Positions 1-64,000 of a stretch of DNA of 64,000 nt are shown here, one piece after another. This DNA comes from Niabella beijingensis (GTDB lineage: Bacteria; Bacteroidota; Bacteroidia; Chitinophagales; Chitinophagaceae). How positions within the stretch are numbered: position 1 is the first letter of the stretch; each line of letters begins with the position of its first letter. The notes under the pieces were generated by a model, which did no database searches, was not told the DNA's origin, and saw only the letters and a list, made by a program, of their open reading frames with translations. The position numbers were made by a program, and so were the translations under genes. Location: assembly GCF_020034665.1 (NCBI RefSeq), contig NZ_JAIQDI010000001.1:1-64000 (forward strand), written 5' to 3'.

Positions 1-77
1 GAATCAACTCCCCTCCGCCACTTTCGATAATACCGTGGAATCGAACCACCAAACCTGGCGCCAACCGCCTGTACCAT
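1..77 (-). CDS. possible 5' end of a small or off-window ORF
   Basis: Reading leftward from an ATG at 77 there is an open frame to the window edge, beginning MVQAVGARFGGSIP and rich in arginine and tyrosine. An AGG-containing stretch lies just upstream. I do not recognise the product and the visible 25 codons are too few to prove coding. It lies downstream of two strong leftward promoters, so it could also be untranslated leader of an off-window RNA or protein gene. Confidence 0.2.
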   Translation of the reverse strand, partial: MVQAVGARFGGSIPRYYRKWRRGVD

Positions 78-141
78 TTTTACCTTAAAGAACTAACTTC
101 CCAAACTCTCAACCCCTACCAAACCCTCCGTTTTGGGGTTG

Positions 142-174
142 CAAAGATACACACTTTTCTCAAACTAACAAAAA
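142..174 (-). promoter_or_regulatory. consensus Bacteroidota promoter (leftward, proximal)
   Basis: On the minus strand TTTTTG is followed by exactly 19 bases and TATCTTTG, an exact match to the Bacteroidota -33/-7 pattern. The transcript would run leftward out of the window. About 30-40 bases downstream is an AGTTCTTTAA word that resembles an rRNA-leader boxA. Confidence 0.7.
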
Positions 175-270
175 TATTTGAGAAAATATTTTTGATTTTT
201 TTCAACCTAACTATCTGTATTTGAAGAACTTGCCGGCGCATTTAAGACTGCCGTTTTTGAATTGGGATTG

Positions 271-301
271 CAAAGATAGGGAGGATTTTCAAACCAGCAA
301 A
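271..301 (-). promoter_or_regulatory. consensus Bacteroidota promoter (leftward, distal)
   Basis: Minus strand TTTG, 19 bases, TATCTTTG. It is the second perfect match in tandem, about 129 bases upstream of the first, and points the same way. Apart from these two promoters I see nothing else in 78-434. Confidence 0.7.
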
Positions 302-434
302 TTTATTTTTTATTTTTTTCTGAACAGCATTCGTTCTTCCATTTACGGCACAGCCCGCACCATTCATACAGAATAGCACCCATCTTCCGCATCACTCCCG
401 GAGAACCGGCTAACTTTGAGCAACATACATAAAG

Positions 435-1046
435 ATGAAGATTACTATTGAACCCCATAACCCGGAATGGAGAATACATTTCGAAGCTATAAAGAAAGAA
501 CTGGCAGCACTCACCGGACCGATACATCCCGAAATTGAGCACATCGGAAGTACCTCCGTGGAAGGACTGGCGGCCAAACCCATTATCGATATCCTCGTGG
601 GCTTAAAGAACGAAGCCGATCTCAGCAGCACCCCGCAACTACTGATGGCCAGGGAATATATCTACTTTGAAAAATACAATACAGCAATGCCCTATCGCCG
701 CTTTTTTGTAAAACTTAAAACAAGCCCCAAAAGCCTGTCGCTTCCCGTTTACATCAGACCGGAAGATCCCATTCCTGATGCGTTGAACGAACAACCGCCC
801 CGGCTGGCGCATATCCATGCACTGCCACTTCACTCCGAACACTGGACGCGCCATATCGCTTTCAGGGATTATCTCCGCGCACATCCTATTATACGGGTCG
901 CCTATCAGCAGTTAAAAGAAGCACTGAGTCTGCGCGAATGGAAGGATGGTATTGAATACAATGAAGCAAAAGACGCTTTCATAAAAACAGAAGAACGCAA
1001 TGCAGTGAACTGGTACCTGCAGCAGCACAACAATAACCCGGCATAA
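435..1046 (+). CDS. GrpB family protein (nucleotidyltransferase fold)
   Basis: The 203-residue product opens with MKITIEPHNPEW and has the GrpB (UPF0157) signature IEHIGSTSVEGLAAKPIIDI near residues 35-55, where the GS and later acidic residues belong to a nucleotidyltransferase-like fold. The biological role of the family is not well settled; some members are linked to CoA metabolism or occur as fusions. Length is normal. A TAACTTTG -7 box at 411-418 lies just upstream and fits the ATG at 435. The deaminase-like gene follows 43 bases downstream on the same strand, so the two may share a transcript. Confidence 0.8.
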   Translation: MKITIEPHNPEWRIHFEAIKKELAALTGPIHPEIEHIGSTSVEGLAAKPIIDILVGLKNEADLSSTPQLLMAREYIYFEKYNTAMPYRRFFVKLKTSPKSLSLPVYIRPEDPIPDALNEQPPRLAHIHALPLHSEHWTRHIAFRDYLRAHPIIRVAYQQLKEALSLREWKDGIEYNEAKDAFIKTEERNAVNWYLQQHNNNPA

Positions 1047-1089
1047 GATCACCGCTCCTTTTTCAGTAACCCTATAAATCCGAAAGAAG

Positions 1090-1488
1090 ATGGACACAAC
1101 AATCCTGAAACAAATGGCCCGACTTATTACCAATGAAAAACAACTCAATGAATTTATCACCTACGGAGGCGTAGGCGCCGCACTGGAAACGATCGACGGA
1201 AACATCTACACCGGCATCAGCATCGACACCGCCTGCTCTATGGGCTTTTGCGCAGAACACAGCGCCATTGCAGAAATGCTGAAACATGGCGAGCATAAGA
1301 TCAAAGCTCTGGTTGCAGTAGACAGCGAAGGTCATGCCGTGCCGCCCTGCGGCCGGTGCAGGGAACTGATCAGCCAGCTGTCCAGCACTAATTTACAAAC
1401 CATCATCGAAGTACAGGATGGCGTGCAGGTACTACTTTCCGAAATACTCCCCTACGATTGGAAAAAATCCCTGAGTGACCAATGGTAA
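1090..1488 (+). CDS. cytidine deaminase-like / blasticidin deaminase-like protein
   Basis: The 132-residue product has the zinc-binding pattern of the cytidine deaminase superfamily: CAEHSA at about residue 54 (zinc ligand Cys54, proton shuttle Glu56) and PCGRC at 86-90 (ligands Cys87 and Cys90). Small size and motif order fit Cdd-type enzymes, which deaminate cytidine or deoxycytidine, or blasticidin S deaminase-like relatives. The exact substrate cannot be read from sequence. It lies directly behind the GrpB-like gene. Confidence 0.8.
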   Translation: MDTTILKQMARLITNEKQLNEFITYGGVGAALETIDGNIYTGISIDTACSMGFCAEHSAIAEMLKHGEHKIKALVAVDSEGHAVPPCGRCRELISQLSSTNLQTIIEVQDGVQVLLSEILPYDWKKSLSDQW

Positions 1489-1555
1489 CATTTAAAGGAT
1501 GGCGCCAGCCCTCCTTCATTAACACTTATAATTGGATAGATCATACAATCTCTTT

Positions 1556-1574
1556 ACCGGCTTATTTCGCCGGT
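1556..1574 (+). terminator. short GC hairpin, possible weak terminator
   Basis: ACCGGC and GCCGGT form a 6-bp stem with a 7-base loop, followed after a few bases by a run of five T. It lies 67 bases after the deaminase stop and before the next gene, so it could end that transcript. The T run is not adjacent to the stem, so support is modest. Confidence 0.4.
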
Positions 1575-1650
1575 TATCCGCTCTTTTTGTTTTGTTACCT
1601 GAAAACAGTTATACCGGCGGTCAACAGGCTATAGCTTCGTTAAAAAAAAT

Positions 1651-2076
1651 ATGACAGACGAACAGATCATCAGGACCAAACTGGAAAAGATAAAAGGAAT
1701 GTTTCAACACCCTACCCTCGGGTTATTCGAAGATCTTTTTACGGAAGATTGCGATTACATCACCTTCAACGGGCAACATCTTAAAGGCATTGAAGAAAAT
1801 TTCGACGCGCATGTTCATCTTTCAAACCTGAAGCTCTTCCGCGGAGCTGTATTAGAATCCGACCTGCTGCAGATCAAGTTCGTGAACCCGGATACGGCCA
1901 TTGTGATCGCCACCGGGGGTATCCGGTTCCGCTGGCAGAAGCAACTGCCGCAAAGCAGGAGGTCGATCAATACCAATGTATTCATCCGTCAGCAAAACGG
2001 CGACTGGAAAATTGCTTCATTCCAGAACAGCCGGATCCGGAAACCCGGTTGGCTGCAACGGTTATTGTCAAAATAA
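1651..2076 (+). CDS. NTF2-like / SnoaL-like (DUF4440-type) protein
   Basis: This 141-residue protein starts with a helix, then GLFEDLFTEDCDYITFNGQHLKG and ends in a beta segment with NTNVFIRQQNGDWKIASFQNSR. This is the pattern of the SnoaL/DUF4440 NTF2-like cone fold, whose members act as small enzymes or ligand-binding proteins. No catalytic residue can be assigned. It stands alone on the plus strand and ends 30 bases from the convergent SRPBCC gene. Confidence 0.65.
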   Translation: MTDEQIIRTKLEKIKGMFQHPTLGLFEDLFTEDCDYITFNGQHLKGIEENFDAHVHLSNLKLFRGAVLESDLLQIKFVNPDTAIVIATGGIRFRWQKQLPQSRRSINTNVFIRQQNGDWKIASFQNSRIRKPGWLQRLLSK

Positions 2077-2106
2077 AAGAGCATTCGGAAACCGAATGAC
2101 GGCGAT

Positions 2107-2571
2107 TTACCGGGTTCCGTTTTCGGCCACCTGTTTTATTTTATACAAGGTCGTATTCCAGTAAAAGGCCAGGTGTTTGTAAATCGTTTCAGTAGGAAAA
2201 CCTTTTATACTAAGTGATAGCTTTGTCCGGGGTATTTCGGGTGTTAATATAAACTCAAACACAGAATAGTTGCTGTCTTTATCCTCCAGCCGCGATAACG
2301 AACTGATCTGGCTGTATTGAAGACGCCGTCCGGGTTCCACAGCCAGCACCTTCCCGGTGTTTTCAAACGGGACATGATGAACGCCCTTTATGATCAGCGG
2401 TTGCCCCGCGTTCCATTGGATGATCACCTGCAGTTCCATTTCCGGCTCACCCATCCATTGCAGCATCAATTCCGGCAGCGTAAGCGTTTCCCAGATCCTG
2501 TCGCTTCCGGCATCAATGAGTACACTTTTTTCTATGATCCGCTTTTCCATTTCTAACATCGGCACAGGCAT
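2107..2571 (-). CDS. SRPBCC / START-like (AHSA1) domain protein
   Basis: The 154-residue product begins with a segment typical of the Bet v1/AHSA1 fold, with IIEKSVLIDAGSDRIWETLT, then LMLQWMGEP and a C-terminal helix with FYWNTTLYKIKQ. Such proteins bind hydrophobic ligands or act as chaperone co-factors; the ligand is unknown. Alternative start Met8 would remove seven residues. It follows the HD-domain gene by 22 bases in the same direction and is probably co-transcribed. Confidence 0.7.
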   Translation of the reverse strand: MPVPMLEMEKRIIEKSVLIDAGSDRIWETLTLPELMLQWMGEPEMELQVIIQWNAGQPLIIKGVHHVPFENTGKVLAVEPGRRLQYSQISSLSRLEDKDSNYSVFEFILTPEIPRTKLSLSIKGFPTETIYKHLAFYWNTTLYKIKQVAENGTR

Positions 2572-2593
2572 ATCTCCACAGGAAACAGCCTGT

Positions 2594-3178
2594 TTATTTT
2601 TTTAAAATTCCTTTTTCAAGATTTTGTTTCAGCAGGTCTTCTGCAAATGCCCAGATACGATCGGAGCCCCGGGCGATCGCTTTCTTTTTAGCCACCACCT
2701 GGTCGTAGCGTACATCAAATTCCTTCCAGGTGCCACCATTGTTTGATGTATTCTGCAACAAGGGTTCCAGGCGGTCGAGTGCCCTTGCAAATTTTGCCTC
2801 CGGTGTGTGTCCGGCTTCAAACTCCTCCCAGACAGCGATCAGTTCGTCTCCCTGCGGTTCCGGCAGCATTCCAAAAATCCTGCGGGCCGCTTTTAATTCC
2901 TCCCCGGTATTGGTATGATTCTTTTTTGTATCATAGATGAATACATCACCGGCGTCGATCTCAACAATATCATGGATCAGTACCATCTTCAACACCTTCA
3001 GCAGGTCCACCGGCTCATTGGCATGCTCCGCAAGTACAATCGCCATCAGGGCTAAATGCCAGCTGTGTTCGGCATCATTCTCCCGCCGGTCGCTGTGAAG
3101 CAGTTTCGTGCGACGAAGGATATACTTCAGTTTATCGATCTCTTTAATAAATTCAATTTGTTGTATCAGCTGTTCCAT
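2594..3178 (-). CDS. HD domain phosphohydrolase (YfbR/HDDC2-like)
   Basis: I chose the ATG at 3178 (194 residues, MEQLIQQIEF) over a longer frame because a TACCTTTG -7 box sits only a few bases upstream and the extra N terminus looks non-coding. The HD metal site is visible as H38 in DAEHSWH, HD at 69-70 and E73, followed by D75. The family includes 5'-deoxynucleotidases that dephosphorylate dNMPs. The transcript would be almost leaderless. Confidence 0.75.
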   Translation of the reverse strand: MEQLIQQIEFIKEIDKLKYILRRTKLLHSDRRENDAEHSWHLALMAIVLAEHANEPVDLLKVLKMVLIHDIVEIDAGDVFIYDTKKNHTNTGEELKAARRIFGMLPEPQGDELIAVWEEFEAGHTPEAKFARALDRLEPLLQNTSNNGGTWKEFDVRYDQVVAKKKAIARGSDRIWAFAEDLLKQNLEKGILKK

Positions 3179-3279
3179 ACACCAAAGGTACAAACCCGAC
3201 AGTACATTCTTCATGAGCCCGCACGGCGTTTCTTTCTTTTGACGTAACTTGAGCAACCATATATTGCAAATAAAATTTT

Positions 3280-3849
3280 ATGGGACAGATTTTTGAATTT
3301 ATTGCAGATGCTGCGCTGGAAGTGCTGGACGACTATTATACCGAATGTCATGTATGTAACAGTACCGGTGTCGATCTGTATACCTACCAGGGAAAACTGA
3401 TGCTGGAAGACGGCACGGTGGATGATGATATCTATGCCGTTTGTGCAGACTGTATTAAAACCCAGCCACTGATACCATCCGGGGAATGGGCTTACAGCCA
3501 AACGATCAGGGACTATTTAACGGCGCAGCAAACCACCCCGCAGGCATACGATGCGCTGCTGCAAAAACTGCTGAAGCAATACCGGCAGACACCGCAGCTC
3601 CCCCTGTTCCTGCAATACGATGACCGGCCGCTCTGCTGCAATACGCTGACGGAATTTACGGGCTACCCTGCCGATGAAAAAGAACTCTTTCACATTACAG
3701 AAAATAACACTTACTGGGAAAAACAAGTAGCAGAAAAATCGGAATACATGGATTTCAGAAAATACGGACTACCGGAAGGTGAACGCGATATAGCAGCCTT
3801 CAGATGTCCCGCCTGTAACAAAGCCTACTTTACCTTCCAGTTCACCTGA
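3280..3849 (+). CDS. cysteine-pair (zinc ribbon-like) protein, possibly CbrC/UPF0167 type
   Basis: The 189-residue protein has a CHVC pair near residue 25, a CADC pair near 55, a CC pair near 120 and a CPAC pair near the C terminus, which suggests structural zinc. The spacing and the acidic middle recall CbrC/UPF0167 proteins, linked in E. coli to colicin tolerance, but I cannot confirm this. Function unknown. It is divergent from the HD gene with about 100 bases between them. Confidence 0.55.
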   Translation: MGQIFEFIADAALEVLDDYYTECHVCNSTGVDLYTYQGKLMLEDGTVDDDIYAVCADCIKTQPLIPSGEWAYSQTIRDYLTAQQTTPQAYDALLQKLLKQYRQTPQLPLFLQYDDRPLCCNTLTEFTGYPADEKELFHITENNTYWEKQVAEKSEYMDFRKYGLPEGERDIAAFRCPACNKAYFTFQFT

Positions 3850-3873
3850 CCCTCCTATTCCGGGCAGCTTTCT

Positions 3874-4410
3874 TTACAAACCAGCCTGTTCTTTAAAGGC
3901 ACTTACAAACCGGGCAAAGGCTTCCGCTGTTTGTGTATCCGTTATTTGCCCCTCCTGGTTGATCTTACCTTTTACGCCCTGTATCAGTAAGGTGGTGGCT
4001 TCGGTGAACGAGGCGCCGACAGTCTGCAGGATCAGCTGTAGTTCTTCATGCCCTTTTATACCGCTTGCGGCTGCTGTGATCAGTCCGACAGGTTTTTCCG
4101 AAAAGACCGTTGTCGCCACGCACCATTCGATCGCATTTTTCAATCCGCTGGGAATACTGAAAACATATTCGGGTGTGCAGATCAGCACCCCTGCCGCATC
4201 AGCGATGTAGTTGCGCAGCCGCACCACTTCCTCCGGCGGTGCTGTAACAGCCAGGTCCGGGTCAAAATGAGGCAATACTTTTAATGTATTGTACCGAACA
4301 ACTTCGGCAGCTTCGGAGAGCTGTTCTGCAAAACGGGCCGCCAGCTTTTCACAGCTGGAGGCTGCGCTGGCACTGCCGATGATCGCCAGGATCGTTTTTT
4401 TTGTATGCAT
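3874..4410 (-). CDS. NADPH-dependent FMN reductase
   Basis: From the ATG at 4410 (178 residues) the protein begins with a flavodoxin-like strand, MHTKKTILAIIGSASAAS, with the GS-containing phosphate-binding loop. It then has CTPEYVFSIPSGLKNAIEW, the conserved flavin-contact segment of the NADPH-dependent FMN reductase/quinone reductase family. It likely reduces FMN, quinones or azo compounds in the cytoplasm. A longer frame upstream is less likely because it would add an unrelated hydrophobic stretch before the first strand. Confidence 0.85.
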   Translation of the reverse strand: MHTKKTILAIIGSASAASSCEKLAARFAEQLSEAAEVVRYNTLKVLPHFDPDLAVTAPPEEVVRLRNYIADAAGVLICTPEYVFSIPSGLKNAIEWCVATTVFSEKPVGLITAAASGIKGHEELQLILQTVGASFTEATTLLIQGVKGKINQEGQITDTQTAEAFARFVSAFKEQAGL

Positions 4411-4573
4411 AGTTCTTATTCTTTGCCCCGGTAAACAACGCCGCTGGCAGGCTATAAAAATAACTATAATCGGCAGCTCCGCAATAGACGAATGATCTTG
4501 CTGCACCTGTTTAACAAATGAAACACTTCCGTAGATAGCAACATATTGCGCGTCATCCTATCTTATGGGCGCA

Positions 4574-4606
4574 ACCGATATTTGCCTGGGGCTATGCAAT
4601 ATCGGT
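4574..4606. repeat. 9-bp inverted repeat upstream of the YeeE/YedE pair
   Basis: ACCGATATT and AATATCGGT form perfect 9-base arms with a 15-base spacer. The element lies about 110 bases upstream of the first transporter gene, in the 306-base gap between it and the FMN reductase gene. It could be an operator. I see no other feature in that gap. Confidence 0.45.
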
Positions 4607-4716
4607 CAAAAATCATATCAACGCCCGCGTGAAAACTGCCCTGGTACTGATGCCTATCCTTATTTCCCCAAACAATCAAAATATTCAATAGCTTAGCAGA
4701 TTAAACAACATTTCTG

Positions 4717-5280
4717 ATGTTAGAACTCATCAAGCAACCCTGGCCCTGGTATGTGGCAGGGCCGGTCATCGGGCTTACGGTACCGGCGCTTTTACTACTG
4801 GGCAATAAGCCTTTTGGCATCAGCTCCTCCTTAAGACATATTTGTGCGGCCTGCATCCCGGCCAACATTCCTTTTTTCCGGTACAACTGGAAAAAGGAAG
4901 TGTGGAATTTATTTTTTGTTTTTGGTATTTTCCTGGGCGGCATGGTAGCTGCACAATGGCTTACAGCACCTGGGCCGGTAAAAATAGCACCACAGCTGGC
5001 GGCCTCACTGGCGGCGCAACAGGTTACGGATTTTAACCATCTCGTACCTCGTGACCTGTTTAACTGGCCCGCATTGGTCACGCCAAGAGGATTCCTGTTA
5101 ATGATAGCAGGCGGATTCCTGGTAGGGTTCGGAACACGGTATGCCGGGGGCTGTACCAGCGGGCATTCCATTATGGGGTTATCAAACCTGCAATGGCCTT
5201 CCCTGGTAGCTACCATTTGTTTTATGCTGGGGGGCTTTCTGGCGGCCAACCTGCTCCTTCCCTGGATCCTTTCGTTATAA
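4717..5280 (+). CDS. YeeE/YedE family membrane protein (first half)
   Basis: The 187-residue protein has about four to five hydrophobic segments and the family signature YAGGCTSGHSIMGL near residue 145, whose cysteine is the conserved one of sulfur-compound carriers in the YeeE/YedE family. E. coli YeeE imports thiosulfate. In many Bacteroidota the carrier is split into two adjacent half-size genes, as seen here with the next ORF 19 bases downstream. It likely works as a complex in the inner membrane. Confidence 0.8.
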   Translation: MLELIKQPWPWYVAGPVIGLTVPALLLLGNKPFGISSSLRHICAACIPANIPFFRYNWKKEVWNLFFVFGIFLGGMVAAQWLTAPGPVKIAPQLAASLAAQQVTDFNHLVPRDLFNWPALVTPRGFLLMIAGGFLVGFGTRYAGGCTSGHSIMGLSNLQWPSLVATICFMLGGFLAANLLLPWILSL

Positions 5281-5299
5281 CTCCTAAAACAGTATCCTG

Positions 5300-5794
5300 A
5301 TGCAATCAGATCAGCAACATACAGCAGCAACGGGCAGCGATGAGTTTTCCGTTACAACCACCGGATCGTCCTTCCCGAAATGGCGGGCCAATATCCGGTT
5401 TCTTATTGCCGGCATTGTGTTCGGTATCGTTTTTACAAAGGCCGAGGTCATCAGCTGGTTCCGTATACAGGAAATGTTCCGCCTGCAATCCTTCCATATG
5501 TACGGGGTAATCGGCAGTGCCGTGGTGGTAGGTATTGTTTCTATCCTGCTGCTAAAAAAATTCAATATCAAAACCATCGACGGGGAAAAGATCGGGATCC
5601 CGGATAAGAAATTCAATAAAGGACAGATCTTTGGCGGACTGATCTTTGGCATCGGGTGGGCCTTTACGGGTGCCTGTCCCGGCCCGCTGTTCGCCCAGAT
5701 CGGAACAGGCGCTACCGTAGTGATCGTTACTTTACTGAGTGCCATTGCCGGAACCTGGGTCTATGGCCGGTTTCGCGAAAAGCTGCCGCATTAA
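5300..5794 (+). CDS. YeeE/YedE family membrane protein (second half, DUF6691-type)
   Basis: This 164-residue protein has about four membrane segments after a short polar N terminus and carries WAFTGACPGPLFAQIG near residue 120, the counterpart of the GGCTSGH motif in its partner. The two genes are 19 bases apart and almost certainly co-expressed. Together they would form a carrier for thiosulfate or related sulfur species. No rhodanese or metallo-beta-lactamase partner gene is nearby. Confidence 0.8.
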   Translation: MQSDQQHTAATGSDEFSVTTTGSSFPKWRANIRFLIAGIVFGIVFTKAEVISWFRIQEMFRLQSFHMYGVIGSAVVVGIVSILLLKKFNIKTIDGEKIGIPDKKFNKGQIFGGLIFGIGWAFTGACPGPLFAQIGTGATVVIVTLLSAIAGTWVYGRFREKLPH

Positions 5795-5815
5795 AATTCT
5801 TAATAATAAAACCAC

Positions 5816-6379
5816 ATGCATTCACCAGGTGCAACGGCTATTGTGATCATTGATGCGCAAAAGGATTTTGCCGATCCTGCTTTTGCCTATGGGAAACGAC
5901 ATCCTGTACAGGAAGATATCGCAGCTGTTGCGGAACGCCTTAATATACTGGCCCATCAAAAGATATCCGTACCCCTGCTTGCTGTCCGGTCTGATTATTT
6001 CCCTCACCAGTTCGGGGAAAATCTGTCGGTATGTATACCGGGCACCGGAGGACATCAAAGCATCCTGCCTTCGAACAACGGTATCATTGAATTTGCTAAA
6101 AAAGAGCACAGTTGTTTTTCATCAGGAGGATTTGCTGAATATCTGGAGCAGCAACAGCTCAAACACCTGCTGCTCTGTGGTTTCCTCACTGAATACTGTG
6201 TAAAGGAAACGGCACTGGACGCACTTTCAAAGGGATACCAGGTAACGCTGTGCCCGGAACTGATAGGCTCGGCAGATGATAAGCAGGCAATAAAAAAAGG
6301 GACCTTTGCCCTGCTAAAAGCCAGTGGTGCGTTTATTGAATGCCCCGGTGATTTATATGGTATACCGCTGCACTTTTAG
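5816..6379 (+). CDS. isochorismatase family cysteine hydrolase
   Basis: The 187-residue protein has the family triad: Asp13 in IIDAQKDF, a Lys near residue 96 (KKEHSC) and Cys128 in GFLTEYCVKETA. The family includes nicotinamidases and N-carbamoyl hydrolases. The metal-site histidines of true nicotinamidases are not obvious, so the substrate is left open. It follows the transporter pair by 21 bases. Its last 27 bases overlap the 3' end of the convergent sugar kinase gene. Confidence 0.8.
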   Translation: MHSPGATAIVIIDAQKDFADPAFAYGKRHPVQEDIAAVAERLNILAHQKISVPLLAVRSDYFPHQFGENLSVCIPGTGGHQSILPSNNGIIEFAKKEHSCFSSGGFAEYLEQQQLKHLLLCGFLTEYCVKETALDALSKGYQVTLCPELIGSADDKQAIKKGTFALLKASGAFIECPGDLYGIPLHF

Positions 6380-7681
6380 CAGCTGTGTTACATGTGGTGT
6401 TGTATTCCAGGCCGCATGGATGGCCAGTGCCGCCCCTGCAGCAGTAGCCTGCGATACAGAAGCCGCATATACCTCCAGCTGTGGAAAGGCCCGGGCAATG
6501 AGGTTCATAAAAATAGTATTGCGGGCAAAGCCGCCGTCCACATATAACCGTTTTACTTCCGATCCTTCCAGCACCAGCTGTGTCGATCGTTTTTGTTTTC
6601 GCACCAGGTGCTGTACCAGGTCATGATAGGTCTTGTCCACGTCAGCTTCACCGGAAAAATCAAAATCTTCACGGATCCGTTCCGGTTCCCCCTCTTCCAC
6701 CAGCTCCGGCTGAAAAGGAATATCATGAAAATACGCCGTGTTTATATGATAGGATGCAGCCAGTCGTTTTACAGCCTCTTCATGTTCATTCCCTGCAAAT
6801 AACCGCGAGGACTTAAGCGGTGTGCCCTTGTACGTAAGATAAGACAGACAGTCCTGCTGCAGCTCTTTTGTGGTAAGCGGCGTATGGTTGAACGGGTTCA
6901 TCGAAATGCTCCAGGTGCCGGTAGACAACAGAACAAAAGGTTCTTGTACGATCTGCATGTAGGGAATAAAGGCAGCCGAGCTGTCGTGCAGTCCCACACC
7001 GCATTTCAGCGGCCGGCCGTTTAGCATCGTTTCGATCGTGGCATCGGAAGGAAATAAAGGAGCCAGCAGATCGCTGAGGCCTTCTTCCGCTACCCAGCGG
7101 TGATAATTGTTCTTACTAAAATCCCAGAGTGCCGTATGACAGCCGATGCTGGTAATATCCGATAACAATTTTCCATGTACCAGGAAGCCCAGATACTGGG
7201 GCAGGTGCAGTGAGGTATGGATCTCACTGAATAAATGGGGCAGCTGCTCTTTGATCCGGTACAGTTGCAGTCCGGAATTGAGGTTGCCTAAAACAGGCGA
7301 AGCGGTATCAGTAGCAAATTGTTCCCTCCCGCCGTACCGGTAGTAAAAAAGATCGGCCAGGTCTTCCGGGAAGGGTTTTAAATAATTATATAAGGGAGCT
7401 ACGGGTTTGCCGGCAGCATCAAGATGCACAAAGCTGGCACCGTAGGTTGAAAAATTCACTGCCTTTATATCGATGGATGGATCGGCCCCTTTTTCTGTCA
7501 GTTTATTTTTTACCCATTCACTGATGCGCGCAATATCATCACAGGGAAAGCCGTCCTCGTCCCTTGTTTCATGAAAGCCCTGTACTTCCTCCTCCACAAT
7601 CTGGTACTGCTCATCGAAAAAAAAGAATTTTTTATTTGTTTTACCGATGTCAAAAACCGCTATTCCCGGTATGGCGCTCAT
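6353..7681 (-). CDS. FGGY-family carbohydrate kinase (probable L-rhamnulose kinase)
   Basis: The 442-residue product starts with the FGGY/ASKHA phosphate-binding strand VFDIGKTNKKFF and has GTWSISMNPF and YVDGGFARNTIFM in the second half. As last gene of the rhamnose cluster it most likely phosphorylates L-rhamnulose with ATP to rhamnulose 1-phosphate, the substrate of the aldolase encoded upstream. It is somewhat shorter than classic RhaB and only loosely similar to it. Its 3' end overlaps the isochorismatase gene. Confidence 0.8.
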   Translation of the reverse strand: MSAIPGIAVFDIGKTNKKFFFFDEQYQIVEEEVQGFHETRDEDGFPCDDIARISEWVKNKLTEKGADPSIDIKAVNFSTYGASFVHLDAAGKPVAPLYNYLKPFPEDLADLFYYRYGGREQFATDTASPVLGNLNSGLQLYRIKEQLPHLFSEIHTSLHLPQYLGFLVHGKLLSDITSIGCHTALWDFSKNNYHRWVAEEGLSDLLAPLFPSDATIETMLNGRPLKCGVGLHDSSAAFIPYMQIVQEPFVLLSTGTWSISMNPFNHTPLTTKELQQDCLSYLTYKGTPLKSSRLFAGNEHEEAVKRLAASYHINTAYFHDIPFQPELVEEGEPERIREDFDFSGEADVDKTYHDLVQHLVRKQKRSTQLVLEGSEVKRLYVDGGFARNTIFMNLIARAFPQLEVYAASVSQATAAGAALAIHAAWNTTPHVTQLLKVQRYTI

Positions 7682-7720
7682 TTGTATGTAAGGTATAAAT
7701 ATTTAATAGTAAAAAAGATG

Positions 7721-7815
7721 TCAGCTATCAGCTGTCAGCTATCAGACAGTGTCCTAAAATCGACGACGGATCATCGAACAGCTGCCGGCTGATCGCTGAA
7801 GGCTGATAGCTTTGA
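7721..7815. repeat. degenerate short repeats (TCAGCTATCAGC type)
   Basis: The gap between kinase and isomerase holds several copies of words such as CAGCTATCAG, CAGCTGTCAG and GGCTGATAGC in both orientations. Similar words recur near 56980. They look like a dispersed intergenic repeat rather than a regulatory site. Confidence 0.5.
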
Positions 7816-7816
7816 G

Positions 7817-9091
7817 CTACAGTCCCGTTGCTACGGTGCGCTCTCCGCGTTCTTTCACCAGTTCCTCCCGCACTTTCAGTTGCCGGAACAGCCCGATGGG
7901 ATCCAGCGCAGCACCGGCCCTTAGTCTGGCTTCTGCCAGTATCGGACGCACATCCGTGCGGTAGGCCTCCTGTAAGATTTCCTGTGCCAGTGCCACATCA
8001 TTCTGCTCCTGCGCAGTGCCTAGTTTTACCGGATCCACCAGCAGCGCCTGCGCATAAGCTATTTGAATGGCTTCCACACTTTGAAGCAGATCTTCCAGCG
8101 GATCTTTTACATTATGACTGGCGTCGATCATCCAGCCCAGGTCCGTTGCATGATTCATGTTTCGCGCATCCATCCCGTCTACCAGCTCCCTGAAGATAAG
8201 GAATAACTGGTAAGGTTTAATGCTGCCTACGGTAAGATCATCATCGCCGTATTTGCTGTCGTTAAAATGAAAACCGCCTAATTTTTTTTCGTTCAGCAGC
8301 AATGCCACGATCTGTTCGATATTGGCATTGGGCAGGTGATGCCCGAGATCCACCAGTGTATACGCCTTATCCCCCAGTTTGCTGGCAAACAGGAAGGATT
8401 GCCCCCAGTCGCCCACTGTAGTGGAATAGAAGTTGGGTTCAAATGCCTTGTATTCCACAAATACTTTCCAGTTCTCCGGCAATGCTTCATAGATAGCACT
8501 CAGGCTCTCCAATGTATTATTAAACGCTTTACGGAAATTCAGCTGACCGGGAAAACAGGAACCGTCCGCCAGCCAGATGGTGAGCGCCTCAGACCCCAGC
8601 TCTTTTCCATATTGGATCACTTCAATATTATGATCGATCGACTGTTTGCGTACCGCTTTATCCACATGCTGCAGCGATCCGTATTTATAACTGTGTGCCT
8701 GCCCCGGCTGATCCTGGAAGGTATTGGAGTTCATCGCATCAAACTTCAGTCCCAGCTGTACAGCCAGTTGTTTTAATGCCGCCGCATCTTTGGGAATATC
8801 CCAGGGAATGTGCAGGGAGATAGCCCCGCTGGAACGGTTCAGCTGGTGCAGTAATCCCACATCTTCCATTTTCTGTTCCAGCGTGGTGGGTTCTCCTCTT
8901 CCGGCAAACCGGCCGAAGCGGGTACCGCCGTTCCCAAGCGCCCAGGAAGGAATCCCCACCTGGAAGTCGGTAAGCTTTTTTATAATCGCTTCTGCATCCG
9001 GAATATTGCCGGATATAAATTCAAAATTCCGCTGGTGCCGGGTCAACAAGGCATCGTTATGCGCTTCTAATTGCGTTTTTTTCAGTAACAT
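7817..9091 (-). CDS. rhaI: L-rhamnose isomerase (RhaI/xylose-isomerase-like TIM barrel type)
   Basis: The 424-residue protein belongs to the rhamnose isomerase family of the Pseudomonas stutzeri type. It has GIPSWALGNGGTRFGRF near the N terminus, a metal-site region FVEYKAFEPNF, then VDLGHHLPN and GFHFNDSKYGDDDL, the usual Glu/Asp/His metal ligands. It converts L-rhamnose to L-rhamnulose in the cytoplasm. The neighbours (kinase, aldolase, transporter) complete the pathway. Confidence 0.88.
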   Translation of the reverse strand: MLLKKTQLEAHNDALLTRHQRNFEFISGNIPDAEAIIKKLTDFQVGIPSWALGNGGTRFGRFAGRGEPTTLEQKMEDVGLLHQLNRSSGAISLHIPWDIPKDAAALKQLAVQLGLKFDAMNSNTFQDQPGQAHSYKYGSLQHVDKAVRKQSIDHNIEVIQYGKELGSEALTIWLADGSCFPGQLNFRKAFNNTLESLSAIYEALPENWKVFVEYKAFEPNFYSTTVGDWGQSFLFASKLGDKAYTLVDLGHHLPNANIEQIVALLLNEKKLGGFHFNDSKYGDDDLTVGSIKPYQLFLIFRELVDGMDARNMNHATDLGWMIDASHNVKDPLEDLLQSVEAIQIAYAQALLVDPVKLGTAQEQNDVALAQEILQEAYRTDVRPILAEARLRAGAALDPIGLFRQLKVREELVKERGERTVATGL

Positions 9092-9285
9092 AAAACTACT
9101 TTTATATCGGTCCTACAAACGAGCATTAAAAGATTCCGGCAGAAGCAGGATACTTTCCGTTCACATATTATTCCGCCGATACCTGTGTTTCTTTTAATGC
9201 AGCTGTTATTTAAAGATCTTAAAAAAACGAGTTGACCGATTAGAAAATCATCAACTCTTGTATTGCTTGTTATATGAAGACTTTA

Positions 9286-11406
9286 TTATCGTACAAAAGC
9301 GGTGGCCACACCACCATCTACATTCAGCACATTACCGGTCGATTTATTCAGCAAGCCGCTTACAAAGATAAAGCAGGCGTTGGCAATGTCTTCCGGCAGG
9401 ATCACTTCATTCATCAGGGTGCGTTTTGCATAATACGCAGGAAGCTCTTCCACTGTGATCCCATAGGCCTTGGCACGCCCTTCGGCCCAGCCGCCTGCCC
9501 AGATATTGGAATTGGCGATCACCGCATCAGGGTTCACTGAGTTTACACGTATCTTATCAGCGCCCAGCTCTGCTGCCAGCAACCGTGAAAGGTGCGCCTG
9601 TGCTGCCTTTGCAGAACCGTAACCGGCATTATTGGGTCCGGAAACGATCGAGTTCTTGGAAACGATATTGATGATATCGCCGCCCATCTCCTGTTTGCGC
9701 ATTACCGCAACACCGTATTTTGAAACCAGGAACTGGCCTTTTACAAGGATATCATACAGGCGGTCCCATTCCTCGATGGTATGATCGGTGATGGATTTTG
9801 AAATACTGATGCCGGCATTGTTCACCACAATATCCAGTCCGCCAAAAGCCAGTACGGCCTGATGGATCGCGGATTCGATCGAATCATTACTGGTAACATC
9901 CAGTACCACGGATGCAGCCGCATCTTTACCGAATTCTTTCTGAAATTCTGTTGTTGTTTCATCGATCCGCTCCTGGTTGATATCATTGATGATCACACAG
10001 GCGCCTTCCTGGGCAAACTTGCGTGCTATGGCTTTGCCGATACCGCCGCCACTACCCGTAACCAGGGCAATACGGCCGCTGAGGGGCCTGGGTTTGGGCA
10101 TGCGTTGCAGCTTGGCTTCTTCCAGCAGCCAGTATTCAATATTGAATGCTTCCTGGCGGGGCAATGAGGTATATTCGGAAATGGCTTCCGCCCCGCGCAT
10201 TACATTGATCGCATTGGTGTAGAACTCTGCGGCCACGCGTGCCGTCTGCTTGTCCTTTGAAAAAGTAAACATCCCTACTCCCGGGTAAATGATCACCACC
10301 GGATTGGGATCCCGCATGGCCGGACTGTCCGGATGTTTGCAGGTGTTATAATAATCGGCATACATCTTCCGGTAAGCTTCAAACAACGGCGCGATCTTTT
10401 CTTTAACGGCAGCAACAGCATCCAGGTTCTCCCCTGGTTCCAGGTTCAGCACCAACGGGCTGATCTTGGTACGCAGGAAGTGGTCGGGGCAGGAAGTGCC
10501 CAGCGGTGCCAGGCGGTCCAGGTCGTTGGAATTGATGAACTGCAAAACCCGCTCATCATCGGTAAAATGCCCTACCATCCGGGTATATGAAGAGCAGAAT
10601 CCTCTTAGTACCGGTGCCAGCGCTGCTGCTTTTTTTAACCGTTCTTCCTTGGGCAATGCCGTTACTTTTTCACCGCCAAAAACGGGACGCTCTTTACCAA
10701 TATGCTGCTCAATATAGTCTGCACATTTTTCGATGACCTCCAGGGTATTAATATAACTTTCATACGCTGTATCGCCCCAGGTGAAAAGACCATGCGAACC
10801 CAGCATGATGCCGCGGATACCGGGGTTTTCATCCAGGCATTGCTTTAATTGCAGTCCCAGGTCAAAGCCCGGTTTTTGCCAGGGTACCCAGCCGATGGTG
10901 CCACCGAACAGTTCTTCGGTGATTTTTTTTCCGTCTTTGGCCGCTGCAATAGCAATGGCTGCATCCGGGTGCAGGTGATCGATATGTTTGAACGGCAGAA
11001 AGCCGTGCAGCGGCGTATCAATGGACGGAGCTTTGGAAGCCAGGTCATAGATGCAATGATTGAACAGCTCTACCATCTCATCCTCGTGCTCGATACCTCT
11101 GTAAATGGCCTTCAGGCTTCTCAGGCGGTCTACGTAAAGCGCTGCCAGCCCGCTTTTTTTCAGCGTGCCCAGGTCGCCCCCGCTGCCCTTTACATACATC
11201 ACTTCTTTTTCGGCATTGGTAAGCGGGTCCTTTGCCATTACCTTGCAGGAAGTGTTCCCGCCCCCGTAATTGGTCAGCCGGAGATCGGCTCCCAACAGGT
11301 TCGACCGGTAGATCAGCAATGCCACCTCGTCGCCCGCAAGCTGTGCTGCTGTTGCGTCATCCCATAAATAACTCACATGTTTAAATACTTTAGCTTCTAC
11401 GCTCAT
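9286..11406 (-). CDS. rhaD: bifunctional rhamnulose-1-phosphate aldolase / short-chain dehydrogenase
   Basis: A 706-residue fusion. The N-terminal part, to about residue 420, is a class II aldolase/adducin domain with the zinc histidine regions HGFLPFKHIDHLHPDA and LGSHGLFTW. The C-terminal part is a short-chain dehydrogenase with GSGGGIGKAIA, NNAGIS and the catalytic YGSAK. The aldolase splits rhamnulose 1-phosphate to DHAP and lactaldehyde; the dehydrogenase probably oxidises lactaldehyde. It lies 22 bases behind rhaT, and a 194-base gap separates it from rhaI. Confidence 0.9.
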   Translation of the reverse strand: MSVEAKVFKHVSYLWDDATAAQLAGDEVALLIYRSNLLGADLRLTNYGGGNTSCKVMAKDPLTNAEKEVMYVKGSGGDLGTLKKSGLAALYVDRLRSLKAIYRGIEHEDEMVELFNHCIYDLASKAPSIDTPLHGFLPFKHIDHLHPDAAIAIAAAKDGKKITEELFGGTIGWVPWQKPGFDLGLQLKQCLDENPGIRGIMLGSHGLFTWGDTAYESYINTLEVIEKCADYIEQHIGKERPVFGGEKVTALPKEERLKKAAALAPVLRGFCSSYTRMVGHFTDDERVLQFINSNDLDRLAPLGTSCPDHFLRTKISPLVLNLEPGENLDAVAAVKEKIAPLFEAYRKMYADYYNTCKHPDSPAMRDPNPVVIIYPGVGMFTFSKDKQTARVAAEFYTNAINVMRGAEAISEYTSLPRQEAFNIEYWLLEEAKLQRMPKPRPLSGRIALVTGSGGGIGKAIARKFAQEGACVIINDINQERIDETTTEFQKEFGKDAAASVVLDVTSNDSIESAIHQAVLAFGGLDIVVNNAGISISKSITDHTIEEWDRLYDILVKGQFLVSKYGVAVMRKQEMGGDIINIVSKNSIVSGPNNAGYGSAKAAQAHLSRLLAAELGADKIRVNSVNPDAVIANSNIWAGGWAEGRAKAYGITVEELPAYYAKRTLMNEVILPEDIANACFIFVSGLLNKSTGNVLNVDGGVATAFVR

Positions 11407-11428
11407 ATCTCTGATTCTTTTTTATATG

Positions 11429-12511
11429 CTATTTTAATGAATTCCCGTATCCGACCAGGAGTACGGATATCAGGATCACGATGATGCCCATCACCACAGT
11501 AACCAATGTTTTCTTACTTACGCCTTTCCATTCTTTCAGTATCAGCCCCCATACATTTGCGATCAGAATAATAAAGGCCATGTGCAGGATCCAGGAGCTC
11601 GGACCGTTCCCCAGCTTGCTCTCGCCCATTCCATAGAAGAAGAACTGAAGGAACCAGGTGGTACCCGCCAGCGCGCAAAAAATAATATTAGACAGCAGGG
11701 GTGTTTTTTTGTTGGTATAGTCACCAAAGGTCTTATTCCGGGCATTTAATATCAGGCACCAGATCAGGTTGGTAGTGAGCCCGCCCCACAGGATTACTAT
11801 ATAAGAAACATTATTCTGATAAAGGAATTCGCCCTGACCGGGATGGGCTGCTTTCCAAAGGGCATTTGCGGTATCCGCCATTGGCTTCCCTGCTTCGATC
11901 CCAAAATTAAAGCAGGCGCTCAGCACACCGGAAACGATGGCCACCATCAGCCCCAGCCCGAACTTATATTCATCCTTACCCGACAGGTGATCGTGCTCCT
12001 GTCCGGCAAGTTCTTTTTCTTTCCGCACCCCGGCCCTGCCGGAAATGATGATACCCACAATACAGACCAGCAGCCCCAGCATTACCACCCGGCCCCAGCT
12101 GGTGTCAAACAGCAGACCGATGGTATCTTTTCCTTCAGCGGGATTCAGCTGGTAATAAAGCGCCGGGATCAATGCACCGAATACCATACATAACCCCAGG
12201 ATGATGCTGCTGCCGAGTGATACACCCAGGTAACGTACCCCCAATCCGTAGGTCAATCCGCCGATGCCCCAGAGTATTCCAAACAGGTAAGCATAACCGA
12301 TAGTACTGCTGCCTGTATTCCGGATAATCTCCCAAAAATCAGGGATGGTCAGCCAGGCCGCCAATGGCGGTACTATGAGCCAGGAAAAGACGCCACCCAC
12401 CAGCCAGTACGATTCCCAGGACCAGCCTTTTACCTTCTTATAAGGGATGTAAAAACTTCCTGAGGCAAACCCTCCTATAAAGTGAAATATAACTCCTAAT
12501 AGCGCGTTCAT
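11429..12511 (-). CDS. rhaT: L-rhamnose/proton symporter RhaT
   Basis: The 360-residue protein has about ten hydrophobic segments and the RhaT start pattern with GGFASGSFYIPYKKVKGWSWESYW. RhaT imports L-rhamnose with protons across the inner membrane. A cytoplasmic loop near residues 175-190 is charged. It is the first gene of the leftward rhamnose operon. No AraC- or LacI-type regulator is in the window next to it. Confidence 0.9.
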   Translation of the reverse strand: MNALLGVIFHFIGGFASGSFYIPYKKVKGWSWESYWLVGGVFSWLIVPPLAAWLTIPDFWEIIRNTGSSTIGYAYLFGILWGIGGLTYGLGVRYLGVSLGSSIILGLCMVFGALIPALYYQLNPAEGKDTIGLLFDTSWGRVVMLGLLVCIVGIIISGRAGVRKEKELAGQEHDHLSGKDEYKFGLGLMVAIVSGVLSACFNFGIEAGKPMADTANALWKAAHPGQGEFLYQNNVSYIVILWGGLTTNLIWCLILNARNKTFGDYTNKKTPLLSNIIFCALAGTTWFLQFFFYGMGESKLGNGPSSWILHMAFIILIANVWGLILKEWKGVSKKTLVTVVMGIIVILISVLLVGYGNSLK

Positions 12512-12539
12512 GAATTCTTTTTAAGCAATCATTAATAGC

Positions 12540-12547
12540 CAAAATTA
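12540..12547 (-). promoter_or_regulatory. possible -7 box for the rhamnose operon
   Basis: Minus-strand TAATTTTG matches the Bacteroidota -7 consensus TAnnTTTG about 29 bases upstream of the rhaT start. I find no TTG at the expected -33 spacing, so this may be an activator-dependent promoter or chance. Confidence 0.35.
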
Positions 12548-12632
12548 TCCGGTTTAAAACACACCACCGTCATGTACTGTCATGCCTCCGCTGCCGTTTT
12601 AACAATATCTTTAAAAACGGTAACGATTGCAT

Positions 12633-12661
12633 AAAAAAACCGCCTCCTGCCGGAAGCGGTT
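12633..12661 (-). terminator. intrinsic terminator of the porin gene
   Basis: AACCGC and GCGGTT pair around a 12-base loop, and on the minus strand the stem is followed by a run of T. It lies 26 bases beyond the stop codon of the PorT-like gene. Confidence 0.75.
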
Positions 12662-12686
12662 GTCAAATTATAGTTGTAGCGTACGG

Positions 12687-13412
12687 TTAGAATTTATATC
12701 CGAACGAAAGACCAAAACTGTTATTCCTTAAAACCTCGTCGGGTTTCCGTCCGTCGGTCTTCGGTTCCAGATTGGTCAGCCCCAGTTGTCCGTTCAGCTG
12801 TACGGAAAAGCGGTTGGCAAACTCGTATCCGAAAAGCAGGTTGGCACCAACCTCTGCACGTTTACCAAAGGTCATTTTATCCGGATCATTGCCAAAATCA
12901 TTATAGTCGTTGGCAAATTCAAGATCTCCGGTTTCCGTACCTGCCACATCCGTTACGCGTTTAAATTTACCTCCAAGAGTATAAGAGAAATAAGGTCCTG
13001 CACCAATCAGCAGGTTCCCGTTCCCGGCAGCGGGTTTGAAGATAAAGTTCACCGGCACTTCCAGGTTATAGGTATTGATCTTTGTGTAATCGCCTGAGGC
13101 CGCCGGAGAATAAATATCTGCATTAAAATATTCGTGTGCATCTTTTGTCAGCTTGGCCCCTTTCATACTGAACAATGCGCCTGGTTGTACATAAAACTCA
13201 TCTGCAACAGGAATATCGAAAGTAAGACCGGCATTAAATCCCGGTGTCAGCTTGGCACCATCCACTGTGTTTCCATCTGCATCTTTAATGGTAAGATTAG
13301 AGAGATTTACACCCGCGCGCACCCCTACTTCCACCTGCGCCATTGCCGAACCGGCTACGGTAATTGCAGCCGCCACCAGGAAAGATCTCAGAACAAGTTT
13401 ACTTCGTTTCAT
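12687..13412 (-). CDS. PorT-like outer membrane beta-barrel protein
   Basis: The 241-residue protein has a signal peptide (MKRSKLVLRSFLVAAAITV, cleavage near AMAQ) and then VEVGVRAGVNLSNLTIKDADG, the start of the OMP_b-brl_2/PorT-like fold. It ends in an aromatic strand with SFGLSFGYKF, typical for outer membrane insertion. Role unknown; such proteins are common 8-strand barrels in Bacteroidota. A regular array of TGTCA sites lies 240-345 bases upstream of its start. Confidence 0.8.
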   Translation of the reverse strand: MKRSKLVLRSFLVAAAITVAGSAMAQVEVGVRAGVNLSNLTIKDADGNTVDGAKLTPGFNAGLTFDIPVADEFYVQPGALFSMKGAKLTKDAHEYFNADIYSPAASGDYTKINTYNLEVPVNFIFKPAAGNGNLLIGAGPYFSYTLGGKFKRVTDVAGTETGDLEFANDYNDFGNDPDKMTFGKRAEVGANLLFGYEFANRFSVQLNGQLGLTNLEPKTDGRKPDEVLRNNSFGLSFGYKF

Positions 13413-13651
13413 AACTTAAGGATTTTATTAAATTAATTATAGTTGTTCCCAACTAAACCAGACAACATTCCTTAAGCAAGCGCTGCACCAATGAAGCTCA
13501 CTTTAAAAGCTTTATCATTTATTTAATATTTTAAGAGATAGAGCACGAAAATTTTATGCTGACGATACAAAAGAATTGTTAAAAATGACAGGCAAGTTCC
13601 ATGAACTCAGACTAAGCTGCCTGTAAATAAACGTCCCTCCGGAAAATGTTG

Positions 13652-13757
13652 TGTCAAAAAAAACAGTGTCAACATTACAATGACACAAAACGCATTGACA
13701 CAATTTTGTGTCAACCGGAATGGTGTCAATTCAAAGATGACACGACCCGGGTTGACA
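13652..13757. promoter_or_regulatory. regular array of eight TGTCA/TGACA sites
   Basis: Eight pentamers start at 13652, 13667, 13681, 13696, 13709, 13724, 13738 and 13753, a spacing of 13-15 bases. Orientation follows the order TGTCA, TGTCA, TGACA, TGACA, repeated twice. The two central ones form ttgacacaattttgtgtcaa at 13695-13714, a 9-2-9 inverted repeat. The array is in the 457-base gap upstream of the porin gene and looks like a multi-site operator. I see no gene in the gap. Confidence 0.6.
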
Positions 13758-13802
13758 CAAAAAATAAAACGGATCAGGTCCTATACATATATGGATCGGA
13801 TC

Positions 13803-13833
13803 AATAAAAAAGGTCAACATTTGTGTTGACCTT
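13803..13833 (-). terminator. intrinsic terminator of the blaI-blaR1 operon
   Basis: A perfect 10-bp stem (AAGGTCAACA with TGTTGACCTT) and 4-base loop, followed on the minus strand by a T run. It lies 37 bases after the stop of the last blaR1-like gene. Confidence 0.8.
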
Positions 13834-13869
13834 CTGAATAAGCAGTGCTCCGGATCTTTGTGTAATATA

Positions 13870-15549
13870 TCAATCGAGCTTCAATTGTTGCGGGTCTTCT
13901 TTTACCGGACGGGATGAGGCGGGCACTTCTTTGATAGTGCCTGTTTTTATTTTAACCGGTGCTGCCCCGGGCACTTTCTTTACGGCCGGGGCCGGTTTTG
14001 CCGGCCGGCTTTTTCCACGTTCCCATACCGCTTCTTTTGCAGGCAAGGGCGTAACCGTCCCCAGGTTCTTTTTTCGTACTTCAACAGGTTCGTTGATCTG
14101 CCCGATTTTCGTTTTGAGCGGTGCCATATCCATATTGACCGTGCCTGTCGTCTTTAGTGTAACACGCTCCACCGGGCTGATCTTCGCAATTGTTTCATCG
14201 TTTATATACCCAATCTTTGCTATGGCCTGTTCTTCCTCTGCCGGTGGTGCCGGTGGTGGCAATTCCGGTACTGTCGGAGGTGGCGGCGGCGATGGCAATT
14301 CCGGTACGGCGGCCCTTTGGGATTCCGTCATTTTAAGATAGATCTTTACAAGCTGCTGAAGGTGCTCTCCGTTGCCATTCTTCTGATCTTCCGACTCTTT
14401 TAGAGCGGCCTGGTAAAAATCTACATATGTTTTCATTTCTCCCGCACTGGCGCCCTTCCCCCCTGCCGGCTGCCCTTTTCTGGACGGAGGAGGTGGTGGC
14501 GGCGGCGGAATTTTTACGCCGTATTTTCTTTCAAACGCCGCCTGTTTTTCCGCGCTGCTGATATCTGCTTTCACTGTTTTCCCGTTCCTGTACGTTAAAA
14601 CGGCAGCCGCTTTTCCCTTAGGTGCTATCACGCTGAGACTTTTAACAGCATCCGGGAGCTTTTGTTCTTTTGGTGCTTTGGGCGGCGGTGGCGGTGGCTC
14701 CTGTGTATATACCCGCTCCGCAAATACAAAAATAAGCAGGGCCAGTACCGGAGCGACCATCACCGCTTTAATACCTGTTCTGAACCGATTTGTTTCTTGC
14801 TGTAACATAAGTAACCTTTTTTTTGTGGTTAAAAAATAGAAACTGCTTGCAAGCGGTATGGATTGATTTACGTAAATCGTTTTTAACAGCAACTGCTGGT
14901 AGGCCACCCGGTGTTCCTGTCCGCCGGCTGCTGCCTGGTCTGCCAGGAACTCGTGATTGAGCCGGATAGCCCTCCGGTACAATAACACAAAGGGATTGAA
15001 CCACATCAGCGCACCAATTAATTCTGTCAGCACAATGTCCCAGGTATGTTTCTGGCGCACATGCGCGAGCTCATGCATAAGAATGGCTGCTTCAACCTTG
15101 TGATGGTCAAAATCTGCCTTCTTCAAAAAGATATAGTTAAAAAAGGAATGCGGCATAACCGGCGCTTCCGACAATACCAGCGTTGCGCCTTCAAAAACAC
15201 GTTGCTCATTTCCCTTTATCTTCTGCCTTATCTGGTACAGGTGCAGCGCAAAACGCAGCAGCAATACCACACTTACCACGCCTGCCGTCACAAAAGCCCA
15301 TTGCAGCAGCAGCTCCGGCCAGGGGGTGATTTCAGGTACCGGGGGAATGACAGTAGCCGTTGATGGCAGTAGCACCACTGGTTTCAGCCGTACCTCTATT
15401 ACAGCCAGCGGAATTAAAAATGGCAACAGCATACCGCCCAGCAGGTAAAACCGGTTAAACACCAGCATTTTTTCCTTCTGCAGGAAGAAGAAATAAAATA
15501 CATACAGCAGGCCGCTGCAGAAAATGACTTTAAAAAGATAAGCGATCAT
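13870..15549 (-). CDS. M56 family BlaR1-like metallopeptidase/sensor (paralogue with polyproline tail)
   Basis: The 559-residue protein has about four N-terminal membrane helices with HELAH, the M56 zinc motif, near residue 170 and NHEFLAD shortly after. A further helix near residue 265 leads to a long periplasmic tail with proline runs (six and eight prolines in a row) and low-complexity segments. BlaR1/MecR1 proteases sense envelope signals and inactivate the BlaI repressor. The tail is not a penicillin-binding domain, so the signal is unlikely to be a beta-lactam. Third gene of the operon, 34 bases after its paralogue. Confidence 0.82.
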   Translation of the reverse strand: MIAYLFKVIFCSGLLYVFYFFFLQKEKMLVFNRFYLLGGMLLPFLIPLAVIEVRLKPVVLLPSTATVIPPVPEITPWPELLLQWAFVTAGVVSVVLLLRFALHLYQIRQKIKGNEQRVFEGATLVLSEAPVMPHSFFNYIFLKKADFDHHKVEAAILMHELAHVRQKHTWDIVLTELIGALMWFNPFVLLYRRAIRLNHEFLADQAAAGGQEHRVAYQQLLLKTIYVNQSIPLASSFYFLTTKKRLLMLQQETNRFRTGIKAVMVAPVLALLIFVFAERVYTQEPPPPPPKAPKEQKLPDAVKSLSVIAPKGKAAAVLTYRNGKTVKADISSAEKQAAFERKYGVKIPPPPPPPPSRKGQPAGGKGASAGEMKTYVDFYQAALKESEDQKNGNGEHLQQLVKIYLKMTESQRAAVPELPSPPPPPTVPELPPPAPPAEEEQAIAKIGYINDETIAKISPVERVTLKTTGTVNMDMAPLKTKIGQINEPVEVRKKNLGTVTPLPAKEAVWERGKSRPAKPAPAVKKVPGAAPVKIKTGTIKEVPASSRPVKEDPQQLKLD

Positions 15550-15583
15550 TTTAAAAAATTTCAGTTGTTAGCCGTTCTGTTTT

Positions 15584-17221
15584 TTATCTTTTAGCCATGT
15601 ACAACATCCCATACCCTGTAACAGGCTTTCCATTGTACACATAGGTTCTGGAGGCATAATCGGCAAAGCGCTTTTTTCCAAGATGCAATCCCAACCCTTC
15701 CAGAAAGCGTGTCCGGTCCTCGTCGGTAGCAACAGACGTTGTCACTTTTCTGCCATCCGGATAAACAACAATGATGCGTCGATCGTTGTTTTTATACTTC
15801 TCATTTACCTGTACGAGCTGATTTTGCTTTGCCGCCAGGAAAATACCCGGTAGCTTTTCGTTTACCGTCCCGCGCTGTTCATCCGTCATACCAAAATACA
15901 GGTCGAGTGCCGGGCGTAACATTTGTTTATACCAGAAAACTTTTTCTCCTTTATCCTCCATCACATACTTTTCGATAAATTTTCCGAATTCCATCATTTT
16001 TGCTTCAGCCAGTCCCTTATTTACAGGATAGGACCTGTAGGGGATCTCCGAAGAATCGCCCTGTACCCGCAGGTTGACCACTGGGGACGGCATTGGTTCC
16101 GGCGTTGTGGTATTCTTAATTTCCTCCGAACTGTTACCTGCCGGTATCGTTTCTTTTTCAGCGCCCTCTTTTGCAGGTAAAGGTTTAGGATCTTTTCCTG
16201 AGCTTTTTACTGCTTCAGTGTCGTAGCTGAAATCCGGAACAACAAGCTGCGCCACCTTTTTTTGAGCGGCCCTTATCAGGTCCGCCATATTCCCGTAGGT
16301 GACCGGTTCGTTTAGTTTAAGGCCCCGTCCATTTACCGGGTTCGCAAAAACAGCCAGCAATGGAATAAATACAAAAAGCGCAATCAATCCTTTTGTACGT
16401 TTGACCTTTGTTGAACTTTCTTTGTAAAGCATAATAAGGCGTTTTTTTGTTACTGAATAGAAACTGCTGGAAAGCGGTATACCTGCCTTCAACGATGCCA
16501 TTCTTAATACCAGTTCCTGGTAGTGGTTCCTGTTACCGGTATATTGAACAACACGGGCATCCGCCAGGAACTCATGGTTTGTCCGGATAAGTCTTTTAAA
16601 AAAGAACAGGAAAGGATTGACCCAGCAAGCAACTATAAGCAGCTCTGTAAACAGGATATCCCATGAATGCCGCTGTTTTATATGAGCTTCTTCATGCATC
16701 AGAACAGCATCGTCGATCCGGCCCCCTTCATACTCCAGGCGATTCAGGAAAATCGTACGCAAAAAAGAATGGGGTGATACATCTGCATCCAGCAAAACAA
16801 TGGAGCAATGTTCTTTTTTTATTTTGGGATAGCGGTGCAGCAACCGCCGGTAATACAATAAATTCCGCACAAACCGGATCAGTAAGAGTATCGATATGCT
16901 AAAGAAAACAATCGCCCCGGTATCCATCCCCTTCTTTTTTCCCGTTGTGGAAAGTGCCAAACCGGGCAACGCTTGCTCCTGTGATGGCTTTACAGGGTCG
17001 ACAGGGATCATATGCAGTTCTTCAAATGGCGGTGCAGGTAGGCCCAGGTAATCCGGCACTGTTGTTTCCAACTTCAGTAAGGGAAGCAAAAACGGAACAA
17101 CCAGGCAAGCCAGCAGGTAAAACCGGTTAAACACCAGCATCTTTTCCTTCTGGAGGAAGAAGACATAAAACACATACAGCAGGCCGCTGCAGGTGATCAC
17201 TTTTAAAAGATAACCGATCAT
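15584..17221 (-). CDS. M56 family BlaR1-like metallopeptidase/sensor
   Basis: A 545-residue paralogue of the next gene, with nearly the same start (LLYVFYVFFLQKEKMLVFNRFYLL). It has HEEAH in place of HELAH as zinc motif and NHEFLAD downstream. The tail after the last helix has no proline runs. It ends with a domain carrying MTDEQRGTVNEKLPGIF, which also appears in diverged form in its paralogue (MTESQRAAVPELP). Its start overlaps the stop of blaI by four bases (ATGA), so translation is coupled. Confidence 0.82.
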   Translation of the reverse strand: MIGYLLKVITCSGLLYVFYVFFLQKEKMLVFNRFYLLACLVVPFLLPLLKLETTVPDYLGLPAPPFEELHMIPVDPVKPSQEQALPGLALSTTGKKKGMDTGAIVFFSISILLLIRFVRNLLYYRRLLHRYPKIKKEHCSIVLLDADVSPHSFLRTIFLNRLEYEGGRIDDAVLMHEEAHIKQRHSWDILFTELLIVACWVNPFLFFFKRLIRTNHEFLADARVVQYTGNRNHYQELVLRMASLKAGIPLSSSFYSVTKKRLIMLYKESSTKVKRTKGLIALFVFIPLLAVFANPVNGRGLKLNEPVTYGNMADLIRAAQKKVAQLVVPDFSYDTEAVKSSGKDPKPLPAKEGAEKETIPAGNSSEEIKNTTTPEPMPSPVVNLRVQGDSSEIPYRSYPVNKGLAEAKMMEFGKFIEKYVMEDKGEKVFWYKQMLRPALDLYFGMTDEQRGTVNEKLPGIFLAAKQNQLVQVNEKYKNNDRRIIVVYPDGRKVTTSVATDEDRTRFLEGLGLHLGKKRFADYASRTYVYNGKPVTGYGMLYMAKR

Positions 17222-17607
17222 TTTTTCTTTTTTTGATCAGATAACGACTGAATCTGTCCGTCCACGATCCGTTTCAGCTCCTCCAGTTGCTCCCGGTTCA
17301 GCTTGGCCTCTCTTGTAAAAAAAGAAGCGAACTGCAGTACCGAATCATCAAAATAATTTTTGATCATCTTGTTCACATGCTTTGAAAAATAATCCGCCTT
17401 ATTGATCAATGGATAATATTCTCTTGAGTTTCCCTGCTGGGTATAGCCAATAACCCCCTTGTCCGTCATCCGCTTTAACAGTGTGGCCACGGTTGTGCTG
17501 GCGGGTTTTGGATCCGGAAAGCTATCGATCAGCTCTTTCATAAACGCCTTCTCTGCTTTCCAGATGTATTCCATTAACTGTTCTTCCGATGGTGATAGCT
17601 TGATCAT
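17218..17607 (-). CDS. blaI: BlaI/MecI/CopY family transcriptional repressor
   Basis: The 129-residue protein is a winged helix of the BlaI type: LSPSEEQLMEYIWKAEKAF, then the recognition helix region ASTTVATLLKRMTDKGVIGY and a C-terminal dimer helix. It represses its own operon until the M56 protease cuts it. Two operator dyads of the CTACA-N2-TGTAG type lie directly in front of the start codon. First gene of a three-gene operon with two M56 paralogues. Confidence 0.9.
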   Translation of the reverse strand: MIKLSPSEEQLMEYIWKAEKAFMKELIDSFPDPKPASTTVATLLKRMTDKGVIGYTQQGNSREYYPLINKADYFSKHVNKMIKNYFDDSVLQFASFFTREAKLNREQLEELKRIVDGQIQSLSDQKKKK

Positions 17608-17608
17608 T

Positions 17609-17662
17609 CTACAAATATAGATTTATTTCTACAAATGTAGAATTAAAATTGAAACGGACAAA
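17609..17662 (-). promoter_or_regulatory. blaI promoter with two BlaI-type operator dyads
   Basis: On the minus strand TTTG (17659-17662) is followed by 19 bases and TACATTTG (17632-17639), a perfect Bacteroidota promoter. The -7 box is inside the palindrome ctacaaatgtag (17629-17640). A second, imperfect dyad ctacaaatatag (17609-17620) lies between the transcription start and the ATG. BlaI binding would block the promoter directly. Confidence 0.8.
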
Positions 17663-17784
17663 TTTTTTTTAGAATTATTCCGGGAGTAACAAGAGTCCTT
17701 TAAAACCGGTTCGTATGCATGTATTTTACAACTATTGCCACGTTTTTACCAGTCTTTACCCTTCTGCTTATGATACAAATAAAT

Positions 17785-17804
17785 TAAATTTGTTCTATAA
17801 GAAC
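17785..17804 (+). promoter_or_regulatory. -7 box and small palindrome upstream of the XRE gene
   Basis: TAAATTTG (17785-17792) fits the -7 consensus, and GTTCTATAAGAAC (17792-17804) is a 13-base palindrome at the expected transcription start, 10 bases before the ATG. It is a likely autoregulatory operator of the XRE protein. Confidence 0.5.
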
Positions 17805-17814
17805 TTTTAACACT

Positions 17815-18102
17815 ATGCCAAACAATAAAATACACGAAGGCCGGAATGTGAAACGCTTCCGCGAAATGCCGGGCATCAAACAGGAAACACTGTCGCTGGA
17901 ACTGGGTGACGTCCCGATAGCTATCGGGAGGAATCAAAAGAAAATATCTGTACTGGAAACCAAGGAAACCATTGATGTGCCGCTGCTGCAACAGATCTCT
18001 GCCGTGCTGAAGATACCGGTGGAAGCTTTCCAGAATTTTGATGAGGCAGCGGATATTGCATACATCAATACGTATGCTTCAGCAGGAGAAAGAGATGATT
18101 GA
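17815..18102 (+). CDS. XRE-family helix-turn-helix regulator with in-frame palindrome insertion
   Basis: The 95-residue protein has a HTH segment (VKRFREMPGIKQETLSLELG), then QKKISVLETKETIDVPLLQQISAVLKIPVEAF, typical of small XRE regulators. Relatives usually read LGxxWNQKKIS; here eight residues (VPIAIGR region) replace the Trp. They are encoded by an 18-base perfect palindrome (17912-17929). The insertion sits at the HTH turn, so DNA binding may be altered. DinD follows 76 bases downstream. Confidence 0.75.
   Translation: MPNNKIHEGRNVKRFREMPGIKQETLSLELGDVPIAIGRNQKKISVLETKETIDVPLLQQISAVLKIPVEAFQNFDEAADIAYINTYASAGERDD
17912..17929. repeat. 18-bp perfect palindrome inside the XRE gene
   Basis: tcccgatagctatcggga reads the same on both strands. 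Removing it restores a frame that matches the family spacing. It looks like a short mobile palindromic repeat inserted in frame. Confidence 0.65.
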
Positions 18103-18178
18103 GAAGTTGGAAAGATTGATTGAGGGGAAGTAGTAGAATTGTGTTGCTGTTTACTGTCGCACAAATTAAGCGAAGTTT

Positions 18179-19036
18179 ATGAAGAAGGAATATATTAAGG
18201 AACTATTCGAACATTTTGAAAGCGCCTGTTATGACTTTGATGGCATTGAATGTTGGAGCGCACGCGAGCTTCAATCCATTTTGGGGTATGCAAAGTGGGA
18301 TAACTTTAAGAATGTAATTGACAAGGCCAAAAAGTCGTGCGAACAGGCAGGAGAAGCCATCAAAAACCATTTTGCCGATATCGGGAAAATGGTCGAGATC
18401 GGCAGCGGGGTTGAAAAAGAAATTACTGATTTTGCGCTCACAAGATACGCTTGTTATTTAATAGCTCAGAATGGCGATGCTACCACCAAAAGCGAAATTG
18501 CATTTGCCCAGACCTACTTTGCCGTTCAAACCCGAAAGCAGGAAATAATAGAACGACGGCTGCTTGATGTAGCCAGGGTAACAGCACGCGAAAAACTATC
18601 CAAGTCTGAAAAGAAATTGTCGGGAATTATTTACGAAAGAGGTGTTGATGAAAAAAGCTTTGCCGTTATCCGATCTAAGGGGGACCAGGCGCTTTTTGGC
18701 GGCAAAAGCACCAACGATATGAAGCGGGTTCTGAAAATACCCGAAAGCAGGCCATTGGCTGATTTCCTTCCCACACTTACCATCAAGGCGAAAGATTTTG
18801 CCACTGAATTAACCAGTCATAATGTAGTGGACAAAGATTTAAAGGGCGATATACAAATTTCTAAAGAGCACGTTGAAAACAACAAAGCCGTAAGAGCAAT
18901 GCTTAAGGATAGAGGAGTAATTCCCGAAGAACTGCCTACTGCAGAAGATGTTAAGAAAGTACAAAGAAGACTGGAAAGTGAAGAGAAGAAAGTACTGAAA
19001 GAAGTTAAGAAAATACAAAATAAAAAGAAAGGATAA
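18179..19036 (+). CDS. dinD: DNA damage-inducible protein D (DinD)
   Basis: The 285-residue protein matches DinD over its length: an N-terminal BRO-N-like part with WSARELQSILGYAKWDNF, ALTRYACYLIAQNGD and AFAQTYFAVQTRKQE, then a lysine-rich C-terminal half with GDQALFGGKSTNDMK. E. coli DinD inhibits RecA filament activity and belongs to the SOS response. No LexA box was recognised upstream. It may form a stress pair with the XRE gene ahead. The 307-base gap after it holds no convincing gene. Confidence 0.85.
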   Translation: MKKEYIKELFEHFESACYDFDGIECWSARELQSILGYAKWDNFKNVIDKAKKSCEQAGEAIKNHFADIGKMVEIGSGVEKEITDFALTRYACYLIAQNGDATTKSEIAFAQTYFAVQTRKQEIIERRLLDVARVTAREKLSKSEKKLSGIIYERGVDEKSFAVIRSKGDQALFGGKSTNDMKRVLKIPESRPLADFLPTLTIKAKDFATELTSHNVVDKDLKGDIQISKEHVENNKAVRAMLKDRGVIPEELPTAEDVKKVQRRLESEEKKVLKEVKKIQNKKKG

Positions 19037-19343
19037 TTATTTGCTTTTTTACTTTGCATATGAATTATCCAGCTGCATAAAAAATAGCGTTGTATCTAAA
19101 ATTGGAGCGATTAATAGATGGGATCAGGCAAAGCCTGATATGGCAAAAAACCGAGAAGATACAAGTTAAAGGCGTTAAGATTATTTTGTACGAAGACAAT
19201 CAGCAAGACTGGCTTTGTTTCCTCGACAGATATGGCACGATACCGAAAAAGCGATTGCATCATACGATGGGATGACGGTGCAGCACTGGATTATTTGCCA
19301 GGGCAGGCCAAACAAAAAAACAGCTTACTTGTGACTACCCCAT

Positions 19344-20870
19344 TCAGACTCCTACTTCCATTCCTGCCGGTACCGGTTCCTTCCAGTCAAGCTGCAACAG
19401 CTCACAGGTTTCTGTACGTATCTGATAGCACAGGGCTTCGTTCTCTTCCAGGTCCTGTCCCAAAGAGGGGATCATCGCTTTTAATTTCTCATTCCATTTT
19501 CCGTTGAAACGGTCGGGAAAACAACGTTCCAGCAACGTGAGCATAATCGATACGGAAGTGGAGGCACCGGGAGAGGCACCCAGTAAGGCGCCGATCGTTC
19601 CATCCTCGCTGGTAACGATCTCTGTTCCGAATTGTAATGACGCACCTTTTTCCGCATCCTTATAAATGATCTGCACCCGCTGACCGGCTTCTTCAAGTTT
19701 CCAGTCTGCTGCTTTTGCTTCCGGATAAAATACCCGCAATGCGTCAATACGGTCTTCAAAGGACAGGCTCAATTGCTGTACCAGGTATTTTTCCAGTTCA
19801 TAATTTTTAAGCCCCACCCGCATCAGGGAAACGATGTTCCAGTATTTGATCGATTCGAACAGATCCCAGTAGGACCCTTCTTTTAAGAACTTGGTGGAGA
19901 ACGTGGCAAAGGGGCCAAACAGGATGGAGGTATCATCCCCCATTACCCGCGTATCCAGGTGCGGCACGCTCATGGGTGGTGCTCCCACGGATGCTTGTCC
20001 GTATACCTTTGCGTTATGTTTCTTCACCACTTCCGGGTTGGTGCACACCAGCCATTGCCCGCCTACCGGAAACCCGCCATAGAGCTTGCTTTCTGGGATA
20101 TCGCTGTCCTGCAGCAGGTGCAGGGAGCCACCGCCCGCTCCGATAAATACAAAGCGGGAATAATAGATCGTCTTCGCTCCTGTGGAAAGGTTTTTCACTT
20201 TTACTTTCCAGCGCCCGTCGTCCTGCCGGATGAGATCATACACTTCGTGCAGGAGATGCAGTTCGGTATTTCCCCGGGCGATCATATTGTCGATAAAGAT
20301 CCGCGTCAGTGCCCCGTAATCCACATCGGTACCCAGCTCCGTATAGGTAGTGGCAATTTTTTCGGATGCATCCCGTCCTTCCGCTACCAGGGGGATCCAT
20401 TTTTTGATCACCTCCGGATCTTCGGAGTATTCCATGCCCCTGAACAACCTGAATTGCTGGAGGGCTTTATAACGCTTCCTTAAATATTTTACATCATTTT
20501 CCCCGCGCACAAAACTCATATGCGGTACGGTACGGATAAAGTCTTTCGGGTCCTTTATCTGTCCGTCTTTTACCAGGTAGGACCAGAATTGCTTGGATTG
20601 CTCGAACTGCTCGATAATGTCAAGCGCCTTTTTGGTTTCGATGGACCCATCCTCCTGCTCGGGGGTATAGTTGAGCTCGCATAAAGCCGCATGTCCGGTG
20701 CCCGCATTGTTCCAGGCATCTGAGCTCTCACCGGCTACCCGCCCCAGCCGCTCAAAGATATGGATGGAGTGTCCCGGTTCCAGTTCGTTGATAAAAGCGC
20801 CTAAGGTCGCGCTCATGATACCGGCACCAATCAATACCACATCGGTCTCTATTTCTTTTCTTTTAGCCAC
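19344..20870 (-). CDS. mqo: malate:quinone oxidoreductase
   Basis: The 508-residue protein starts with an FAD-binding strand, VVLIGAGIMSATLGAFINEL, then GESSDAWNNAGTGHAALCELNYTP, both hallmarks of Mqo. The C-terminal half has GASPGASTSVSIMLTLLERCFP. It oxidises malate to oxaloacetate and passes electrons to quinone at the inner membrane. The start codon is GTG (minus strand, 20868-20870). A TAATTTTG -7 box lies at 20902-20909. Confidence 0.92.
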   Translation of the reverse strand: MAKRKEIETDVVLIGAGIMSATLGAFINELEPGHSIHIFERLGRVAGESSDAWNNAGTGHAALCELNYTPEQEDGSIETKKALDIIEQFEQSKQFWSYLVKDGQIKDPKDFIRTVPHMSFVRGENDVKYLRKRYKALQQFRLFRGMEYSEDPEVIKKWIPLVAEGRDASEKIATTYTELGTDVDYGALTRIFIDNMIARGNTELHLLHEVYDLIRQDDGRWKVKVKNLSTGAKTIYYSRFVFIGAGGGSLHLLQDSDIPESKLYGGFPVGGQWLVCTNPEVVKKHNAKVYGQASVGAPPMSVPHLDTRVMGDDTSILFGPFATFSTKFLKEGSYWDLFESIKYWNIVSLMRVGLKNYELEKYLVQQLSLSFEDRIDALRVFYPEAKAADWKLEEAGQRVQIIYKDAEKGASLQFGTEIVTSEDGTIGALLGASPGASTSVSIMLTLLERCFPDRFNGKWNEKLKAMIPSLGQDLEENEALCYQIRTETCELLQLDWKEPVPAGMEVGV

Positions 20871-21056
20871 GTTCCGCGATTTTATTCGTTTAAAAGTGGT
20901 GCAAAATTAAAAAGAACCAAAGAAAATACAGCTTTCGAAAACGTTATACTTTTATTTTATTTCAGGAAAAGATCCCGCTCATCAGCAAAACGAACAGTCA
21001 TTTGTGTGTTTTTTGAGCAGGGAGGTAAAAATCGGCAGATATTGAATTGTCCCGGC

Positions 21057-22313
21057 TTATAAAGGGAGACATTCCTCCCCCTGCTTCCGGAGCACCAGTT
21101 GCCGGTCGGCCACCGTGCGTGCATACGTCAGCGCCTCCCCCAGCACAGCCTGCCGGGCTTCCCTGAGCCCCAGCCGGCAAAGCAGATGGGCCCGGGCCAT
21201 GGTCCATTCAAAGCCCTTTCCATCTGCGATCAGTGAGTGCAGGGTTTCCAGGCGATCCAGCAACTCCTTTAAGTTCATCCCCGTATAGCTTTCTGCAATG
21301 ATCCGGTTCAGCACGATAATATCCGACCCCGGAACCAGCTGTTCCAGCGCCTGGTACAGGACAGCGATCTGCTGCCAGTTGGTTTCGGAAAAGAAAGCGG
21401 CGGTACAATGAACGGATGCGATCAACGCCTCCAGGTAATACCGGTTCAGCGGTGGTTGTTGTCTGGGCAGGTAATAAAACCCTTCCCCGATCAGTGCCTG
21501 GTCCCACAGACTCCGGTCCTGTTCTTCCAGGGTCAGCCATTCACCTTCCGCGCTGATCCGGGCCGGGAACCGGGCCGCATTAAAGAACTGTAATGCCAGT
21601 AATGCCGCGGATGCGCCGTTCCCTGTGTCATGCTCATAAACGATCTTCGTCAGCCGCATGGCCTCAAAGCACAGCTCATGACTGATGCCGCTTGTTCCCC
21701 GGGTGGTCCGGTATCCTTCATTAAAAATAAGGTACAACACGGTATGTACCGTATCGCTGCGTGCTTGCAGGTTTTCAACCAGCGGCGTTTCAAAAAGCCG
21801 GCCGGAGTTCCGCAGCACGGCTTTTGCACGGGTCAGCGATTTTTTTACTGCTTCTTTTTGCATCAGCAGTGCGCCCGCAATTTCCGTGGTACCAAAGCCG
21901 CATAATACGGAAAGGGTAATGATGATGCGGCTTTTTTCTGAAAGCTCCGGGTGACAGCAGGCCAGTAACAACCGCAGCTGGCTGTCCTGCACAAAGGAGG
22001 CAGGCAACCCCGGTTCCGGTATTGCCTGTTCCTGCATTTCGGGTAATGCTGAATCCGGGTAAAGTTTTTTGTCACGGTTGATCCTGTTGATGGCGTTGTT
22101 GCGTGCTACGGTCATCAGCCAGGCTTCCGGATTATCCGGGATACCCGAGAACCGCCACCGCTTCAGCGCCGCTTCAAAGGCATCCTGTACCGCATCCAGA
22201 ACCGTATCCAGATGTGCTGCACCAAACCGGTTTATCAATACGGCGGTCATTACCCCGGATTGCTCTCTGAAAAGACGGTCGGCCAATGTATGTGTAACCG
22301 TATATCCCGTCAT
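21057..22313 (-). CDS. ECF RNA polymerase sigma factor with C-terminal TPR-like extension (ECF42 type)
   Basis: The 418-residue protein has sigma region 2 (DAVQDAFEAALKRWRFSGIPDNPEAW) and region 4 (CGFGTTEIAGALLMQKEAVKKSL), followed by a long helical C-terminal half with GYRTTRGT and LLDRLETLHSLIADGKG. This layout, with a YCII/DGPF gene directly upstream, is that of the ECF42 group, which is controlled without a classical anti-sigma factor. The C-terminal domain is thought to regulate it. The YCII gene ends three bases before its start region. Confidence 0.85.
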   Translation of the reverse strand: MTGYTVTHTLADRLFREQSGVMTAVLINRFGAAHLDTVLDAVQDAFEAALKRWRFSGIPDNPEAWLMTVARNNAINRINRDKKLYPDSALPEMQEQAIPEPGLPASFVQDSQLRLLLACCHPELSEKSRIIITLSVLCGFGTTEIAGALLMQKEAVKKSLTRAKAVLRNSGRLFETPLVENLQARSDTVHTVLYLIFNEGYRTTRGTSGISHELCFEAMRLTKIVYEHDTGNGASAALLALQFFNAARFPARISAEGEWLTLEEQDRSLWDQALIGEGFYYLPRQQPPLNRYYLEALIASVHCTAAFFSETNWQQIAVLYQALEQLVPGSDIIVLNRIIAESYTGMNLKELLDRLETLHSLIADGKGFEWTMARAHLLCRLGLREARQAVLGEALTYARTVADRQLVLRKQGEECLPL

Positions 22314-22316
22314 GCA

Positions 22317-22658
22317 CTATACGTCCATTTGCATAATTTCCCGCACCTCAATCGTATTGCCGCGCTTCAGATCCGGGCAGTCCTTTACCAGTTCAATTGC
22401 CGCTTCCAGGGAATCAGCCTTCAGAAAATAAATGCCGCTTACACATTCTTTACTTTCGATATACGGTCCGTCCGTGATCACGTTGTTTTTGATAACCGCA
22501 CCGGCAGCTTCGAGGGGGTTGGCATCCTTGTAGTTTCCTTTTTTTGTCAGCTCCTCCACCCAGGCAATATGTTCGTTAATGCAATCCTGCATTTCCTTGG
22601 AACTCATTTCGGTTCCATAACTCGGGTTTTCCCGGATGAGCAGTAAAAATTCTTTCAT
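22317..22658 (-). CDS. YCII/DGPF-domain protein, partner of the ECF sigma factor
   Basis: A 113-residue YCII-related protein: MKEFLLLIRENPSY at the start, ITDGPYIESKECVSGIYFL in the middle and AIELVKDCPDLKRGNTIEVREI at the end. The DGPY motif is the DGPF signature. The gene is transcribed just ahead of the ECF sigma gene, a gene order known for ECF42 factors. The molecular role of these proteins is unsettled. Confidence 0.85.
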   Translation of the reverse strand: MKEFLLLIRENPSYGTEMSSKEMQDCINEHIAWVEELTKKGNYKDANPLEAAGAVIKNNVITDGPYIESKECVSGIYFLKADSLEAAIELVKDCPDLKRGNTIEVREIMQMDV

Positions 22659-22779
22659 GATCTTATTTTTTTGAAATTAATAAATTATTAGCAGGTTAAT
22701 GACAAACAGGGATGAATAACGGGGACATAAATACCGGAAATTTTTTATGGAAAGCAGGAATCACCAGGACCCGAAAAGG

Positions 22780-23590
22780 CATGAAGATCCACGAAGAAGA
22801 GGATAAAAGTCTTAGTGTTTCTTGGAGTCTTGGCGCCTTTGTGGTTAAACGGCCACCAAAACCCGAAGGCGCTAAGATGCACGAAGAATTGCTCTCACGG
22901 ATTACACGGATTATCACGGAAAGGCTGAAGCCTCTGTGCGAGTCTGAGAAATCTCCGGGCCATTTTCAGGAGACATTTAAAGTCCGCAAATATTCAGAGG
23001 ATCGTAAAAAAAAGCTTAGTATTTCCTCGTGGCTTTCTGCCTTTGTGGCGAAAAAGGCCGCCAAGACCCGAAGGCACCAAGATACACGAAGAATTGCTCT
23101 CACGGATTACACGGATTATCACAGAAAGACTGCCCCCTTCGGTGCAAGTCTGAGAAATCTCCGGGCCATTTTCAGAAGCCCTTAGAGTCCGCAAATATTC
23201 AGAGAATCGTAAAAAAAACTTAGCGGTTCCTCGTGGCTTTGTGCCCTTGTGGAGAAAAAGGCCGCCAAGACCCGAAGGCACCAAGATACACGAAGAATTG
23301 CTCTCACGGATTACACGGATTATCACAGAAAGACTGAAGCCTTCTGTGCAAGTCTGAGAAATCTCCGGGCCATTTTCAGGAGACCTTTAAAGTCTGCAAA
23401 TATTCGGAGGATCGTAAAAAAAAAGCTTAGTGGTTCCTCGTGGCTTTCTGCCTTTGTGGCGAAAAAGGCCACCAAGACCCGAGGGCACCAAGATACACGA
23501 AGAATTGCTCTCACGGATTATGACGGAAAGACGAAAGTCTTCTGTCCCAGTCTGAGAAATCGGTGAGCGGTTTTCAAAAGACCTTTACTG
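22780..23590. repeat. 205-bp tandem repeat array (about 3.5-4 copies)
   Basis: The word gctctcacgg recurs at 22891, 23096, 23300 and 23507, a period of 204-207 bases. Each unit has a GC-rich part with cgtggc, gccgccaagac and caccaagat, and an AT-rich part with ctccgggccattttcag. Open frames across it (KTRRHQDTRR type) are side products. It fills the space between the YCII gene and the thioesterase gene. Confidence 0.8.
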
Positions 23591-23657
23591 CGCTCTTCCT
23601 GGCCCCATGCATCTAAATGAGAAGCAATAGTAAAAGAGGCAGCGCCTCGAAAGGATA

Positions 23658-23685
23658 CTCAAATACGGGTTTTAACCCGTTTGAG
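23658..23685. repeat. inverted repeat near the thioesterase promoter region
   Basis: CTCAAA and TTTGAG flank CGGGTT and AACCCG, giving a hairpin of two stems with a small internal loop. There is no T run, so a terminator is unlikely. Confidence 0.4.
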
Positions 23686-23830
23686 CAGCAGCTGCAGTAC
23701 GTAGAGAACCGTAGGTTCGGCACATGATCTTCCATACAGACAGCGCTAAAAACTAAGGGTCGCCTGCCCTTCGCACACCCCCGCAACCTTGAATCGTTCC
23801 CGTGAAAGACCTATATTTAACAAAAAAGCT

Positions 23831-24259
23831 ATGATCTGGAAGAAACCTGTCGATATAGCGCTGCTGAACACGCCACAGGATTATATGGGCAGCTATCTTG
23901 GTATAACATTCACGGGATTTACAGACAACAGTCTTACCGCAGCCATGCCGGTAACCCCTAAAGTGCACCAGCCTTACGGCATCCTGCATGGGGGTGCTTC
24001 CGTAGTCCTTGCCGAAACCGTGGGCTCCTATGCCAGCAGTCTTGTAGTGGATACCGATCAGTTTATGGTGGTAGGACTGGAGGTGAATGCCAATCACCTG
24101 AAACCGGTTGCCTCCGGTACGGTGCATGCCACCTGTACACCATTGCACCTGGGCAGCAAGACCCATGTATGGGATATCCGGATCTATAATGATGAACAGC
24201 AGCTGACCTGCATCAGCCGGCTAACGGTAGTGATCATAGAAAAAAGAACATTTAAATGA
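23831..24259 (+). CDS. hotdog-fold thioesterase (PaaI / MenI-like)
   Basis: From the ATG at 23831 the product is 142 residues. The signature VHQPYGILHGGASVVLAETVGS has the HGG motif with the catalytic acid (Glu in AETVG) of PaaI/YdiI acyl-CoA thioesterases. DHNA-CoA hydrolase in menaquinone synthesis and phenylacetyl-CoA type enzymes share it. TTG, 20 bases and TATATTTA upstream resemble a promoter and support this start over an earlier in-frame ATG. Confidence 0.85.
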   Translation: MIWKKPVDIALLNTPQDYMGSYLGITFTGFTDNSLTAAMPVTPKVHQPYGILHGGASVVLAETVGSYASSLVVDTDQFMVVGLEVNANHLKPVASGTVHATCTPLHLGSKTHVWDIRIYNDEQQLTCISRLTVVIIEKRTFK

Positions 24260-24354
24260 CATAAAAATATAATTATCAGACAATAGAAAATCTGTATCTT
24301 ATTTTTTTCAGGAAGCTAAAATGAAGATCCGGGGTAAAGCAGCCACACATAAAA

Positions 24355-24375
24355 AACCCCGCACTCAGCGGGGTT
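24355..24375. terminator. bidirectional intrinsic terminator
   Basis: AACCCCGC and GCGGGGTT form an 8-bp stem with a 5-base loop. An A run precedes it and T-rich sequence follows it, between convergent thioesterase and pnp genes. Confidence 0.8.
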
Positions 24376-24402
24376 CTTATTATTATATTATACCAAGAAA
24401 GA

Positions 24403-26571
24403 TCAGTTGTTCTCAGCGTTCGGAGCATCTTTCTTTTCCGGACGCGGGATCAGCGCCTTCCGGGATAATTTGAATTTGCCGGACTTCGGATCAGTGCCGA
24501 TCAGTTTTACTTTCATGGAGTCGCCTTCCTTCACTACCCCTTCGAGCGTTTCCAGGCGTTTCCAGCTGATCTCGCTGATATGTACCAGCCCTTGTTTGCC
24601 GGGGAGGAATTCTACAAATGCACCAAACTCCTTGATACCTTTTACCACTGCATCATAAACTTCACCTACCACAGGCACTGCCACGATACCCTTGATCCAG
24701 TTCTCTGCTTTTTCAACAGCGGCTTTTTCCACACCAAAGATGCTGATCTCGCCGCGGTTGTTCACTTCTTCGATATTGATCGTGGTACCGGTCTCGCGCT
24801 GCATTTCCTGGATCACTTTACCACCTGGTCCGATCACTGCACCGATAAATTCTTTATCGATAAACATTTTCACAACCCGGGGGGCATGTGCTTTCACTTC
24901 TTCGCGTGCTTCCGGCATTGCGGTATACATGGCATCAAGGATATGCAAACGGCCTGCCTTTGCCTGCTCGAGCGCCTGCTTCATTACCTCCATCGGAAGT
25001 CCGTCCACCTTAATATCCATCTGCACGCCGCAGATACCATCACGGGTACCGGTAACCTTAAAGTCCATATCACCCAGGTGGTCTTCATCACCCAGGATAT
25101 CACTTAAGATAGCAAATTTATCTCCTTTGGTAATCAATCCCATAGCAATACCAGAAACATGCTTGGGGAAAGGTACCCCTGCATCCATCAGGGCCAGTGA
25201 ACCGGCACACACGGTAGCCATAGAGCTGGAACCATTTGATTCAAGGATATCACTTACCACACGCACGGTGTAGCCGAAGTCCTCTCCTTCTTTTGGCATC
25301 ATCTGCTTCAGGGAACGCATTGCCAGGTTTCCATGTCCTACCTCACGACGGCCGGGGCCGCGCATCATCTTTACTTCACCGGTAGAGAAAGGAGGAAAAT
25401 TATAATGCAGGATAAATTTGGAATAAACGGATTTTGCAGCTGTTTCAACCAGCAGCTCATCTAAACCAGTACCCAATGTAACAGTTGTAATAGACTGTGT
25501 TTCACCTCTTGTAAACAAAGCTGATCCGTGCGGAGAAGGCAGTACATCCACTTCCATATCCAGAGGGCGGATCTCGGTCAGCGCGCGGCCGTCCAAACGT
25601 ACCCGCTCATCCAGGATCATATCTCTTACCACATCATACTGAAGATCGCTGTAATAGTTGGACACCATCTTTTTCTTTTCTGATGTAAACGGATCTTCTT
25701 CTGTAGCCCCTTCTTCAAAAAGAGCCACTAACTCATCATAAACAGCTGAAAATTTGTCGCTTCTATCGTGCTTACTTAATTTTCCTTTAGCTATTTCATA
25801 CACTTTGGGTTGTGCATAGCTGTATACTTTTTCACGGATGGCTTCGTCCTGCACCGGCTTGGTATATTCCCGTTTTCCGGTAACACCCTTTAAAGCCCGC
25901 AGTTCTTCCTGTGCTTTGATCTGAACACGGATCGCCTCATGTGCCACTTCCAGAACAGCGATCAGGTCATCCTCACTGCACTCTTCTGATTCACCTTCCA
26001 CCATCATCAGGTTTTTTTCAGTAGCCGCGATGATGAAATCGATGTCCGACTGTTCCATTTCAGAACGGCTCGGGTTAATTTTAAATTGTCCGTCAACACG
26101 GCCAACCCGAACCTCGCTGATTATTTCTTTAATGGGTACATCAGAAACTGCCAGTGCAGCAGAAGCCGCGAGGCAGGCCATTGCATCCGGAAGGATTTCG
26201 GGATCACTGCTGATCAGTGTTACCAGCACCTGTACCTCACAGAAATAGTCCTCGGGGAACAGGGGGCGCAATGCCCGGTCGATCAGGCGGGAGATCAATA
26301 CTTCCGAATCACTCAGGCGGCCTTCTCTTTTAAAGAAAGAGCCCGGGATACGGCCGGCAGAAGCAAATTTTTCCTGGTAATCTACCGTTAACGGAAAAAA
26401 GCTCTGTCCTTCTTTTGCTTCCTTATTGGCTACCACGGTAGCCAGTATCATACATTTTCCGCTGGATACCGTTACGGATCCATCGGCCTGACGTGCCAGG
26501 CGACCTGTTTCAATAGTCACTTCCCGGCCATCGCCTATATTAAATACCTTTCTGATAGGTTGTTGTAACAT
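24403..26571 (-). CDS. pnp: polyribonucleotide nucleotidyltransferase (PNPase)
   Basis: From the ATG at 26571 (722 residues) the protein has two RNase PH domains (GRLARQADGSVTV near the N terminus; VSDILESNGSSSMATVCAGS in the second). A KH domain (GAVIGPGGKVIQEMQ) and an S1 domain (VKGIKEFGAFVEFLPGKQGL) follow. It degrades RNA from the 3' end by phosphorolysis and trims structured RNAs. The gene is downstream of rpsO, as in many bacteria. A longer frame at 26613 is less likely. Confidence 0.95.
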   Translation of the reverse strand: MLQQPIRKVFNIGDGREVTIETGRLARQADGSVTVSSGKCMILATVVANKEAKEGQSFFPLTVDYQEKFASAGRIPGSFFKREGRLSDSEVLISRLIDRALRPLFPEDYFCEVQVLVTLISSDPEILPDAMACLAASAALAVSDVPIKEIISEVRVGRVDGQFKINPSRSEMEQSDIDFIIAATEKNLMMVEGESEECSEDDLIAVLEVAHEAIRVQIKAQEELRALKGVTGKREYTKPVQDEAIREKVYSYAQPKVYEIAKGKLSKHDRSDKFSAVYDELVALFEEGATEEDPFTSEKKKMVSNYYSDLQYDVVRDMILDERVRLDGRALTEIRPLDMEVDVLPSPHGSALFTRGETQSITTVTLGTGLDELLVETAAKSVYSKFILHYNFPPFSTGEVKMMRGPGRREVGHGNLAMRSLKQMMPKEGEDFGYTVRVVSDILESNGSSSMATVCAGSLALMDAGVPFPKHVSGIAMGLITKGDKFAILSDILGDEDHLGDMDFKVTGTRDGICGVQMDIKVDGLPMEVMKQALEQAKAGRLHILDAMYTAMPEAREEVKAHAPRVVKMFIDKEFIGAVIGPGGKVIQEMQRETGTTINIEEVNNRGEISIFGVEKAAVEKAENWIKGIVAVPVVGEVYDAVVKGIKEFGAFVEFLPGKQGLVHISEISWKRLETLEGVVKEGDSMKVKLIGTDPKSGKFKLSRKALIPRPEKKDAPNAENN

Positions 26572-26749
26572 AAAATAAAGTTGAATTTTAAATTTATTAA
26601 TGGCCCGGGGCAATCCTGCTGTACAAAAATGAATCTTCTGTACGTGCTCCGCATCATTAAAGAATGATCACGGTGGTTTATCGTATCAGGAAATCCGGAC
26701 CTTTTTCTGGCAAACCCCGCCTCAAAAGACAAAGGGTATAAAAACAGTT

Positions 26750-26778
26750 ATTCCCAACATCCGCCGGACATTGGGAAT
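26750..26778 (-). other. hairpin between rpsO and pnp
   Basis: ATTCCCAA and TTGGGAAT pair over a 13-base loop in the 285-base rpsO-pnp spacer. It may attenuate read-through or be a processing site for PNPase autoregulation. Confidence 0.45.
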
Positions 26779-26856
26779 AGATATTATAATAGCATTGATC
26801 GCAACAATCAAAAACCGGATAAAACATTCACCAATACCCTATGGCGTTGGTAACAT

Positions 26857-27126
26857 TTATTTTCTAAGACCCAGTTTTTCAATTAATGCGCGGTAACCTG
26901 TCAGATTGTGTTTTTGCAGGTATGCCAGCAGGCTTTTACGCTTGCCAACCAGCTGCATCAGGCCGCGGTGAGTGGAAAAATCTTTTTTGTTTTCTTTTAA
27001 ATGTGCACTAACCTGTGCAATACGCTCAGTAAGCTGAGCAACCTGTCCTTCAATAGAACCGGTGTTGGTAGCTTTACCGCCAAATTCGGTAAAAATTGCT
27101 TCGTTTCTTTCTTTTGTGATTGGCAT
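26857..27126 (-). CDS. rpsO: 30S ribosomal protein S15
   Basis: The 89-residue protein has the S15 pattern: NTGSIEGQVAQLTERIAQVSAHL, then HRGLMQLVGKRKSLLAYL and the C-terminal YRALIEKLGLRK. It binds the central domain of 16S rRNA early in assembly. A perfect promoter lies 54 bases upstream of the start, leaving an untranslated leader that could hold an autoregulatory site. Followed by pnp. Confidence 0.95.
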   Translation of the reverse strand: MPITKERNEAIFTEFGGKATNTGSIEGQVAQLTERIAQVSAHLKENKKDFSTHRGLMQLVGKRKSLLAYLQKHNLTGYRALIEKLGLRK

Positions 27127-27179
27127 CTTTAAACTTTTAAATGGTCATCCGATTTTTTTCTATTCAATATTTTCGGCTG

Positions 27180-27210
27180 CAAAGGTAACGCATTAAAGGG
27201 AAATTTCAAA
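27180..27210 (-). promoter_or_regulatory. rpsO promoter
   Basis: On the minus strand TTTG (27207-27210) is followed by exactly 19 bases and TACCTTTG (27180-27187). Confidence 0.8.
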
Positions 27211-27372
27211 TAAATTGTTGCTGCGGCCCGGCTAAGAGAATCAACAAAACAAACCATTAATTATCAAATTATTACATAAAAAAATCGAACCAACCACCTT
27301 TTTTCCTTTCCCGGTTTTTTAGGTTGAGAAAACAGATGCCCGTTTCCCGCCTCCTCTCCTAACTTTGTGATC

Positions 27373-27528
27373 ATGTTGCCCGATAAAATTGTTGACACAA
27401 AAGAATTGTCCCTCTTTCTGGAAAAAGCCCGCCGCATTGGCAGCATCATTGAATCCCGGCAGAGCGATCGCCCGGAACAGTTTCTGAAAACGGATCAGGT
27501 AAAAAATTCAGCAGGTTTAACAGCTTAA
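27373..27528 (+). CDS. possible small protein of 51 residues
   Basis: A frame starting MLPDKIVDTKELSLFLEK and ending in VKNSAGLTA lies between rpsO and the YciI-like gene. A TAACTTTG -7 box is only five bases upstream of the ATG, as for other nearly leaderless genes of this window. No family recognised. It is followed after 17 bases by the YciI-like gene, with which it may be co-transcribed. Confidence 0.35.
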   Translation: MLPDKIVDTKELSLFLEKARRIGSIIESRQSDRPEQFLKTDQVKNSAGLTA

Positions 27529-27545
27529 AATACGCCCCTTAAAAA

Positions 27546-27881
27546 ATGAAAAAATTTATTGCCCTGTTTAGGGAACCCGATGGAAGACAGGAACCGCATG
27601 ACGAGGCCGCCATAAAACAGCACCGGCAAAACTGGGCCGCATGGATGGAGCGCTGGAGCGGACAGATCAGCGGCGGCAGCGGTCTTACCCTGAACGGCCG
27701 GATCTTAAAAGACCTGGAAACAGCCCCGGCAGCTGACATTTATAAAAACGGAACAGAAATTGTCGGAGGTTTTCTTTTGATCACTGCTGCCGACCTTGAC
27801 GCCGCCGCAGACATGATGCGCTCCTGCCCCATTTTCGAATTTGACGGCCGCATTGAGATCCGGGAATATCAAAATCAATAA
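27546..27881 (+). CDS. YciI-like (DGPF-related) protein
   Basis: A 111-residue protein of the YciI/dimeric alpha-beta barrel fold: MKKFIALFREPDGR at the start, WAAWMERWSGQISGGSGL in the middle and DAAADMMRSCPIFEFDGRIEIRE at the end, parallel to the YCII partner of the ECF sigma factor at 22.3 kb. The DGPF motif itself is missing. Function unknown. A DUF1801-type gene follows 39 bases downstream. Confidence 0.7.
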   Translation: MKKFIALFREPDGRQEPHDEAAIKQHRQNWAAWMERWSGQISGGSGLTLNGRILKDLETAPAADIYKNGTEIVGGFLLITAADLDAAADMMRSCPIFEFDGRIEIREYQNQ

Positions 27882-27920
27882 CGGAGTGTCATCTTCCTGT
27901 CACTGTAAAAACACGTTCAG

Positions 27921-28304
27921 ATGCATGCAACCGCTGTGGAAACATTTTTAGCGCAATACGCGGAACAGGTGCAAGGCAATGCGTTGCTGCTTCGCCAGGT
28001 ATTGCTGCAACAGCTGCCACAGATCACCGAACAGCTGGATCTTCCTGCAAAAATGATCGCCTATACCTACGGCCAAAGTTATACCGACTTTATCTGTGTC
28101 ATCATCCCCTCCCAAAAAGGATTGAAGCTGGGGTTTAATAAAGGGCCGGAGCTCTCCGATCCGGGCCGGCTGCTGCAAGGCACTGCAAAAACAACACGCT
28201 ATATTCCTGTCAGCAGCGCGGAACAGATACAGTCGGAAGGGATCGCCACGCTTTTAAGAGAAGCATTGAAACATTACCGGCAACGCAAAAAAGCACTGCT
28301 ATAA
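27921..28304 (+). CDS. DUF1801-type protein
   Basis: The 127-residue protein has a helix, then KMIAYTYGQSYTDFICVIIPSQKGLKLGFNKG and a C-terminal segment with TTRYIPVSSAEQIQSEGI, close to the DUF1801/YdhG pattern (iron chaperone frataxin-like fold). No enzymatic residue is evident. It pairs with the YciI-like gene. Confidence 0.65.
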   Translation: MHATAVETFLAQYAEQVQGNALLLRQVLLQQLPQITEQLDLPAKMIAYTYGQSYTDFICVIIPSQKGLKLGFNKGPELSDPGRLLQGTAKTTRYIPVSSAEQIQSEGIATLLREALKHYRQRKKALL

Positions 28305-28589
28305 AGAGTAGCTACCTATCGGAAAGACATCCTGCATTACGCTATTTAATACGCCGTAGGAAGACCGCAATACCAACATTCTGCAGAATACCCTGTGGAG
28401 CGGAGCCGTATTTTACCGGCATGCGCGCTCCTCGTATCGACAGCAGTCAATGAATGCGTTTTAATTGATTTAGATTTTTTTATATCACTCCTTTTAGATA
28501 TTTTTAACCCACAATGTGTATCAGGTACATGAAGAAATAACGATGCGCGGTTGTGCTATTCTAAACATTCTTTAACTAATTAAAAGCGT

Positions 28590-31574
28590 ATGAAAATCAA
28601 ATTGCTTGTGCAATGCCTTATGGCATTTGTGTTTTCGCTGGCATCCTTCACCGCAATTGCCCAAACGAAGACCATACAGGGGAAAGTGCTGGATGACAAA
28701 AACCAACCGGTGGCAGGGGCTACCGTGGAGATCAAGGGCAGTCAGACTGCTACCCTTTCGAAAGATGACGGAACATTTACCATCAATGTTCCGGGAGATG
28801 CAAAAACATTACAGGTTTCGTTTATCGGTTTTGTTACACAGGATGTTCCCATTACTGAAGGCGAACTATCCGTAGTGCTGCAGCCCGGCCAGCAGGCGCT
28901 GGATGAGGTAGTAGTGATCGGTTATGGCACCGCCCGGAAAAAAGATCTTACCGGTGCGATGGTAACCATCAGTGAAAAGAATTTCAATAAAGGCGTTATG
29001 ACCAATCCCGATCAATTGATCCAGGGAAAAACACCGGGTGTGATGGTCATCAACAATACCGGGCAACCGGGAGGTGCCACCACGGTACGTATCCGTGGTA
29101 ATTCATCCATACGTGCCAGTAATAACCCGTTATTCGTACTGGATGGTATTCCCCTGTCGGGAAATACGGCCCTGCCCCCCGGACGAGGCGGCTTTTCCTC
29201 AGACCGGGGCAATCCGCTCAACTACCTTAACCCGAATGATATTGCCAGCATGGATATCTTAAAGGACGCATCGGCAACAGCTATTTACGGCTCCCGTGGT
29301 GCAAACGGTGTTGTTTTGATCAATACAAAAAAAGGAAAAGTTGGTCAGCCGGTGATTTCGGTAGTGGCCTCTACCGGCATCTCCAGCCTGAGGAAACAGC
29401 CCGAAGTGCTGAATGCCGCACAGTTCAGGGAAGCATTGAACTTCTATACACCCAATGAGGCGGCCAACTCCGACTTCGGCAGCAATGTGAATGCATTTAA
29501 AGAAATAACCAGAGTAGCGCCCACGCAAAATTATTACGCAGATATCACAGGTGGCACAGAGCACGGGAAATACCGTCTTTCCGGCGGGTACCTCAATCAG
29601 CAGGGGATCATCGTCGGCTCCCAGATGAAAAAATATACCGCCAACTTCAGCGGCAATTTCAAATTTCTGGAGAACCGGAGACTGGGACTGGACTTTGGAA
29701 TGTTTGTAACGCAGACCGATCAGAAGTTTGCACCCATCGATGTGGGTGTGGGTGCTGAAGGAAATATTATATCACAGGCATTACAATGGAATCCAACACA
29801 GCCATTCAGAGATGAAAACGGCGATTTTACATTTGTAAGCGGAAACCAAAGGAATCCGCTGGCCAGTTTAGCCGCCTACAAAGACCTTGGCACCAATAAT
29901 ACCATCCTGGCCATGATCGCTCCTTCCTATAAGATCACCGATGATCTTGAATATAAATTTGTATATAGTGTTACGCGACTTACAGGAGATCGCAATGCCA
30001 TGGTACGCGGAACAATGATTAATCCTACCGCATCAAACGACCAGGAGCAGGCCTTCCTGGGAAAATATTCAGAGACCGATCAGCAGATGACGCATACCTT
30101 ATCTTACAATAAGCAGGTTTCATCCGATCTTAATATCAATGCTGTAGCCGGATACGAGTATCTTGACTTCGACTACAGACAGAGCATGATGTACGGGAAC
30201 GGATTTACTTACCTGGGGCTGGATTATTTTGATTACCTGCAATATTCAACCATCAGCACGCGCGAAGTAACCTCTTACAGAAGTCCTAGCAATCAATTAC
30301 AATCCCTGTTTTTAAGAGGCGCATTTAATTACCTGGACCGCTATCTTTTAACGGCTACGGTGCGAAGAGACGGGTCTACAAAATTCGGTGCCAATAATAA
30401 ATATGCCATCTTCCCTTCAGTTGCGTTTGCCTGGAATATCAACGAAGAAAATTTTCTTAAAAACAATCCCAACATCAACCAGTTAAAATTAAGACTGGGC
30501 TGGGGTAAAACAGGGAACCAGGAATTCCCATCAGGAGCATCAAAAGACCGCCTTACTTTCGCCAGTCAAAGCATTGTTCAGGCCAACTATGGTAACCCCG
30601 ATCTGAAATGGGAAACCTCCGCCACGATCAATGCCGGTATCGACTTTGCCCTTTTTAACAACCGCATTTACGGTTCGGTGGACTATTTTAACAAGAAGAC
30701 CACAGATGCCTTATTTGAGCAAACACTGGCGCAACCAGCTCCCGCCGGCCGCATCTGGGTAAACCTTGATGGAGAGATCGTGAACAAAGGGGTTGAGATC
30801 GCCATTACCGGGAATATCATTCGAAAAAACGACTGGAACTGGGATGTAACAGGAAATGCCACCTTTCTTAAAAACAGCGTAAGCGGCCTGGTCGGGTATT
30901 ATGAAACCGGCGCATTAAGAGGTCAGGGTTTCTCTGGTGTTTTAGGACAACGAATGGCAAATGGTCAGCCCCTGAACGTTTGGTACCTTGCCGAATATGC
31001 AGGCATCGACCCCAATACAGGTATGAGCATGTACCGCGGGCTGGATGGCAGTATCAGTTCCGACAACGATCCTTCTGTGAACAAGTTTTATGCAGCAAGT
31101 CCCAATCCTACAACATTACTGGGCGTATCCACCAATCTCACCTATAAGAAGTTTTCACTGGGTGCAAATATGAATGGTGCAATGGGACACTACCTGTTCA
31201 ACAATACCGCAGCCACATCTCTCGGGATCAGCAATCTTTCCACAAGAAATATCGGAACAAGTTTCTTCAATACAAGTGTTAAAGAGTCTACCTCCAATTC
31301 CGCATCGCCTTCAACCCGTTATTTGGAAAAAGGCAACTACCTTAAACTGGCGAACGTAACCCTGAGCTACAAGGTGGGTGACATTGGAAATGTGTTAAAG
31401 AATTTCAACATTTCGCTGACCGGGCAGAACCTGTTCATACTGACCAAGTATACCGGATTTGATCCGGAGGTAAATACGGATGGTTCTACCAACGGTATTC
31501 CGTCACTGGGTATCGAATACCTCCCTTATCCCCCTGCAAAGACAATTCTTCTTGGTGTAAACTTTTCGCTCTAA
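28590..31574 (+). CDS. SusC/RagA family TonB-linked outer membrane protein
   Basis: A 994-residue barrel transporter: signal peptide to about residue 25 (FTAIAQ), a carboxypeptidase-regulatory-like domain (IQGKVLDDKNQPVAGATVEIKG), the TonB-box region DEVVVIGYGTARKKDLTGA, a plug domain with VRIRGNSSIRASNNPLFVLDG and a C-terminal barrel ending ILLGVNFSL. It imports a nutrient bound by its SusD partner 3 bases downstream. No glycoside hydrolase or sensor lies next to it, so the substrate is open. It lacks the STN domain, so FecR-type signalling is unlikely. Confidence 0.92.
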   Translation: MKIKLLVQCLMAFVFSLASFTAIAQTKTIQGKVLDDKNQPVAGATVEIKGSQTATLSKDDGTFTINVPGDAKTLQVSFIGFVTQDVPITEGELSVVLQPGQQALDEVVVIGYGTARKKDLTGAMVTISEKNFNKGVMTNPDQLIQGKTPGVMVINNTGQPGGATTVRIRGNSSIRASNNPLFVLDGIPLSGNTALPPGRGGFSSDRGNPLNYLNPNDIASMDILKDASATAIYGSRGANGVVLINTKKGKVGQPVISVVASTGISSLRKQPEVLNAAQFREALNFYTPNEAANSDFGSNVNAFKEITRVAPTQNYYADITGGTEHGKYRLSGGYLNQQGIIVGSQMKKYTANFSGNFKFLENRRLGLDFGMFVTQTDQKFAPIDVGVGAEGNIISQALQWNPTQPFRDENGDFTFVSGNQRNPLASLAAYKDLGTNNTILAMIAPSYKITDDLEYKFVYSVTRLTGDRNAMVRGTMINPTASNDQEQAFLGKYSETDQQMTHTLSYNKQVSSDLNINAVAGYEYLDFDYRQSMMYGNGFTYLGLDYFDYLQYSTISTREVTSYRSPSNQLQSLFLRGAFNYLDRYLLTATVRRDGSTKFGANNKYAIFPSVAFAWNINEENFLKNNPNINQLKLRLGWGKTGNQEFPSGASKDRLTFASQSIVQANYGNPDLKWETSATINAGIDFALFNNRIYGSVDYFNKKTTDALFEQTLAQPAPAGRIWVNLDGEIVNKGVEIAITGNIIRKNDWNWDVTGNATFLKNSVSGLVGYYETGALRGQGFSGVLGQRMANGQPLNVWYLAEYAGIDPNTGMSMYRGLDGSISSDNDPSVNKFYAASPNPTTLLGVSTNLTYKKFSLGANMNGAMGHYLFNNTAATSLGISNLSTRNIGTSFFNTSVKESTSNSASPSTRYLEKGNYLKLANVTLSYKVGDIGNVLKNFNISLTGQNLFILTKYTGFDPEVNTDGSTNGIPSLGIEYLPYPPAKTILLGVNFSL

Positions 31575-31577
31575 ATA

Positions 31578-33161
31578 ATGAATCATATGAAATCTAAATA
31601 TTTATTCTACTCACTGTTTATAGGCTCCGTCATTTTTGGGGCCTCCTCCTGCACAAAGCTCAATGAAGAGTTCCGGGGAGAACTGGAAGAAGGCACCACA
31701 AACGTAGGCGCCGACGGGCTTTTGATCACCGCCTATTCCTCATTGCTGGTACCCTATCAGCAGGACCAGCGCTGGGTATTACAGGAAATCTCAACAGATG
31801 CCGCAATGGCGCCGACCCGGGGTGGCGACTGGGACGATAACGGCATCTACAGGGCTGTACACCTGCATCGCTGGAATGCCGACAATGCTTTTATGAACAA
31901 TACATTTGTCAGCCTGGGTACGACCATCTATAACGCCACGAATGTGTTACGCTTTAATCCGAGTAAGCAGCAAGAAGCTGAGGCAAGGTTCCTTCGTGCC
32001 CTGGCGATGTTTGACATGATCGACCTCTATGGTATTGTACCAATAAGAGAGGGAGAGGCTCTGGATGATTTCAGGATCGCGCCCAAAGTACTGTCCGCAG
32101 CTGAAGGGATCGACTATATTGTTAAGGAGCTCAACGAGATCATAGCTACCCTTCCCAACGGAACGCTCACATCAGCCTTCGTTGCCAACAAGAATGCTGC
32201 GAGAACATTACTGATGAAGATCTATCTGAATAAAGGAACGTTCTTAAACCGGCAATCGCCCACGTTTGATGTAGCAGATATGACCCAGGTTATTACGCTT
32301 GCAAAAGCAATTACGGGTACCGGCACTTATAGCGTTGCTGCAAAAGGCAAATACTTCGATAACTTCGCACCCAACAATGACGCAGTATCCAGTGAAAACA
32401 TTTTCACCTTATACAATGAGAACGGCAAAAGAGGGGGCGCGGTTGACCGAACCTGGAATACGATCGCGCATTATAATATGACGCCTGGCGGCTGGAACGG
32501 CTGGTGCACACTCTCCGACTATTATGATAAGTTTGGTGCCACAGATGAAAGACGAGGTATCTATTACAACTATCCCGCGGATACCACCAACAACAAAAAA
32601 CTAGAATATCACCGGCAGAATGTGGGCTTTTTTATTGGACAGCAATACGACTGGAAAAACAACAAACCGCTGATGGCAAGAAACCCGGCCAATACACCGT
32701 TGGTTTTCACCAGGGAAGTAACGATCCGTACCTCGGGCGCTACACTGGAAACCGCAGGTATACGCCCCCTGAAATATGCTTACGATTACTCCAGCTCCGG
32801 ACAAAAGAACAACGACTGGGTAGTGTTCCGCTATTCTGATGTGCTGCTTATGCAGGCAGAAGCGGTATTAAGAGGCGGCACCGGCAGCAGTACCGTTGAA
32901 GCATTGGCCAAGGTAAATACGATCCGGACCAATCGCGGCGTAACACCATTTGCCTCCCTGACGCTTGACAATTTACTGGACGAACGCGGGCGTGAGCTAT
33001 ACTGGGAAGGATGGCGGCGGCAGGACCTGATCCGCTTTGGAAAATTCCTCGAACCCTTCCAGGAAAAACCGACGGCTTCCGATCCCAAATATCTTGTGTT
33101 TGCGATTCCCAGCCAGCAGCTTGCGGTAAATCCCAATTTAACACAGAACCCCGGGTATTGA
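31578..33161 (+). CDS. SusD/RagB family nutrient-binding lipoprotein
   Basis: The 527-residue protein has a lipoprotein signal (FGASSC lipobox around residue 25) and the SusD TPR framework: EAEARFLRALAMFDMIDLYG, NAARTLLMKIYLN, then near the end RYSDVLLMQAEAVLRGG and RGRELYWEGWRRQDLIRFGKF. It sits on the cell surface and caps the SusC barrel. Start may be the second ATG nine bases in. Confidence 0.92.
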   Translation: MNHMKSKYLFYSLFIGSVIFGASSCTKLNEEFRGELEEGTTNVGADGLLITAYSSLLVPYQQDQRWVLQEISTDAAMAPTRGGDWDDNGIYRAVHLHRWNADNAFMNNTFVSLGTTIYNATNVLRFNPSKQQEAEARFLRALAMFDMIDLYGIVPIREGEALDDFRIAPKVLSAAEGIDYIVKELNEIIATLPNGTLTSAFVANKNAARTLLMKIYLNKGTFLNRQSPTFDVADMTQVITLAKAITGTGTYSVAAKGKYFDNFAPNNDAVSSENIFTLYNENGKRGGAVDRTWNTIAHYNMTPGGWNGWCTLSDYYDKFGATDERRGIYYNYPADTTNNKKLEYHRQNVGFFIGQQYDWKNNKPLMARNPANTPLVFTREVTIRTSGATLETAGIRPLKYAYDYSSSGQKNNDWVVFRYSDVLLMQAEAVLRGGTGSSTVEALAKVNTIRTNRGVTPFASLTLDNLLDERGRELYWEGWRRQDLIRFGKFLEPFQEKPTASDPKYLVFAIPSQQLAVNPNLTQNPGY

Positions 33162-33183
33162 CCGGTCTTGCAATGTATTTTCC

Positions 33184-33208
33184 AAAGTCCCCCTCCGGGG
33201 ACTTTTTT
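33184..33208. terminator. intrinsic terminator of the SusCD operon
   Basis: AAAGTCCCC and GGGGACTTT form a 9-bp stem with a CTCC loop and a T run. It lies 22 bases behind the susD stop and overlaps the end of the convergent nucleotidyltransferase gene. Confidence 0.85.
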
Positions 33209-34346
33209 ATTTGCGCAATTGCACAACCTGGCCGTCGGTACCATCGATACGTTTTTCAATCCGCCTGGAAATAAAGACAAATCTCACACTCCGTACAAAC
33301 TGATAACATTGCTGCCACAGGGATGCATGCGGATAAAGACGGGTAATGATACATATCAGGTTTCTCACCGTGCGCGGGCCATTAAGCACCCGGTGAATAC
33401 CTCCTTTGCGGGCTTCTTTATAGATCAGTCTTGGAGGTGTCTTTACCTTTCCGGGATCGGGCACAGGCAGGCCAAATTGCAATAACACCCTGCAGGCATA
33501 ATCGAAGAGGTCTTCTTTCTTTTCTTCAATCGCCAGCTGCCGGGCCTGTTGCCAGAGAGGCGCATCCAGCTGATCATGCAATTGAGCAATATCAATGATC
33601 CAGTTCAGGTTATGCCGGTTGGCTTTATCGCCCGCATGGATGAGGATCATAAAGACCTCGTAAGCAAGTGCCGGTTTTTTTCCGCCCGGCAGCTCCGGAC
33701 AGGGAACCAGGTGCAGCCACAATCTTTCGGTGAATTGTTTCGTACAGTTGGATCCGATCTTCCAGTGAAGGTCAATAAATGTATCGCTGGAAGGATTGGT
33801 ACAGGAAACAGCATGCCCAAAATCGAACAGCAGTCCGGGTACTTCCTGTATGCAGGCCATCAGTATCTGATGGGGAACAAATTCCATCCGCCGGAGAATA
33901 CCGATGGCCTCCTGCATTTTTTGCTGCGGGATCAGCAGATCAAAATCGCTCATGGATCGTAACTCCGCACGCGGATAGTATTGCCTGATGGATGCGCCCT
34001 TGATGACAACCACCGCAATCCCTTCCGCCAGAAAGGCCCGGTGCACCTGACGGAGTTGGTTGCTGATGTGCTGCGTCCTCAGCCACCAGTACTTATAAAG
34101 TATTTTAAGCCGCTTATCATGCCGGCAACTGATCCCCTCCTGCTGATTTTTGTACAGCAGATAAGGTACCAGCCGCGAAGAGCTGAAATCAAGATCCATG
34201 ATCTGCACCTCGTTTTCCCATGCACGTACATAACCTTCACGCTCTGTTTTGCTTTTGGCAAGACAGGCACGTAGCAGCAGCGTTTGTTCAACGCTCAGGT
34301 TGTCAACGAGATCAGAAAGAACGAATTTCATCAGCAATAGATTCAA
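33207..34346 (-). CDS. nucleotidyltransferase family protein (NTP_transf_5 type)
   Basis: The 379-residue product has GIAVVVIKGASIRQYYPRAE then LRSMSDFDLLIP near residues 110-140, the KG...D.DLL signature of PF14907 nucleotidyltransferases. Homologues occur in lasso-peptide and other RiPP clusters such as paeninodin, next to HprK-like kinases. The activity of the family is not firmly known. It is the last gene of the leftward PqqD-HprK-glycosyltransferase-ABC operon and overlaps the ABC gene by 35 bases (31 if the inner Met6 is used). Confidence 0.75.
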   Translation of the reverse strand: MNLLLMKFVLSDLVDNLSVEQTLLLRACLAKSKTEREGYVRAWENEVQIMDLDFSSSRLVPYLLYKNQQEGISCRHDKRLKILYKYWWLRTQHISNQLRQVHRAFLAEGIAVVVIKGASIRQYYPRAELRSMSDFDLLIPQQKMQEAIGILRRMEFVPHQILMACIQEVPGLLFDFGHAVSCTNPSSDTFIDLHWKIGSNCTKQFTERLWLHLVPCPELPGGKKPALAYEVFMILIHAGDKANRHNLNWIIDIAQLHDQLDAPLWQQARQLAIEEKKEDLFDYACRVLLQFGLPVPDPGKVKTPPRLIYKEARKGGIHRVLNGPRTVRNLICIITRLYPHASLWQQCYQFVRSVRFVFISRRIEKRIDGTDGQVVQLRK

Positions 34347-35940
34347 AACCGGGTTGGTGACTAATAATAACGATGATCCTGCTTTCTTTTAAACGGGTCA
34401 TTTCCTGTTTGAGCAGCTGAACGGCCGCCTCATCCAAATGATTGAGCGGCTCATCAAGTACTAATATATCGTGCGAACGCAGCAGCTCGCGTATCAGGGC
34501 AATACGTTTTGCTTCACCGCCGGACAATCCTTCTCCCCGCTCTCCAACATGGCGCTCTTCAATGACTCCGGAGGGTAGTAAATGCGATAGCCAGGAGTCC
34601 CCCAATCCTGCCCAGGCTCTTTCCGGTGCTTCATGCCCAAAGACCGCATTCTCTTTGATGCTACCCATAAAGATCGGTGCATCCTGATCCAGAAAGCCAA
34701 AGCGGGGACGCAGCGTTTTCAGCAGTTCCCAATCTGCAGGCGCTCCATTCACAAACAAATGGCCTGCTTGCGGCTGCAACAGGCCCAACAACAGGTGGGC
34801 AGCCGTAGATTTCCCGCTGCCATTCGGCCCCCGCCACAGGTAGACCCTGCCCCGTTCCAGGTCAAGATCCAGCTCCTTTATTCCTGCATCATTATTATAA
34901 AAATAGCTGACCCCTTTAAAGGATAACTGTTCGACCGATTGAACTCCGGACGGATCCGGATCGGCGATCCGCTCTTCCTTAAGATCGAAGAATGCTGCCA
35001 GGGTAAGCGCTGCATCCTGTCCTTCCAGCAGCTGGCTTACAGCGCCCGGCACCTGCATCAGGTTGCTTTGCACAATACTCACAAGCAACAACACCAGAAG
35101 CAGCTCGCTGAACTGTACAGCTCCCTGGCGCAGCCAGAAGATACCCACCAGGAAAATAATGATCCGTACCAGATTGCCGGCAACCTGGTTGATGATGCGC
35201 CACCGGGACTGCTGCCGGAGTTTATCCGAATTGGCCTCCAGGAAATGGTTGGTGGCTACGCGGTTCTCGTTAGCAGACCAGGCATACCCTCTTCCCATCT
35301 TGATCAGATCGAACTGATCGACACTCTTGGCCACCCAATGATGCTGCGCGCGCCAGGCTGCGTGAAACCGTTGTACAGCGGGTCGCTGCCGGCGCATGGA
35401 ATAAAGATGCAATCCACCCAGTACTCCCAGGGCACCGAGACACAACAGGAACAGCGGAAAGCTGATCAGGGCAATAACAACGATAAGAGCTGCTGCAATA
35501 ATGCCATTAACGGCCAGCACCTCAAGCACGGCGCCCATCGCGCTGCGCAAGCGCCAGGCCTCCATCATCATCATATCAAAATAGTACACCCGGTTCCTCT
35601 GGTGGAACGTAAGCCAGTCAAGTGCATTCATTTTTTTCCAGATACGATCGGCCAGTTCAAGAGAAAAGTTTTTGAGCAGCCTGATATTAATCGCAGACTG
35701 CCGGTAGGATGCGATGCCGCTTCCGGCAAAAAGCAACAGCACCACCAACACACCGGGAAGCAGATCCGTAAAGCGGGGCAATGAAGCACTCTTAAGATAA
35801 CGATACAGGAAATAAGGCCAGATCGTTGCAGCAAGTATGCGGAATGTCCCGTAAAAAAAAGTTGCCATTAACTGTTTTCCCGGAATCATCCTTAGAAACC
35901 CGGACCATTTCAGATAGTTACCGGTCCGTTCCACCTGCAT
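34312..35940 (-). CDS. ABC transporter, fused permease and ATPase
   Basis: A 542-residue half transporter: about five to six membrane helices in the first 310 residues, then an ATPase with Walker A GPNGSGKST, signature LSGGEAKR and Walker B ILVLDEP. There is no N-terminal C39 peptidase domain, so it would export a substrate without cutting a leader peptide. In RiPP clusters such half transporters export the mature product. Spacing to the glycosyltransferase gene is five bases. Confidence 0.85.
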   Translation of the reverse strand: MQVERTGNYLKWSGFLRMIPGKQLMATFFYGTFRILAATIWPYFLYRYLKSASLPRFTDLLPGVLVVLLLFAGSGIASYRQSAINIRLLKNFSLELADRIWKKMNALDWLTFHQRNRVYYFDMMMMEAWRLRSAMGAVLEVLAVNGIIAAALIVVIALISFPLFLLCLGALGVLGGLHLYSMRRQRPAVQRFHAAWRAQHHWVAKSVDQFDLIKMGRGYAWSANENRVATNHFLEANSDKLRQQSRWRIINQVAGNLVRIIIFLVGIFWLRQGAVQFSELLLVLLLVSIVQSNLMQVPGAVSQLLEGQDAALTLAAFFDLKEERIADPDPSGVQSVEQLSFKGVSYFYNNDAGIKELDLDLERGRVYLWRGPNGSGKSTAAHLLLGLLQPQAGHLFVNGAPADWELLKTLRPRFGFLDQDAPIFMGSIKENAVFGHEAPERAWAGLGDSWLSHLLPSGVIEERHVGERGEGLSGGEAKRIALIRELLRSHDILVLDEPLNHLDEAAVQLLKQEMTRLKESRIIVIISHQPGFESIADEIRSF

Positions 35941-35945
35941 AAAAA

Positions 35946-36623
35946 TCAGTTTTTTCGTTTTTCATCCAAATGAGCTTTTAGCAATCCTAAAAAAGCCGTT
36001 TTATCGACCCCGAGGGTCATATTATGATGATGTACCCGGCGGTAGGCCAACACTTCATCCAGCAGGAGCACCTCAAGATTCGCCCGTATGATCCGGCTAA
36101 ACCATTCGACAAAATCACCTATGGAAACCTGCTGATCAAAACCACCATACCTATCGAAGAGCTCCCGCCTCCCCAAAAAAGCCGTTTTTGAATACCCTTT
36201 CAGTGATCCGGAGCGGGCGCGCTGGGTAACAGTTCCGTTCCCGGTGAGCGTTTCAAACTCCCGTATCAGGCAAAAGCAGGCCGCCGCAGTACCAGTGCGC
36301 AACGCGCCCAGCTGCTTCTCCAGCTTCTCCGGTTCCCATAAATCATCCGCATCCAAAAAAGCGATATAGGGCGCCGCCCCCTGTGCAATAGCTGTATTGA
36401 GTGTAGCCGACACCCCCCGGTGCGGACATTTTAACAGCCGGATTCTGGAATCACCGGCCATCAGGGACGCAACAATATCGGTGGTGTCATCTTCAGAACC
36501 ATCGTCAGCAACGATTATACGCAGCGCTTTCCAGGTCTGCGCCTGCACCGATTCGATAGCCTCCCGGATAAACTTCCGGCCATTGTATACGGCAATAACA
36601 ACGTCGATCAACGGAGCATTCAT
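35946..36623 (-). CDS. family 2 glycosyltransferase
   Basis: The 225-residue protein is a single GT-A domain: VVIAVYNGRKFIREAIESVQAQT at the start, IVADDGSEDDT, the metal-binding region AFLDADDLW and a C-terminal helix. It likely transfers a sugar from a nucleotide donor in the cytoplasm or at the membrane face. It overlaps the upstream glycosyltransferase by four bases. Confidence 0.85.
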   Translation of the reverse strand: MNAPLIDVVIAVYNGRKFIREAIESVQAQTWKALRIIVADDGSEDDTTDIVASLMAGDSRIRLLKCPHRGVSATLNTAIAQGAAPYIAFLDADDLWEPEKLEKQLGALRTGTAAACFCLIREFETLTGNGTVTQRARSGSLKGYSKTAFLGRRELFDRYGGFDQQVSIGDFVEWFSRIIRANLEVLLLDEVLAYRRVHHHNMTLGVDKTAFLGLLKAHLDEKRKN

Positions 36624-38038
36624 AGCTTCCTGATTTGTCGGTGAAGCAAACCCAGTATCTCCCGGCGCATTACTGTTTTATTAAGACTGGCGTTCCCCCC
36701 GTGGTACCATTTCCGGAGCAACAGGCGCTCTACATTTTTCTCCTGGAAACCGGCGTTACGCAGCCTGCGGACCAGGTCGAAATCACTGCTTACATCCAGC
36801 GATTCATCAAAATTATTCACATCCTGCAACACCTGTTTACGGATCAGCAGGGCGCTGGGCACCAGGCCCCGGTGCGCTTCGCGGAGCTTTTCACTAAAAT
36901 TGGCAGGCAGCACCGTATCCGCCGCACAGGCGAAATGCTGATTGCAGGTAACAAAAGCACAATAAGGGTCCTGCTTCAGCACCTCCCATTGCTCGCGCAA
37001 TTTGTCCGGCATCCATTCATCATCCTGGTCAATAAAAGCAATGATCTCCCCGCGGGCATGCTGAATTCCTTTATTCCGGGCTGCTGCCACGCCGGCATTT
37101 TCCTGTGAAATCATTGTTGCCTGCGGGAAACGGCGACGAATAAACGCATCCCCGCCATCCGTTGACCCGTCATCTATAATCAGTAGTTCCCAATGGGTAT
37201 ATGTTTGTGCCAGTACACTTCCGATCGATTTCGTCACCAGATCTTTTCCATTATACAAAGGCAGGATAATGCTGATCAGCGGATCCGCTTTCCCGATCCG
37301 GTAGTCCTTTAATTGAGGTATATGGGGCATAAGCATTTTATTTTCTCTTCGCCGCGCAGCTTTATGCAATACGTTTAAGAGCTGCAGTTCCCGGATACTT
37401 TTATGCACCGACATATTACTGCCATGTACCCGGTATAAAAGCGTCGTCGCTTCAAGCAGCACTATTTTCACCTGTTGCTCCTTTAACCGCAGCCACCAGT
37501 CAATGTCTTCACTGTAACGCAGGCTTTCATCAAAAAATAACGATTGCTGAAAAAGGGACCTTCGTACCAGCAGGGCGCCGAGGTGAACATGACTCAGCCT
37601 GTTTTCATGATCTTCATAGTTCATCTCCAGCTCCGGTACACCATCCCCGAGAAGATATTTTATCTTCCCACCTGCCACATCCACCGATGCATCCTCCAGC
37701 ACAGGAAGCAGAAGACTTAATTTATTCAGCGGCCATTCGTCATCGGCATCCAGAAAGCTGATCAGCTCACCGGTGGCAGCACCGATACCAGTGTTCCGGG
37801 CTGCAGCAGGGCCCCTCTGTACCTCATGAGCTATAAGTGTTATCTGCGGATATACATCCGCAAGCTGTTCCAGCAATGGTTGGGAAGCGGCATCGGATGC
37901 ATCATTCACAACGATGACCTGAAGCCGGCACCGGCCTCCAAGCACTGCGTCCTGGCCTGCCACCGTTTCCAGGGCGCGAAAAAGTTCCGCTCCGTTATTA
38001 TGTGTAGGTATGATAACACTGATCTCAGGACAATTCAT
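36620..38038 (-). CDS. tandem-domain family 2 glycosyltransferase
   Basis: From the ATG at 38038 the protein has 472 residues and two GT2 domains. The first begins ISVIIPTHNNGAELF with SFLDADDEWP; the second begins ISIILPLYNGKDLV with DDGSTDGGD and AFIDQDDEW. Two active-site sets suggest two transfers or one catalytic and one binding domain. I prefer this start to a longer one ten residues upstream. It overlaps the HprK-like gene by 14 bases. Confidence 0.82.
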   Translation of the reverse strand: MNCPEISVIIPTHNNGAELFRALETVAGQDAVLGGRCRLQVIVVNDASDAASQPLLEQLADVYPQITLIAHEVQRGPAAARNTGIGAATGELISFLDADDEWPLNKLSLLLPVLEDASVDVAGGKIKYLLGDGVPELEMNYEDHENRLSHVHLGALLVRRSLFQQSLFFDESLRYSEDIDWWLRLKEQQVKIVLLEATTLLYRVHGSNMSVHKSIRELQLLNVLHKAARRRENKMLMPHIPQLKDYRIGKADPLISIILPLYNGKDLVTKSIGSVLAQTYTHWELLIIDDGSTDGGDAFIRRRFPQATMISQENAGVAAARNKGIQHARGEIIAFIDQDDEWMPDKLREQWEVLKQDPYCAFVTCNQHFACAADTVLPANFSEKLREAHRGLVPSALLIRKQVLQDVNNFDESLDVSSDFDLVRRLRNAGFQEKNVERLLLRKWYHGGNASLNKTVMRREILGLLHRQIRKL

Positions 38039-39056
38039 CAGAATATAATTGATCGATTGATTGTTCAAACAGTTGAGGGTCGCTTCCTAAACTCCACCGG
38101 AAGCCGGGCAGTACAGTGCTGATCTGCGTCAGCTTCCGGTAGGCGGCCTGACGATGGTGCGGCAAATGATGTAAAGTTGTAGGCGCCATCGCCAGCAATG
38201 CCTGTGCAGGTCTGATGCGTTCAAACAGCGAACGTTCCTGATACGTCACCCTTGGCAGCAATACTGCGCTCAGCGCTGCCGCTGGAATAAATGATCGTTC
38301 CCATAACTCCCGGATATAAAAAATGGCCTTTTGCTGCCCCAGTAATTCTTTATTGACCACATAAGGCATCCAATCTGAAAAACGTTCTTTGAGATTGTCC
38401 GGCTCCACTTTGGCTGTCTGATACAGTGTATATACCACAGGGTGGCCGGTTAATTCCACCCATACATAATCATCACCGAGGTATTGGTACCCCGAACGCA
38501 ACAATGTGAGACAGGAGGTGGACTTTCCCGATCCGCTGGGTCCGGTGATCAGCACACTTTTTCCTGCTTTGGCAACCGCACCGGCATGCACCAACTGTGC
38601 AGGCAGATCCCGCGTCCAGAAATGAAAAAGGGCTCTGAATGGAAAACTGGCTTCCCACCACGGAAGATCCGCTGCTGTTTGTACCCAGTAGATCCCGGTA
38701 CGCTGTTGCCTTGAATAAAGGAACAACTGCCGCTGCCAGGGTTGAAAGAAAAGCTGCACTGCTTCCTGATCGAGTGCCGCATTAAAACCCTGTGCATTGA
38801 ACCCGGGCCACGGCGGTGCCGTTACCCGGTCAGGCAGATCTGCATCCACTGCGTACCAGATCGTCAGCCCGGTTGTTTCGGGTTCCCCTTCAACCAGAAG
38901 ATGCGACAATGCCGGCAGTAACCTGCCCCTTAATATATCTGAAGGCGTATTCAGGCGCACGCTCCTTCCGGCCAGCGATAGACAGTCTGTATGATAAGCA
39001 GGCAACGCTGTGAACAAAGAAAGAAGACGTGAAAAATAATCCGTAAGAAGCAACAT
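38025..39056 (-). CDS. HPr kinase-like P-loop protein
   Basis: From the ATG at 39056 the protein has 343 residues. A P-loop SVLITGPSGSGKSTSCLTL in the second half and LGDDYVWVE downstream match HPr kinase-like proteins of RiPP clusters. In paeninodin-type lasso clusters such a kinase phosphorylates the precursor's C-terminal Ser. The N-terminal half is not recognised. It starts five bases after the PqqD-like gene. Confidence 0.75.
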   Translation of the reverse strand: MLLLTDYFSRLLSLFTALPAYHTDCLSLAGRSVRLNTPSDILRGRLLPALSHLLVEGEPETTGLTIWYAVDADLPDRVTAPPWPGFNAQGFNAALDQEAVQLFFQPWQRQLFLYSRQQRTGIYWVQTAADLPWWEASFPFRALFHFWTRDLPAQLVHAGAVAKAGKSVLITGPSGSGKSTSCLTLLRSGYQYLGDDYVWVELTGHPVVYTLYQTAKVEPDNLKERFSDWMPYVVNKELLGQQKAIFYIRELWERSFIPAAALSAVLLPRVTYQERSLFERIRPAQALLAMAPTTLHHLPHHRQAAYRKLTQISTVLPGFRWSLGSDPQLFEQSIDQLYSDELS

Positions 39057-39061
39057 ATCTT

Positions 39062-39469
39062 TTAGGAGTCTTTCTGTACCACCCACCCCTCTTCATCCAC
39101 ATCATGGATCGGATCCAGCAGCAGTAGGTCCTGCATATCCGCATAACGATTGAGCCGCGGAATTTCGTACCGGACCGGAATATCCGGCTGATCCGCAGCT
39201 GTAATATCCGTCCCTTCTACATTAAGAATGATGTGCTCATCCAGCAGTTGCCGGAAAACAGATGGAAGCTCGGTTTCAATGGCCGCAGTATCCTGTGGCA
39301 ATGCTTCGCAAAAGAACCGGACAACACGGACTTCATCCTCAAAGGGAAGTGCATTGAGCAATGAAACAGCAAGCCCCTGCACACTATAATAAAGCCCCGT
39401 GTCTAAGTTGGCAATAATATATTCTCCGTCAAATACATCAGCAGCGAGACGTGGGTTCAGTACAAACAT
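39062..39469 (-). CDS. PqqD-like peptide-binding protein (RRE)
   Basis: From the ATG at 39469 (135 residues) the product begins MFVLNPRLAADVFDGEYIIANLDTG, a PqqD/RRE winged-helix start, then GLAVSLLNALPFEDEV and a helix with ELPSVFRQLLDEHIIL. Such proteins bind leader peptides for a modifying enzyme. Unlike typical stand-alone PqqD it has a 45-residue C-terminal tail. It is the first gene of the six-gene leftward operon. No precursor ORF could be found within 200 bases upstream. Confidence 0.72.
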   Translation of the reverse strand: MFVLNPRLAADVFDGEYIIANLDTGLYYSVQGLAVSLLNALPFEDEVRVVRFFCEALPQDTAAIETELPSVFRQLLDEHIILNVEGTDITAADQPDIPVRYEIPRLNRYADMQDLLLLDPIHDVDEEGWVVQKDS

Positions 39470-39738
39470 AAAGCAAGAGGTGATTTTTTTGCCTAAAGTA
39501 ATGATAAATATGGAATAAAAGCCAGAATCCCACCACAATTCAGACAAACTCACTCATTTCAGGTAGTAATGGAACACCAGTGTCTGCAATCGATTTTAAC
39601 GCTTCAGGATTAATTATACATCGTATTAAAAGAGGGCTTTACCATAAAATATAAAATGGTCCGGGACCGGCATACGGCTACAAAATGCTTACTACCTGGT
39701 ACGCCGGCCTGGATATAATTTCTTTAATTTCGCAGCAT

Positions 39739-40347
39739 ATGGAATTTTCACAGGACACAAAAAACATTCTGGGCTTACAGCTCCCTACCGACCCGCGCTG
39801 GGTAAATCTTGCAGAAATATCGCTGGAAGCCATACTCACGGACCACGCCTATTGCGAGCAAAAGGCGGCAACCAGTTGTATCTCGCTCATTCAACGATAC
39901 AGCGACCGGGAAAAACTGGTGAAAGAACTGGCGCCTATTGTGACAGAAGAATGGGGGCATTTCCGCCTTGTTTTGCAGGAACTGGAAAAAAGAGGTTTGA
40001 AACTGGGACGTCAGCGAAAGGATGAATATGTAAATGCATTATTGCAGTTCCAGGCAAAAGGCGGAAGCCCGGATGATTTTTTTCTTGACAGATTGTTAAC
40101 CATGGCCATGATCGAAGCCCGGAGCTGTGAACGTTTTAAACGGCTGAGCGAAGGATTGAACGACGCCTATTTAAGCAAGTTCTACCGGCGCTTTATGGAA
40201 AGTGAGGCCGGGCATTATACCCTCTTTATTGAGCTGGCGGAAGCTTACCTGCCCAAAGAAAAAGTAAGGAAGCGCTGGGCCGAATGGCTGGGCCATGAAG
40301 CAGTGATCATGCAGGAAATGGAACTGCGTGGTGATCGTATCCATTAA
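39739..40347 (+). CDS. miaE: tRNA-(ms2io6A)-hydroxylase
   Basis: From the ATG at 39739 the product has 202 residues. It is a ferritin-like di-iron protein with AEISLEAILTDHAYCEQKAA, EEWGHFRLVLQELEKRG and ESEAGHYTLFIELAE, the carboxylate and histidine ligands of MiaE. It hydroxylates the isopentenyl group of ms2i6A at position 37 of certain tRNAs. The longer upstream frame at 39685 is less likely. It is close to a tRNA-rich island but probably housekeeping. Confidence 0.85.
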   Translation: MEFSQDTKNILGLQLPTDPRWVNLAEISLEAILTDHAYCEQKAATSCISLIQRYSDREKLVKELAPIVTEEWGHFRLVLQELEKRGLKLGRQRKDEYVNALLQFQAKGGSPDDFFLDRLLTMAMIEARSCERFKRLSEGLNDAYLSKFYRRFMESEAGHYTLFIELAEAYLPKEKVRKRWAEWLGHEAVIMQEMELRGDRIH

Positions 40348-40370
40348 TCAGCTTCACATAATGGGCGGCC

Positions 40371-40799
40371 TCACAAAGCGATCCGCATATGATGATGTGG
40401 TACCCCTACTTCCACAAACGGCTCGTCGTAAATTTCAAACCCGTTCTTTATATAAAAAGGGATTGCGGTATCCTGTGCATGACAAACAATCTCTTTGAGC
40501 CGCTGTTCCTTTGCAAATGCCAGCAATGCACCCACGAGCAGCCGCCCGATTCCCTTAGACTGATAGGTTGTTTCAACCGCCATTTGCTTTAGCTGCGCCT
40601 GTCCGTTGTTTAACGGTACAAGGATGACACAGCCCACCACGTTATCATTTTCCACCGCAACAAAATGCCAGGCTTTGTGATCATCCATCTCCCAGCTATG
40701 ATCCGGCAACCCGATCGGCCGTAGCAGGATACGGTTTCTTAAATCCTGCTCCTGCCCGTAAAACGGGTGATTCATTTCAATTTGCTCAATTGTGATCAT
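40371..40799 (-). CDS. GNAT family N-acetyltransferase
   Basis: The 142-residue protein has VVGCVILVPLNNGQAQLKQMAV and the acetyl-CoA loop QSKGIGRLLVGALLAFA, then AIPFYIKNGFEIYDEPFVEVG. The acceptor is unknown. It is convergent with miaE and borders the RNA island on its left. Confidence 0.85.
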   Translation of the reverse strand: MITIEQIEMNHPFYGQEQDLRNRILLRPIGLPDHSWEMDDHKAWHFVAVENDNVVGCVILVPLNNGQAQLKQMAVETTYQSKGIGRLLVGALLAFAKEQRLKEIVCHAQDTAIPFYIKNGFEIYDEPFVEVGVPHHHMRIAL

Positions 40800-40803
40800 A
40801 CTT

Positions 40804-40834
40804 CAAATTTATTCCAAAAACAAAAAAACAACAA
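40804..40834 (-). promoter_or_regulatory. promoter of the GNAT gene
   Basis: Minus-strand TTG, 20 bases, TAAATTTG, with the -7 box only five bases upstream of the ATG at 40799, so the mRNA would be nearly leaderless. Confidence 0.6.
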
Positions 40835-40906
40835 CAGCATTCATAAGAAGCAACAACAAAACCCGTCATCCATTTAATACTATTCAAAAAAAACATCCGA
40901 AAAAAT

Positions 40907-40937
40907 TTTGCTATATAAAAAAGGTTTTACACCTTTG
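40907..40937 (+). promoter_or_regulatory. promoter of the first tRNA-like operon
   Basis: TTTG (40907-40910), exactly 19 bases, then CACCTTTG (40930-40937), one base off the -7 consensus. It reads rightward into the leader ORFs and tRNA-like array. The mismatch could mean dependence on an activator such as the WYL protein. Confidence 0.65.
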
Positions 40938-40962
40938 CATACGCAAATAAAAACAACATAAG

Positions 40963-41055
40963 ATGCAACGCAATTTTTTACATATTGAAACAAAAGCGTG
41001 GTTCAGCCCGACAGGACTGGATACCCGTTGCGGGGCATTTGCTGCAGAAAATTAA
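40963..41055 (+). CDS. leader peptide ORF 1 (30 residues)
   Basis: The short frame begins MQRNFLHIETKAWFSP and ends FAAEN. Its first 16 residues include 15 different amino acids, and 18 of the 20 occur in the whole peptide (Val and Tyr missing). It sits just behind the promoter and 26 bases ahead of a strong intrinsic terminator, the layout of an attenuator. A longer overlapping frame starts at a TTG at 40985 and reads through the terminator; I consider that less likely. Confidence 0.5.
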   Translation: MQRNFLHIETKAWFSPTGLDTRCGAFAAEN

Positions 41056-41081
41056 AAAGAAACTTTTTAATAGAACCCAGG

Positions 41082-41106
41082 CCCCGCAAGAGATTGCGGG
41101 GTTTTT
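41082..41106 (+). terminator. intrinsic terminator A, likely attenuator
   Basis: A perfect 8-bp stem CCCCGCAA/TTGCGGGG with a GAGA loop, followed by five T. It separates leader ORF 1 from the rest of the operon. Confidence 0.85.
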
Positions 41107-41194
41107 GTTTATACAGAATAAAATGAATCGGACCAACTCATCCAGTCGATTTACAACAATGGCACTGTTCCCCAACCTGCCAAACGGAGGAACT

Positions 41195-41254
41195 ATGCAT
41201 TTTCGTAAATCCCAAAAAAGGAGACCAGCGTTTTTATACAGGTATCCTGCGTAA
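41195..41254 (+). CDS. leader peptide ORF 2 (19 residues, basic)
   Basis: The frame MHFRKSQKRRPAFLYRYPA follows a strong ribosome binding site (GGAGGA, six bases upstream). An in-frame ATG at 41159 would give 31 residues. Its stop codon lies in the hairpin atcctgc/gcaggat (41244-41264) and terminator B follows. It resembles a second attenuator module. Confidence 0.45.
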   Translation: MHFRKSQKRRPAFLYRYPA

Positions 41255-41273
41255 AGCAGCAGGATGTTGTAAG

Positions 41274-41302
41274 AACCCGGTCCCAAAAAGACCGGGTTTT
41301 TT
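41274..41302 (+). terminator. intrinsic terminator B, likely attenuator
   Basis: AACCCGGTC/GACCGGGTT, a perfect 9-bp stem with a 7-base loop and a run of six T, located after leader ORF 2. Confidence 0.85.
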
Positions 41303-41325
41303 AATAGTTAAAAAGGAGGTACACA

Positions 41326-41460
41326 ATGAACATCATTTACATAATTATCCTGCTGGTTGTTATCGTAGAAAAAATCACCGGCCGGAAAAAAAACAACCAT
41401 ACGAAAACCGGATCTTCCGGAGCGCGGGTTAATGATCCGGCCTCCGTAAGATTAAGATAA
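41326..41460 (+). CDS. small membrane protein (44 residues)
   Basis: MNIIYIIILLVVIVEKITG forms one hydrophobic segment, followed by a charged tail ending VRLR. An AAGGAGG site lies eight bases before the ATG, which is rare in this phylum and marks it as translated. Function unknown. It lies between terminator B and the tRNA-like array. A weak stem ACACCC/GGGTGT (41489-41513) follows. Confidence 0.55.
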   Translation: MNIIYIIILLVVIVEKITGRKKNNHTKTGSSGARVNDPASVRLR

Positions 41461-41517
41461 ATTATTAGTTGCAGAAAAAGGAGAAAACACACCCGTGAGA
41501 TGCAGCGGGGTGTTTAT

Positions 41518-41591
41518 GTTGGCCTTAGCTTAACAGGTAAAGCGCCACATTGTGGATGTGGAGAACAGGGTTCGAGTCCCGGGGTCAACCA
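41518..41591 (+). tRNA. tRNA-His-like gene, anticodon GTG
   Basis: A 7-bp acceptor with one G-T pair (GTTGGCC/GGTCAAC), D arm GCTT/AAGC with GG in the loop, anticodon stem CCACA/TGTGG with loop ttGTGga and T loop TTCGAGT. Oddities: an extra base before the D stem, an A-G mismatch in the T stem and no clear extra G-1:C73 pair beyond the seven. First of four packed units. Confidence 0.6.
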
Positions 41592-41592
41592 A

Positions 41593-41685
41593 TACGGCTT
41601 GGTGTAAGGGTAACATAGTCATTCCCCTTTCTTTCTGAAAGGTAAGTAGCGGATGATCGTTTTCAGTTCAAATCTGAAAGCCGTA
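41593..41685 (+). tRNA. tRNA-Glu-like gene with extended anticodon arm, anticodon TTC
   Basis: Perfect acceptor TACGGCT/AGCCGTA, D arm GTGT/ACAT with GGG in the loop and T arm TTCAG/CTGAA with loop TTCAAAT. The expected anticodon stem GTCAT/ATGAT (618-622, 653-657) encloses 30 bases instead of 7. Inside is a hairpin CCTTT/AAAGG with loop ctTTCtg, which itself looks like a Glu anticodon arm. So the arm is about doubled in length. Confidence 0.5.
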
Positions 41686-41697
41686 CCGTTTCGGGAT

Positions 41698-41783
41698 TGG
41701 TTTATCGTTCAATGGAACAGAACATCCCACTACGAATGAGGAGATGTGGGTTCCTCCGATAATGGCCGGGGCCGATAAACCAA
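41698..41783 (+). tRNA. tRNA-Arg-like RNA, anticodon ACG, degenerate T arm
   Basis: Acceptor TGGTTTA/TAAACCA, D arm GTTC/GAAC with GG in a 9-base loop, and anticodon loop CTACGAA as in Arg (ACG) tRNAs; its stem TCCCA needs one bulged A on the 3' side. The T arm is not canonical: GTGGG could instead pair with CCCAC. CCGATAA occurs twice near the 3' end. Probably non-functional in translation. Confidence 0.4.
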
Positions 41784-41795
41784 CACCGCAAACAT

Positions 41796-41866
41796 ATGGG
41801 TTTGGTATAATGGTATTATAATGATCTCCAAAATCATCGACACAGGTTCGATTCCTGTAACCCATG
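41796..41866 (+). tRNA. tRNA-Trp-like gene, anticodon CCA
   Basis: Perfect acceptor ATGGGTT/AACCCAT, anticodon stem ATGAT/ATCAT with loop ctCCAaa, perfect T stem ACAGG/CCTGT with loop TTCGATT, and a short D arm of 3 pairs with GG in the loop. CCA is not encoded. It is the most canonical member of the array and could be charged. Confidence 0.7.
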
Positions 41867-41961
41867 CTAAAAATAAAAAAGATGAAAAAAGAATTCATGT
41901 TCATAATGACAGGCAAAACGCATCAGCCGATGCGATGGTTAAATGCACAAACACATTCATT

Positions 41962-42714
41962 ATGGACAAAAAACTTATTAAACAATTTGGAACAGAAATT
42001 CTTTCCTACAGGCTTCGTACCGGGAGACAAAAAACAAGACTCCGGTATGAAGACTTCGACAAACAGTTGCTGGAACTGGATTTCAGACTGGACACATTAC
42101 ATGAAAAAAGAAGGAACCTGGGCTGGGAGCCATTGATCCCCCCTATTCAGAGAGGCTGGAAACGCTTCTTTGTATTGCGGGAAGATGTGGCAGCAGGAAA
42201 ACAGTGCGTATTCTTTGAACAGTTATTACAAAAGATCAACACCACCGACTACAGCTGGAAGAAGGACTTTACGATTAAGAAAAGGAAACGGGGGCGTAAG
42301 ATCTATGTAGTAAGAGAACAGCGCCTGCTGGCACCCTGCGAATGGCAATTCAAAAAACTGGGTTTTTCATCACAGGAGCAGCAGTTCTTTTATGAACAGT
42401 GGCAAACGGATAAATATGGCTACCTGTCGAAACGCTATATTTTTTCAGAACCCTGGCGGTTTATCTTAACGGTAAAGCCGAATATGATCGACAAAAAACG
42501 AGTTACCGATCCGGAGCTTGAGTCTGAAATAGAACAGATCTGGCAGTACCTGAAGCAACGCTGTTATGATCTTAAGCTCGAAAAATTAAGGAACGGAAGT
42601 TCAGGATACAGATACTACCGGTATTATCCGAAAACAAAAGAAGCAGCGTTTTTTAAAAAGAAATGTATAACCCAATGGCTGGACGAAATAAAAGAAGAAC
42701 AGATCCATGATTAA
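41962..42714 (+). CDS. unrecognised basic protein of the RNA island
   Basis: From the ATG at 41962 the protein has 250 residues; a longer frame would run into the tRNA-Trp-like gene. It is rich in Lys, Arg, Tyr and Trp, with WKKDFTIKKRKRGRKIYVV near residue 105, RLLAPCEWQFKKLGF and SGYRYYRYYPKTKEAAFFKKK near the end. I know no family for it. Charge and position between tRNA-like genes and a YkuK gene suggest RNA binding. It ends 11 bases before the YkuK gene. Confidence 0.7.
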   Translation: MDKKLIKQFGTEILSYRLRTGRQKTRLRYEDFDKQLLELDFRLDTLHEKRRNLGWEPLIPPIQRGWKRFFVLREDVAAGKQCVFFEQLLQKINTTDYSWKKDFTIKKRKRGRKIYVVREQRLLAPCEWQFKKLGFSSQEQQFFYEQWQTDKYGYLSKRYIFSEPWRFILTVKPNMIDKKRVTDPELESEIEQIWQYLKQRCYDLKLEKLRNGSSGYRYYRYYPKTKEAAFFKKKCITQWLDEIKEEQIHD

Positions 42715-42725
42715 AATTTAAACCG

Positions 42726-43208
42726 ATGGAACAACAGCAATGGCAGCGGTTCGGCGGAACATTTCTGCACGGACCGGTTGCTGAAGAAGTGAACAAAGCA
42801 TTAGTGGCGGAACAGGAAGCCGGCAATACCATACAGGTTTGCCTGGGCACCGACAGCCAGGTAAAAGGCGCGGTTATTGAGTTTGCAACCGTGATCGTTT
42901 TTGTACGGAAAGGAAAGGGCGCCTTTCTGTTCCTGCAAAAGGAGTTATTGCGCAGGAAAATGAGCATCCGGGAACGGATGTTAATGGAGGTGGATAAAAC
43001 CGTTCAGCTGACCTTACAATTGAATACCGTCTTTGAACAGCACGGCATCGCTCCCGAGCTCCATGTGGACATTAATACTTCTGCGGCATATAAAAGTAAT
43101 GCAGCACTTAGCGAAGCGATGGGCTATGTTTCGGGCATGGGCTGGACCTGTAAAGCAAAACCATTCGCCTTTGCCAGTTCCAGCTGCGCCAACAAAGTTG
43201 TTCAATAA
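42726..43208 (+). CDS. YkuK/DUF458-type RNase H-like protein
   Basis: The 160-residue protein has the DUF458 RNase H-like pattern: IQVCLGTDSQVKGAVIEFATVI (acidic Asp43) and LHVDINTSAAYKSNAA (Asp115), then GYVSGMGWTCKAKPFAFASS. The fold suggests a metal-dependent nuclease; the family's activity is not established. It is probably co-transcribed with the basic protein and the AAA ATPase. Confidence 0.75.
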   Translation: MEQQQWQRFGGTFLHGPVAEEVNKALVAEQEAGNTIQVCLGTDSQVKGAVIEFATVIVFVRKGKGAFLFLQKELLRRKMSIRERMLMEVDKTVQLTLQLNTVFEQHGIAPELHVDINTSAAYKSNAALSEAMGYVSGMGWTCKAKPFAFASSSCANKVVQ

Positions 43209-43237
43209 GGCCGTTGCGAAAAACACCCCTACCAAAC

Positions 43238-43272
43238 ACTTTATGGCCTCCGGTTTTGCGAGGTCATAAAGT
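43238..43272 (+). other. 13-bp hairpin before the AAA ATPase gene
   Basis: ACTTTATGGCCTC pairs with GAGGTCATAAAGT (one G-T pair) around a 9-base loop, 16 bases ahead of the ATG. No T run follows, so a processing site or translation control is more likely than termination. Confidence 0.5.
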
Positions 43273-43287
43273 TTAAAAAAAGAAAAA

Positions 43288-44367
43288 ATGGATCAAACAT
43301 TTATACAAAAGGTAATCAATACCAATGAACTCTTTGGTGATGCATTCATCAATACAAAAGTGCTGTATCTGAATGAGTTTGACAAGTTGCCCAGCACATT
43401 GCTCATCAATCAGCTCGATGGCAGTAAGGCATTTGAGCCGTTAAAACAGCTGCTGGCCGGCCAGACCAGGCATATTTTTCAGCACCAGTGGTTCAAACGT
43501 AAAAACAGAAAGTTCCAGTACGATACAGCTGTCTTTCTTCTGAACAAATGCTGTATCATTGAGCTGGATGAATACTGGTGCGAGATCCTGCACGACGGGA
43601 ATAATACCTCCCTCATTACGGAGATCGTGAACCTGTTGCAGCCATTTCTGGAAAAGAAAAAAAAGGAACCGCTGGAGATCAACCTGATTGTACGCGACGG
43701 AAGCAGACTGCTATTAAAGTCAATGGAAATAAAAAGGAACAAACTGGATCTGGGCCTTTTTTATGAAGATGATTTCAAGGATATCGACGCCTGTATCCGT
43801 CAACGGCTGAACCGGAAAAACGACAAAGGCATCGTACTGCTGCACGGGTTGCCCGGAACGGGAAAGACTTCCTACCTCCGGTACCTGGTCGGAAAAATCC
43901 GGAAGCGGGTGCTCTTTCTCTCCCCCTCCGTTGCGGGGAATTTAATGAGTCCTGATTTTATCCAGTTGCTGATCAATAACCCCGACACGGTACTGATCAT
44001 AGAAGATGCGGAAAACATTATCATGGACCGCCGTTACAGTTCCGATTCCTCAGTATCCAATCTATTAAACATATCAGACGGGTTACTGGCCGACTTTTTA
44101 AACATACAGCTGATCTGCACCTTCAATAGCGCGCTTACGCTTATTGACGGGGCGCTGCTGCGGGAGGGCCGGCTCATTGCAAAATATGAATTCGGAAGAC
44201 TGGGTGTGGAAAAGGCCCGCGCTTTGGCTTGTTACCTGGGTTACCCGCAAACCATTACGGAGCCACGCACACTGGCAGAGATCTGTAATGCGGAACCGGC
44301 TGCAGCCAAACAGGTAAAGCCTGCTTCTATCGGTTTTCAGCTGGCAGCAATGGAAAGCCGGGTTTGA
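43288..44367 (+). CDS. AAA-family ATPase of the RNA island
   Basis: The 359-residue protein has an unrecognised N-terminal part of about 175 residues, then an AAA domain with Walker A GLPGTGKT (187-194), Walker B TVLIIEDAE (234-242), sensor-1 Asn280 in CTFN and REGR at 292-295, a pattern close to BCS1-type AAA proteins. It may remodel RNA-protein complexes. Its gene is convergent with the WYL regulator. Confidence 0.8.
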   Translation: MDQTFIQKVINTNELFGDAFINTKVLYLNEFDKLPSTLLINQLDGSKAFEPLKQLLAGQTRHIFQHQWFKRKNRKFQYDTAVFLLNKCCIIELDEYWCEILHDGNNTSLITEIVNLLQPFLEKKKKEPLEINLIVRDGSRLLLKSMEIKRNKLDLGLFYEDDFKDIDACIRQRLNRKNDKGIVLLHGLPGTGKTSYLRYLVGKIRKRVLFLSPSVAGNLMSPDFIQLLINNPDTVLIIEDAENIIMDRRYSSDSSVSNLLNISDGLLADFLNIQLICTFNSALTLIDGALLREGRLIAKYEFGRLGVEKARALACYLGYPQTITEPRTLAEICNAEPAAAKQVKPASIGFQLAAMESRV

Positions 44368-44432
44368 TCGTTCCAGCCGGGGCAATGGAAATCTACTGGC
44401 CGGTATAACAGATTGTGGCGCAAAGATGCATC

Positions 44433-45461
44433 CTAGCTATCAGACGCCGGAGTCGTATAAAGCTCCTGCATTTTCCGGATGCGTTGCTTGATGATCCGCA
44501 CCATCGACTTCGGGGCGAGCACACGCAGCCCTTCCCCAAAACCGAGCAGTTCCCGTTCCAGCTCAAAATTGGGGATCACCTCGATGGTAAAAGTGGTCCA
44601 CCCATTTGCTGTAGCAATAACCTGCTGCGATGGATGAAGTGGTTTGGTGCGGATATAGGGCGCATGCCGGGTATTGGCCATAAAGGTGATCAATGTGGGG
44701 CGGTCGGCCACATTCCTTGTTACACCGATGATGTCGTTGAAATAAGAGGAAGCATCAAATCCTTTATGGATCAGGTAGGGCTCATCCGGCAGTCCGGCTA
44801 CTGCCGCGATACGGTCCAATGCCAGCGTCAGCAGTTCCTTCCCCTTCCGGTGCATGCACAAAAGGAACCAGCGGTTCCGGAACTCCTTCAGCAGATAAGG
44901 ATACACCACCAGGTCGGCAGGCTGGCGCGCGGAAAAGCTTTGATAAGTAACCTTCAGGGGTCGCTTTTTAATAATCGCCTTATGCAGGGGATCCAGCCAG
45001 TGAATACCGGTAAGCAGCTCGTTCTTTTCAAAATCGATCACCGGGGTTTCCTGCTCGCGTTCTGTGTAGATCTTATCTTCCAGACGTTGCAACAGCTCAT
45101 CCAGGTCATTAAAATGACTAAAGCCTTTGAACTGCTGTAAGAGAAAGGACACATCCTGCAGCACGTCCAGGTCCTGGTGTGATAAGGGAATTTTCGAAAT
45201 ACTGTATTCCGGATCTTCATAGGTATAGTATTTCCGGTCTACCACCAGTATCGGCGCGTTATATCCCAGTTTATCGCTGCGCATGGCATTCAGGTCCATG
45301 CGTATGGTGCGGAGGCTAACTCCTTTTTCGATGCCTTCATATTCATAAAGGGCATCATTACAGGCATCGATCAGGTTTTCGATGGTCCATTTGCGGCGAC
45401 GGTTCTGCAGGCATTTATCAATGGTGCGGTAGCGGATCAGCGCATTGCGGTTAACCGGCAT
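44433..45461 (-). CDS. WYL-domain transcriptional regulator
   Basis: From the ATG at 45461 (342 residues) it has an N-terminal winged HTH (NALIRYRTIDKCLQN, then SLRTIRMDLNAMR) and a WYL domain with KRPLKVTYQSFSARQP and LKEFRNRWFLLCMHRKGK. WYL proteins bind nucleic acid or nucleotide ligands and control defence and DNA- or RNA-stress genes. It is divergent from the second tRNA-like region and likely controls both halves of the island. Confidence 0.85.
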   Translation of the reverse strand: MPVNRNALIRYRTIDKCLQNRRRKWTIENLIDACNDALYEYEGIEKGVSLRTIRMDLNAMRSDKLGYNAPILVVDRKYYTYEDPEYSISKIPLSHQDLDVLQDVSFLLQQFKGFSHFNDLDELLQRLEDKIYTEREQETPVIDFEKNELLTGIHWLDPLHKAIIKKRPLKVTYQSFSARQPADLVVYPYLLKEFRNRWFLLCMHRKGKELLTLALDRIAAVAGLPDEPYLIHKGFDASSYFNDIIGVTRNVADRPTLITFMANTRHAPYIRTKPLHPSQQVIATANGWTTFTIEVIPNFELERELLGFGEGLRVLAPKSMVRIIKQRIRKMQELYTTPASDS

Positions 45462-45563
45462 AGAAAAAAATTTGAGGAAAAATAAATTATTTTTTTGACT
45501 ATGCAAAAAGATTGCACACTTGTGTTCCAGCTTTGTATTGTCAACAAAACGAGTTCTTTTATT

Positions 45564-45760
45564 CACTCCTTAGCATAAAGGGAAGTGCTGCGGAAAAAGT
45601 TTAACGGAGCCGTGGAGTGGCCGGAAGATGTCGTTTAGACCATGCATTTAAATGACCAGATTTTGCAGAAGCACCGAACCCGGAAGAAGGCAGTAGGGAA
45701 GCGCATTTGGAGCCGGCCTGTTGCACCAGCAACGTATGGGTTCGAATCCCATAGGAGTGA
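45564..45760 (+). ncRNA. tRNA-like RNA with long insertion in place of the anticodon arm
   Basis: Perfect acceptor CACTCCT (45564-45570) / AGGAGTG (45753-45759), D arm GCAT/GTGC with GGG in the loop, and T arm ATGGG/CCCAT with loop TTCGAAT. Between D arm and T arm are about 145 bases instead of about 25. They can pair GGCCGG (45619-45624) with CCGGCC (45713-45718), and GTTGC/GCAAC forms a hairpin before the T arm. Confidence 0.5.
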
Positions 45761-45776
45761 CGAGATCAAAAAGGAA

Positions 45777-45895
45777 GTATTGCCGCAGCGATACAACGTT
45801 CTTTGAACAACTTATTGCCGAAAGGCAAACCGCGCTGTTGACCGTTTCTTAAAAGCCAGGCGGGTGCATTTCGGGCACCGCAGTGCAGGCGTTGT
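45777..45895 (+). ncRNA. structured RNA domain
   Basis: Several stems: GTATTG/CGATAC, GTTC/GAAC, TTGCC/GGCAA with a GAAA tetraloop, GCGCTG/CAGTGC, GGTGC/GCACC with a 7-base loop, and a long-range ACAACG (45793-45798)/CGTTGT (45890-45895). No protein frame is convincing on either strand. Family unknown. Confidence 0.4.
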
Positions 45896-45934
45896 AACGT
45901 TCTGTATGCTCTTGTTAGGAATACGGCATAGCAC

Positions 45935-46010
45935 CATAACCTGTGGGGCAGGGGTTCGACTCCCCTTTCCGTTGTAAAACGGAATAGCTCAGTGGAAGAG
46001 CAACAGACAT
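45935..46010 (+). ncRNA. circularly permuted tRNA-like unit (CAT type)
   Basis: Order along the strand: CATAAC, CTGT, T arm AGGGG/CCCCT with loop TTCGACT, acceptor 3' strand TTCCGTT, tetraloop GTAA, acceptor 5' strand AACGGAA, TA, D arm GCTC/GAGC with GG in the loop, ACAG, ACAT. The acceptor strands pair perfectly but are joined by a GNRA loop, and ACAG can pair with CTGT. The molecule's ends would thus be in the anticodon loop. Confidence 0.5.
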
Positions 46011-46013
46011 GCT

Positions 46014-46082
46014 GCGGGTTCGAATCCCGCTCACGCTTCACACGTGATAGTTCAATGGTAGAACACTACACTGTGGATGTAG
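46014..46082 (+). ncRNA. circularly permuted tRNA-His-like unit, anticodon GTG
   Basis: T arm GCGGG/CCCGC with loop TTCGAAT, then TCACG and, after 7 bases, CGTGA as acceptor, TA, D arm GTTC/GAAC with loop AATGGTA, A, and a full anticodon arm CTACA/TGTAG with loop ctGTGga. T arm precedes D arm as in the unit before it. The acceptor is only 5 bp. Confidence 0.5.
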
Positions 46083-46347
46083 GTTTAGAAGAAGCGCATC
46101 ACTTCTTAAAAAAGATGTATACCGGAAAATGACGGCAGGCCCCGGCTCTTCTGTTCAGCGTCACTGATGCATTAAACAGATGGCAGCCCGGAAAGCACCA
46201 GCAGGCGGGCGTAAACGACAGGCACCGGAGATCGCTTTGTTCAGGAACAGGGTACAATAATTTCCGCTCCAAAAACAAACCGGTCTTCAACACCGGTCTG
46301 AAGCCGGCCTCCGTACCGGATGGGTGGGAGCCGGCCGGCATTTTCCA
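46083..46347 (+). other. structured leader upstream of slipin, no gene recognised
   Basis: The stretch holds hairpins TCTGTT/AACAGA, CCGGT/ACCGG with a CTTCAAC loop and GCCGGC/GCCGGC. No T loop or reading frame is convincing. It is probably the 3' part of the second RNA region. Confidence 0.4.
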
Positions 46348-46380
46348 ACCGCTCCTTTCTCCGGAGAGGAGCGGTGTTTT
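46348..46380 (+). terminator. intrinsic terminator C upstream of slipin
   Basis: ACCGCTCC/GGAGCGGT encloses the palindrome CTCCGGAG and is followed by GTTTT. It lies 32 bases before the slipin start, so it can separate the RNA region from the coding genes. Confidence 0.65.
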
Positions 46381-46411
46381 AAACAACATAACTATTTTAA
46401 ACCATAAGATC

Positions 46412-47509
46412 ATGAAAAAAGTAACCGTAAATGCACACCAGGTGGCATTGGTATTTAAAAGAGGGGCTTATCAGAAAATACTCCGGGAGGGCTCCTACTG
46501 GCTGTGGCAGAAAAACGCCATCGTTTATGACTGCACCCAGCCGTTCCTGCCTCCGGTGGAACTGAACCTGCTGTTGCAAGACACCGAACTGGCAACTGCA
46601 CTGGAAGTAATTGAAGTGGCCGATCATGAAATAGCCCTGCAATTTCAAAACGGGTTGTTTCAGAAAGTGCTTACTGCCGGCCGGTATGCATTCTGGAAAT
46701 CGGCGATCCGGTATGATTTTATAAAAGCGGATCTGGGAAAGATCGGGATCACGGAGCATATCGACCGGGCCTTGCTGGAACATAAGCTGGTGACACCTTA
46801 TGTACGGACCTACAAAGTGGAAAGCTATGAAAAAGCATTATTATTTGTAGACGGCAAACCGCAGGGCGAACTGGTACCAGGTACGCACTACTGGTGGAAG
46901 AATGCCATTACCATTCATGTAGCAAAAGCAGATACCCGGCAACAGCAGCTTGAGATCAATGGACAGGAGATCCTGACAAAGGATAAAGCCAACCTGCGGA
47001 TCAATGCATGGGCACAATACCGGGTCAGCAATGCCGAAACAGCATTGCTGGAAAATGCCGCCTATGACCGGCAGTTATATGTAGCCATCCAGCAGGCCCT
47101 GCGGGAATATGTGGCCGGCTTTGCCTTCGACGAGTTACTGGAAAAAAAAGAAAGCATGGCCCCCGTTGTACTGCAGCAGGTGGCCGCAGCAGCAACAGCG
47201 CTCGGCGTACAGGTAACCGGTTTTGGTATCCGGGACATCATTCTTCCGGGTGATATCCGGGAGATCATGAACCAGGTACTGGTGGCAGAGAAAAAGGCAC
47301 AGGCCAATACCATTATGCGGAGAGAAGAGACCGCCAGCACCCGGAGCCTGCTGAATACCGCACGGCTGATGGAAGAAAATGCAATGCTCTGGAAACTGAA
47401 AGAAATGGAATATGTAGAAAAGATCGCAGACAAGATCAGCAACATCAGTATTAACGGCAACGGGGTATTGATCGATCAGCTGAAACAGATCTTTATTCCG
47501 AACAAATAA
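46412..47509 (+). CDS. slipin (SPFH/band 7) protein with three N-terminal repeats
   Basis: A 365-residue SPFH protein. The repeated module VALVFKRGAYQ...WLWQKNAIVYD occurs at residues 9-40, 72-103 (IALQFQNGLFQ...FWKSAIRYD) and 139-170 (KALLFVDG...WWKNAITIHV). The SPFH core (INAWAQYRVSNAETAL, GIRDIILPGDIREIMNQVLVAEK) and a C-terminal helix follow. No membrane helix is seen. Slipins are recurrent partners of RNA-repair genes; the role is unknown. Confidence 0.8.
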   Translation: MKKVTVNAHQVALVFKRGAYQKILREGSYWLWQKNAIVYDCTQPFLPPVELNLLLQDTELATALEVIEVADHEIALQFQNGLFQKVLTAGRYAFWKSAIRYDFIKADLGKIGITEHIDRALLEHKLVTPYVRTYKVESYEKALLFVDGKPQGELVPGTHYWWKNAITIHVAKADTRQQQLEINGQEILTKDKANLRINAWAQYRVSNAETALLENAAYDRQLYVAIQQALREYVAGFAFDELLEKKESMAPVVLQQVAAAATALGVQVTGFGIRDIILPGDIREIMNQVLVAEKKAQANTIMRREETASTRSLLNTARLMEENAMLWKLKEMEYVEKIADKISNISINGNGVLIDQLKQIFIPNK

Positions 47510-47514
47510 ACGGG

Positions 47515-47548
47515 ACCTGTAAGGTTTAGAAGCCCTTACAGGTGTTTT
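47515..47548 (+). terminator. intrinsic terminator D between slipin and the first RlaP gene
   Basis: ACCTGTAAGG/CCTTACAGGT, a perfect 10-bp stem with a 9-base loop followed by GTTTT. Confidence 0.75.
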
Positions 47549-47579
47549 CATCTAATTTTGATTTTTCAAATCATAAGAC

Positions 47580-48335
47580 ATGCGCACCATCATAAAAAGG
47601 AATCTGAAAGAAATCGGGAACCGGAAAAATATAGAATTATTGTATGCCTGCGAAACCGGCAGCCGGGCCTGGGGATTCCCTTCTCCCGACAGCGATTATG
47701 ATGTACGTTTTATTTACCGTCATGAACGGAACTGGTATCTCTCGTTATCCGTAAAAAAAGATTCGATCGATTTTATGGAAAACGAACTTGATATTACCGG
47801 CTGGGACCTGAAGAAATGTTTATTGCTGCTGAAAAAATCCAATGTGCCGCTGATCGAGCGCTTTCAATCCCCGATCGTTTATTTTGCGGCGCCCGGCTTT
47901 AAACAGGAATTCCGGCAACTGATAGCAACCTATTACTCACCAACCGCTGTTTTTTTTCATCATTATTCACTGGCATTAAAATTCAGGGAGCAGGTACAAC
48001 CCGGAAACTCTTTTAAATTAAAAAGTCTTTTTTATATGCTGCGCTCGCTCCTGTCCTGCAACTGGATCCTTCATAATGACCAGATAGTGCCCATGGAGTT
48101 GAACAAACTGCTGCGCTACAACAATGCTGCTATGAATAAAACCATCATGGAACTGGTGGCGTTAAAAGCTACAAAACCGGAAAGCTATTATCACAAGGGC
48201 CCGTCCGCGCTTTTGAAGTGGATCGAAAAACAGTTTGAGCACCTGGCTGCCCCCAGGGAGCAGCTGAAAGTGAACAATACCGGTATGGACGCGCTGGATC
48301 GTTATTTTATAAACAAGCTTAATGAAACCACTTAG
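47580..48335 (+). CDS. RlaP-type nucleotidyltransferase 1 (RNA repair, DNA polymerase beta family)
   Basis: The 251-residue protein has the pol-beta catalytic motif in ACETGSRAWGFPSPDSDYDVRF, with GS at 27-28 and Asp39/Asp41, followed by a helical part. This matches COG3541/PF10127, named RlaP for its place in RNA-repair gene clusters. It may add nucleotides to damaged RNA ends. It overlaps the next gene by 14 bases. Confidence 0.82.
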   Translation: MRTIIKRNLKEIGNRKNIELLYACETGSRAWGFPSPDSDYDVRFIYRHERNWYLSLSVKKDSIDFMENELDITGWDLKKCLLLLKKSNVPLIERFQSPIVYFAAPGFKQEFRQLIATYYSPTAVFFHHYSLALKFREQVQPGNSFKLKSLFYMLRSLLSCNWILHNDQIVPMELNKLLRYNNAAMNKTIMELVALKATKPESYYHKGPSALLKWIEKQFEHLAAPREQLKVNNTGMDALDRYFINKLNETT

Positions 48336-49389
48336 CATAAATGACGTAAAGAAAAATGGCTGGCTCATCCTGGAGGTGATCTCCGGCAGCAGGGCTTACG
48401 GCCTGGATACACCTGCTTCGGACACCGATATTAAAGGTGTGTTCGTATTGCCACAGGAGCTGTATTATTCCATGGAATATACAGCGCAGGTAGCCAATGA
48501 AACGAATGATATTGTGTATTACGAATTAAAACGTTTTATGGAACTGCTGGCCAGGAACAATCCCAATATCCTGGAACTGCTGGCGGTACCGGAGGATTGC
48601 ATCCTGTTACGCCATCCCTTAATGAACCTTTTATCCGCAGAACTTTTTTTATCCCGGCTTTGTGAGCAAACCTTTGCCAACTATGCCTACAGCCAGATCA
48701 AAAAAGCCCGTGGACTGGAAAAAAAGATCGTTAACCCTATGGGCGATGAACGAAAAACCCCGGCAGACTTCTGCTATGTTTATACCGGTAAAAACAGTAT
48801 TCCTTTAGCAGATTATCTCAGGCAACAGTCGTTTACGCAGGAATCAATGGGACTGGCAGCACTCTCCCACTTCAGGGATTGCTACCTGTTATATCATTCA
48901 TCACGGAATGAATATAGCGGAATATTCAGAAAAGAGATTTCCAATGATGTTTGTACCAGTTCCATCCCGCGGGAGGCAGTACCCATTGGCCTCCTTTATT
49001 TTAACCGGGATGGTTATTCGGTATACTGTAAAAAATACAAAGAATACCGGGATTGGGAGAAAGAGCGGAATGCCGCGCGCTATCAGAGCACCATGGATCA
49101 TGGCAAGAACTACGATGCGAAAAATATGATGCATGTATTCCGTTTGCTCAGGATGGCAGAAGAGATCGTTTCGGAGAACAGGATCAATGTCAGAAGAACC
49201 GACCGCCCGTTGCTGCTGCAGATAAAAAACGGGGAACGCGAATATGACGAACTGGTACAGGAGGCAGACAAGATGATGCAGGGTCTAAAAGGACTTTATC
49301 TTAAAAGCACCCTGCCCTACACCCCGGATCTCAATGCCGTTAACCAGATCCTGGTACGCATGCGTACTGCCTATTACCAACAGCAATAG
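48322..49389 (+). CDS. RlaP-type nucleotidyltransferase 2
   Basis: The 355-residue paralogue has EVISGSRAYGLDTPASDTDI (GS 22-23, Asp34/Asp36) and a longer C-terminal part with RFM-like helices (RFMELLARNNPNILELL) and MDHGKNYDAKNMMHVFRLLRMAEEI. It starts inside the end of RlaP1, so the two are translated together. The diverged C-terminal parts suggest different RNA targets. It is the last gene of the island. Confidence 0.82.
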   Translation: MKPLSINDVKKNGWLILEVISGSRAYGLDTPASDTDIKGVFVLPQELYYSMEYTAQVANETNDIVYYELKRFMELLARNNPNILELLAVPEDCILLRHPLMNLLSAELFLSRLCEQTFANYAYSQIKKARGLEKKIVNPMGDERKTPADFCYVYTGKNSIPLADYLRQQSFTQESMGLAALSHFRDCYLLYHSSRNEYSGIFRKEISNDVCTSSIPREAVPIGLLYFNRDGYSVYCKKYKEYRDWEKERNAARYQSTMDHGKNYDAKNMMHVFRLLRMAEEIVSENRINVRRTDRPLLLQIKNGEREYDELVQEADKMMQGLKGLYLKSTLPYTPDLNAVNQILVRMRTAYYQQQ

Positions 49390-49407
49390 TCGTATGTTAC
49401 GCCCCCA

Positions 49408-49854
49408 TTATTTCTTTTCCTCCTCTCCCGCATGAATGGCATCCAGCGACCAGGGGCCGTTGCTGGCTGCTAAAAAATAGATCAGGAGCAACAATACCAC
49501 AACCGCGATGAGCAGGTTGGAAAAAGGATGTAACACATTGCCCGACCCACTTGCAAAGAAGACGGCTCCCAGTAATATGGGAATCTGCATCAGACAGGCA
49601 GCCCTCGTTAAAAGTCCCAATGTGAGAAGCACCCCGCCCAGGATGTGCGCCCCCACAATATAATGACCAACAAGGATCATCATAAAAGAACTGAACGACA
49701 TCCATTTGGGCATCAGGTCCATCAGCACATTGTAATTGTTAATAAACTGCACGCCCTTCACGATCAGGAAAATTCCCAATGCGATACGGACAACATCCAT
49801 CCAGGCCGGGTGATGTTTTTCACCCCAGAACTCGATACGTTGAATCAGTGTCAT
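49408..49854 (-). CDS. DoxX family membrane protein
   Basis: From the ATG at 49854 (148 residues) it has four hydrophobic segments, with VRIALGIFLIVKGVQFINN and VGAHILGGVLLTLGLLTRAA, the DoxX-like pattern. Such proteins act in quinone-linked or oxidative stress functions. A TAACTTTG -7 box is at 49900-49907. It borders the RNA island on its right and is convergent with it. Confidence 0.8.
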   Translation of the reverse strand: MTLIQRIEFWGEKHHPAWMDVVRIALGIFLIVKGVQFINNYNVLMDLMPKWMSFSSFMMILVGHYIVGAHILGGVLLTLGLLTRAACLMQIPILLGAVFFASGSGNVLHPFSNLLIAVVVLLLLIYFLAASNGPWSLDAIHAGEEEKK

Positions 49855-50018
49855 AACGCTGTATTTTAAGGTGAACCATTTACAAACAAAGAACCAATAC
49901 AAAGTTACGATTTCTCTAAGCGATCCCTGTTTTTTTAACGCTCAGTAAATCAGTCACTTTCGGGTAGCTCTGATGGCCTATCCGGCTTTACAGGAACAAA
50001 TTACTGCTGGCACGCGTT

Positions 50019-50948
50019 TTATTCCGTTATATCATAAGCAGAAGTGACCGGATAATGATCGGATGTGGAACGTTCGCCATAGTCCGGCACCACGGAGTAG
50101 ACATCCGTTCTTATTTTGACCGAATTGTTTTTATACCAGCGGCGCAGTTCTCCCGAGACCAGCTGCTGATCGATGACCGAATTGGCAAAAGAAAGTGTCG
50201 ATTGATAACCGGGAGCATTTAAAGGCAATGTAAGTGCTTTGTACCGGCTGCTGTCATCCAGAAAATTTTTATAGGGAGAGGGATTGCCCCGTACAATGCT
50301 TCCGTTAAACTGATCATTAAAATCACCGAACACCATACAATGAGCTCCGTTAAAATAAGCATCCAGACTGTCCTTCAGCTCGGCACTGCCCTCTTTTCTC
50401 CGGTTGTATGCCTCCGTATCGGCATTTGCTTTTGCATGCATCAATATAAAGTTCACCTGGTTCCTTCTTCCGTTCACCACAACTTCCGCACTCAATAAAA
50501 AAGGGAACCGCCCTGAAGCGAAGCTGACAGCCGCTGTAGTGCTCTGGCTCATAAACGGACGCGCAGAAACATTCCTGAAAATATTCTTATTAAATACAAA
50601 GGCCAGCTTCTGATCGATCCTGGGATAAGGGCTGATCACATAATTAAACTCATTACCGAGATGATCACGGATCATCTTGCCGAAACGGGCAGTATCCACT
50701 ACCTCACAGATGCCATAAAGATCCGCAGCCAGGTATTTTAAGACCCTGCCCGCGTTCAGCGCCTGGAGTTCCGGGTTCCGGCCGTACAACGTGGTCCCGA
50801 ACCATTCAACATTCCAGTTGGCAATAAGAAGTGTTTTTGAATAATTTTTAAGATGCGGGGTGTCATCTGGAGATGGTATTTTATTCTCCGGTTTGTTTTT
50901 TGTACAGCTCCAGCAAAATAGCAGCAGCGCAGGCAGCAGGTGTTTCAT
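50019..50948 (-). CDS. endonuclease/exonuclease/phosphatase family lipoprotein
   Basis: From the ATG at 50948 (309 residues) it starts with a lipoprotein signal (LLLFCWSC). EEP-family motifs follow: IANWNVEWFG near the start, GICEVVDTARFG, MHAKANAD, VFGDFNDQF and STSDHYPV, the catalytic His and Asp region. It probably hydrolyses phosphodiesters at the cell surface. A longer upstream frame would lack a signal. Confidence 0.82.
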   Translation of the reverse strand: MKHLLPALLLFCWSCTKNKPENKIPSPDDTPHLKNYSKTLLIANWNVEWFGTTLYGRNPELQALNAGRVLKYLAADLYGICEVVDTARFGKMIRDHLGNEFNYVISPYPRIDQKLAFVFNKNIFRNVSARPFMSQSTTAAVSFASGRFPFLLSAEVVVNGRRNQVNFILMHAKANADTEAYNRRKEGSAELKDSLDAYFNGAHCMVFGDFNDQFNGSIVRGNPSPYKNFLDDSSRYKALTLPLNAPGYQSTLSFANSVIDQQLVSGELRRWYKNNSVKIRTDVYSVVPDYGERSTSDHYPVTSAYDITE

Positions 50949-51043
50949 AAGTGTTTTTTCTATACTCAAATTTAAACAATTTATACATTCAGACTGTTTT
51001 AAAAAAAATCCCGCTATTTTTGAACCAATCCATCTGATAAAAA

Positions 51044-51748
51044 ATGATTTTAAGGACACTCCTTCTGCTGCTCTCATTTGCCCTGCCCCTGATTGTATTT
51101 TGCCAGACCCGTTATGAACAGACCGGCTGGGCTGCCTGGTTCAATAATGCCAAACTGAGTAAAAAATGGGGCCTGTATTTTGACATACAGGTACGTACCC
51201 ATGATGACTGGAACGGGATCCGCAACGTCTTGTTACGGCCGGGTGTAAATTATTATATCAAATCCAACCAGACTGCCACCGGGGGATACCTGTATACCCC
51301 TACCTTTCCGGCGCCGGATATCACAAATGGAAAGACATTGACCGAGCACCGGATCTGGGAGCAATATACCATCAGTCATCCGGTGTTTACCGGATCGCTC
51401 AGTCACCGTTTCCGGCTCGAGCAACGGTTTATCGGCAGAACGGATGAAGATATTTTTTCCCAGCGCTTCCGGTATTTCTTCCGCGATGTGCAGCCATTGG
51501 TGAGAACAGAACAGGGATTTAGAAAAGGACCCTTTGTTGCTTTACAGAATGAGTTGTTCTTTAATCTTCAGAACAAGGACCGGCTGAATGGTTCTTTCTT
51601 CGACCAGAACCGTGCCTATATTGCAGTGGGGTACCGGACTTCTCCAAAATTCGATATTGAAGCCGGTTATCTGAACCAGGCCGTGAAGGGCGCTTCCTCC
51701 AATACCATGAACAGCGTGATCCAGGTAGCGGCGTATACGCGGTTTTAG
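51044..51748 (+). CDS. DUF2490 family outer membrane protein
   Basis: The 234-residue protein has a signal peptide (LLLSFALPLIVFCQ) and a beta-rich body with WAAWFNNAKLSKKWGLYFDIQVR, HRFRLEQRFIG and YLNQAVKGASSNTMNSV, ending with the aromatic residue F, as in DUF2490 barrels. A TATTTTTG -7 box is at 51015-51022. Role unknown. Confidence 0.8.
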   Translation: MILRTLLLLLSFALPLIVFCQTRYEQTGWAAWFNNAKLSKKWGLYFDIQVRTHDDWNGIRNVLLRPGVNYYIKSNQTATGGYLYTPTFPAPDITNGKTLTEHRIWEQYTISHPVFTGSLSHRFRLEQRFIGRTDEDIFSQRFRYFFRDVQPLVRTEQGFRKGPFVALQNELFFNLQNKDRLNGSFFDQNRAYIAVGYRTSPKFDIEAGYLNQAVKGASSNTMNSVIQVAAYTRF

Positions 51749-51760
51749 AAGATATGGGCC

Positions 51761-52752
51761 TTTGAGACTTTGTGATCATTTTGCCACTGAGGCACTAAGG
51801 CACCAAGAAACACTAAGACTCCTATGCCTTCCCTTCGTGTGTCTTTGAGCCTTGAGTCTTCGTGGCCGTTTTGCCACCAAGACGCTAAGACACTAAGCAG
51901 CACTAAGACGCCTATACCTTCTCTTCGTGCGTCTTTGAGCCTTTGAGTCTTCGTGGCCGTTTTGCCACCAAGACGCTAAGACACCAGGAAACACTACCAC
52001 TCCTATACCTTCTCTTCGTGCGTCTTTGAGCCTTTCAGTCTTCGTGGCTGTTTTGCCACCAAGACGCTAAGACACTAAGTAGCACTAAGACTGCTATACC
52101 TTCTCTTCGTGCGTCTTTGAGCCTTTGAGTCTTCGTGGCTGTTTTGCCACTGAGGCACTAAGACACCAAGAAACACTAAGACTGCTATACCTTCTCTCCG
52201 TGCGTCTTTGGACCTTTGAGTCTTCGTGGCCGTTTTACCACCAAGCCGCTAAGACACCAGGAAACACTACCACTCTTATGCCTTCCCTTCGTGCGTCTTT
52301 GGACCTTTGAGACTTCGTGGCCGTTTTGCCACTGAGGCACTAAGACACCGGGAAACACTACCACTCCTATGCCTTCCCTTCGTATGTCTTTGAGCCTTTG
52401 AGTCTTCGTGGCCTTTTTACCACCAAGCCGCTAAGACACTAAGTAGCACTAAGACTCTTACTCCCTTCCTTCGTGCGTCTTTGGACCTTTGAGACTTCGT
52501 GGCTGTTTTGCCACCAAGACGCTAAGACACTAAGTAGCACTAAGACTCCTATGCCTTCCCTTCGTGTATCTTTGAGCCTTTGAGTCTTCGTGGCCGTTTT
52601 GCCACCAAGACGCTAAGACATCAGGAAACACTACCACTCCTATACCTTCCCTTCGTGTGTCTTTGAGCCTTTGAGACTTCGTGGCTGTTTTGTCACTGAG
52701 GCACTAAGACACTAAGTAACACTAAGATTCCTACATCTTCTTTTCGTGCGTC
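51761..52752. repeat. 91-bp tandem repeat array, 11 units
   Basis: Eleven units of about 91 bases, each beginning TTTGAGCCTTTGAGTCTTCG or a variant and holding GTGGC, TTTTGCCAC, CAAGACGCTAAG and CCTTC. In most units GTCTTcGTGGC pairs with GCCACcAAGAC as a hairpin. Units with GCCACTGAGGC keep the pairing through G-T pairs. Convergent genes flank it. Confidence 0.85.
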
Positions 52753-52778
52753 TCCGGGCCTTTGTTGCTTAGTAGGTA

Positions 52779-53459
52779 TTACCCCCGCGCACCAAACAAC
52801 AGACTGCCCACCCGTATCATCGTGCTTCCGTATTCCAGCGCCAGTTCATAATCGCCGCTCATGCCCATGGAAAGCGTTTCAGGTTTAACCTTTAACGTTC
52901 GTCGTTCAGCATTTTTTTCGGAAAGGGCTTTCATCGTCGCAAATTCCTGTTTGAGCTTTTCCAGGTCATCGGTAAAACTAGCCATGGCCATTAAGCCACA
53001 AATATTCACATGCTGCAGTTTGTTCAATTGTTTGTATTTGTCAATGGTATCCAGCAGCAGCACGACTTCCTCACTGTCGAATCCGAATTTTGTCGCTTCC
53101 TGCGCCACATGCACCTGCAACAGGCAATCAATAACCCGGTTATTTTTGGCCGCTTGCTTATCGATCTCCTCGAGCAGCTTAAAACTATCCACGCCATGGA
53201 TCAGGTGCACAAACGGTGCAATGTATTTTACTTTATTGGATTGCAGATGACCGATAAAATGCCAGCGGATATCGCCCGGCAGCAGCGCCTGTTTTTCTAC
53301 CAGCTCCTGAACATAATTCTCTCCGAAATCCCGCTGGCCCAGATCGTAAAGGGCCTTTATATCGCTTACCGGCTTTACCTTGGAAACCGCTACCAGTACC
53401 GCTCCTGCCGCTTCCGTTCTCGCCAGGATCTCTTTATAATTTCTTTCGTTTACCGACAT
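52779..53459 (-). CDS. YggS family PLP-binding protein
   Basis: The 226-residue protein has VAVSKVKPVSDI with the PLP lysine Lys27, DFGENYVQE, WHFIGHLQSNKVKYI, and MSMGMSGDYELALEYGSTMIRVGSLLFG at the C-terminal end. It binds pyridoxal phosphate and keeps vitamin B6 and amino acid balance. Length is normal. Confidence 0.92.
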   Translation of the reverse strand: MSVNERNYKEILARTEAAGAVLVAVSKVKPVSDIKALYDLGQRDFGENYVQELVEKQALLPGDIRWHFIGHLQSNKVKYIAPFVHLIHGVDSFKLLEEIDKQAAKNNRVIDCLLQVHVAQEATKFGFDSEEVVLLLDTIDKYKQLNKLQHVNICGLMAMASFTDDLEKLKQEFATMKALSEKNAERRTLKVKPETLSMGMSGDYELALEYGSTMIRVGSLLFGARG

Positions 53460-53494
53460 AAGGTAAAAATACGCATTCCGTCAGAGACAGCAGT

Positions 53495-53590
53495 ACCAAA
53501 TATCAGAGTTCAGCATTGAGACATCAGACCTCAGAGTTGAGATATCAGACTTCAGATCTCACTTCTCAACTCTCAATTCTCGCTTCTTAA
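53495..53590. repeat. short degenerate repeats (TCAGACTTCAGA, CTCAACTCTCAA type)
   Basis: A 95-base stretch of repeated words such as ATCAGACCTCAGAG, ATCAGACTTCAGAT and TCTCAATTCTCG between YggS and the M60 gene. Probably related to the short intergenic repeats at 7.7 and 57 kb. Confidence 0.45.
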
Positions 53591-53602
53591 TCACCTCACC
53601 GG

Positions 53603-55183
53603 TTAATCCTCCAGCGTCGTCAGATCCACTTTAGGTTTCGGCAGGTTCATGGCAGCGATCTCTTTTTTACAGGCATTGACCATCTCCTCCGTCATTTCGT
53701 AATTGTAATTACCGTAATCGCCAAATTCAAACTTCCCTACATAGAAAAAACCATATTTATCAAAGAAATCCGTAAGGTCCGTTTTCCCCACTGTACAAAC
53801 TGTTTTTACAAAATTCAGCTGGTAGGCCGCGGGATTCTTACCCCGGTTGCCCCATCCGCCGGAACGGTGTTCTTTGCCGGTTTCAGCAGCGCCCTGCTGA
53901 CGAAAGGCTTCAAAAAGATCCGGATAAAAATCGGCATATCCGCCCGGACCGGTAAAATAAAGCTGCAGCTGCCAGAAAGGGATCAGCCGGTTGAATACAT
54001 CCTTATCCTGCAGGTAACAGATCTTGCGGGCAATGATGCTGTCGCGCGCCTTCTGGTAACTTTTTTGTTCGGATACGCGGCTTTTATTCCCGAAAGATGT
54101 GGTTCCATAAAGGGAAAAGATATTATTGCTCACTTCTCCCAGTCCGCCCCAGTTGAGATAAGGCCGCAGCTGGTGCACATGCCCTACTTCATGACTAAAG
54201 CCCCAGCAGGGATCTCCTTTTATTACTCGGGAAGGGTCTGCAACCAGCGGCATGGCATTGCCCGGCTTGGTACCCATATAGGCCACGCCGTCCCCGTCGC
54301 GGAACATATAGTAATTGTAGTTCACCCGCGCCAGTATGTGATTCTTCGGCACTTTATTGTATTTGATCAGCCCGAGAATGCGGTGCTGACGGTACACCAG
54401 CGAGTCGTAATTGCTGATGAGCTCCACGCCCCTTCCGTATGCGTATTTCTTACAATCTTCCGCAGGATACGCAATCTGTATATGCCGTCCTTTTGCATCG
54501 ATCACCGGGTAAATAGCATGATCGATCAGTTGGTTCCAGTCGGCATCGTTATTCTTAGTAATATCAAAGTAACCGTTCACTTTTCCGTTTACAAAATGCA
54601 CGCGCACGGGCCGTTCCTTCTCCGGTGTATCGGAATAGTAATCGATATAGGCCAGTCCGTCGTTCTGTTTCAGCTCAATAATATTCACGCCGTTCTTTAA
54701 CGGGAACTCCTGCCGTTTGATGCCCCATCCGGCAGGATCTTTTGTGGGCTCTATACCTTCCGGCGCGCGGCGGTTCCAGTTGGGTACCAGCAGCCGTATT
54801 TCCTTTCCTTTGGGGATCCCATCGACCAGTACAACCTGTCGGCCAACGGGAAGATAAATACCGGTAATGCCTTCATATTTACTGTAACCATCTCCGATCA
54901 TCAGCTCCCTGCCGAGTGTGGTGGGCTTCAGCCAGGCGGAATAATCGGCTACGCGGTAGTCCGTTTGGTATTTTTTATCCGCCATTAGCAAGGCAGCAGC
55001 CTTCAGCTGCGGGTCATTGATTCGTTCAATATCTTTTTTCTTTACGCGTTTTTTTAATTCCAGCGCCAGGGGCGTTTTAAAAACCTTCAGATCTTTTTCG
55101 ACCTGTTGCAGATCCGGAGTTTGCGCCCCGGCAGCCAGCCATCCGCAAAAACAAACAATAAGCAGTCCGATTCTCATATTCAT
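53603..55183 (-). CDS. peptidase M60 family protein
   Basis: The 526-residue protein has a signal peptide ending near AGAQ and an M60 (enhancin-like) domain with the zinc motif HEVGHVHQ at 331-338 and a Glu in GLGEVSNNIFS downstream. The N-terminal part (residues 85-200) resembles the beta-sandwich that precedes M60 domains. Such proteases act on mucin or other glycoproteins outside the cell. Confidence 0.85.
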   Translation of the reverse strand: MNMRIGLLIVCFCGWLAAGAQTPDLQQVEKDLKVFKTPLALELKKRVKKKDIERINDPQLKAAALLMADKKYQTDYRVADYSAWLKPTTLGRELMIGDGYSKYEGITGIYLPVGRQVVLVDGIPKGKEIRLLVPNWNRRAPEGIEPTKDPAGWGIKRQEFPLKNGVNIIELKQNDGLAYIDYYSDTPEKERPVRVHFVNGKVNGYFDITKNNDADWNQLIDHAIYPVIDAKGRHIQIAYPAEDCKKYAYGRGVELISNYDSLVYRQHRILGLIKYNKVPKNHILARVNYNYYMFRDGDGVAYMGTKPGNAMPLVADPSRVIKGDPCWGFSHEVGHVHQLRPYLNWGGLGEVSNNIFSLYGTTSFGNKSRVSEQKSYQKARDSIIARKICYLQDKDVFNRLIPFWQLQLYFTGPGGYADFYPDLFEAFRQQGAAETGKEHRSGGWGNRGKNPAAYQLNFVKTVCTVGKTDLTDFFDKYGFFYVGKFEFGDYGNYNYEMTEEMVNACKKEIAAMNLPKPKVDLTTLED

Positions 55184-55319
55184 ATGATTTGATGATTGCG
55201 GTAAAATACAGATTATTTCCGCTCTGGCTCGCGGATCGTACCGCTAAAAAATGCGCAAACGATTGTGCATAGAGAATAAGCCGCCGAAACACAGCAGCAC
55301 GGTTTTTTTGCAGTCGCTG

Positions 55320-55480
55320 TAGCGGCTTCGCCACTCCGTAACGATCTTTTTGGCGCTTCACGCCCTTCGTGGCAAATTTTAAGTGAAAGGAACACTAAGC
55401 ATGCGCAAGGTTCACATAAATATCTGGCGGAGGTCTTTCTCCTTTTCGGACTTTGCGGATCCCCTGCGCACTTCACAATT
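55320..55480. repeat. remnant related to the tandem repeats
   Basis: Within the 446-base gap 55184-55629, the words CCTTCGTGGCAAA, AACACTAAG and CTTCACGCCC recall the units at 22.8 and 51.8 kb, but no unit is complete. I see no gene in the gap. Confidence 0.4.
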
Positions 55481-55629
55481 AAATTCTAACCGCAAGGAAC
55501 GCCAATACACAAAAAAGCACCCTGCTTCAAGATCCTCCTCCTGTCATGATCCGGCACTTAAACCATTAGAAGTTCAGAACCACCAGGCCCCTAAATGATC
55601 CTTAATGCCTTAATGGTTCATGGTTCAAA

Positions 55630-56784
55630 CTACTTCAGGATCCCCCTGCTGATCACGATCCGCTGCACCTCGCTGGTGCCTTCATAGATCTGGGTGATCT
55701 TGGCATCACGCATCAGCCGCTCCACATGGTATTCCTTTACAAAACCATACCCGCCATGCACCTGCACGGCTTCCACGGCTGCCCACATCGCAGTCTCAGA
55801 AGCATAGAGTTTTGCCATCGACGAACTGATATCATAATTCAGGTGCTGATCTTTTTCCCAGGCCGCTTTCAAACACAACAGGCGCGCTGCTTCAATTTTC
55901 AGCGCCATATCCGCCAGCTTAAAGGCAATTACCTGGTGGTTCATAATTTCCGTGCCAAAGGATTTCCGCGTTTTCGCATAATTCCTTGCCCGTTCAAACG
56001 CACCGCCCGCGATGCCCAGGGCCTGGGAGGCAATACCAATGCGGCCTCCGGCCAGTGTTTTCATCGCAAACTTAAATCCAAAGCCATCCTCCCCGATCCG
56101 GTTTCCCTTTGGTACTTTTACATCCGATAAAAGGATCGTATGGGTATCACTTCCCCGGATGCCCAGCTTATTTTCTTTTGCAGCCACCGTAACACCCGGC
56201 CAGCTTTTTTCCACGATGAACGCATTGATCCCTTTGGAGCCCTTCGACCGGTCGGTCTGGGCAATCACCAGGTAAACGGAAGCGCTGCTGCCATTGGTGA
56301 TCCAGTTCTTGGTGCCGTTCAAAATATAATGATCGCCTTTATCTTCCGCCGTGGTTTGCTGGGAAGTGGCGTCGCTGCCTGCTTCCGGCTCACTCAGTAA
56401 AAAAGCCCCGATATAAAGCTGCCCGTCTTTTTTCCCCTGCGCCAGGGGCACCAGGTATTTTTGTTTCTGTTCTTCCGTGCCAAATTCCTGCAACCCATAG
56501 CAAACCAGGCTGTTGTTCACACTCATGCAAACACTTACGCTGGCATCCACTTTTGAGATCTCCTCCATTGCCAGCACATAACTGATCGTATCCAGCCCCG
56601 CACCTCCGTATTCCGGCTTTACCATCATGCCCATAAAGCCGAGGTCGGCCAGTTTCTCGATCTGCTCCTTAGGAAATTTCTGTTGCTCATCGCGTTCGAT
56701 CACCCCCGGAAGGCATTCCTGGTTGGCAAAATCCCGGGCGGCCTGCTGAATCATTTTTTGCTCTTCTGACAATTGAAAATCCAT
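55630..56784 (-). CDS. acyl-CoA dehydrogenase
   Basis: From the ATG at 56784 (384 residues) it begins MDFQLSEEQKMIQQAARDFA. It has IGAFLLSEPEAGSDATSQ for FAD binding, AVQVHGGYGFVKEYHVERL and ITQIYEGTSEVQRIVISRGI at the C terminus, all hallmarks of short-chain acyl-CoA dehydrogenases. It oxidises acyl-CoA to enoyl-CoA with electrons going to ETF. A TATATTTG -7 box is at 56806-56813. Confidence 0.93.
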   Translation of the reverse strand: MDFQLSEEQKMIQQAARDFANQECLPGVIERDEQQKFPKEQIEKLADLGFMGMMVKPEYGGAGLDTISYVLAMEEISKVDASVSVCMSVNNSLVCYGLQEFGTEEQKQKYLVPLAQGKKDGQLYIGAFLLSEPEAGSDATSQQTTAEDKGDHYILNGTKNWITNGSSASVYLVIAQTDRSKGSKGINAFIVEKSWPGVTVAAKENKLGIRGSDTHTILLSDVKVPKGNRIGEDGFGFKFAMKTLAGGRIGIASQALGIAGGAFERARNYAKTRKSFGTEIMNHQVIAFKLADMALKIEAARLLCLKAAWEKDQHLNYDISSSMAKLYASETAMWAAVEAVQVHGGYGFVKEYHVERLMRDAKITQIYEGTSEVQRIVISRGILK

Positions 56785-56974
56785 GCGTGCATCGTTTTGT
56801 TTCCACAAATATAAAAGACTGTTTTCTGAAACGAACAAGTGTTCATATATTTACCTCCCCGAAATTGATGCGAAACAATTCTCAGACTGGTGCAACCCTG
56901 TTTTTTATGGACCGGGCAGCAGAACAGAGGGCATCGGTGTTGCGTCGCACACTTGTGCTGTGGTGCATAGGGCG

Positions 56975-57025
56975 ACAGGCTGAAGCGATCAGCTATCAGC
57001 TTTAAGCATTCAGGTGTCAGCCGCT
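56975..57025. repeat. short repeat of the TCAGCTATCAGC type
   Basis: GCGATCAGCTATCAGC and nearby TCAGGTGTCAGC match the words seen at 7721-7815. It lies in the intergenic region before the mutase gene. Confidence 0.4.
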
Positions 57026-57054
57026 TATTATGGACGCATCAGTAAAAAAATAAC

Positions 57055-58611
57055 ATGGAAGAAAAAAAAATCTATACAGACAGCGACATACCGGTAAACA
57101 CCCTGTACACGGCTGATGACGCACCGCAACAGGAGCAGGAGCTGCCGGGAAAATTCCCGTTTACCCGCGGAATACAACCCGATATGTACCGCGGCCGGCT
57201 ATGGACCATGCGCCAGTATGCCGGCTTCAGCACAGCCGCAGAAAGCAATAAACGGTATCATTATTTATTGTCGCAGGGCGTAATGGGATTAAGCGTGGCC
57301 TTTGATCTCCCCACGCAGATCGGTTACGACAGCGACCATCCCCTCGCAGAAGGCGAGGTGGGAAAAGTAGGTGTGGCCATCGACAGTATTGAAGATATGG
57401 CAGAGCTGTTCAACGGCATCCGGCTGGAAGAAGTATCTACCAGCATGACCATTAACGCTACTGCTTTTATTTTGCTGGCCCTGTATGTGGCGCAGGCAAA
57501 GACCCAGGGGGCTGACCTGTCAAAAATATCCGGCACCATCCAGAACGATATTCTGAAAGAATATGCCGCAAGAGGCACTTATCGCTATCCGCCCAAACCT
57601 TCCATGCGGATCATCACCGATATCTTTGAATGGTGTTCAAAAGAACTGCCCAAATGGAATACCATTTCCATCAGCGGTTATCACATCCGCGAAGCCGGCA
57701 GTACCGCAGCACAGGAAATCGCATTCACGTTAAGCAATGGAAAAGCGTATGTAAAAGCTGCACTGGAAAAGGGGTTGGACATCAATGTATTCGGCAAGCG
57801 GCTTTCCTTCTTTTTTAATGCGCACAACAACCTGTTTGAAGAAGTGGCCAAGTTCCGCGCGGCGCGCCGGATGTGGGCCCGGATCATGAAAGACCTGGGG
57901 GCTACCGATCCCAAGGCGCAGATGCTGCGCTTTCACACACAAACCGGTGGCAGCACCCTTACCGCCCAGCAACCGCAAAACAACATCTCAAGGGTAACGA
58001 TACAAACACTGGCCGCCGTGCTGGGTGGCACTCAGTCGCTGCATACCAATGGCTTTGATGAAGCATTAAGCCTGCCCACCGAAGAAGCAGCACGCATCGC
58101 CCTGCGGACGCAACAGATCGTTGCTTTCGAAAGTGGTGTGGTGGATACCGTCGATCCCCTGGCAGGCTCCTATTTTGTAGAAGCACTTACCAGCGAAATG
58201 GAACAAAAAGCACAGGCCCTCATCGATCAGATCGACGCCATGGGCGGCAGCATTGCAGCCATCGAAGAAGGTTTTATGCAGGACGCCATCGCACGCAGTG
58301 CCTACGAATACCAGCAGAAAATTGAAGCCGGTGAGAAGGTCATTGTAGGGGTTAACCGATTCCAGGCAGAAGAAACAAATACCACCCCGATATTTAAGGT
58401 CGATGACAGTATTGGTGCCCTGCAAAAACAAAAACTGGAACAGCTGCGTAATAACCGCAACCAGGCGCAATGCGATAAGCTCCTGTCCGCCCTCCGGTCA
58501 AAAGCTTCCGGAACGGAAAACATCATGCCGTCAGTGATCGAAGCCGTTGAAGCAAAATGTACGCTCGGAGAAATTGCTGGCACACTGGTGGAAGTATTTG
58601 GAGAATATTAA
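57055..58611 (+). CDS. methylmalonyl-CoA mutase-like large subunit without cobalamin domain
   Basis: The 518-residue protein matches the catalytic barrel of methylmalonyl-CoA mutase: [47 protein letters not shown] and [25 protein letters not shown]. The B12-binding domain is missing, so a separate small subunit must supply it; none is in the window. It interconverts methylmalonyl-CoA and succinyl-CoA or a related pair. The nearby acyl-CoA dehydrogenase fits acyl-CoA degradation. Confidence 0.9.
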
Positions 58612-58642
58612 CCACACCAGCTTGCGCGTGGTTTCAGATAAA

Positions 58643-58674
58643 AAAGCGGGACGTTGAAATCAACGTCCCGCTTT
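58643..58674. terminator. bidirectional intrinsic terminator
   Basis: AAAGCGGGACGTTG/CAACGTCCCGCTTT, a perfect 14-bp stem with an AAAT loop, between convergent mutase and susD genes. Confidence 0.9.
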
Positions 58675-58678
58675 ATGA

Positions 58679-60283
58679 TTAATATCCCGGATTCTGGTAC
58701 GACGGATCATGGTGCACATCCACATCTTTCTGTGGTATCGGCCACAAATAATTCTTATCCGCAAAGAAGCGGTTTTCCACCCTGGTATAGTTGGCAGACG
58801 AAAAGGTGATAACACCGGTCGTCATATTCACCGAGCCCGGACGGGTTCCGTAAACCGCCTTATTCATAACAGCAGGACCGATCTTCCATCGCTGCACATC
58901 AAAAAAGCGTAACCCTTCCATCGCCAGTTCCACCCGGCGTTCCCTTCTTACAAGCGTTCTCAGGGCCGCCGGACTGCCGTAAGCGGCCCGGTCTGTTTTA
59001 GGCAAACCAGCCCGCTGGCGTACGAGGTCAATCGCATCATATACCGAGTTGTCGGTCTGTCCCAGCTCTATCTTGGCTTCCGCATAGCCCAGTAATACTT
59101 CGGCATAGCGGATCACGATCACGTTCAGCCCGGTATTCCACATATCGCTGCCCAGTTCCGCCAGGTTGGAAATATACTTTCTTACAACATAACCCGTGGG
59201 AGATGTATTATTATTGGCGAGATAATAATCAGCATTGGCATTACCACCTATCGCCGCATCAAGACTATTGAAAAAGCCGCCGTTATAGGAAGGCTGACCG
59301 GAGCATTGGATGGTGGTGGTAAGCCGGGGATCACGGTTGGCATAAGGGTTATTGGCATTATAGCCGGATCCTGTTTCTGTAATGGTCTTGCCATTCTTCA
59401 TTTCATAAGCATCCACCAGTTCCTGCAACGGGTCGATGGAGCTCCAGCCGCCCGCACCATTGGAAGGCATTACTCCGACCTGTGTATTATTATATTTATC
59501 CGTAATGTACTGCACATCCAGTATTACTTCCGAATTGTTTTCATTCCCGATCCGGAACAGGTCTGCATAGCTGGGATACAGCTTATACCCCAGTTCCATC
59601 ACCGCCTGATAATCCGTTACCGCATCCTGGTAGTTTCCGTTATACAATTCCACCCGTGCTTTCAGCGACAGGGCCGCGCCTTTTGTGATGCGTCCTTTGC
59701 TGGCATTATCATAGGTGGCGGGAAGCGCAGCAGCAGCTTCACCCAGTTCCTTCAATACGAATGCCACCACATCCGCCTTTTTATCCCGGTTCATTTTGTT
59801 GGCCTCATCTGTGGTTATATTTTTTAAAACCAATGGCACATCTCCGTACAACTGGCTCATAATAAAAAACTGGTAAGCCCGCAGAAAGCGCGCTTCAGAC
59901 TTATACTGATCTTTCCGTTCGAGCGTGCCGGGATACTGGTCGATGTTGGCCAGGAACCAGTTGCATTTCTGCACCACACCGAAGTTCCATCTTGTGGCAG
60001 CATCCCCGTCAGACGGTGTTACCGTTCCGTTTCCAAGGGCCGTATACCCTTCCCAGGGGTACTGACCATAGGCGTTATCAGAAGCACAATCCATGTAGTA
60101 GATATTCTGTGCAGATTCCCACCCGTTGTAACATCCGTTCAGAGCTGCAACTACATCATTCTCGCTTTTCCACAACTGGTCATTATTATAGGCATCAAGG
60201 GGATCCCGGTCCAAAAAGCCTTTTTTACAGGATGTTACCAGCAACACCAAACATATATATAAAAGAATTCTTTTCATTTTCAT
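58679..60283 (-). CDS. SusD/RagB family lipoprotein (second pair)
   Basis: The 534-residue protein has a lipoprotein signal (LVLLVTSCKKG), the SusD framework KSEARFLRAYQFFIMSQLYGDVP, GYAEAKIELGQ and RRVELAMEGLRFFDVQRWKI and a normal length. It is downstream of the STN-containing SusC by 17 bases. The substrate is unknown; no enzyme genes are next to it in the window. Confidence 0.92.
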   Translation of the reverse strand: MKMKRILLYICLVLLVTSCKKGFLDRDPLDAYNNDQLWKSENDVVAALNGCYNGWESAQNIYYMDCASDNAYGQYPWEGYTALGNGTVTPSDGDAATRWNFGVVQKCNWFLANIDQYPGTLERKDQYKSEARFLRAYQFFIMSQLYGDVPLVLKNITTDEANKMNRDKKADVVAFVLKELGEAAAALPATYDNASKGRITKGAALSLKARVELYNGNYQDAVTDYQAVMELGYKLYPSYADLFRIGNENNSEVILDVQYITDKYNNTQVGVMPSNGAGGWSSIDPLQELVDAYEMKNGKTITETGSGYNANNPYANRDPRLTTTIQCSGQPSYNGGFFNSLDAAIGGNANADYYLANNNTSPTGYVVRKYISNLAELGSDMWNTGLNVIVIRYAEVLLGYAEAKIELGQTDNSVYDAIDLVRQRAGLPKTDRAAYGSPAALRTLVRRERRVELAMEGLRFFDVQRWKIGPAVMNKAVYGTRPGSVNMTTGVITFSSANYTRVENRFFADKNYLWPIPQKDVDVHHDPSYQNPGY

Positions 60284-60299
60284 TAAGTTTAAATCTGGA

Positions 60300-63200
60300 T
60301 TAAAAAGTAACGTTCACACCGATCGTATTCACTTTTACCTGGGGATAGGTGTATCCCCTTTCTCCCGCAGGCGCTTCAGGGTCCACCCATTTGAAGAAGC
60401 TGGTGAAAGTGGCGATATTCTGCCCGCTGTAATAGATCCTCAGCTTTTTAATACCGATCCGGCTCAATAACTGATCACTGAATGAATAACCGATCTGTAA
60501 ATTTTTAAACCGCAGGTAATCCGCCTTCCGCACCCAGAAAGAGGAAGGGTTTTGTATTGCCGCATTCTGTGTTTGTGTGGTCAGCACGCGCGGATAGGCG
60601 GCACCGGTATTCTCAGGTGTCCAGCTGTCCAGCCATACAGACGTAGGCTTGCCGGTGCTGTTGGAGATCTGCCCCAGCACTTCGCCCTGCACAAAACCCT
60701 TTACACCACCTGCCCCCTGGAAAAAAGCAGACACATCAAACCCTTTCCATCCGGCATCCAGTGTAAAGCCATAGGAGATCTTTGGAAAATAACTGCCCAG
60801 ATAGGTCCGGTCATAGGAACTGATCTCCCCGTCCGGTGTTCCGTTCGGACCGCTGATGTCGCGGTATTTCAGATCACCGGGCGCTGTGTTGGCCAGTTTG
60901 GCACTGGCATCCACTTCTGCCTGGTTCTGAAAGATCCCGTCTACCAGGTATCCATAAAATGAGTTGATGGGTAATCCGGTCTGCGTGATCTTATATCCGT
61001 CGATGATCGGACCGGCATCTTTCAGATCCATCACCCTGTTCTTAATAAATGCGGCATTGGCATTAAGGCCCAGCGATACCTCACCGACCCTGGCTTGATA
61101 ATCCACTCCTACTTCCAGTCCGGTATTCCGCACCTTACCGGCATTTGCGGTAGGTGCAGTTAAACCGTAGATCGGGCTAACCGGCAGGTTCAGCAGGATA
61201 TCATCCGTGCTCTTTATGAAATAGTCGGCTGTAATGTTCAGCTTGTTATTCAGAAAGCCGGCGTCCAGTCCGATATTGCTTTCGCTGATTTTTTCCCAGG
61301 TGATAAAAGGGTTGGCACCGATAACGGGTGCCACACCCACTGCAGGCACCCCGTTAAAAGTATAATCCTGTTCGGTGCTGATGGTGGCTATTGCCGGGTA
61401 GTAGGTCAGGGTACCATTATCGCTTACGGTGTAATCATTCCCCAGTTTACCCCAGGAAGCCCGCAGCTTCAGGTTGGAAAACACATTGCTTAAATTGCCA
61501 AAAAATGCTTCCCTGGAGATATTCCAGCCCGCAGAGAAAGAAGGAAAAGCCCCCCAGCGGTCTTCCTTCCGGAACCGGGACGATCCGTCATACCGAAGGT
61601 TTGCCTCCAGGAGGTACCGGCTGTCGTAGTTATAGGTGATCCTTCCGAAGAACGATTCTTTTGCCAGTTCGTAAGGGACCCCGGGATAAGAAGTGTTCGG
61701 TGTACCGCTCGTTGATCTTTGCCCATCGGAGCTTCCCCCGTTCAGTTCATTCAATGCATTATTCAGAAAATTTTTACGGTAGGCTTCGTCCACAGAGAAC
61801 TTCGTATACTCTGTAAGTGCCCCTGCCAATGCGGTGAAATTATGTTTGTCGATTTGTTTGCTGTAATCCACGGTCAGCTGCGGGCTCAGGAAGAGCGCAT
61901 TGTCCCAGTGATCCGTCAGCTCGCTGGGCCCCTGGTATTTTGTGGGTTTGCCGGCTGCATCATAGTACTGGATATCGTATATCCTTAATTTATTCTGGTT
62001 CTGTGTAGCACGGTAAGCCAGTTGTGGCTTGATCTTCAGACCAGCCAGCGGCTCGTAGGTAATACCGGCAATGCCCTGGAATGAGGTGTTCAGCTGTTTG
62101 TTAAAACCACCATTTTCCAGCCAGGCCATCGGGGAACCGTCTGAGATATACCCGTAATTCCCGTTCGCATCCTTATACGGTACGATGGGCGATATGCGGT
62201 TGATCTGGCGGAAAAGCTGTGAGAAATCCCTTGTATACGGATTGGTAGGCTCCTGCAACGGCGCATAGGTATACGAAAGATTGGCATTAAAGCTGAGGCG
62301 CTGACTGATCTTCGAGGTCAGGTTCAAACGGCTGGTATAGCGTTGTGCATTGGTGTTTTCCACGATACCGTTCTGATCAAAATAGCCCAATGAGAACATG
62401 TACTGGGTATTATCACCACCGCCGGCTATTGACAGATAATGATTCTGCTGGATCCCGTTGCCCTGGTAGAAAAGATCCAGCCAGTCGGTATTGGGATAGT
62501 TGTAGGGATCAGAACCGTCTTTGAATTTCTGTATCTGCTCATCCGTATAGGCAGCAGCCTGGCCCTGATTCCGCAAGCCCTGGTTGTATAAACTTGCCGC
62601 CTGCCAGGAGGGCAGGAAATCCGGCAGCCGGACCGCCTTTTGCTTTCCCACATAGCCGTTGTAGGTGATGGCGGACTGTCCTTTTTTGCCTTTTTTGGTG
62701 GTAATTAAAACAACACCATTTGCAGCAGTAGAACCATAAATGGCCGAAGCTGCGGCGTCTTTTAATACCGAGATGGTTTCAATATCATTCGGGTTTACGG
62801 CATTCATGGAGGAAATGGCCCCGTCCACTACCACCAGCGGACTCGAGTTGTTCAATGTACCAATACCCCGTACCCGTATGGTACCAACATCTTTACCCGG
62901 CTGCCCGTTATTCTGGATCACTACTACGCCCGGCATCACACCCTGCAATGCATTGGTGGTATTGGTAATGGGACGGTTCTCGATCTGTTTGGAGGTTACC
63001 TGTGCCACGGCACCGGTAAGGTTTACTTTCTTCTGTGTTCCATATCCCACTACAACCACTTCATCAATCTGTTTGGTCTCCGTTACCAATGTTGCAGTCA
63101 CAGATGCAGCTGCGCCCACCGTTATTTCTGTACTGGTATACCCAATGGCTGATATCTCCAGTATTTCCCCTTCTTTCACATCAATGGTAAATTTTCCCTG

Positions 63201-63689
63201 AGCATCTGTTACAGTTCCCCTGTTGGTACCTTTTATTTTAACAGAAGCCCCGGCCACCGGTGCACCGGCATCGCTCTGCACGGTACCCGTAACCGGCTTC
63301 AGCAGTACAGCTCCGGCAGCAGCCCCATCCGACAGCGAAAGAATGACCCTGCTGTTGTTGAGTACCTCCCATTTGATAGCGGTACCGTTCAGCAGCCGGG
63401 AAAGGGTCTGACTGATATTGGCATTCACGATATTGATCGAGAACTTCTGCGCAACCGGCAGGTCGGCGGCGCTGTAAAAGAAACGGTACCGGGTCTGATC
63501 TTCTATTTTTTTAAAGATTTCCTGGATACTTACATTGTCTGCCTTCAGGTTTATTTTTTCCTGTGCATAATTGACAGCCGATACCTGTAAAGCAGTGAAA
63601 AGCAAAAAGATCGATAGTTTCATAATCAGGATCATTTTCCGCAGGGGAAAACGTTCCCCTTTTGGAAAAAGACGTTTACTTTTTTCCAT
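60300..63689 (-). CDS. SusC/RagA TonB-linked transporter with STN domain
   Basis: From the ATG at 63689 the protein has 1129 residues. After a signal segment (LSIFLLFTALQVSAV) comes an STN domain (NVSIQEIFKKIEDQTRYRFFY), a carboxypeptidase-regulatory-like domain (GASVKIKGTNRGTVTDA), the motif DEVVVVGYGTQKKVNLTGA, the plug and a barrel ending VNTIGVNVTF. The STN domain is the signalling contact for FecR, and a FecR gene lies directly upstream, so this is a regulated transporter system. Confidence 0.93.
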   Translation of the reverse strand: MEKSKRLFPKGERFPLRKMILIMKLSIFLLFTALQVSAVNYAQEKINLKADNVSIQEIFKKIEDQTRYRFFYSAADLPVAQKFSINIVNANISQTLSRLLNGTAIKWEVLNNSRVILSLSDGAAAGAVLLKPVTGTVQSDAGAPVAGASVKIKGTNRGTVTDAQGKFTIDVKEGEILEISAIGYTSTEITVGAAASVTATLVTETKQIDEVVVVGYGTQKKVNLTGAVAQVTSKQIENRPITNTTNALQGVMPGVVVIQNNGQPGKDVGTIRVRGIGTLNNSSPLVVVDGAISSMNAVNPNDIETISVLKDAAASAIYGSTAANGVVLITTKKGKKGQSAITYNGYVGKQKAVRLPDFLPSWQAASLYNQGLRNQGQAAAYTDEQIQKFKDGSDPYNYPNTDWLDLFYQGNGIQQNHYLSIAGGGDNTQYMFSLGYFDQNGIVENTNAQRYTSRLNLTSKISQRLSFNANLSYTYAPLQEPTNPYTRDFSQLFRQINRISPIVPYKDANGNYGYISDGSPMAWLENGGFNKQLNTSFQGIAGITYEPLAGLKIKPQLAYRATQNQNKLRIYDIQYYDAAGKPTKYQGPSELTDHWDNALFLSPQLTVDYSKQIDKHNFTALAGALTEYTKFSVDEAYRKNFLNNALNELNGGSSDGQRSTSGTPNTSYPGVPYELAKESFFGRITYNYDSRYLLEANLRYDGSSRFRKEDRWGAFPSFSAGWNISREAFFGNLSNVFSNLKLRASWGKLGNDYTVSDNGTLTYYPAIATISTEQDYTFNGVPAVGVAPVIGANPFITWEKISESNIGLDAGFLNNKLNITADYFIKSTDDILLNLPVSPIYGLTAPTANAGKVRNTGLEVGVDYQARVGEVSLGLNANAAFIKNRVMDLKDAGPIIDGYKITQTGLPINSFYGYLVDGIFQNQAEVDASAKLANTAPGDLKYRDISGPNGTPDGEISSYDRTYLGSYFPKISYGFTLDAGWKGFDVSAFFQGAGGVKGFVQGEVLGQISNSTGKPTSVWLDSWTPENTGAAYPRVLTTQTQNAAIQNPSSFWVRKADYLRFKNLQIGYSFSDQLLSRIGIKKLRIYYSGQNIATFTSFFKWVDPEAPAGERGYTYPQVKVNTIGVNVTF

Positions 63690-63820
63690 AAATTTGTATT
63701 GAGTTTTAGCCAATTAAGAATCGTGTTTAAAACTTTCAAGTGGAGGATGCAGCAACATTCTCCATTTTGTTTTTTATTGATACTGTCAGGTGGATCTGTT
63801 CATTGAAAACTATTTAATCG

Positions 63821-64000
63821 TTAGAAAATTATGATCTCCTTATCCTTTATTTCATATTGGAATGGTTTGATCATCTGTAATATTTTCAGGATATCTTCCG
63901 CATTGGTATCGTCAAAGACACCGGTATAGCGGTATCGCTCCACTTCCGGGTTCCGGAAAATAACCACGGCCCCGAACTGGTGTTTCAGATCCAGCGCGAT
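63821..64000 (-). CDS. FecR family anti-sigma regulator, C-terminal fragment
   Basis: The last 59 residues of a leftward gene are visible; it begins outside the window. RYRYTGVFDDTNAEDILKIL and YEIKDKEIIIF match the DUF4974 C-terminal domain of FecR proteins, which meets the STN domain of the partner SusC. A sigma factor gene is expected further right. The 130-base gap to the SusC gene shows nothing else. Confidence 0.85.
   Translation of the reverse strand: MALDLKHQFGAVVIFRNPEVERYRYTGVFDDTNAEDILKILQMIKPFQYEIKDKEIIIF

What the first reader, a model, noticed from the sequence alone, without database searches (positions are those of the whole stretch)
40907..49389. RNA-repair-like island with two tRNA-like arrays, RlaP pair, slipin, AAA, YkuK and WYL genes
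Seen: two regions dense in tRNA-like folds, each ahead of a set of genes, with a WYL regulator between them. Known: RlaP was named from RNA-repair gene neighbourhoods, and slipins recur in RtcB-type clusters. Inferred: the system makes tRNA-like RNAs and the proteins that process or extend them, possibly in answer to tRNA cleavage by toxins or phage. No RtcB, RtcA or Ro60 is present, so it would be a variant of known systems.
Basis: partly seen in the sequence, partly recalled or inferred. Interest (0 to 1): 0.95.

Follow-up and report, generated by a model that had tools for sequence, protein, structure and literature searches.

The report
All-codon switch for spare tRNAs
A bacterial gene island appears to keep spare transfer RNAs and RNA-repair tools behind a switch: a tiny test gene that uses nearly every amino acid, so that the loss of almost any transfer RNA stalls its translation and would turn the rescue kit on.

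Summary
The window (genus Niabella, by its kin) holds two operons. Operon 1: a 30-codon leader ORF, a terminator, a second leader and terminator, a tRNA array (partly decayed here), orfX, YkuK, AAA. Operon 2, divergent from a WYL gene: a ~160-nt RNA of two circularly permuted tRNA-like modules, then slipin and two RlaP. In relatives the array has up to 15 tRNAs before slipin, one per anticodon, many with changed position 37, near YkuK, AAA, RlaP and often RtcB. Leader 1 uses 16-20 different amino acids in 30 residues (window plus 33 loci; mean 18.1, control 14.3); column shuffling never reaches this. Its 3' codons pair with the terminator arm. Best reading: a trp-like attenuator generalised to almost all tRNAs, turning on replacement tRNAs and repair enzymes when a tRNA is destroyed. 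Computation supports the parts; switching is inferred. RtcB exists elsewhere in this genome; Ro60 was not found. The Band-7/RlaP/tRNA-like association is known in outline (recalled; key paper not held). The all-amino-acid attenuator and one-of-each array were not found in print in my searches.

The parts
40963..41055 (+). leader ORF 1, 30 codons, MQRNFLHIETKAWFSPTGLDTRCGAFAAEN, 18 of 20 amino acids
   Evidence: homologues in 33 other loci
41028..41036 (+). antiterminator arm inside leader ORF 1 (TTGCGGGGC), complementary to the terminator 5' arm
41080..41106 (+). intrinsic terminator 1 (hairpin plus T run)
41123..41254 (+). leader ORF 2, 43 codons (14 different amino acids here; relatives found by a scan that asked for at least 17)
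41273..41299 (+). intrinsic terminator 2
41326..41460 (+). small ORF 3, 44 aa, membrane-like by eye, similar peptides at the same place in L045, L050, L051, L060
41518..41590 (+). array tRNA-His(GTG), 45 bits
41593..41687 (+). tRNA-like RNA with a lengthened anticodon arm (arm read by eye)
41697..41783 (+). tRNA-Arg(ACG)-like, T-arm interrupted by a palindromic insert (edges and insert read by eye)
   Evidence: ARAGORN calls Arg(ACG) in L020 and L021
41796..41867 (+). array tRNA-Trp(CCA), intact, 62.8 bits
41965..42714 (+). orfX, basic protein of unknown fold
42726..43208 (+). YkuK-type RNase H-like protein
43288..44367 (+). AAA ATPase
44433..45566 (-). WYL regulator, divergent from the slipin operon
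45928..46086 (+). double permuted tRNA-like RNA (modules 45950-46001 and 46014-46064)
46412..47509 (+). slipin (Band_7) with three N-terminal beta repeats
47580..48335 (+). RlaP nucleotidyltransferase 1
48322..49389 (+). RlaP nucleotidyltransferase 2

Best explanation
The island is an inducible rescue kit for destroyed tRNAs. Operon 1 is governed by ribosome-mediated attenuation. A leader ORF that needs nearly all amino acids is translated while the RNA is made; if every tRNA is at hand the ribosome covers the 3' codons and the terminator forms. If a needed tRNA is missing the ribosome stalls early, the 3' codons pair with the terminator's 5' arm, and transcription reads on into spare tRNAs (one per anticodon, many with anticodon loops changed so that tRNases may not cut them) and into YkuK/AAA and, in relatives, slipin, RlaP and RtcB. 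In the window operon 2 (a Y-RNA-like double permuted tRNA RNA with slipin and RlaP) is probably under WYL. Shown by computation: parts, conservation, coverage, pairing, array make-up. Inferred: switching in the cell, nuclease resistance, repair.
For: Leaders: window plus 33 loci, 16-20 distinct amino acids (mean 18.1; 4854 control 30-mers 14.3, sd 1.6; at least 18 in 1.7%), terminator after the stop in 34 of 34. Shuffling residues within columns of 25 distinct 30-mers: observed 18.48, shuffles 16.69, maximum 17.44 in 2000. Strand-blind scan: ORFs of 24-60 codons with at least 17 amino acids are 1100 same strand against 1063 opposite, but with a terminator 105 against 29. In silico for the window, stalling at the tested codons 4, 9, 13, 16, 18 leaves 8-9 of 9 terminator-arm bases paired (dG -22 to -34); at codon 20 three, later fewer. 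Leader codons (32 leaders) fit array anticodons: Ile ATA 35/69 against 23% background, Ser AGY 49/72 against 45%, Arg CGY 35/48 against 39%, Leu CTA 12/55 against 5%, Gln CAA 33/45 against 39%. Arrays: 1 repeated anticodon among 322 tRNAs; discriminator base as in housekeeping tRNAs 279/311; position 37 differs from invariant housekeeping 112/257 against 5/123 between housekeeping sets; Pro G37 to A 17/17 and Asp A37 to T or G 18/19. Of nine further leader loci away from any slipin, seven lead into array tRNAs, YkuK, AAA or RtcB; L334 has all 20 amino acids directly before RtcB.
Against: No transcript or translation data. The window's own array is decayed: only Trp is fully intact; its His keeps G37; leader 2 has 14 amino acids. 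Leader amino-acid use does not correlate with array content (Spearman 0.26, p 0.28), and Leu TTR is not preferred (p 0.09); the preferred codons may also be simply rare or A-ending ones. Antiterminator covariation is modest (84% of cells paired against 39-54% when slid, but covariation score reached by 39 of 500 shuffles); the complete RNA folds best with the terminator, so kinetics must decide. Leaders share descent, so p-values are too small. Second leaders and Flavobacteriaceae leaders were picked by a scan that demands 17 amino acids, so their coverage is no test. In 12 held-out loci only 5 show leader plus terminator and 8 at least one array tRNA. Two leader-like loci (L337, L339) precede no part I know, and seven of the nine leaders have only 15-17 amino acids.
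Confidence: 0.66

Rival explanations
1. General translation-stress switch: the leader reports any slowing of ribosomes (antibiotics, cold), as the Anabaena trn operon answers translation inhibitors; tRNA loss is only one trigger.
For: Anabaena keeps a silent 26-tRNA operon induced by translation inhibitors, and its repressor also controls rtcB and a slipin gene (PMC10272220, abstract and passages).
Against: It does not explain why residues complement one another to cover 18-20 amino acids or the codon choice.
Confidence: 0.2
2. The array tRNAs are decoys or baits for tRNases, or sensors, rather than replacements used in translation.
For: Some carry broken arms (window array); a competitive-inhibitor role was suggested for the YrlA tRNA-like domain (PMC7790460, passages).
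Against: Discriminator bases kept 279/311, U33 309/316, one tRNA per anticodon.
Confidence: 0.15
3. Leader 1 is an ordinary conserved small protein and the terminator is incidental.
For: Several positions are conserved among 26 leaders of 30 residues (R3, H7, S15, P16, G24).
Against: Mean pairwise identity is only 37% while coverage is kept; terminator in 34/34; ORF codons complementary to it.
Confidence: 0.07
4. Array tRNAs are relics of phage or codon-supply tRNAs captured beside repair genes.
For: One array (L050) was compared with phages: 28 records match short stretches of one or two tRNAs.
Against: No slipin relative in the phage records or viral contigs searched; strand order, one-of-each content and leader link are conserved.
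Confidence: 0.05

Closest known systems
Ribosome-mediated attenuators of trp/his type
   Same: short leader ORF, terminator, alternative pairing by codons of the ORF
   Different: regulatory codons for nearly every amino acid instead of one; controls tRNAs and repair genes, not biosynthesis
[quoted passage not shown]
   Same: RtcB family, tRNA-like ncRNA, answer to cleaved tRNAs; slipin and a nucleotidyltransferase gene beside rtcR occur in Citrobacter
   Different: no RtcB in the window and no Ro60 found in the genome; WYL and leader attenuator; tRNA array
Band-7/RlaP RNA-repair systems of Burroughs and Aravind 2016 (recalled from the abstract; paper not held)
   Same: SPFH/Band-7 with a cognate tRNA-like RNA, RlaP nucleotidyltransferase
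   Different: I could not check whether permutation, tRNA arrays or leaders were described there
Anabaena trn operon (PMC10272220)
   Same: silent tRNA array tied by its regulator to rtcB and slipin
   Different: protein repressor TrcR; array on a megaplasmid, the repair genes on the chromosome
Phage tRNA arrays with anticodon-loop mutations (PMC10264068)
   Same: altered loops relative to host tRNAs, proposed insensitivity to tRNases
   Different: in bacterial genomes, in the repair operon, behind an attenuator
Y RNA YrlA (RF02553)
   Same: order T-arm, closed acceptor hairpin, D-arm
   Different: two modules in tandem; below Rfam's cut-off; no Ro60

Membership tests
Ribosome-mediated attenuator | leader ORF followed by an intrinsic terminator | tested here: met
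   34 of 34 leaders
Ribosome-mediated attenuator | alternative antiterminator pairing between ORF and terminator arm | tested here: met
   mean stem 7.5 bp, at least 7 bp in 65% against 7% of shuffles; 84% of cells paired; covariation modest
Ribosome-mediated attenuator | read-through depends on stalling in the leader | not testable with these tools
   only folding of free RNA at stall points
RtcB/RtcA RNA repair operon | RtcB ligase in the operon | tested here: not met
   absent from the window; lone gene elsewhere in the genome; near slipin in 41 of 92 loci
Ro60/Y RNA system | TROVE (Ro60) protein | tested here: not met
   none in G000; 1 of 59 genomes
YrlA RNA family (RF02553) | score above the gathering cut-off | tested here: not met
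   32.1 bits in the window, 26.8-40.1 in relatives, cut-off 69; a tandem pair of ordinary tRNAs (L254) also reaches 32.1
YrlA RNA family (RF02553) | T-arm, acceptor hairpin, D-arm order | tested here: met
Band-7/RlaP RNA-repair system | SPFH protein with RlaP and a tRNA-like RNA | tested here: met
Vault (MVP) particle | MVP-type repeats before an SPFH shoulder | tested here: inconclusive

The most novel reading that the evidence does not exclude
Bacteroidota carry a pan-tRNA sensor: a leader peptide kept by selection to contain one of almost every amino acid, often two in series, which converts the loss of any tRNA into transcription of a matching bank of tRNase-resistant replacement tRNAs and repair enzymes, with a double permuted tRNA RNA bound by a vault-like slipin as the repair scaffold.
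Probability: 0.5. Interest if true: 0.95.

Novelty: new variant of a known kind. Interest (0 to 1): 0.88.

Why it matters
A single genetic switch that would report loss of almost any tRNA is, as far as I know, undescribed, and it would give a direct reporter for tRNA-cleaving defence systems and toxins. It joins three open topics: how cells replace cleaved tRNAs, what the tRNA-like RNAs of repair operons do, and why SPFH scaffolds travel with RNA ligases. The parts are testable in harmless environmental Bacteroidota.

Tried and rejected
Rejected: array 2 as decayed tRNAs (conserved permuted fold); junctions of tandem tRNAs as the source of the slipin-proximal hits: such junctions do give hits in my first scan and with the model, but slipin-proximal hits score 50-147 bits in most loci (a few 27-49), while hits away from slipin in relatives stay at 69 or less apart from one tandem tRNA duplicate in G012 with 86; phage origin; PADLOC defence family (weak hits apart from the WYL protein); solved relatives of RlaP1 and WYL by sequence (none at the limits used); fold of orfX (no Foldseek match below E 0.001). 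Against my reading or neutral: leader composition against array content, not significant. WYL with leaders: 15/18 against 38/22, p 0.13; WYL with arrays of 3 or more: 7/26 against 35/25, p 0.0009 (the leader set there joins BLAST and scan finds). Rows dropped: L020 and L027 (duplicates of L040 and L075) and L034 in loci counts (93 left); L033 also (92 examined, slipin ORF called in 91); L043 and L067 (32 leaders); one search used 25 distinct leaders of exactly 30 residues out of 34; L289 is a duplicate of L107; L338 was too short to use. L020 and L027 are still inside the 322 tRNAs. The 29 RNAs of alignment A2 were chosen with pairing demanded in acceptor, T and D stems, so only the two anticodon-type stems and one search are free of that bias. 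Of the loci only ten were fetched; second copies in G017, G022, G024, G077 and G081 were not looked at. Literature: searches showed me no all-amino-acid leader before tRNAs or repair genes (listings with title and start of abstract; one search listed 15 of 95 papers, 20 of 37, 20 of 41; one search found none). Burroughs and Aravind 2016 is not held.
Full report
WHAT IS THERE. Between MiaE/GNAT and DoxX/EEP genes stand two operons with a WYL gene between them. Three congeners (L020, L021, L022) keep this order and site, except that orfX is not seen in L021 and GNAT not in L022. Pfam names YkuK, AAA, WYL, Band_7 and two RlaP.

SPREAD. Slipin is found in 17 of 59 related genomes, this one counted and with broken, remnant or distant copies in three (G003, G025, G030), and in 14 of 296 sampled Bacteroidota at E 1e-60. 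A capped scan of genome contigs gave 529 relatives, of which the best 80 loci were kept; viral contigs gave none. In 92 loci examined RtcB occurs within 7 kb in 41 (all 43 copies on slipin's strand), WYL in 33 (38 of 39 ORFs on the other strand), YkuK in 31, RlaP in 20, AAA in 19 and orfX in 10. In this genome RtcB is a lone gene elsewhere. Ro60/TROVE is absent from G000 and present in 1 of 59.

THE tRNA BANK. In relatives the first region is a real array: 322 ARAGORN tRNAs on slipin's strand within -6 to +3 kb; in the 6 kb upstream 309 same strand against 5 opposite; of the 80 loci L040-L119, 55 have at least 1, 37 at least 3, 25 at least 5 and 10 at least 10; only one anticodon is repeated within any array (two of the loci behind the 322 are duplicates). 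The longest run before slipin has 15 (L049). Against 128 housekeeping tRNAs from five genomes (partial sets for four of them) the 316 unique array tRNAs differ at position 37 in a fixed direction for some isoacceptors: Phe A to G 22/29, His away from G 21/25, Gln G to A 13/20, Asp A to T or G 18/19, Pro G to A 17/17, Glu A to T or G 11/15, Leu-TAG G to A 8/11; Lys, Asn, Tyr, Ile-GAT, Cys and Trp are unchanged. Overall 112 of 257 differ from an invariant housekeeping base, while housekeeping tRNAs of one genome differ from the others in 5 of 123. Ile-TAT, absent from the 128, makes 13 of the 316. Ala, Val, Thr and Gly are nearly absent (11/316 against 36/128). Discriminator bases are kept in 279 of 311, so most look chargeable. 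Altered anticodon loops were proposed to make phage tRNAs insensitive to tRNases (PMC10264068, abstract and passages). In the window the bank is decayed: Trp is intact, His scores 45 bits, Arg is interrupted and one tRNA-like RNA has a lengthened anticodon arm.

THE PERMUTED RNA. Within 280-680 nt before slipin, 88 of 93 loci carry at least one T-arm followed by a D-arm (58 at least two), without asking for a stem between; the stretch between closes as an acceptor hairpin of 6 bp or more in 103 of 149 modules, against a mean of 15.7 and a maximum of 27 when halves are swapped among loci. In 29 aligned double modules RNAalifold gives 38 pairs, 33 with changes on both sides; the two anticodon-type stems, not used for selection, also covary. 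A covariance model finds it upstream of slipin in 12 of 12 held-out loci at E below 0.01, nine of them at 114-136 bits, L293 50, L300 34 and L295 only 18 bits. In 99 related genomes 14 of the 15 hits of at least 80 bits lie beside slipin; the other is a tandem pair of ordinary tRNAs. It has the module order of YrlA but stays below its Rfam cut-off, and the tandem tRNA pair of L254 reaches a similar YrlA score, so that score alone proves little. T-arm pieces also precede slipin in Photobacterium, Burkholderia, Subdoligranulum, E. coli and Citrobacter records (model scores 47, 21.5, 22.8, 14.6 and 14.1 bits), in the last beside an annotated rtcR and nucleotidyltransferase gene (described only). 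This wider association is probably what Burroughs and Aravind (2016) reported; I recall its abstract and could not read it.

THE SWITCH. The ~200-nt stretch before array 1 is conserved in 33 other loci. It is a short ORF with a terminator. The 34 leaders hold 16-20 different amino acids in their first 30 residues, mean 18.1; three hold all 20; 4854 control 30-mers give 14.3, sd 1.6. Column shuffling of 25 distinct peptides, which keeps each position's make-up, gives 16.69, never above 17.44, against 18.48 observed, so residues complement each other. The peptides average 37% identity. All 34 are followed by a terminator. The ORF bases TTGCGGGGC pair with the terminator's 5' arm; in L115 both sides changed together (ORF TTGCAGGGC, arm GCCCTGCAA). 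Over all leaders the pairing is kept in 84% of cells but covariation is modest. For the window, RNA left free by a ribosome at codons 4, 9, 13, 16 and 18 sequesters the terminator arm; at codon 20 three of nine bases are paired, later fewer. Leader codons prefer those read by array tRNAs for Ile, Ser, Arg, Gln and Leu CTA, not for Leu TTR, although amino-acid use as such does not correlate with array content. A second leader with its own terminator follows: a scan that asked for at least 17 amino acids found 26 such ORFs in 25 loci, 8 with all 20; the window's has 14. The same scan found 12 Flavobacteriaceae leaders with a different terminator sequence. Blind to homology it finds 105 such ORF-terminator pairs on slipin's strand and 29 on the other. 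Leaders go with arrays of 3 or more (33/20 against 9/31, p 1.5e-4) and with YkuK (28/3 against 25/37, p 2e-6).

INDEPENDENT CHECKS. Held-out loci: 13 from a phylum sample, one a duplicate; of 12 new ones 8 have array tRNAs (up to 14; none of any locus on the other strand), 5 have leader plus terminator, and of 31 testable new array tRNAs 14 differ at position 37, with no repeated anticodon. The leader model was then searched in 99 relatives: 55 have a match, many of them short and weak around the terminator. Ten full-length places away from any slipin were fetched, nine readable (G025 has a slipin remnant elsewhere, G068 was not searched for slipin). Seven lead into parts of the same kit: tRNAs, orfX and YkuK at the same chromosomal site, with slipin gone (L331), tRNAs, YkuK and an AAA piece (L332), YkuK and AAA (L333), RtcB directly (L334, L335), tRNA-Phe, YkuK, AAA, RtcB (L336), two tRNAs and AAA (L340); two (L337, L339) lead into nothing I recognise. 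L334's leader has all 20 amino acids, L332's 18, the other seven 15-17. In G024 a weaker leader match also lies 1.2 kb before its RtcB (not read).

HOW IT MOST LIKELY WORKS. Shown: parts, order, conservation, coverage, pairing potential. Inferred: tRNA loss stalls the leader ribosome, the terminator fails, and replacement tRNAs plus repair enzymes are made; in the window slipin/RlaP and the permuted RNA are probably under WYL, since WYL is divergent from that operon and arrays are rarer where WYL is present (7/26 against 35/25). RlaP is predicted to restore lost nucleotides before ligation (PMC7824862, passages). RtcR of the Salmonella operon senses tRNA halves (PMC7790460, passages); the leader would do a like job through the ribosome. 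The role of slipin as scaffold is a guess: its model resembles stomatin-type SPFH proteins and, less certainly, the major vault protein.

VERDICT. A real, conserved system. Its outline (SPFH, RlaP, tRNA-like RNA, RtcB) belongs to a known kind; the one-of-each tRNA bank behind an all-amino-acid attenuator was not found in print in the searches listed and is the reason for the score.

Noticed in passing
window 39685-40347: A MiaE-type gene (tRNA position-37 hydroxylase family) stands beside the island in the window and in L020, L021, L022; position 37 is what differs in the array tRNAs of relatives.
   Followed up: partly
window 41697-41783; L021 and L022 tRNA-His; L022 second module: Palindromic inserts (like CTCCCGATAGC...TCGGGA) interrupt T-loops or D-arms of several tRNA-like genes, seen by eye in the alignment.
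   Followed up: no
window 41326-41460 and L045, L050, L051, L060: Third small ORF after the two leaders, a membrane-like peptide whose C-terminus is alike in relatives (HPAxYxLR type).
   Followed up: no
window 46412-47509: Slipin has three N-terminal beta repeats and no strongly hydrophobic segment; Foldseek ranks major vault protein among its matches, so a soluble ring or cage is possible.
   Followed up: partly
window 40934-40947 and 45502-45516: Inverted repeats with TGCA lie upstream of both operons and might be WYL operators.
   Followed up: no
L274 2960-6913: Citrobacter record: rtcR divergent from slipin and a nucleotidyltransferase gene with a T-arm plus hairpin between them, no RtcB in the 11 kb shown.
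   Followed up: partly
L074, L093, L094, L097, L102, L108, L111; L109 5030-5722: Some operons of Flavobacteriaceae and kin add an RNase_T-type exonuclease (one member tested) or an RF-1-domain release factor (one member tested).
   Followed up: no
window 36620-39553: Glycosyltransferase next to ORFs that look like HPr-kinase-like and PqqD-like proteins (by eye, recalled), perhaps a peptide-modification cluster.
   Followed up: no
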